From the IMG/VR virus record IMGVR_UViG_3300003892_000013, positions 16,398-40,439 of that record: a DNA stretch of 24,042 nucleotides; one strand, written 5' to 3'. A program made the translations under genes and the position numbers. The stretch is from a virus. Of this stretch, positions 1 to 24,042 are shown piece after piece (position 1 is the stretch's first letter; the number at the start of each line of letters is the position of its first letter). Under the pieces are notes generated by a model. That model saw nothing but the letters and a program-made list of their open reading frames with translations. It was not told the DNA's origin and made no database searches.

Positions 1-886
1 ACCTGCACGGGCACGTGCCGGGCGTGTCTTGCCAGATAGGAAACGTGATGCTTCTAGCGATACAACCGCTGCTGAAGTCCACTGAGTACGTAGATGAGCG
101 CCAGTGGCTTCCTGGGCTGAACCGGCTAGGAAGATACGTTCCTTGGCATGTGCAATTTTATTATAGGCAGATAGGCTGATTGGATCTAGAATTAGACGAT
201 CAGCTGCGCCCATATTCATTGCTGAACGAACAGAGGCGTCTTCAATGATGGACTGTGTTAGCGTACCGCCGGCAGAAAGGACTACGGTCTGATCAGATCC
301 ATACTCAGCAAACATAAGATCCTGAGTATTTGACTGAGCATCTGACTGGCGAACTTGCTGATCAACGCCAACCATATTGGGAACCTTAGCTATCAGCAAG
401 AGGGTTGCCGTCGAATACCCCAGCGTTTGAGAAGTCTGACTGACCACGGAAGCAGTCAAATTCAATATCGCCAGCTAGTTTCATCGCAGCATCGGCTGAT
501 GCACGGTCTTCGGCTTTTACGCCATCAAATGCACCAATCATATTTGCTGCTACGGTCACTCTACGGATTGTGCTGTAATACGCCATAGGAACTACCGCAC
601 GAACATAGCTGGATACATCTTCTTCACCAATTCCGCCTTCAAACTGTGCGGAACCCCCAAAGATGCCGTAATCAAGCTGCCTATTGAACTGATGTAGCTG
701 TGACTTGACATCCTTAGAGGGAAGGATTTTCTGTAGTTTAATATGTGAATCGTCGAAAGTGACATTCTGCATGACTGGCGATAGATCTTCTACCATCAAA
801 GCAGCGCCCTGTTCGAGATTCTGTGGAGCAGCCATATAACTGCCTGCTTCCAGGGCTTTCATAAGAGATTGAAGTTGTTCGATCAT
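1..886 (-). CDS. Major capsid protein, frameshifted and cut by the left edge
   Basis: This gene encodes the main shell protein of the phage head. The first frame runs 886 to 386 (166 residues). A second frame, +1 relative to the first, is open from 474 to base 1 and continues the protein without a stop (VPNMVGVDQQVRQSD onward). I therefore read one gene broken by a single-base shift near 386-400. Residues 10-30 hold a motif (KALxAGSxMAAP then NLxQGAAL) of the kind seen at the N-terminus of SPO1-like capsid proteins, where the maturation protease cuts; it recurs in the protease gene at 3185. The body (HIKLQKILPSKDV, QFNRQLDYG, RRVTVAANMIGAFDG) looks like a large myovirus capsid. The start has a strong ribosome site (AAAGGAGAA). 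The gene lies 30 bases after the scaffold-like gene. The family call is from recognised pattern, not a search. Confidence 0.8.
386..400 (-). other. Frameshift junction in the capsid gene
   Basis: Reading the minus strand, the first frame ends N-P-L-A-D-S-stop (TAA at 388-386). The next frame gives I-A-K-V-P-N-M-V-G-V-D and stays open to the window edge. Skipping one base, either the G at 394 or the T of the stop codon, joins them cleanly. There is no homopolymer at the site and no Shine-Dalgarno-like stimulator just upstream. It may be a sequencing or assembly indel, a real mutation, or programmed +1 shifting at the TAA. Confidence 0.7.
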
Positions 887-916
887 TTTTATTTCTCCTT
901 TTAAAAAGCCTCTGCT

Positions 917-1876
917 TTATTTAAGCAGGTGGCTGATACTATTAACGTTTACTTGCCCATTTAGGTAATAACTATTGATTGCCTCACGATCAGATTTCTG
1001 AAGTGATGGATCACTAGCTTTTCTTAGAAGAATTGCATTAATTTCACTTTTGGTAAGCTGTTTCCTTCCATCGCCTTCGCTTTTGGCGACTACGTCTAGA
1101 GAGGTAATAGCCTTACCTTCAGGTGCAGTTTTCTTGACCAGCTTGGTCAAGAATTCTGTGATAGCTTCAAAGTTCTTCTTAAGATTTTCATTTTCAGACT
1201 TAAGAAGCTGTAGTTCCGTTGCTTCTGTTTTTTCCATATTTTTTTCCATATCACTTAGATTTTTCTGATCCTCACTGGCAGGAGACTTAGCTCCAAGAGC
1301 GCCTTTTGGCTCGCTAGGCGATATTTCGCCACCGCTACCATCGGATTTCTTAAGCTTTGCCTTAATCTGCTCAGCACTAAGACCATGTTTAGCTATTTTA
1401 TCCTGTTCTTTACTAGCATCAGATACAGGCCCTTTTGCTCCACGAGGAGCCTTGCCTTCTTCTATGCATTTCATGATCGCATCATGATGGGCTTTTAGTT
1501 CACCTTTACTCATTGAGCGATACATTTTATGCATATGCTCTATGTCTTCATCGTCATAGTCGTGACATTCGTCATCGTCATGACTCTTGTCATCGTGGGC
1601 TTCTGCTTCATCTTTTGATTTAGCTTCATCAGCTTCATCAGCCTCTTTAGCTTCTTTAGCTTCTTTATCTTTATCAGTTGATTTATCTTCTTTCTTTTCT
1701 TCATCTTCGGATTTTTCAATCTTGGACTCTTTATCCTTTTTCTTATCCTCAGATTTATCTTCGCAATCCTCTGATTTAGCTAATTTGAAAGATTCTTCAG
1801 ACTTAGACAAATGAGCAGTAAACTCCCTTTCCACATCTTCGATAAGCTTCGCAAGCTCTTTTTCGGTATACTGCAT
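917..1876 (-). CDS. Acidic, lysine-rich capsid-associated protein, probable scaffold
   Basis: The protein has 319 residues. Residues 1-90 are almost pure K, E, D, S and A. A His/Asp-rich stretch (DDKSHDDDECHDYDDED) follows at about 94-111. A likely coiled coil sits near 215-255 (LLKSENENLKKNFEAITEFL). The K-S-E triplet recurs seven times from end to end. No catalytic motif is visible. The position directly ahead of the capsid gene, the extreme charge and the coiled coil suit a head scaffold or internal core protein, but this is inference from context. The start is supported by GGAGAGGT upstream. The DNA of the low-complexity part is a run of imperfect 9-base repeats. Confidence 0.55.
   Translation of the reverse strand: MQYTEKELAKLIEDVEREFTAHLSKSEESFKLAKSEDCEDKSEDKKKDKESKIEKSEDEEKKEDKSTDKDKEAKEAKEADEADEAKSKDEAEAHDDKSHDDDECHDYDDEDIEHMHKMYRSMSKGELKAHHDAIMKCIEEGKAPRGAKGPVSDASKEQDKIAKHGLSAEQIKAKLKKSDGSGGEISPSEPKGALGAKSPASEDQKNLSDMEKNMEKTEATELQLLKSENENLKKNFEAITEFLTKLVKKTAPEGKAITSLDVVAKSEGDGRKQLTKSEINAILLRKASDPSLQKSDREAINSYYLNGQVNVNSISHLLK
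1605..1676 (-). repeat. Imperfect 9-base tandem repeat inside the scaffold-like gene
   Basis: On the plus strand the units are GCTTCATCA, GCTTCATCA, GCCTCTTTA, GCTTCTTTA and GCTTCTTTA at 1623-1667, with degenerate units on each side. The 9-base period keeps the reading frame and encodes the triplets DEA and KEA. Slippage here would change the length of the charged tract without breaking the gene. Confidence 0.75.
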
Positions 1877-1902
1877 GGTAAATACCTCTCCAGTTAGACC
1901 GA

Positions 1903-2367
1903 TTAAGCGCCTTTAGTGGGCCAATATAGATGGTCGATATCCAAAGATGGTGCGGTAGCTTCGCTATTAGCTTTGGTTACTGCGCTACCGTTTGCGATTT
2001 CAATAAGTTTATAACGCATTCCGAAAGCAAAGAGTTCCCATTTAAGCACATCTAGATCTGCCTGAGATGGAATTGGCTTACCACTAGCATCTTTTTCATA
2101 GCTGATTGAGCTAATGCCTGGAGTATAGGCAAGAAGCGAATTTCCAAACACATCTTTAGAAACCGCATCAACCTGCTGCATTCGAATTAGAACAACTGGC
2201 TGACCAGCCGCTTCATTGGCATCTTTTGAAACAAAAATGAGTGGAGCGCCGTTTTCATCAAGTGCCTCACGAACAGTATTTAGACCGGCCCCATTCTTTA
2301 GGCGGACTGTAAGGCGATCAACTAAATCTCGGGCGCTACCCAGAACTTTTTGACTTGAGATAATCAT
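1903..2367 (-). CDS. Unknown protein of the head operon (154 residues)
   Basis: First gene of the minus-strand capsid operon. I do not recognise a family. The sequence is mixed alpha/beta with no signal peptide, membrane segment or cysteine motif. It opens MIISSQKVLGSARDLVDRLT and ends in DIDHLYWPTKGA. A very good ribosome site (AAAGGAGAT, 8 bases before ATG) implies strong translation. Its place ahead of scaffold and capsid suggests a virion protein such as a head decoration, completion or capsid-associated protein, but nothing in the sequence proves this. Confidence 0.6.
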   Translation of the reverse strand: MIISSQKVLGSARDLVDRLTVRLKNGAGLNTVREALDENGAPLIFVSKDANEAAGQPVVLIRMQQVDAVSKDVFGNSLLAYTPGISSISYEKDASGKPIPSQADLDVLKWELFAFGMRYKLIEIANGSAVTKANSEATAPSLDIDHLYWPTKGA

Positions 2368-2394
2368 TTTATAAATCTCCTTTAAAGTTTTAAT

Positions 2395-2500
2395 GTGTTA
2401 ACACTACCAATTCGTAAGCGAACTGGTTAACTTTGCAATATAATTAAAATATTAGTTTTTAAGAAAAAAATCTTTTATTTCGATTAGTTAACTTAACTAA
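2395..2500. promoter_or_regulatory. Cluster of GTTAAC palindromes between divergent genes
   Basis: Three GTTAAC hexamers lie in this divergent gap, at 2397-2402, 2426-2431 and 2487-2492. The first is the centre of a perfect 10-base palindrome (GTGTTAACAC, 2395-2404). The third is part of a 17-base palindrome (TTAGTTAA-C-TTAACTAA, 2484-2500). Between them is a hairpin, ACCAATTCG-TAAG-CGAACTGGT (2406-2427), with one mismatch. The arrangement looks like operator sites controlling the capsid operon and the HNH/protease pair. The function is inferred. Confidence 0.4.
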
Positions 2501-2522
2501 ACTGCAATTTTCGTAATTATGA

Positions 2523-2528
2523 TATAAT
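2523..2528 (+). promoter_or_regulatory. Candidate -10 box TATAAT for the HNH/protease pair
   Basis: A perfect TATAAT ends 9 bases before the ATG at 2538, with no recognisable -35 and no ribosome site in between. If used, the transcript would be leaderless or nearly so. In such AT-rich DNA a chance match is possible. Confidence 0.3.
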
Positions 2529-2537
2529 CTTATTGAT

Positions 2538-3182
2538 ATGAAAGACTTTTTTAGACGATGTTTGAAATGTAGGAATGAAAAACCGTTAAATGAATTCTAT
2601 AGAGATCCAAAAAGTCGAAGCGGATTTTATCATAGATGTAAGCCATGTACTGATTTTTATTACAAAAAATGTTCTAAATGTAAAGAAATCAAGTCAAAAG
2701 ATAGATTTTATAAAAACAAGAATACTAAGGACAAACTAGAATCTTGTTGTCGATCATGTAAGGGCAAAGAGAAAGAAACTTTTGATACCTATTTTGCTCG
2801 ACATAAAAAAGAGATTATAAAAGCACATAATGACAGGGAGCGTAAAAGAAAAAAAGAAGATCCTATTTTCAAAATAAAACAAAATCTAAAAACAAGGCTT
2901 GCTACTGCCATAAAACGTTCTCGATGGAATAAGACTGCTAAATTTAATGAATATATAGGCTGCTCATTAGAAGAATTAAAGAAACATATAGAGAAACAAT
3001 GGGAAATAGGAATGAATTGGTCTAATTATGGAAGATATAAGAATTGTTGGAGTATAGGTTATATTTATCCACTGTCTTTATGTAAAGATGTAGAGACTGC
3101 CATAAAAGCTTGCCATTATAGTAACTTAAGACCTATGTGGCATCAGGATAATATGAAAAAAAGCAATAAAACCAATCTTTAA
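2538..3182 (+). CDS. Zinc-finger HNH-type homing-like protein, catalytic motif lost
   Basis: The protein has 214 residues. Two tandem zinc-binding units come first: C8/C11 with C34/C37, and C45/C48 with C71/C74, each CxxC-x22-CxxC. The C-terminal half (140-211) matches the phage HNH layout: IGCSLEELKKHIE, then GMNWSNYG, then NLRPMWHQDNMKKSNK. In active members the core reads WHIDHIIPL. Here it reads WSIGYIYPL (171-179), so the metal-binding and catalytic H, D and H have become S, G and Y. DNA binding may persist, but cutting is unlikely. Such genes are usually free-standing mobile elements in phage genomes. It ends 2 bases before the protease start and may have been kept for regulation. Confidence 0.75.
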   Translation: MKDFFRRCLKCRNEKPLNEFYRDPKSRSGFYHRCKPCTDFYYKKCSKCKEIKSKDRFYKNKNTKDKLESCCRSCKGKEKETFDTYFARHKKEIIKAHNDRERKRKKEDPIFKIKQNLKTRLATAIKRSRWNKTAKFNEYIGCSLEELKKHIEKQWEIGMNWSNYGRYKNCWSIGYIYPLSLCKDVETAIKACHYSNLRPMWHQDNMKKSNKTNL

Positions 3183-3184
3183 GT

Positions 3185-4786
3185 ATGTCCACTTTTATTC
3201 ATGGTATAGCCGCTTCTGAAAATATTGATAGTTCTGGCGAACGTATTCTTATGAGCGGTTTGGATATCTCAACTCTTGAAAAAGACGGCTGTTTTAATTG
3301 GGAACACCAAGGTAAAAGTCCAGACCAAGTAGTCGGTAAAATTTTAAAGGCTAGAAAAATTTTTTCTGAACAAGACTGTGAGGATGATCATCAAAGATAT
3401 TTTTGGGATAAGGTAAAAACACCCTATTTATATGTAATGGGTGAACTTTTTGATGATTATACCGATTCAGCTAGGGATGTTGCCGGTAAATTTAGGTACG
3501 ATTTTGATAAAAAAAATCAAAATGAACGTCCAATAATGAATTTTTCCATTGAAGGCGCTAAAATTGATAAAAAAGGTATAGATATCGTAAGATCTATTGC
3601 CAGAAAAGTAACAATTACGGTTTTACCGTGCAATAAAGTTGCTATGGCCGAAATGATTGTTTCGGATAATAAACCAAAAGATGATTTAGATAATATTTTT
3701 AAGGCCGAAAATAAATTTGAAATTGAATTATTTAAAGATGAAAAATCTGAACTATTTTCCCTACTTAATAAAAAAGAAGACCGTAGTATACACGCCAATA
3801 AGCTCGGCGTAGATCCAATAGAAAAAGAGGGATTACAAATTACCGGTGCCCCTCAATCTGCTCCGGCCTTGCTTGGTTCTGAAACAATAAATAAAGCTCA
3901 GGTTCCTGGCAGTAAATATTCACCGTCTGAATCTGTTCAGTCTAAATCTCCTAGCAATAAATTTCCTAAATTTGGTCCAATTTCTACTAAGTCTCGTGAC
4001 CTAGGTAAACAAATTGGTCAAACCAAAAGCGGAAAGGCCGTAATGAGCCATGCTAAGCCATTAGACTATAAGGGATGGTCTGCCCAGGATCATCGAGATG
4101 CTGCCAATATTCATTACGCGCACGCCGAAGAAGGTAAGGGAATTCCAGGGGCTACACATTTCGATACTGCTAAACGCCATATGGCCATAGCCGGTCGTGA
4201 GGAAAGGCGGCAGGCTGTAATGGCCGCCAGACGTGCCGCTGCCTTGTCTAGGGCCGATATAAACACTTCTAGAATGAATCGTTCTTTGCCCACAATGGAA
4301 CATCCAGCAATGATGCCTCCTCCTAGCTTTCCGGATAAAGCAAGGGTTGCTAAAGCCTTATCTGCCGGTTCTGCAATGGCCGCCCCTGGTAACTTAGTTC
4401 AAGGCGCTGCCCTTGGAAAAGAAAGCATTAATAAAAAAACAAAAAACAAGTGGCTTGCTCGTGCTGAAGAGGAATACTCTAAATGGGATAAAAAAGAAGA
4501 ATTTAGAAAATATATGTCTCATCGTCTGCCTCATCTTACTAAAGGTGAAATTGATGCTATTGGTCAAGTATTAGCCCTCAGTAAGACTTTACAAATGGAA
4601 AGATCTCTTAGGAAACTCAATAAGCAATATTCTGCTTATGAGCCTATTCATAGTTATACGGTTAAAAATGAAAAACCTGTTGAAAAATTTGACGATGTAG
4701 TAATGGGCGTTGCCGCAAAAGGTTCTGATATTTTAATGGCGCATGAACCTAATTCTAAAAAACTAAAGAAATTATTCCCCTTCTAA
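3185..4786 (+). CDS. Prohead maturation protease with long C-terminal extension
   Basis: The protein has 533 residues. The N-terminal 160 fit the XkdF/T4 gp21-like serine protease fold: a likely catalytic His in FNWEHQGK (H41), and the serine motif MNFSIEGA (S121) followed by RKVTITVLPCNKVAMAE. It would cleave scaffold and capsid N-termini inside the prohead. Beyond about 165 the chain is hydrophilic. Residues 302-340 hold two related helical units (DHRDAANIHYAHAEE, then HFDTAKRHMAIAGREE). Residues 390-410 repeat the capsid N-terminal motif (KALxAGSxMAAP, NLxQGAAL; 17 of 21 identical). The extension may act as a built-in scaffold that the protease itself removes. The ATG lies just after the HNH stop without a clear ribosome site, so translation may be coupled. 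Confidence 0.75.
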   Translation: MSTFIHGIAASENIDSSGERILMSGLDISTLEKDGCFNWEHQGKSPDQVVGKILKARKIFSEQDCEDDHQRYFWDKVKTPYLYVMGELFDDYTDSARDVAGKFRYDFDKKNQNERPIMNFSIEGAKIDKKGIDIVRSIARKVTITVLPCNKVAMAEMIVSDNKPKDDLDNIFKAENKFEIELFKDEKSELFSLLNKKEDRSIHANKLGVDPIEKEGLQITGAPQSAPALLGSETINKAQVPGSKYSPSESVQSKSPSNKFPKFGPISTKSRDLGKQIGQTKSGKAVMSHAKPLDYKGWSAQDHRDAANIHYAHAEEGKGIPGATHFDTAKRHMAIAGREERRQAVMAARRAAALSRADINTSRMNRSLPTMEHPAMMPPPSFPDKARVAKALSAGSAMAAPGNLVQGAALGKESINKKTKNKWLARAEEEYSKWDKKEEFRKYMSHRLPHLTKGEIDAIGQVLALSKTLQMERSLRKLNKQYSAYEPIHSYTVKNEKPVEKFDDVVMGVAAKGSDILMAHEPNSKKLKKLFPF

Positions 4787-4813
4787 AAATTAAAAATAAT
4801 AGTTTTTCAATTT
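4787..4813. terminator. Possible bidirectional terminator between convergent genes
   Basis: AAATTAAAAA, loop TAATAG, then TTTTTCAATTT forms a ten-pair, all A/T stem with one bulge, between the protease and the convergent peptidase. The stem has no GC core, so strength is doubtful. Confidence 0.3.
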
Positions 4814-4843
4814 GCATTATACAATAAAATAAAATTTTACAAA

Positions 4844-5275
4844 TTATACGCGAAAATATCGCCCACTAGGACCTACAGAACGTAGATCTACATGAACCCA
4901 CGTAGTTGTTCCATATTCCATGCGAATCTTAAGCTGATCTAATAGCGGTAAAAGTTTGTCTTTTACTTCCTGAATAGTTAAATGTCCGTTACAATCAAAA
5001 TCGCAAGCTAAACTCATAGCGTGTACGTCCATGCCTGTTGGCGGAAAAATATTATGAGCAAGATTATATTTGGCACTTCTAAACATAGAATGCACATTCA
5101 TTGGACACCCGAGTATACTTCTAATTTCTTCTAATTTTTGACAAAGCGTTATAAGTTTGTTAAAGTCAGCTCCGTCCGCTTCAGTAGCCAATCTGCCCCA
5201 AGAACGAAGCATTAAAGCATCTTTCACAGTGAAATGTGGAGTAATTTTATCATTTTTATTCGTCCAATTTATCAT
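4844..5275 (-). CDS. M15-type peptidoglycan peptidase, probable endolysin
   Basis: The protein has 143 residues, normal for a single-domain M15 (Peptidase_M15_3) enzyme. These zinc peptidases cut peptide cross-links in bacterial cell walls, either as lysis enzymes or as virion-borne enzymes for entry. Visible features are VHSMFRSAKYN (61-71, the usual substrate-side R), the first zinc pair in DVHAMSLACDFD (H85, D92), and the last ligand in WVHVDL (H128). There is no signal peptide or transmembrane segment, so if it is the endolysin a holin would be needed from elsewhere. The ATG follows AGAGGT. It is a single-gene minus-strand unit between two plus-strand units. The cell-wall chemistry of the host cannot be read from it. 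Confidence 0.8.
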   Translation of the reverse strand: MINWTNKNDKITPHFTVKDALMLRSWGRLATEADGADFNKLITLCQKLEEIRSILGCPMNVHSMFRSAKYNLAHNIFPPTGMDVHAMSLACDFDCNGHLTIQEVKDKLLPLLDQLKIRMEYGTTTWVHVDLRSVGPSGRYFRV

Positions 5276-5340
5276 ATTTACCTCTTGATTGATTAGTGTA
5301 TATTCGGATATTATATAAAATAAGATTATTTGGAGGTTCG

Positions 5341-6165
5341 ATGGACGTTAAGGTTTGCAATTTGCGATCAAATGATTTTGAAGAAAATTTGATTTATTCG
5401 GTCAGAAATACTGGTTTTGCGATTATTACACATCATGGCATCGATCATTCCTTTATCAAAGAAACTCAAATGGCCTGGAAAATTTTCTTTTTAAATAACA
5501 ACTCTTATAAAGAGTTATATATTAATTCTGTTGATCCAAATATGGGTTACAAAGGTTTTAAAAGCGAAAAAGCTTTAGGTGCTGAAAAGGCTGATTTGAA
5601 AGAATTTTTTCATTGGAAACCTGGACAAAAGATACCTTATGAGGTTTCTACACTTACGCAACACATGTTTTATCAACTTGAAGATGTGTCAATGAAAATA
5701 TTGGGAGTGTTAGATAGACACTATGATATCCCAAATCCTGGCTTTCAAAATTCTTGTTTAGATAGTGACAATACTTTGCTAAGAGCATTATACTATCCGG
5801 CCCTTAATTTTGATAATGAATCAGGAGCCGTTAGAGCCGCTGCTCATGAAGATATTAATTTTATTACTCTTCTTGTAGCCGCAAGTGCCCCTGGTCTTCA
5901 GGTCAAAGATAAAAACGGTAGATGGCATGACGTACCGCATGAAGATAATAGTATTACAGTTAATATTGGAGATATGCTTCAGTTAGCTTCTGGAGGTATG
6001 TATAAATCTACTACTCATAGAGTTATTAATCCAGATAATTATAACTCAGATCGTGTTAGTATTCCTCTTTTTGTTCATCCGCATAGTAATACACTGCTTG
6101 CGGATGGAATAACCGCTAAAAAGTTTCTTGAACAGCGTTTGGATAAAATTTATCAAAAGGTGTAA
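5341..6165 (+). CDS. 2-oxoglutarate/Fe(II)-dependent oxygenase, isopenicillin N synthase-like
   Basis: I start it at 5341, where GGAGG sits 5 bases upstream; an in-frame ATG at 5296 has no such site. The protein then has 274 residues, close to the family norm of 280-330. The N-terminal DIOX_N-like part is NTGFAIITHHGI (23-34). The iron ligands are HED (H169, D171) and H226 (STTHRVINP). The co-substrate residues are in DRVSIPLF (R238, S240). The enzyme would hydroxylate, desaturate or cyclise a small molecule, or modify a protein or base; the substrate is not visible. It heads a three-gene plus-strand cassette set among head genes. All metal and co-substrate residues are intact, so it is probably active. 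Confidence 0.85.
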   Translation: MDVKVCNLRSNDFEENLIYSVRNTGFAIITHHGIDHSFIKETQMAWKIFFLNNNSYKELYINSVDPNMGYKGFKSEKALGAEKADLKEFFHWKPGQKIPYEVSTLTQHMFYQLEDVSMKILGVLDRHYDIPNPGFQNSCLDSDNTLLRALYYPALNFDNESGAVRAAAHEDINFITLLVAASAPGLQVKDKNGRWHDVPHEDNSITVNIGDMLQLASGGMYKSTTHRVINPDNYNSDRVSIPLFVHPHSNTLLADGITAKKFLEQRLDKIYQKV

Positions 6166-6166
6166 A

Positions 6167-6424
6167 ATGAAAAATTTGAACGTTCACGAAGGAGATGTAC
6201 TTCTTTTGTTAGATGGTCGAATACTTCGTGTTATGTGCTTACGTTCCAATAGTTTAAACGACTCTGATTTAAGCATAGTTCAGTTTCTTGATAGAAACGA
6301 GGAATCTTATATATCACTCAATACACTTCACATTGAACATAATCTAGGCCAAAATTGTCATATACTTGCTTATTTTTACATGTCCAGAAGTATTCATTTA
6401 CGTCTAAATAAAATGATATGGTGA
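6167..6424 (+). CDS. Small unknown protein (85 residues)
   Basis: The start at 6167 has AAAGGTG just upstream, inside the end of the oxygenase gene, and the gap to the oxygenase stop is one base. A longer in-frame start at 6128 would overlap the oxygenase by 38 bases and has no ribosome site. The N-terminal half looks beta-rich (NVHEGDVLLLLDGRILRVMC). No family is recognised and there are no cysteine clusters or membrane segments. It is probably co-translated with the oxygenase. Confidence 0.55.
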   Translation: MKNLNVHEGDVLLLLDGRILRVMCLRSNSLNDSDLSIVQFLDRNEESYISLNTLHIEHNLGQNCHILAYFYMSRSIHLRLNKMIW

Positions 6425-6428
6425 TTTT

Positions 6429-6755
6429 ATGAGACTTAGGATAAATTTTGGAGATTCTGATTCAAGTGAAGAAATTTTTTGGTGGAAACCATTAGAAGAT
6501 TTTCCAAAGATTTTAGAATATGATGGCCATAAATGGTCATGGTTTATGTATGATACAGATAAAACCAAAACAGTAGATTATATATTAACTTTTACTAAAA
6601 TTCCTACCTACGATCCTTATTATGGAGTTTATGCGCCTACTTTAGATCAGCTTATAGCTAACCCTTATGGACCTAAGTGCGAATGTGGTTCCGAATCTAT
6701 CCATGGACCCAAAGGAGGACATAGCTATTGGTGTCCTAAATATGTCAAATTATAG
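6429..6755 (+). CDS. Small unknown protein with a C-terminal Cys/His cluster (108 residues)
   Basis: The protein is rich in aromatic residues (IFWWKPLEDF, KWSWFMYDTD). The end carries CECGSESIHGPKGGHSYWCP (C89, C91, H97, H103, C106), which could bind one zinc ion. No catalytic family is recognised. It is the last gene of the oxygenase cassette and starts 4 bases after the previous stop. Confidence 0.6.
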   Translation: MRLRINFGDSDSSEEIFWWKPLEDFPKILEYDGHKWSWFMYDTDKTKTVDYILTFTKIPTYDPYYGVYAPTLDQLIANPYGPKCECGSESIHGPKGGHSYWCPKYVKL

Positions 6756-6873
6756 AATAGTATTTAAATTATTGAATTAAACTATAAGATTAATAAAAAG
6801 TAAGTACGTGACTTTATCCGTGTGAATATGTCGTAGGGATTCTAAAATACATTAAATCTTTGATTATAGCCTT

Positions 6874-6907
6874 AAATGTGATTTCACACATTTTACAAAA
6901 AGTGTGT
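6874..6907. terminator. Possible terminator between convergent operons
   Basis: Two overlapping hairpins lie in the 155-base gap: AAATGTG-ATTTCA-CACATTT (6874-6893), which runs into TTTT, and ACACATTTT-ACA-AAAAGTGTGT (6886-6907, one bulge). Plus- and minus-strand genes converge here, so a two-way terminator is plausible. Nothing else is seen in the gap. Confidence 0.35.
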
Positions 6908-6910
6908 AAT

Positions 6911-7675
6911 TTAGATATTTTGTTCTTTATAAGCGTCATGATTTTCTCCTTTATAGACTATCAGCCCTTTTTTATTAAACCCGAATCCTTTAGTAAGATA
7001 AGTTAGAGTACACCTACAATGTGGATGTAACCCAAAAGCCGATGGCTGATCTTCGCCGCGCTTATGATAGCCTTGTTTTAGCTCACTAAATTTATATATC
7101 TTGGGCGTTACACCATCAGGCATTATATGTAATTTAATACATTCTTTACAGGTTTTATTATCTTTAACAACCACGAAAAATACATACGGATCTTGATCAC
7201 CAATACTAGATGCAACTCTAGAAATATCCATCATACTACCGATATTTCTAAATTTTGTGCCTTCAGATTCAACGATCGTTCGTAGATGTTTTTGAGCTTT
7301 ATCAAGTTCATCGTTAATAACATTTTGAATTTCTTCTTGATTAATACGCCCTTTTCTTAGATTGGCCTCTTTAACCATTCCGTCTACTTTTTCAGTTATA
7401 TTGGACTTAGTACGATTTTTTAAAGCTTCAATATAGCCATGCGCGCTATCTAATAAGCCTTTTAATGCATCTTGTTCAATTGGATTTGGCACACGATTTT
7501 GCATTGCTTGAACAAAAAGATGGGGCAAACCAAGGTTTTGTGCATGACCTATTAATAAAAGCTTTTTATACTTTAATTTAGGAATATCTCCAATAAATTG
7601 TAAAGCGATTTTGTCAAATAAATCTTCAACTATTCTTGCAATATTTTCTTTAGTAACACTAGACAAACCACGCAT
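6911..7675 (-). CDS. Minor head / head morphogenesis protein (Mu gpF, SPP1 gp7-like)
   Basis: The protein has 254 residues. The C-terminal part carries the typical cluster of this family: TCKECIKLH (C176, C179, H183) and LHPHCRCT (H217, H219, C220, C222), probably a zinc site. The N-terminal 160 are helical. In SPP1 and Mu the relatives bind the portal and help DNA exit or head assembly. Here it is the last gene of the terminase-portal operon, two genes after the portal, which is the usual neighbourhood. The ribosome site is weak (AAAAAGAAA). Confidence 0.7.
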   Translation of the reverse strand: MRGLSSVTKENIARIVEDLFDKIALQFIGDIPKLKYKKLLLIGHAQNLGLPHLFVQAMQNRVPNPIEQDALKGLLDSAHGYIEALKNRTKSNITEKVDGMVKEANLRKGRINQEEIQNVINDELDKAQKHLRTIVESEGTKFRNIGSMMDISRVASSIGDQDPYVFFVVVKDNKTCKECIKLHIMPDGVTPKIYKFSELKQGYHKRGEDQPSAFGLHPHCRCTLTYLTKGFGFNKKGLIVYKGENHDAYKEQNI

Positions 7676-7741
7676 GTCATTTCTTTTTAATTAATTTTTA
7701 TTAGATAGGATAGCCAATTCTTTTTAATATAATTAAGGATA

Positions 7742-8347
7742 TTAGCTATTTTTATTATCTATCATATTTTCTAAATTAAGCTGTGATACAATATCTTTAG
7801 AAGCGCGTTTTTCTTCTTCTTCCCATGATTTCATTACATTATTTATAATTTGCTCTTGCATTTCTAGAGCTTTTTTAGCATTGTCATTTAAATTAATCGC
7901 AGCACGAGGAGCAAAAAATGTGGGCTTGCGTATTTTAATGTTTTTGGCATTTTCCATGGATTTGATTAAAGAAATATTACCTTGATAAAGTTTTATATCA
8001 TTGAGTGTCTTTTTAAGATCTTGAACATCAGAATCTAATAATTCACTTTTTCCCAAGATGTCTTCTAGTTTTTTTATATATTGGTCTAGTTCAGAACCGT
8101 CTGGATGTTCAGAATCAAGAATTTTATCGTTTGATTCTTGAGTTTCAGTATTCGTTTGTTGATCTTCTAGCGTATTTTCATTACCGGTATGTTGATCTGC
8201 TTTATCTGTTTGCATCTGCTGCTGTATTTGTTCAATTTGCGCGTCTTTCATACCTTGTTCATATCCATCGCGCCAAGCTACGTCTACGGCATTCATGAAT
8301 TTCGCTTTAAGTTCTTGATACTTTTTTTTGTAATCAATTTGTGGCAT
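7742..8347 (-). CDS. Unknown helical protein between portal and minor head gene (201 residues)
   Basis: The N-terminus is basic and helical (YKKKYQELKAKFMNAVDVAW, 6-25). A Q/T/N/E-rich disordered stretch follows at about 37-76, then more helices, including a coiled-coil-like ELDQYIKKLEDILGKSELL. No cysteines or membrane segments are present. I do not recognise a family. The ribosome site is good (AAGGTGAT). It starts 8 bases after the portal stop, and its shape suggests a small assembly factor or internal head protein; this is inference. Confidence 0.55.
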   Translation of the reverse strand: MPQIDYKKKYQELKAKFMNAVDVAWRDGYEQGMKDAQIEQIQQQMQTDKADQHTGNENTLEDQQTNTETQESNDKILDSEHPDGSELDQYIKKLEDILGKSELLDSDVQDLKKTLNDIKLYQGNISLIKSMENAKNIKIRKPTFFAPRAAINLNDNAKKALEMQEQIINNVMKSWEEEEKRASKDIVSQLNLENMIDNKNS

Positions 8348-8355
8348 ATATCACC

Positions 8356-10200
8356 TTAAATATCGTTTTCTATATTTAGATAGTCTTCATCCTCATCTAA
8401 AGAATCTTGAATTTCCATTTTTAAAAATTCTAGCGTATGAGGTTTAGGGGCAAACATAGCTTTTAATGCATTGGGATTAATTTGTGCCATAAGTTGAATA
8501 AATTGTAATTGAAATGGATCACGCTTATATTTCATCATTGGATCAACTAATGCGGCAGGATCTTTAAAATAGGCAGATACAATTTTACTAACATCTTGAT
8601 ATTTATCTAATAAAAGCTGATAACGTTCATTAAATGGAAACGCCCCTCCAAGAATAGGCCCCACAGTAGGTTTATCGACCTCAGTAAGAAGTTCATCATA
8701 AGTCATATGTAAGGCAGAATCTTGTTGTAGACGTGTAGATTCTTGTTCTTTACTTTGAGCATCAATGCCTGATAATCGAATATCAACTAATTTTGCTAGT
8801 CCTGGATCTATAATAGGTAATAGTCGTAAATTAAAAAATGTTTGAAATTTAAGAATTAATGGACGTAGTCCAGAATCTCTAGAGGCTGTAAGTTTAAATT
8901 CATTATTGCTTTCAGAAAGGGTTTGAGAATTAGTGCCCCTAGATAGATGACCGTAACCTGGCATTTCATCTGGTGACATACCAAAAGCAGATAAAATATT
9001 TCTAGCCACTTGATCATAAGTGTATTGGAAATCGCCGTCTCCAGCTTTGTTGTCAATATTAACCCATTCTACTTTATCTGTGGAACCAATACCAAAAATA
9101 GGCGTTCGGAAACTGTTACTTACACTATTCATGTTGGCATTAAATTCTAGTTTAAGATCATCTAGTGTTGATTTGTCAACTTCATCTGATTGAATGACAA
9201 GCATACCTTTAGAAGCTCTACCATTTTGAAAATAAAGCTTAATATAGGCATCAATAGAAATATGCGTAGTAACAGAACTAACTACCGTATCAAGAGGAGA
9301 AACTGGATAGCCATTATGTTCAACATCTGTAGAGGGAAAAAGATTATAAACGATAAGTTCATTATGCGTAAAGGCTTGGCGGGGTGTACCGTCGATTACT
9401 TGTAACCAAGCATATTCGTCTTCTTTAAGTTTTTTGATATCGATATCAGGCTTATCTCCGGTTAAACTTTCTAACATTTTAAAAGCCATTTCACGAAGAT
9501 TATTACCTACATATTCGCCTTTGCGAACAGCTTTATAAATAGTGGCTACGTCTACCGGCCTGAAACGATGAAAGGGATAATTACCATCCGCATCTGGTTC
9601 TTTAGAGCGATCATAGATAATCTCGGTAGCAAACCTTCCGAATGCTAGACCATTATTAGTCTGAATACCCATAAAATCGGCAAGAGTCAATTTATCTTGT
9701 TGTTCAAGACCATAGTCATGGCCACAATTAAGTAATATTTGTTTTAAACGCTTAACTCTTTTTTCAACTTTAGCGTATTGTTCGGGAGAAAGACATCTCT
9801 CAAATTCCGGTTTAAGCTTTACCTCAATACCTATGTCAAAACGGTCTTTACGAATATGTCCATAAAGACTTAACATATTACTACGGGTTCTAAGGATTGC
9901 GGCGACTAAATGATCTGTAACACGTATCTGTTTGATCATTTCGTCTGGCAATAGACGTTGCTTAGATTTGAATAGTCCAAGATAGTTAGATGAGGGCGCA
10001 GGATGCTCTGTAAAAGCTAATCTAGGGGCTTTTTTATTAGCCGATCCAGTAGCTTGCATAATGGCGAACTGTAAAGGGGACATTTGTGCTTTTTCGAGCT
10101 TTTCTTCTGGTCCATCTATAAAGCTTACGCCAATTTTAGTAGCCTTAATATTCCGATCTATTTCGGAAGCGGCAGATTTATTTTGATTTTCGTCATTCAT
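8356..10200 (-). CDS. Portal protein
   Basis: The protein has 614 residues, within the portal range. Portals form the twelve-subunit ring at one head vertex through which DNA enters and leaves, and dock the terminase. Supporting stretches are RTRSNMLSLYGH (about 105-116), the clip/stem-like middle with HNELIVYNLFPSTDVEHNGY (279-298), and DQVARNILSAFGMSPDEMPG (398-417), where portals commonly carry a helix followed by a proline-rich turn. The C-terminus is acidic. It is separated from terL by one gene, as expected. The call rests on overall pattern and gene order. Confidence 0.8.
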   Translation of the reverse strand: MNDENQNKSAASEIDRNIKATKIGVSFIDGPEEKLEKAQMSPLQFAIMQATGSANKKAPRLAFTEHPAPSSNYLGLFKSKQRLLPDEMIKQIRVTDHLVAAILRTRSNMLSLYGHIRKDRFDIGIEVKLKPEFERCLSPEQYAKVEKRVKRLKQILLNCGHDYGLEQQDKLTLADFMGIQTNNGLAFGRFATEIIYDRSKEPDADGNYPFHRFRPVDVATIYKAVRKGEYVGNNLREMAFKMLESLTGDKPDIDIKKLKEDEYAWLQVIDGTPRQAFTHNELIVYNLFPSTDVEHNGYPVSPLDTVVSSVTTHISIDAYIKLYFQNGRASKGMLVIQSDEVDKSTLDDLKLEFNANMNSVSNSFRTPIFGIGSTDKVEWVNIDNKAGDGDFQYTYDQVARNILSAFGMSPDEMPGYGHLSRGTNSQTLSESNNEFKLTASRDSGLRPLILKFQTFFNLRLLPIIDPGLAKLVDIRLSGIDAQSKEQESTRLQQDSALHMTYDELLTEVDKPTVGPILGGAFPFNERYQLLLDKYQDVSKIVSAYFKDPAALVDPMMKYKRDPFQLQFIQLMAQINPNALKAMFAPKPHTLEFLKMEIQDSLDEDEDYLNIENDI

Positions 10201-10208
10201 AATTTACC

Positions 10209-11156
10209 TTATTCAACAGAAAGCATCAGCACATTGGCAGTAGAATCACTTTTATTGGTTATAGATAGCGAGTAAACAGTAGCAGTCCTCATAAATAAAC
10301 CAGGAGATACAACTAATCCGCCACTAAAAAAGGGCTGAATATTGTCCGTATTAGCACCATTGATATTTATATCACAATGTTTATCGGCTTCTATATAAAC
10401 AAATTGTTTAGCATTGGAGTAAATTGCTATAGCATTTGTAGTAATGGGACCTTCTTGTGGTAGTATGTTAATACTAAAAAATTCTAAGGCGTTTGCATAA
10501 ACTGCTGTAATTACATATGTACCTTGAGTTACAGGCGAAAATCCGCCATTAATGACCATTTTATCATTAACTTGAACGCCCGCAGCACTAAATATTTGAA
10601 TTTGTGAAGCAAAATTAGTGCCAAGAGTAATAGGGCCTTCTGCAAATGCGTTAGGATTAGCTACAGAAAAGCTAGTGGTAGTTTTACTAATTATTTTATT
10701 AAAGCCTTGATTGAGTGAATTAAACAGGTTTCCTATAAATACTGAATCACCTACCTGCACGGTAGTTAAATTAAATGGCGTGCCGCCAGTAGATGTAAAA
10801 GTAGCCACAGGACCATTGATAGTAACCGTGACTTGTGTAGTAGCATCTGCACCGGTAGCTCTTGGGATTCTAAAATTTGGGGCTGTACCGCCTACCCAAG
10901 AGAGTGTATAAATATTTGAAGTTAAAGGCTTAAGTGCAATAGAATATTGTGTTGTTAAATCTTGGGCTAATACTCTAGAACCGTTAAATAATTCCTTTGT
11001 TTCGCCAGGCGCTAATTGAACTGGTTGTTCTTGAGGATTACCTACCTGTATGCTATTTAGACTTCTATTCCACTTAAAATTATTAAGAGATGGATTATTT
11101 GAGGAATTTTTATCTTCGTAAGCATTTAAAAAAACTAGCAAATTTAATTGACTCAT
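10209..11156 (-). CDS. Beta-rich virion protein with an internal duplication
   Basis: The protein has 315 residues, almost all predicted beta, rich in T, N, S and G with one cysteine, as in phage surface proteins. Residues 133-177 and 194-239 are two copies of one unit: each starts VQVxD, passes through QGxxxI at the middle and ends EGPIT. The N- and C-terminal parts (SIQVGNPQEQPVQLAPGET; FVYIEADKHCDININGAN) probably form a separate barrel. It lies between terL and portal and is likely a head or neck decoration or fibre protein; the exact role is unknown. The start is backed by AGAGGT upstream. Confidence 0.6.
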   Translation of the reverse strand: MSQLNLLVFLNAYEDKNSSNNPSLNNFKWNRSLNSIQVGNPQEQPVQLAPGETKELFNGSRVLAQDLTTQYSIALKPLTSNIYTLSWVGGTAPNFRIPRATGADATTQVTVTINGPVATFTSTGGTPFNLTTVQVGDSVFIGNLFNSLNQGFNKIISKTTTSFSVANPNAFAEGPITLGTNFASQIQIFSAAGVQVNDKMVINGGFSPVTQGTYVITAVYANALEFFSINILPQEGPITTNAIAIYSNAKQFVYIEADKHCDININGANTDNIQPFFSGGLVVSPGLFMRTATVYSLSITNKSDSTANVLMLSVE

Positions 11157-11194
11157 TTAATAAACCTCTTTAGGCTTAGCCTACATTAAGATTG

Positions 11195-14100
11195 TTAGTC
11201 CATATTCCAATAGAACCCCCCCTTTTTTCCAGTACCTCGTGTACCTTTGGGGGTATCTGCAACACGCTTAGCTATTTCTTCTTTCATTTGCTGTGAATGG
11301 GTAGGATTGGTACTTTGCTGAACATCTTTTAATTGTTCTTCTGTCCATACTACATCTGGTCTGAATGACCCTTTGACCGGCCAAACATTTTGACCTATAT
11401 AACGTAAAGCGTCACAAATATCTGCAATGCCGCGCTCATCATCGGGCTTTAAAGTGACATTACCTTGTCCGTCAAGTTGAAATCGATGTTTACTAATAGC
11501 ACTAATAGCTTTTTTATTTGATTCATTTAGTATGACTTTAAACAGGCGTTTACCAGAAGCATTTGTTATTTTAGATCGTACCGCCTCAATACCGCCAAAT
11601 ACATCCTTTGTAAATGGAGGGCATTTCATGCCGTTTTTAATAAACGATTTAATATGCTGTGGATACGCTGTATCTGCAAACCATTTTACAACGTTATATT
11701 TATCTCTGAATGTCTTAGCTATTTCTAGCTGATCTACGAATTCAAGTCCTGGAGCCGCATATGTTTCCATTAGCCATACCTCTTCATTAGGAAGCACAGC
11801 GCAAATTACAATTACGAAATCGTGTATATATCCCCAGTCAACACCGGCATAGAATGAGATTCCTAAATTTTTCATTTCTTGGATTAAAGTAATATCTGTT
11901 ATTACACGCTTTGTAGGACCAAAAAGTGATTCATAGGCTTCTTTGGTGGTAATAACATTGCCTTTACCAGGTGTAGATACAAATCGTGGATAAACTAGAC
12001 CAGCAGAGCCCGGCTTCCAACACATTAATTGTGCCTCAGCAGTATCGGCATCATTTTCCGCAAATTTTTGAATAATCGAACTAATTGGCTTATAAAAACC
12101 ACCAGTAGCTGTTTCAGGCTTTTTAGCCAGTCTACCCTTACAAACAGGTAACAATGGGCATTTGGCGCATCCAGCGTATGCTTGAGGTATTAATTCCCAT
12201 TTAGATTTTTCAATATCAGGGATAGCCTCATATTCCTCTTTAGAAATTTGTTGTAACGGAAGATTTTTAAGTACATAACGATCTTCTTTTGGTTGGTCAG
12301 GTAGATGCCTTTCTTTAGGACATCTTTCTGTAACGTCAATGATATTCCAATTGACTATTTTATAATTCATTTGTGGCGCTTTTTCAATAGCTTGAGCCAT
12401 ATTGCCAAATGCATATTTGCGAGTAGAAAGATATACTTTTACTCCATGAATACCTTTACTATAGCCTACGATATTAACCCCTTCTTTAAGCGCTTTTGGA
12501 TCGGCCAGATCTAATTCGTCAAGAAATAAAACATTGGCATGTAAAGAATTCATGCCCTTTGGATTACAAATCACTATTTTAATAAATGGTTGCTTACCTT
12601 GTGGGGTTTTAAATCTAAATACACGCTTGTTTTGTGTAATATTTTCCCAGCCAGCCTTAGTCATAAGAGGCTCTACTTTAAGTAAAAAGTTTTCAATATA
12701 ACCAAGACCAACCGACGATTGCTCTTCAGTAGCAGCGGCATGTCCAATTTCTAGTTGGAAATGAAGTAAAAGTAATAATTCAAGAATAGCAACGGAAATT
12801 GTATTATGACTAATTAATCCGTTAGACCAATAGGAATGTTCATTTTCTACTGTTAAATCATAAAAATATTGAAGACCGGCATCTTCGACATTAAAAGTTT
12901 TCCACTTATTAAGTAGTATTTTTTTATATCTATTAACTACTTCTGTATCTTCTTTAGTAGTTAGTCCATTTGCTATATTTTTGTCCATCCATGTAATTAA
13001 TTTAGCAATTTTGTCATATGTAATCCCACGATTACATTGTTTAATTATTGGTTTTTTATATTTATTATTTTTAGTAAGTTTAGAATATTTGTCACTAATA
13101 TTAAGCAAATCTTTTATTTGAGAATAAGGCAATACGTCTTTATAGTTATAGGATTTTGGATTATTATTCTTTGTTATTTTTTTAGATTTGAGAATAATGT
13201 TTATTTTTTCTAATTTTCTGAGTTCGGCTTGATTTATTATAAGCTTACTAATTAAATGTTTTTGTAATTTATATTTTTCTTGATTATGTTCTACCCTAGA
13301 TTCAATTCCTAATGCCGCTAAAATAATCTGTATTTCATTAAAAAAAGAGCTATCGACAGTTTTAAGAAATCCGTCGCCATTTTTGCTCCAGGACATTTTT
13401 GTATCAAATAATCCAGCTATAAACCCTTTTATGGAATCTATGTGGCTATATATAAACGAAGGGACCCTTTTCCCCCATAAATAACTATGTGAAAGATCCC
13501 ATGATTTCAATAAATTAATCTCTTTTTTGTTGTACGTAATAAATTCGATGCTGTTTTTTAATATATTAAGCTTACCATTCGGAAAATATTCTTTACAAAA
13601 TGTTATATAAAATTTAGTAATATGAGGATTTGTATTGGTTAATATAAATTTATTATGCTTATCTATTAAAGATAAATCACCATTTCCAACTAATAAGCCC
13701 AAAAAGTAGCCAATCGCGTATTCTTTTGTCTCTACGCATGATTTAGACGGAGAAAAATTAATATCTAAATTTAGACAGATCAAATCGGTTTTGGGATTTA
13801 AATCTTTGCTTGCGATCCATTGTTCTTTGCCGTTTCTTAAACACCAATATCTATGTATAGGGGTTCCTGTTACTTTAAAGCCACCGTCTACATTAATAGT
13901 TAGTCCAGGCTTCATGCCTTCATAAAAAGTTTTGGTAACCTTTTGCCAAGAAAATCCAGTCCAAATAATATCCCCTTCTTTTACATCCTCTATATTTTTG
14001 AGACTATTTAAGCATATGATTTTAGTGCCCTTTTTTTGACATTTCATTCCTTCACGACAACTCATTAAAATATAGCCAGGATTTTTATCTCCGCTATTAT

Positions 14101-14296
14101 TTTTAAAAGTTTCATAAATCTGCCAAATAGCGTCTAATGGACTAGAATTGCTGTCGGGATCTGTAATTTCTAATGGGATATCCAAACCCAGGAAAAACAT
14201 CGCCCAATCTTTGATTTCTTGTGCCGATGAAAGCGCACCAAACATTAGGTCGGTATATTTTTGTTTTTCTGAATCATCTAGTATGCTAAAATCCAT
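11195..14296 (-). CDS. terL: Terminase large subunit interrupted by an intein
   Basis: The DNA-packaging motor has an ATPase and a nuclease domain. The reading frame is 1033 codons; removal of residues 86-498 leaves 620, normal for TerL. The Walker A region is SCREGMK (79-85) joined to T499. Walker B is VLFLDELD (acidic D593, E594). The RNase H-like nuclease has GVDWG (D820), FADTAY (D875) and ERGIADICDALRY (D959, D962). Between the domains is a four-cysteine cluster (C659, then CAKCPLLPVC at 710-719). The residue before the Walker A lysine is Met instead of the usual Gly. The ATG directly follows the groEL stop (TAA-ATG), so translation is coupled. A slippery A-AAA-AAG followed by G lies near the 3' end (11216-11228). 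Confidence 0.9.
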   Translation of the reverse strand: MDFSILDDSEKQKYTDLMFGALSSAQEIKDWAMFFLGLDIPLEITDPDSNSSPLDAIWQIYETFKNNSGDKNPGYILMSCREGMKCQKKGTKIICLNSLKNIEDVKEGDIIWTGFSWQKVTKTFYEGMKPGLTINVDGGFKVTGTPIHRYWCLRNGKEQWIASKDLNPKTDLICLNLDINFSPSKSCVETKEYAIGYFLGLLVGNGDLSLIDKHNKFILTNTNPHITKFYITFCKEYFPNGKLNILKNSIEFITYNKKEINLLKSWDLSHSYLWGKRVPSFIYSHIDSIKGFIAGLFDTKMSWSKNGDGFLKTVDSSFFNEIQIILAALGIESRVEHNQEKYKLQKHLISKLIINQAELRKLEKINIILKSKKITKNNNPKSYNYKDVLPYSQIKDLLNISDKYSKLTKNNKYKKPIIKQCNRGITYDKIAKLITWMDKNIANGLTTKEDTEVVNRYKKILLNKWKTFNVEDAGLQYFYDLTVENEHSYWSNGLISHNTISVAILELLLLLHFQLEIGHAAATEEQSSVGLGYIENFLLKVEPLMTKAGWENITQNKRVFRFKTPQGKQPFIKIVICNPKGMNSLHANVLFLDELDLADPKALKEGVNIVGYSKGIHGVKVYLSTRKYAFGNMAQAIEKAPQMNYKIVNWNIIDVTERCPKERHLPDQPKEDRYVLKNLPLQQISKEEYEAIPDIEKSKWELIPQAYAGCAKCPLLPVCKGRLAKKPETATGGFYKPISSIIQKFAENDADTAEAQLMCWKPGSAGLVYPRFVSTPGKGNVITTKEAYESLFGPTKRVITDITLIQEMKNLGISFYAGVDWGYIHDFVIVICAVLPNEEVWLMETYAAPGLEFVDQLEIAKTFRDKYNVVKWFADTAYPQHIKSFIKNGMKCPPFTKDVFGGIEAVRSKITNASGKRLFKVILNESNKKAISAISKHRFQLDGQGNVTLKPDDERGIADICDALRYIGQNVWPVKGSFRPDVVWTEEQLKDVQQSTNPTHSQQMKEEIAKRVADTPKGTRGTGKKGGFYWNMD
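12803..14041 (-). mobile_element. Intein in the terminase ATP-binding loop, homing nuclease degenerate
   Basis: This is a 413-residue protein intron spliced out after translation. Splicing residues are all present: Cys at position 1 (C86 of the frame), the block B TPIH (T145-H148), terminal SHN (H497, N498) and Thr499 as the first downstream residue. Inside is a LAGLIDADG homing nuclease domain with both helices recognisable: GYFLGLLVGNGDL (196-208) and FIAGLFDTKM (292-301). The catalytic acids are replaced by N205 and K300. The element should splice but probably cannot cut DNA to spread. It lies exactly between the Walker A Lys and Thr, so the terminase has no ATP site until splicing is complete. 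Confidence 0.9.
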
Positions 14297-16066
14297 TTAT
14301 GGTCTTTCATTGGCTTCGTTTACAAAATTATGCGGATGTTCTACGGCCCTCATAAAATCCGCATCAGCCTTGGCTTCGCTCCTTTCAAAAACTTCATCCC
14401 TTGGGTGACATACGATACCGCCCATCGTACCTAGAACTGTAGCAATACTAATGGCGTTTACAAGAGATTCTTCTACTGCTTTAGTTGCATCAAATAAGCC
14501 AAGTTCTTCTGCTTTACCAAATTTTTCGTTTTCAATGTCATAAACTAATTCTCTATCGTTTATTAATTTAGCTAAAATATCTTCTATTTCTGATGTATTG
14601 TAACCCGCATTGTCCAGCAAAGTAGTCGGTAACGCGAGCAAGGAAGGCGTAAGGACTTCTCTCGCAGGATCACCTTCTGGTAATTCTTGTGTAAGTTTCA
14701 TGGCCATGTCCAGAGATACGCGGCAACCGCCCGGTAACGCCCCATGAGAAATAGCCGAACGAACAGCGCATACGGCATCTTCACAACGATCATGAGCCTC
14801 TTTTAATTCACCATTGGAACCGCCATAAATAGTAAGTTTAGCGATTCCATTGGTGATTTTACCAATGCGTTCTTCTAGAAAAATCTTTTCAGCTTGGCTT
14901 TCTGCATTTTCTTTCATTTTTTTAAGTTCTTCTGCACGAACCTCAACGTTTACTGGATCTGGATCACCAATTACAGTGCTACGAAAACGATAACATTCAA
15001 AACTTTCCATACCAGCCCCAAGATCCTGTATAGTAGCAGTGCTTACTTGATCCTTAAGACCAAATACCTTAGCTCCAGTAAAGGCAGCTAAATCATATAA
15101 AAAATGAGTTTGGCTATTTAGAAATTGAGCCATAGGGGTCATTACTGGTAATACATTAATAGTACCAGGATTAGCGAAATTAAAGGCTAAGGTAGTAAGT
15201 ACATTTTCGCTGAATCCATGGGCAAAAATTACTATATTTTTAAAATCAGCGTTGCCTTCTACATATTTAGTGCCAATGGCGGCCAGTAATGGATCTATGG
15301 TTATTAGATCATTTAATGTACCGTCATATAAGAGAAATAAAGGCTTTTCTAGAAAGCAACGCTGATTTGCCTGGTCATTAATGAACGCATTATGCAATTT
15401 GCCAATACTTTCTTCATAACCAATTGGGATAGGAAATCCATCAATTCTTTGTACTTTATAACCCGGAGTGCCAGAAACTTCGCGAATAGTGACATGTGAA
15501 GCATCTCCATAGCCAATTTCTTCAAACGCCTGAATAACTGCATCGGCCATCTCTTCGTCACCGTTTGCAGAAATCTTGGCCACCATTTTAAGCATTTTCT
15601 TATTTTCTTCTCCGATAAGAATACTGCGAGAACGAATATAAGGAACTAAGATTTCTCTGGCCACTTTAGAGATTTTGCGGGCAGCCTTTTGAGGGCTGTA
15701 TTTTGGATTGTTCTCACAAAATTCAAATAGATTAGAAATAATATTATAAGCTAAAACTGTGGCTGTGGTGGTACCGTCTCCAGCCTCCGTTGCGGTGCGT
15801 TGAGCAACATCACGCGCTTGCTCTATAATAAGATGCTTATAGGCATCTATGGCACCTAAACTTTTAAATACAGTAACACCGTCTTTAGTATTTTTATTGG
15901 GAATGCCCGGATAATCGCTTTCAATCAAAATATTTCTACCGCCCGGCCCAAGAGTTCGGCCCACCATTGCGGATACTTCACTCATACTATCAAGGACTAG
16001 ATTTTTAAGTTTTTTCTGATCCGTTAGAAATATTTTGGGAGCACTTTTTGCTTTACGATGCGCCAT
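14297..16066 (-). CDS. groEL: Phage GroEL-type chaperonin
   Basis: The protein has 589 residues against about 548 in E. coli. It folds proteins in an ATP-driven ring. The equatorial domain is well kept: TLGPGGRNILIE (38-49), KDGVTV (D62), AGDGTTTATVLA (D97), ATP-hydrolysing D430 in DRCEDA, GALPGG (442-447) and DATKAVEESLVNA (526-538). The apical domain is very different: the substrate-binding stretch of E. coli (RGYLSPYF) is replaced by DGFPIPIGYE, and the APGFGDRR region has no match. The C-terminal GGM tail is missing. It is the first gene of the head operon, with AGGAGA before ATG, so it is probably made to fold virion proteins. A GroES-like gene lies at 18658. Confidence 0.95.
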   Translation of the reverse strand: MAHRKAKSAPKIFLTDQKKLKNLVLDSMSEVSAMVGRTLGPGGRNILIESDYPGIPNKNTKDGVTVFKSLGAIDAYKHLIIEQARDVAQRTATEAGDGTTTATVLAYNIISNLFEFCENNPKYSPQKAARKISKVAREILVPYIRSRSILIGEENKKMLKMVAKISANGDEEMADAVIQAFEEIGYGDASHVTIREVSGTPGYKVQRIDGFPIPIGYEESIGKLHNAFINDQANQRCFLEKPLFLLYDGTLNDLITIDPLLAAIGTKYVEGNADFKNIVIFAHGFSENVLTTLAFNFANPGTINVLPVMTPMAQFLNSQTHFLYDLAAFTGAKVFGLKDQVSTATIQDLGAGMESFECYRFRSTVIGDPDPVNVEVRAEELKKMKENAESQAEKIFLEERIGKITNGIAKLTIYGGSNGELKEAHDRCEDAVCAVRSAISHGALPGGCRVSLDMAMKLTQELPEGDPAREVLTPSLLALPTTLLDNAGYNTSEIEDILAKLINDRELVYDIENEKFGKAEELGLFDATKAVEESLVNAISIATVLGTMGGIVCHPRDEVFERSEAKADADFMRAVEHPHNFVNEANERP

Positions 16067-16101
16067 GTATTTCTCCTATATACTTTTTTATATCACAATG
16101 C

Positions 16102-16111
16102 TATGATCATA
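16102..16111. promoter_or_regulatory. Palindromic TATGATCATA between divergent operons
   Basis: The 47-base gap between groEL and the helicase gene contains a perfect palindrome that gives a -10-like TATGAT on both strands. On the plus strand it ends 6 bases before the ATG at 16114, with no ribosome site between, so a leaderless message is possible. On the minus strand it would give a leader of about 30 bases containing the groEL ribosome site. No clear -35 box is seen on either side. Confidence 0.35.
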
Positions 16112-16113
16112 AA

Positions 16114-17661
16114 ATGAAATTAAAAATTGAAAGCCCTGTTAAAGCATTTATCGAATCCGCCACTAAAGAAGAGCTATTGTATTTAAAAGATAGTTTAACA
16201 TATATTAATACCTCAGCGCAATATTTACTTAAACGGCATTATAATAACCGCAGATGGCGTTCACATGACATTGATGGGTGGAGCAGCAGATTAGAAACAT
16301 TAAAGAAAAGCGTAAAACAAACATTAATATTTGAAGAAGATGGTCGTCTATTTATTCGTCCAGCTTCAATTCCATATTTAAACATACCAAATTGTAATAT
16401 AGTCAATACTATAAAATATCCAACTATAAACAAAATAGCATGGCATAAACCATTATCGTTTAATCTTCATCCATATCAAGAAGCAAGCTGGTCAGCGTTA
16501 CTAAATATTTATCCTCATGGCGCTATTTCAAATGTAGAGTTATGTACTGGAGCAGGTAAATCGGCTATTTTAATGAAAGTGTGTCGAGAAAGCGGATTTC
16601 GCACTGCTATTGTTGCACCGAGTCAAAGTATTTTTGAGGAATTGGTTAATAAATTTGAAGAACATCTAGGAAAATCGCAGGTTGGTAAATTTGGTGATGG
16701 TAAAAAAATTCTAAATAAACGGTTTACTATTTGTATAGGCAAAAGCATTACAAATGTAAAACCTGGTACCAAAGAATGGGAATTTTTTAGTAAATTGGAT
16801 ATGATTTGTGTAGACGAATCGCATACTTGGGGCGCCGATACTTTGGAAGAAATTTGTCATGGTATATTTAGTGAGGTTCCTTATCGTTTATTTTTTAGCG
16901 GCACCCAAACTCGCGGCGATGGATCTGACAAACTATTACAAAGTATTATCGGTAAAACTGTATATAGACTTACCACCAAAGAGGCTATAGCTGGAGGCTA
17001 TATTTGTCCTCATGATTATAAAATCGTAGAAATAGAGTCAAGTAATCCAAATTACCTTTCAGATGATCCATTAGAAATGAAACGGGCACATTTCTTAAAT
17101 AATCGCAATATCGCTGCTTTTATCGCAAAATTGATTAAAGTAGAATCATTAAAACGAAGACAAACACTGGTTTTAGTTGAAGAATTAGGGCAAATTGCTA
17201 TGCTCATTAAACTTTTGAAAGAAAGCGATATTCCGATTGCTATAGCTCACAGTGAGGCTAAGCTGGCTAAACTTACCGAGCTTGGACTTGAAAAAGTTGA
17301 TGTTGCAAAGAGCGTAGAAAAGTTTAATAAGGGCGAAGCACTTGTTTTAATAGGCACTGGGTGTATCTCTACTGGTACTAATATTTATCCAACCCATAAT
17401 ACTGTAAATTGGCAGGGTGGATCGTCTGAAGTAAAAACAAAACAGGGGGCTATTGGTCGTAGCGTGCGGTTACATAATCAAAACCCATGGAAAGAAAATT
17501 GTGTTGAAAAACAAAGAGCTACAATTTGGGATTTTGCCGTTTATGATATAAATCTTATGGAACGGCACTTAGAAGACAGAATATCCTATTATTCTGATTC
17601 TGGTTCCGAAATCAAAAGGATCAGAATAAATGCAAAAAATAACATCACAGGAAGCTTTTGA
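16114..17661 (+). CDS. SF2 DNA helicase, UvsW-like
   Basis: I start it at 16114, giving 515 residues; the upstream in-frame ATG at 16048 lies inside groEL. Helicase motifs in order are CTGAGKS (Walker A, 144-150), VDESH (motif II, 233-237), FSGTQTR (motif III, 261-267) and QGAIGRSVR (motif VI, 444-452). The relatives in T4 (UvsW) unwind branched DNA and R-loops and help switch replication to the recombination-based mode. A basic, helical N-terminal part of about 110 residues precedes the motor, possibly a DNA-binding domain. It is the first gene of the plus-strand recombination operon, and its end overlaps the next gene by 32 bases. Confidence 0.9.
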   Translation: MKLKIESPVKAFIESATKEELLYLKDSLTYINTSAQYLLKRHYNNRRWRSHDIDGWSSRLETLKKSVKQTLIFEEDGRLFIRPASIPYLNIPNCNIVNTIKYPTINKIAWHKPLSFNLHPYQEASWSALLNIYPHGAISNVELCTGAGKSAILMKVCRESGFRTAIVAPSQSIFEELVNKFEEHLGKSQVGKFGDGKKILNKRFTICIGKSITNVKPGTKEWEFFSKLDMICVDESHTWGADTLEEICHGIFSEVPYRLFFSGTQTRGDGSDKLLQSIIGKTVYRLTTKEAIAGGYICPHDYKIVEIESSNPNYLSDDPLEMKRAHFLNNRNIAAFIAKLIKVESLKRRQTLVLVEELGQIAMLIKLLKESDIPIAIAHSEAKLAKLTELGLEKVDVAKSVEKFNKGEALVLIGTGCISTGTNIYPTHNTVNWQGGSSEVKTKQGAIGRSVRLHNQNPWKENCVEKQRATIWDFAVYDINLMERHLEDRISYYSDSGSEIKRIRINAKNNITGSF

Positions 17662-18661
17662 TGATAGCTTTTATAAATTAGCGGCACAGGTCACAAAAGC
17701 TTTAGAACGTAACAAAGACGGTTCAGTTCAAGAAGAACAGGTGATGGGCCTAATAGAAGTTGAGCGCAAATTTAAAGAAACAATTTTAAAATATAGACAA
17801 TCTACTGAAATATATAAAAAATTTTTACAAAAAGTTTGTATTGAAAATAGAAATATTCTATCGGCCCGCCCATATTTTAGAGAAACCGCAGTTACATTTT
17901 CTAGAAAAATCACGCCTGCTATAAAGAAAAATAATATAGAAGAGTTAAAAAAGTTTGACGTTAACTATCAATTTATCAAATTTGTTAAAGAAAACTGGCT
18001 AGGCCCATTCCCTAAAAGGGCTGAACAATTGTTTAACAAAGTTCATATATCTAGAAACAAATTAATCGAGAATAATCTTCCGTTGGCTATTAATCGCGCT
18101 AAATTATTCTATAGAAAAACCCCTAAAAGTCATTTAACGCTGATGGACTTTATACAAATTTGTGCCATGGGATTAGCCGCTGGTGTAGACAAATGGGTAG
18201 GTAAATATTCACCTGTATTTCGATCAGTATGTATTGGACGCATGGTAGGTAATATGATCGACTCATATAGTGAAACTATATTACATTTTTATCCATCTGA
18301 CAAAAGAATTTTATATAAGGCAAATAGTATTCGTGGACGCCAAGGAATTGACGACATAGTAGAATTAACCAAAGCAATTAATGATAGTTTTAAGAAAGAT
18401 GCTAAAGAAGGCAAAAGTGTACCTAAAAATCCTGTTACCGTAGGTGAATTAAACGTTCTTATGTTAGCCGCATCTATGGTCAGTGCAGATGCAACGATTG
18501 ATGATGAAGGTTACGGAGTTTATCATTTTACCCCCGATTTGACTCAAAATATAGAGGATGATATAATAAAAAAAGAATCTATAAAAGAAATGGTTAATTT
18601 AGCTAAAACATTGCCTATTATACATAGGAAAGTTTTACGTTTAAAAGGTATTAAAATATGA
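17630..18661 (+). CDS. Sigma-70-like transcription factor lacking the region 4 HTH
   Basis: The protein has 343 residues. Residues 142-235 resemble sigma region 2: RNKLIENNLPLAINRAKLFY, then LMDFIQICAMGLAAGVDKW (171-189, the RNA-polymerase-binding helix), then VGNMIDSYSETILHFYPSDK at the -10 recognition part. Residues 255-310 resemble region 3 (NPVTVGELN). The chain ends at HRKVLRLKGIKI, where the region 4 helix-turn-helix would begin, so -35 binding is absent. T4 gp55, the late sigma factor, is likewise without a normal region 4 DNA-binding part. It probably directs host polymerase to phage late promoters. The ribosome site is AAAGGA. Its stop overlaps the next ATG (ATGA). Confidence 0.7.
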   Translation: MQKITSQEAFDDSFYKLAAQVTKALERNKDGSVQEEQVMGLIEVERKFKETILKYRQSTEIYKKFLQKVCIENRNILSARPYFRETAVTFSRKITPAIKKNNIEELKKFDVNYQFIKFVKENWLGPFPKRAEQLFNKVHISRNKLIENNLPLAINRAKLFYRKTPKSHLTLMDFIQICAMGLAAGVDKWVGKYSPVFRSVCIGRMVGNMIDSYSETILHFYPSDKRILYKANSIRGRQGIDDIVELTKAINDSFKKDAKEGKSVPKNPVTVGELNVLMLAASMVSADATIDDEGYGVYHFTPDLTQNIEDDIIKKESIKEMVNLAKTLPIIHRKVLRLKGIKI

Positions 18662-18987
18662 ATTTAGAAAATCCTTGCTCATTTAATAATCGTTTGATTG
18701 TAGAGGCATATAAAGCCACGGGCGGTTTACGTAGCGAAATTCGTAATGGATTTGCTACTGTAATGCAAAAAAATACACTAAAGGGACTTCAGGTTCTTAT
18801 TTCTGCCCGTTTATCTGACGGAACTTATGTACCTGCTGGATCTACGGCCTATATCAAAGAAGAATTGCTAGTAACCCAACCGTGGGCTAAAAATATTCTT
18901 CAAAGCGATACGTTAAAAACACAGTTTATTGTTGTAGATCTAAATCATGTAGAATATATTGCGCCGCCCACTGGAGACGTTGCTTGA
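18658..18987 (+). CDS. Probable GroES-like co-chaperonin
   Basis: The protein has 109 residues; E. coli GroES has 97 and T4 gp31 has 111. The start lines up with GroES: P6-x5-RLIVE (12-16) matches the PLHDRVIVK strand, and ATGGLRSEIRNGFA (20-33) sits where the mobile loop with GGIVL lies. Next come GLQVLISARLSDGTYVPAGS (43-62), like the GroES core with its gDGtvkpldVkvGD pattern, and a final strand FIVVDLNHVEYI. The hydrophobic triplet of the mobile loop is reduced to one Leu plus an Ile. The presence of a phage GroEL supports the idea. It overlaps both neighbours by 4 bases, so production is coupled to the sigma factor. Confidence 0.55.
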   Translation: MNLENPCSFNNRLIVEAYKATGGLRSEIRNGFATVMQKNTLKGLQVLISARLSDGTYVPAGSTAYIKEELLVTQPWAKNILQSDTLKTQFIVVDLNHVEYIAPPTGDVA

Positions 18988-19970
18988 AAATACTTCGCGT
19001 AGGCGATCCTCATGTAAAGGTAACTAATATAGAAGAATCTAGGCGTTTAGTAGAATTTGTATCCAAAAAAGCTATAGAGCTTAAAATAGATAGGATTGAA
19101 ATTTTAGGAGATTTATTTCATACCCATGCCATTATTAGATTGGAAGTACTAGATTTTTGGTTATGGGCATTAGAATTATTAAATAATATTTGTGAAGTAA
19201 TAGTATTAATTGGTAATCACGATCAATCTGGAGATTATTCTTCTAATAGTTCAGCATTAGATATATTTGCTAAAATTAAGAACGATAATTTAAAAATAAT
19301 AAATGTCGCTAAATTAGAAGGTATATTTGCTTATATACCTTATATGCATAACAGGGATATTTTTATAGAGAATGCTAATTCTTTAGCGGAAAAGGGGGCC
19401 AAAGTTTTAATATGTCATCAAACTTTTGAGGGTAGTAAGTATGAAAACGGATTTTATGCCCCTGACGGAGTTGATCCAGAAAAGATTTCCCAAAAATATA
19501 TACACATTATTTCTGGACATATTCATTCACGCCAAGAATTTGGAAGGATAGATTATCCCGGCACCGCTAGATGGGATACAGCAGCAGATGCTAATTTACC
19601 AAAAGGGATTGGGATATATGAACATGAGAATGAAACCGGTAAAATCATTAATCGACAATTTTTATCTACAGAAGAAATTTGTTGCCCTATTTATAAACTT
19701 AGCTGGCATGAAGGGAAGAGTCAGCCTATAATTCCAACAGGCGCTAAAGTATTTATGGAATTGATCGGTTCATCTACATGGGTTGCTGCACAAAAAGAAT
19801 TATTACAAAATAAATGCAGTATTAGTACCAAAATAACAGATCGTATAAGAACCGAAGAACGTAAAACAGGCAACAGTTTAGAACAATTCCTTACGGTATA
19901 TTTTAATGTAACGTCTGGAATTGATCGTGGTAAATTAATTCAATATATGAGGGACCTAAAAATTGTCTAA
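18984..19970 (+). CDS. sbcD: SbcD/Mre11-family nuclease (T4 gp47-like)
   Basis: The protein has 328 residues. It is the nuclease half of the SbcC-SbcD complex that trims DNA ends and hairpins to start recombination. Metallophosphoesterase motifs are complete: GDPH (D8, H10), GDLFH (D43), GNHD (N78, H79, D80), CHQTF (H145) and GHIHS (H179, H181). The C-terminal 110 residues form the capping part. I use TTG at 18984, which overlaps the previous stop and has GGAGA 6 bases upstream. The partner sbcC lies at 22163, four genes away, instead of directly next to it. Confidence 0.92.
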   Translation: MKILRVGDPHVKVTNIEESRRLVEFVSKKAIELKIDRIEILGDLFHTHAIIRLEVLDFWLWALELLNNICEVIVLIGNHDQSGDYSSNSSALDIFAKIKNDNLKIINVAKLEGIFAYIPYMHNRDIFIENANSLAEKGAKVLICHQTFEGSKYENGFYAPDGVDPEKISQKYIHIISGHIHSRQEFGRIDYPGTARWDTAADANLPKGIGIYEHENETGKIINRQFLSTEEICCPIYKLSWHEGKSQPIIPTGAKVFMELIGSSTWVAAQKELLQNKCSISTKITDRIRTEERKTGNSLEQFLTVYFNVTSGIDRGKLIQYMRDLKIV

Positions 19971-20349
19971 AGAAACTATCCAAACCATAAAAGAAATGGC
20001 TGCCCTGGCCATGAAAACTAATAAAATTACCCCTATTCATGAAACAAATATGAAAATGTATCCGTTTATTTTTTTTAATGGGGTGACTGCCGTAAAAATT
20101 GATTACGATCTATATGTAAGAGATGATGTAGAAATAGACGATCAATCTAATAAGATAATTGTTAAAACGCCTATTAGAAATAACTATATTGCCTATTATT
20201 TAACAATTAACGAAAATTCGGACAATAATAATATAGATAAACGTTTTGAAGCACTAGAAATGGCTATTCGTACTTTATTTTGGAATGATATAATAGTAGA
20301 AGTATATATTAACGAACAAATAGTGTATAAGAGCAAGAAAAATGTTTGA
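19963..20349 (+). CDS. Unknown small protein in the recombination operon (128 residues)
   Basis: It starts at a TTG that overlaps the sbcD stop, with GAGGG upstream. The first 30 residues are helical; the middle has beta pattern (DLYVRDDVEIDDQSNKIIVK) and the end is another helix-strand pair. No cysteines or known motifs are present. It may be an accessory of the neighbouring nuclease or of DNA packaging; I do not recognise it. Confidence 0.55.
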   Translation: MSKETIQTIKEMAALAMKTNKITPIHETNMKMYPFIFFNGVTAVKIDYDLYVRDDVEIDDQSNKIIVKTPIRNNYIAYYLTINENSDNNNIDKRFEALEMAIRTLFWNDIIVEVYINEQIVYKSKKNV

Positions 20350-21046
20350 TAACAAGCCGCCTATTGTCCACGAAGATAAGAATACCGACTTTTCTGAATT
20401 GGATATACAAAAAATTGAAAAGTTTAAAGAAGAAGGGCTTCCTGGCCTAGCTAATGTGGGGGATACTACTATCGTTAAATGTTTGGAGCTTTATCTTAAT
20501 GGTAAGACCTATTCTCAAATCTCTAATTTGGCTCGTATAAAAAAACCTATTGTGCTTTATTTATCCCAGAAATTCAATTGGTTTCTAATTAAAAAAGAAT
20601 ATTTTCAAGATTTGGTAGAAAATATTCAACAAAGAACTCTTGAAACTAAAATCGCAAGCCAGGATTTTTTATTGCAATTAATTCAATTTTGGCAATTAAA
20701 AATAGGAAAAAGTATTAACAGATTCTTACTTACTGGTGATGAAGGTGCATCCAAAGAAATCGATCTTAAAGAAATCGATAAATATTTAAAAACTCTTGAA
20801 ATTTTATATAGACTTACTGGCGAAAAAACTGCTTCCGATAAGCCCGCCGTAGGTTTAAATTTAGGCGAAGGAGTTACTGTAAAGAAGGTTGGAGATAATA
20901 CGGTTGAAATTACTCCAAAACAAAAAGCTACGGGTAATCTACTAAATCAATTGGCTAATTTTAGACGAGAACAGGAAAATATGAAGAAGAATAATACGCA
21001 ATCTGATATAATTATAGATAAGTCACAAAAACAGGAGAATGAATAG
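20342..21046 (+). CDS. Helix-turn-helix protein, possible terminase small subunit
   Basis: The protein has 234 residues. A likely helix-turn-helix is at about 43-75 (LELYLNGKTYSQISNLARI). Long helices follow to about 160, then a short beta tail (GLNLGEGVTVKKVGDNTVEI, 172-191) and a charged disordered end. This order (HTH, helical core for ring formation, beta tail) is that of small terminase subunits, which recognise the phage DNA and feed it to TerL. The only large subunit is 6 kb away on the other strand, so the pairing is inferred. It could instead be another DNA-binding regulator. It overlaps the previous gene by 8 bases. Confidence 0.5.
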   Translation: MFDNKPPIVHEDKNTDFSELDIQKIEKFKEEGLPGLANVGDTTIVKCLELYLNGKTYSQISNLARIKKPIVLYLSQKFNWFLIKKEYFQDLVENIQQRTLETKIASQDFLLQLIQFWQLKIGKSINRFLLTGDEGASKEIDLKEIDKYLKTLEILYRLTGEKTASDKPAVGLNLGEGVTVKKVGDNTVEITPKQKATGNLLNQLANFRREQENMKKNNTQSDIIIDKSQKQENE

Positions 21047-21910
21047 ATGAAAAAAATAAAGTGGATTGTAACTATCTTTGTAATAATGTTTACGCTGGCA
21101 TCGGCCCCTATTGTAACGTCGTCGACAAGAAATGGAACGTCTGATTCTGAAAAAATTATTACATTAACAGACAATAATGTTCTTGTTTTAAATGCGCCAA
21201 TAGATTCTGATAGTGTGGCGAGAGTTATAATTGAAGCTAGAAGATTAGACTCCCTTTTATTTCATAGAAACGAACCCATCTATCTTTTTATGAATACCCC
21301 GGGAGGTAATATCCAGTCTGGGCTAGAGCTTTTAGAGGCTCTAAAAGGTTTGCATAGGCCAGTTCATACGATATCCTTATTTTCCGCTAGTATGGGTTTC
21401 CAGCTAGTGCAAGGTCTTGGAGATAGATTAATACTAAAAAACGGCGTAATGATGAATCATCACGCTAATGGTCAAATTTCTGGCGATTTTGGCGGTGTTG
21501 ATACACAATTAGATAGTCGCTATAAGTTATGGAAAGACCGTCTTCGTGAACTTGATGAACAAACTGTCAAACGCACTAATGGCAAACAAACATATGAAAG
21601 CTATTTGAAAGAATATGATCATGAAATGTGGCTAACTGGTAAACAATCGGTAGATAAAGGCTATTCTGATAGAATTGTCCGTGTTCGTTGTGATGATTCA
21701 TTGGACGGAACAAATACTCAATCTATGCAAATTTTTGGTTTTACTGTTCAATATGATTTAGATAAATGCCCCTTAAATACGACCCCAATGAATATTCGGC
21801 CAATGATTGATGATAAAAAAATGTCTCCAGAAATGAAAAATGAAATAAAGGCTAGATTTTTGGAATCATTTACGCAGAAATATCGTCGGCCACTTCCTAT
21901 GACATGGTAA
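21047..21910 (+). CDS. ClpP-like serine protease with signal peptide
   Basis: The protein has 287 residues. The first 20 form a signal peptide (MKKIKW, hydrophobic IVTIFVIMFTLASA, likely cut after ASA). The ClpP fold follows: NTPGGNIQSG (83-92, oxyanion loop), FSASMGF (catalytic S115), MMNHHANG (catalytic H138 or H139) and the YDHEMW region with an Asp at 191, then the usual LTGKQSVDKGYSDRIV end. ClpP of bacteria is cytoplasmic, works with an AAA+ unfoldase and lacks a signal peptide. Here export to the periplasm or cell surface is expected. After residue 215 there is an extra C-terminal part of 70 residues. The ribosome site is AGGAG. The target is unknown. Confidence 0.8.
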   Translation: MKKIKWIVTIFVIMFTLASAPIVTSSTRNGTSDSEKIITLTDNNVLVLNAPIDSDSVARVIIEARRLDSLLFHRNEPIYLFMNTPGGNIQSGLELLEALKGLHRPVHTISLFSASMGFQLVQGLGDRLILKNGVMMNHHANGQISGDFGGVDTQLDSRYKLWKDRLRELDEQTVKRTNGKQTYESYLKEYDHEMWLTGKQSVDKGYSDRIVRVRCDDSLDGTNTQSMQIFGFTVQYDLDKCPLNTTPMNIRPMIDDKKMSPEMKNEIKARFLESFTQKYRRPLPMTW

Positions 21911-21911
21911 T

Positions 21912-22163
21912 ATGCCTCTGATTTATTATTTGTGTGAATGTAAAAAAAGTTTATCGAAATTTTTTAGGCAGGCCAAAGATGCGCCTGCCTTTTTTACTTG
22001 TCCGAATTGCAATAAAGAAACATTAAAAAAACAATTGTCAAGTCCTTCTAGTCTATCTAAAATAACCATTGATAATGGAATACAGGCAAGGGCCGTTGAA
22101 ATCATTCCTAATATAGTAGAATTGAATGAAGAAAAATCTAGAAAAAACTATAGGGAAAAATAG
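21912..22163 (+). CDS. FmdB-like zinc-ribbon protein
   Basis: The protein has 83 residues. C8/C10 and C30/C33 form a zinc ribbon in the context YYLCECKKS and FFTCPNCNKE, as in the FmdB family of small regulators. The rest is a charged tail. Its role in phages is unknown. The gene is packed between the ClpP-like gene (one-base gap) and sbcC (one-base overlap). Confidence 0.7.
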   Translation: MPLIYYLCECKKSLSKFFRQAKDAPAFFTCPNCNKETLKKQLSSPSSLSKITIDNGIQARAVEIIPNIVELNEEKSRKNYREK

Positions 22164-24042
22164 TGTTAAAACTAAAAGATCTGCGATTTAGCGGCATAGG
22201 TCGTTTCGTTGATCCGCAACATATCGATTTTTGTTCGCTTGGCCACCTAGTTCAGGTAGATGGAGAAAACAAAAATACTGGCGGATCGAGCGGTAGCGGT
22301 AAATCTACGATATTTAATGCATTAGAATATTTACTTGGTCTAAACGATATCCCTAAAAATACTTTGCAATCTAGGCTTACCAAAGAAACTATAAGTGTAT
22401 GCGCTATTTTTGATTGGGACGGTAAAGAAATAAAGATCGAGCGATCTACTAAATTAAAAATTACTATTGGCGATGAAGTAATAGTGGGCAGTAGCGAAAA
22501 GACCGAAGCGAAATTAAATGAAATTTTAGCTATGCCACGCGATCTATTCCGAAAAATTCTGCATAAACGCCAAAAAGAAGGCGGTTTCTTTTTACAATTT
22601 ACGCCGCAGAAAATGAACGAATTTTTAGTCGATTGTCTCGGTCTTTCTGATTTAAGAAATAAGCTTAAAATTTTAGAATCTAAAATCACTGAATTAACCA
22701 CATCTATTAATGTTATAAATAACGCATTAGAAGCTAATAAAACCGGTTTACAAGCTTCTGAAGATGCTCGCATAGCTATTGGTTTGCCTCCTGTAAAAGA
22801 AATTCATAAAGAAACTGTGTTAGCTCTTAAAGAAAAAATGGACGCATCTATAATTAATTTACAATCTATACAAGATAAACATAAGCTGGAATTAGAAAGT
22901 TTAATGCTTACTAAACCACAGGTAATTATTAATTCTTATGATCGTTCTATCATGAATCAATTAGAAGCAAAAAGGATCGATCTAAATAATCAATTAATGC
23001 TTATTAATAAAAAAGAATCTGACAAACAGCTTAAAATTTCTCAGGAACTCTCAGCCTTAAAACTTACTAAATCACAATTAGAAAATATTATAGCTCAGGG
23101 TAAAATCGCCGCTCAGCAGATCGTACAGGCGGCTAAAGAAATAAAAAAAATAAAAGAAAATACTTGTCCTACTTGTGAGAGAGATAATTGGGTTACTGAG
23201 ACTGCTAAAATCAAAGAACAACAATTATTAGATAAAATTAAAGAGTTAAAACTTCAGGTAGATGCTTCTAATAATGCTACAGAAGATATAAATAAAATAA
23301 ATGCGTCTATTTTTGAACTTGAAAAAGAGATGTCCACTAATTGTTCAGAAGAATTATCCGAGATTCATAAAAAAATTCAAATAATTATGGTTGCGATAGA
23401 ATCTGAAAAAGCCAAAGAGTCTGAGCATAATAAAAATGAAATAGAAAAAAATAGATTAATTTTAGCAGAATTTACAGAAAAAGAAAGAGCATTGCGTGCA
23501 AAACATAGTCTAGAATTAGAGACTTATCGTGGTCAAGCCGATATTGATCGCCGCACATTCGAAGCTGCTGCTATGAAATTAAAAACATATGAAAATGATA
23601 AAATGCGTTATGAAACAGCTCTTAAGGGTATCGTAGAACAAGAGATTAAATATAAAAAACAGGTTGATGAATTAACTAAAAAAATAAATTCTTTCACTGA
23701 AGAATTAACTTTAGCTGAAGAAGCTAAACGGGCATTAAAGAGCTATATTTCATGTTCTTTTGATGATGCGTTGACATATATTAGTGAAATAAGTACTCGT
23801 ATTATTAGACATATTCCTAATATGGCCAACGCCACTATACAATTAGAAGGGATTAAAGAAACCAAGGATGGTAAAATAAAAGAAGAAGTTAATGCTATAA
23901 TAAATATAGACGGTGAAGTAAATATACCAATTAGGTCAATGTCTGGAGGTGAACGTTCGTCAATAGATTTATCAATTGATATGGCTGTAATAGACTTAAT
24001 AGAAAGTCGAACTGGAAAAGGTATCGATATTTTTATTCTTGA
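22163..24042 (+). CDS. sbcC: SbcC/Rad50-family ATPase (T4 gp46-like), cut by the right edge
   Basis: At least 626 residues are in the window. I start at GTG 22163, which overlaps the previous stop by one base and follows AGGGAAA; no ATG fits better. Walker A is GSSGSGKST (41-49, K47). Long coiled coils run from about 165 to 330 and 345 to 540, with the zinc hook CPTC (335-338) between them. The ABC signature is SMSGGERSS at about 592-600. The window ends at DIFIL, at the Walker B acidic residue, so roughly 40-60 residues are missing. With SbcD it holds and processes DNA ends during recombination-dependent replication. Confidence 0.93.
   Translation, partial: MLKLKDLRFSGIGRFVDPQHIDFCSLGHLVQVDGENKNTGGSSGSGKSTIFNALEYLLGLNDIPKNTLQSRLTKETISVCAIFDWDGKEIKIERSTKLKITIGDEVIVGSSEKTEAKLNEILAMPRDLFRKILHKRQKEGGFFLQFTPQKMNEFLVDCLGLSDLRNKLKILESKITELTTSINVINNALEANKTGLQASEDARIAIGLPPVKEIHKETVLALKEKMDASIINLQSIQDKHKLELESLMLTKPQVIINSYDRSIMNQLEAKRIDLNNQLMLINKKESDKQLKISQELSALKLTKSQLENIIAQGKIAAQQIVQAAKEIKKIKENTCPTCERDNWVTETAKIKEQQLLDKIKELKLQVDASNNATEDINKINASIFELEKEMSTNCSEELSEIHKKIQIIMVAIESEKAKESEHNKNEIEKNRLILAEFTEKERALRAKHSLELETYRGQADIDRRTFEAAAMKLKTYENDKMRYETALKGIVEQEIKYKKQVDELTKKINSFTEELTLAEEAKRALKSYISCSFDDALTYISEISTRIIRHIPNMANATIQLEGIKETKDGKIKEEVNAIINIDGEVNIPIRSMSGGERSSIDLSIDMAVIDLIESRTGKGIDIFIL

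Follow-up and report, generated by a model that had tools for sequence, protein, structure and literature searches.

Head genes and their products in the window

The 24,042-nucleotide stretch of viral DNA analyzed here (hereafter the window) comes from an IMG/VR record of 42.8 kb. Its head genes resemble those of Myxococcus phage Mx1 (57% identity for the capsid and 38% for the protease), with SPO1 and other Herelleviridae as more distant relatives. In the window and in homologues alike, the prohead protease gene sits in a head module with portal, scaffold and capsid genes (Table 1).

Table 1. Capsid, scaffold and protease features of the window.
Feature	Position	Strand	Basis
Predicted capsid propeptide, residues 1-10 (MIEQLQSLMK), lost at maturation	857..886	-	Homology to A511 K23|S24; predicted here
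Capsid motif copy K10-L30; predicted cut K10|A11 at the 857/856 base junction	797..859	-	BLASTP, shuffles; P1 Lys in 44/44 distinct capsid copies
Predicted mature-capsid N-terminal arm (residues 11-41), common to protease	764..856	-	Similarity to residue 41; conservation footprint
Major capsid protein, 166 codons before the frameshift; reading goes on in 1-465 (-)	386..886	-	PHROG 752 major head protein, 3e-17
Scaffold-like protein, 319 aa, highly charged; precedes capsid on same strand	917..1876	-	
Prohead protease, 533 aa	3185..4786	+	PHROG 1028, 7e-5; homologues annotated prohead protease
Protease catalytic domain, residues 1-160, H41 and S121	3185..3664	+	AlphaFold pLDDT mostly >85; invariant H and S; herpesvirus assemblins as weak fold match
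Further predicted self-cut K173|A174, just past catalytic domain	3701..3706	+	K in 35/36, P3 mostly L/I; predicted here
Ordered insert domain, residues 270-365, in the interval from catalytic domain to motif	3992..4279	+	AlphaFold
Protease motif copy K390-L410; predicted self-cut K390|A391; predicted disordered	4352..4414	+	pLDDT ~46; K390 invariant in 36/36
Helical C-terminal domain, residues 420-483, after motif	4442..4633	+	AlphaFold pLDDT mostly ~90; same layout in L114

The capsid frame has a one-base frameshift near positions 392 to 396 relative to L004 and intact relatives, downstream of the motif described below, and a second, compensated frameshift pair lies further on. The frameshift (386-465) is likely a sequencing or assembly error. 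An Endonuclease VII-like gene (2538-3182, +) immediately precedes the protease gene. Elsewhere, the window carries a 2OG-Fe(II) oxygenase (5296-6165, +), a large terminase split by an intein that has a LAGLIDADG endonuclease domain (11195-14296, -), a phage-encoded GroEL/Cpn60 chaperonin (14297-16066, -; Pfam 5e-36) and a ClpP-like protease with what looks like a signal stretch at its N-terminus (21047-21910, +).

The match of the window protease to PHROG 1028 (head maturation protease) includes no stretch that passes alone, and no Pfam match was found for this protein. The putative catalytic residues H41 and S121 are invariant among the Mx1-like proteases (group A1). In Herelleviridae-type proteases (group A5), K15, H62, S117 and K156 are each present in 56 of 56 sequences, and a serine follows the post-catalytic K156 in 52 of 56; the K|S sites of these enzymes (the vertical bar marks the cut) are conserved as strongly as the catalytic H62 and S117. 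The best PDB matches of a relative, L114, are herpesvirus proteases and T4 gp21 (5jbl), with weak E-values of 1e-3 to 0.05, and the model of the window protease gives a weak fold match (2e-2) to the pseudorabies protease. In both models the motif copy is disordered and leads into an ordered helical domain. Some proteases exceed 1200 residues and have long, unexplained C-terminal extensions (L037:2361-6077, L058:396-4481, L060:12959-16678).

The capsid N-terminus and the protease share a conserved motif

Residues K10 to L30 of the capsid and K390 to L410 of the protease are identical at 17 of 21 positions, and the numbers given for this match by a first-pass annotation of the DNA, including its residues, its coordinates and the second copy at 4352-4414, all proved exact on recount. 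When the protease was shuffled 500 times, the best 21-residue match reached 9 identities (mean 7.3), and BLASTP of capsid against protease aligns 19 of 32 identical residues (E = 5e-7), wherein the similarity extends past the motif to about capsid residue 41. The shuffles, along with conservation across relatives, rule out chance similarity. The annotation was also right that the pair is not a recent DNA copy, because only 5 of the 17 identical residues use the same codon and 11 differ at the third position. Indeed, the two copies are identical at only 36 of 63 bases, which rules out recent copying or gene conversion as the origin of the motif.

A profile of the motif matches the capsid N-terminus and the protease in nearly every relative. 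The motif search in related phages that had been proposed as a check recovered exactly two copies, one in the capsid and one in the protease, in all 18 large Mx1-like records (128-177 kb, Mx1 included). Of 12 Herelleviridae-type records, 11 gave the same result and one had an additional weak match (E = 0.08). Because none of the 18 large Mx1-like records has a further copy, a role as a general head-protein tag is ruled out. The pair is present in Herelleviridae (SPO1, A511, 812/K), for example as KALEAGHTVNPLDLEGGGAFRVESL / KSLEAGYEVDPEKMEGGDVFRKESL in SPO1 and KSFTTGYGITPDTQTDAGALRREFL / KSWTTGHGTTPDTQVNAGALRRESL in A511, and in many environmental phages. In a wider survey of 81 usable, non-redundant phages, 57 have the pair at z of at least 5, and in 20 of the other 24 a reduced copy retains the two ends, K[A/S]L...ESL (shuffled rate 0.002). 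The motif pair is thus far more widespread than the single window in which it was first noted.

Related phages with the motif in only one of the two proteins, which the first-pass annotation had regarded as evidence against its reading, are seen only as a few exceptions. The complete proteases of L046 and Bacteroides phage SJC03 are without the downstream part of the motif, and L050 is degenerate. Because those two proteases are complete, the downstream element is not essential everywhere. Sequences near that place, IVK|SI in L046 and LLK|AS in SJC03, still fit the pattern [LIMV]-x-K|[S/A], with the L046 lysine aligned to K390 by MAFFT in a placement that may be coincidental. One contig (L003:3648-5336, L021:4066-5754) encodes a protease in which the motif occurs twice, at open-frame residues 231 and 295.

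A short lysine code marks the predicted cleavage sites

In the A511 record (DQ003638.2), the mature capsid is annotated from codon 24 (..EDALK23|S24FTTGYG..), which places its start directly after the lysine that opens the motif. The A511 protease has the same K|[A/S] junction (..ETFMK|SWTTGHG..). The P1 lysine is present in 44 of 44 distinct capsid copies and 55 of 55 distinct protease copies, a tally that sets aside L052, whose lysine was out of register; P1' is A, S, T or G, and P3 is mostly L, V, I, M or F. Among the 36 Mx1-like proteases, K390 is the only invariant column.

The same junction is abundant in scaffolds. The scaffold-like protein of the window has 13 K-S dipeptides compared to 5.3 expected (p = 0.0006), and KS is the most enriched of the tested dipeptides in the scaffolds of two families (355 versus 146.5 expected, z 18.6; 82 versus 33.6, z 9.8). 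A hydrophobic residue at P3 accompanies the enrichment in both families; in the first, L, M, I or V occupies P3 at 268 of the 355 KS sites. No K-S enrichment was found in control portals and capsids. The code [LIMV]-x-K|[S/A] is therefore common to scaffold, capsid and protease, whereas the 20 to 25 residues downstream of it are absent from scaffold.

Because the mature A511 capsid is annotated to start at K23|S24, the A511 protease has the same K|[A/S] junction and the scaffolds carry [LIMV]-x-K|S, we predict cuts in the window proteins at K10|A11 of the capsid and K390|A391 of the protease, wherein the rest of the motif would stay on the mature capsid. A peptide from phage K virions, (K)SFQTGYGITPDTQIDAGALR(R), indicates that the arm is kept on the mature capsid, although trypsin could also yield this peptide (PMC5258805). 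Cutting seems not to require the downstream residues, because scaffold sites are without them.

These findings alter the original proposal that the motif is the recognition or cleavage site of the protease, with one signal serving both to mature the capsid and to remove the protease's own extension. The A511 capsid start, the invariant lysine and the scaffold code argue for a cleavage site, and the same K|[A/S] is found in both proteins, but the predicted cut lies at the edge of the motif and the motif itself is not cut off. A mature capsid that keeps residues 1 to 35, which would have spoken against that proposal, is contradicted for A511, where residues 1 to 23 are lost by annotation. The code also predicts the mature ends of the capsid, scaffold fragments and protease in many genomes that have not been studied.

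The downstream residues co-vary between capsid and protease

The conservation footprint of the motif reaches P20'-P25'. In 10 of 12 lineages the best match to the capsid copy is the phage's own protease (p = 5e-5), and in L055 the capsid and protease copies carry the same insertion. Among 81 further phages, the capsid-protease centred score is 23.5 relative to a permutation sd of 1.57. The co-variation persists after controlling for similarity of the catalytic domain and capsid body (p = 0.0005), in permutation tests that do not fully model phylogeny. Matrix regression for the driver or docking partner did not separate the capsid body from the catalytic domain, which are correlated at 0.90. 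Sequence comparison led to the solved capsid of SPO1 (9vel) and to one other capsid (5lii).

Since the downstream part is absent from scaffold sites yet co-varies between capsid and protease, a second function for it appears to be needed, and cleavage alone would not explain its 20 to 25 residues. We suggest that this function is a docking or arm role shared by the two proteins. The other possibility raised by the first-pass annotation, a tag that brings both proteins into the prohead, thus seems to hold in part as well.

A proposed two-part element for maturation and protease docking

We consider it likely that the motif is a two-part element, wherein a maturation cleavage site shared by both proteins stands at the start and an arm sequence follows the cut, the protease copy of which would dock the enzyme inside the prohead. 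The prohead protease would cut after lysine at [LIMV]-x-K|[A/S/T], freeing the capsid of residues 1 to 10 at K10|A11, digesting the scaffold at numerous positions that carry this short code, and cutting itself at K390|A391 in the disordered stretch before its helical C-terminal domain. The 20 to 25 residues after the cut would then form the N-terminal arm of the mature capsid, a matched copy of which the protease would carry on its C-terminal propeptide. During assembly both copies may bind a common partner, most simply the site that the capsid arm occupies on the capsid lattice or core; arm binding would bring the protease into the prohead ahead of its self-release. A common binding partner seems most likely because the copies co-vary and the scaffold sites are without the downstream part. 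The two copies, their conservation and co-variation, the K-S enrichment, the predicted disorder and the A511 annotation are shown by the data, whereas the cuts in the window proteins and the docking are inferred.

More tentatively, and with somewhat less confidence than doubt, we propose that the protease mimics the N-terminal arm of the mature capsid, docks at the arm sites and then cuts itself at the junction that matures the capsid, such that one co-evolving element would couple protease incorporation to capsid maturation across a wide group of myophages. How prohead proteases enter the prohead and are activated on time is poorly understood beyond a few model phages, and with a co-evolving copy of the capsid arm, docking becomes a concrete, testable hypothesis for phages like SPO1, A511 and phage K and for environmental relatives.

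The main rival to docking is an extended substrate, wherein an exosite on the protease reads the whole 25 residues with high affinity and thereby sets the order of cuts, the scaffold sites being of low affinity and no docking to the capsid taking place. A common cut site opens both copies, and their co-variation is what would be expected of two substrates of a single enzyme; in the models, the protease copy is disordered and accessible. We nevertheless regard this explanation as unlikely, given that the conservation to P20'-P25' runs well past the usual protease subsites, that the scaffold sites of the same enzyme are without the downstream residues and that the capsid stretch runs on into the capsid body.

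It is more doubtful still that the motif acts as a timer rather than a targeting tag, with the freed C-terminal fragment, through its capsid-like N-terminus, filling the arm sites or inhibiting the protease. The predicted new N-termini of the two products are similar, a helical domain directly follows the motif, and the protease is listed among purified JS1 virion proteins in a source that does not state which part is present (PMC12977511). In SPN3US, however, the C-terminal propeptide has a proposed targeting role (PMC7411985).

That same SPN3US precedent, a C-terminal propeptide proposed as a packaging signal, would suit a pure targeting tag without cleavage at the motif, as would the length and co-variation of the downstream part. 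The A511 mature capsid start, the invariant P1 lysine with a small P1' residue and the K|S code in scaffold make such a tag very improbable. An old, functionless duplication that has not yet decayed would leave two clearly related copies, but it is scarcely credible when the motif is kept while its position floats from about 211 to 546 within a hypervariable linker of the Mx1-like proteases, the copies co-vary within phages and share the L055 insertion, and reduced copies retain their two ends in 20 of 24 cases, against the shuffled rate of 0.002.

Comparison with known head maturation systems

The head module of Herelleviridae (SPO1, A511, phage K/812) is like that of the window in its set of portal, protease, scaffold and capsid, in its homologous capsid and protease, and in the paired motif with a P1 lysine, wherein K|[A/S] is followed by 25 related residues in both proteins. 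Unlike its Herelleviridae counterparts, the window protease reaches 533 residues, has an insert domain and a long, variable linker, and carries its motif at residue 390 rather than at about 164-170. Gene order and strands differ as well, and an endonuclease gene is inserted.

The proteases of HK97 and T5 likewise cut after lysine and before serine or alanine (TFNK|SL in HK97 gp5, HLK159|A160 in T5). We take the HK97 gp5 cut to be at K103|S104. In HK97 and T5, a capsid delta domain takes the place of a separate scaffold. T4 gp21 recognizes a hydrophobic P3 followed by a fixed P1, and a single code serves capsid, scaffold and internal proteins. The HK97, T5 and T4 proteases show no comparable copy of the capsid residues that follow the cut, and the lack of a copy at the corresponding place rules out the motif pair as a general HK97-type feature. 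In HK97 (L248), a weak similarity (z 4.5) joins the gp5 capsid cut region to the N-terminal/catalytic region of the gp4 protease, away from the motif place, and is probably chance or family constraint. In T5-like phage DT57C, the first 160 capsid residues are removed (PMC10713586).

Autoprocessing prohead proteases are already known, whereas a paired, co-evolving copy of the capsid arm was not found described in the literature searched; specifically, our search, with the SPO1 and A511 genome papers outside its scope, yielded no published description of the capsid/protease pairing. The protease gp245 of giant phage SPN3US removes its own C-terminal propeptide at A-X-E, the short code of its substrates (PMC10052503), and this propeptide is the proposed means of carrying the protease into the prohead (PMC7411985). 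The code [LIMV]-x-K|[S/A] is similar in form to this A-x-E code and to the T4 code, and has the same K|S as HK97. Unlike in the window protease, P1 of gp245 is glutamate rather than lysine, and no capsid-arm copy is seen for gp245 in the portions of these sources at hand.

Capsid targeting sequences of T4 are described in PMC7411985. A T4-type targeting sequence is ruled out for the motif by homology to A511, whose annotated cut lies before it, and to phage K, whose virions keep it (PMC5258805). The T4 sequence forms an N-terminal propeptide and is removed, whereas the shared element of the window type lies after the predicted cut and would stay on the capsid.
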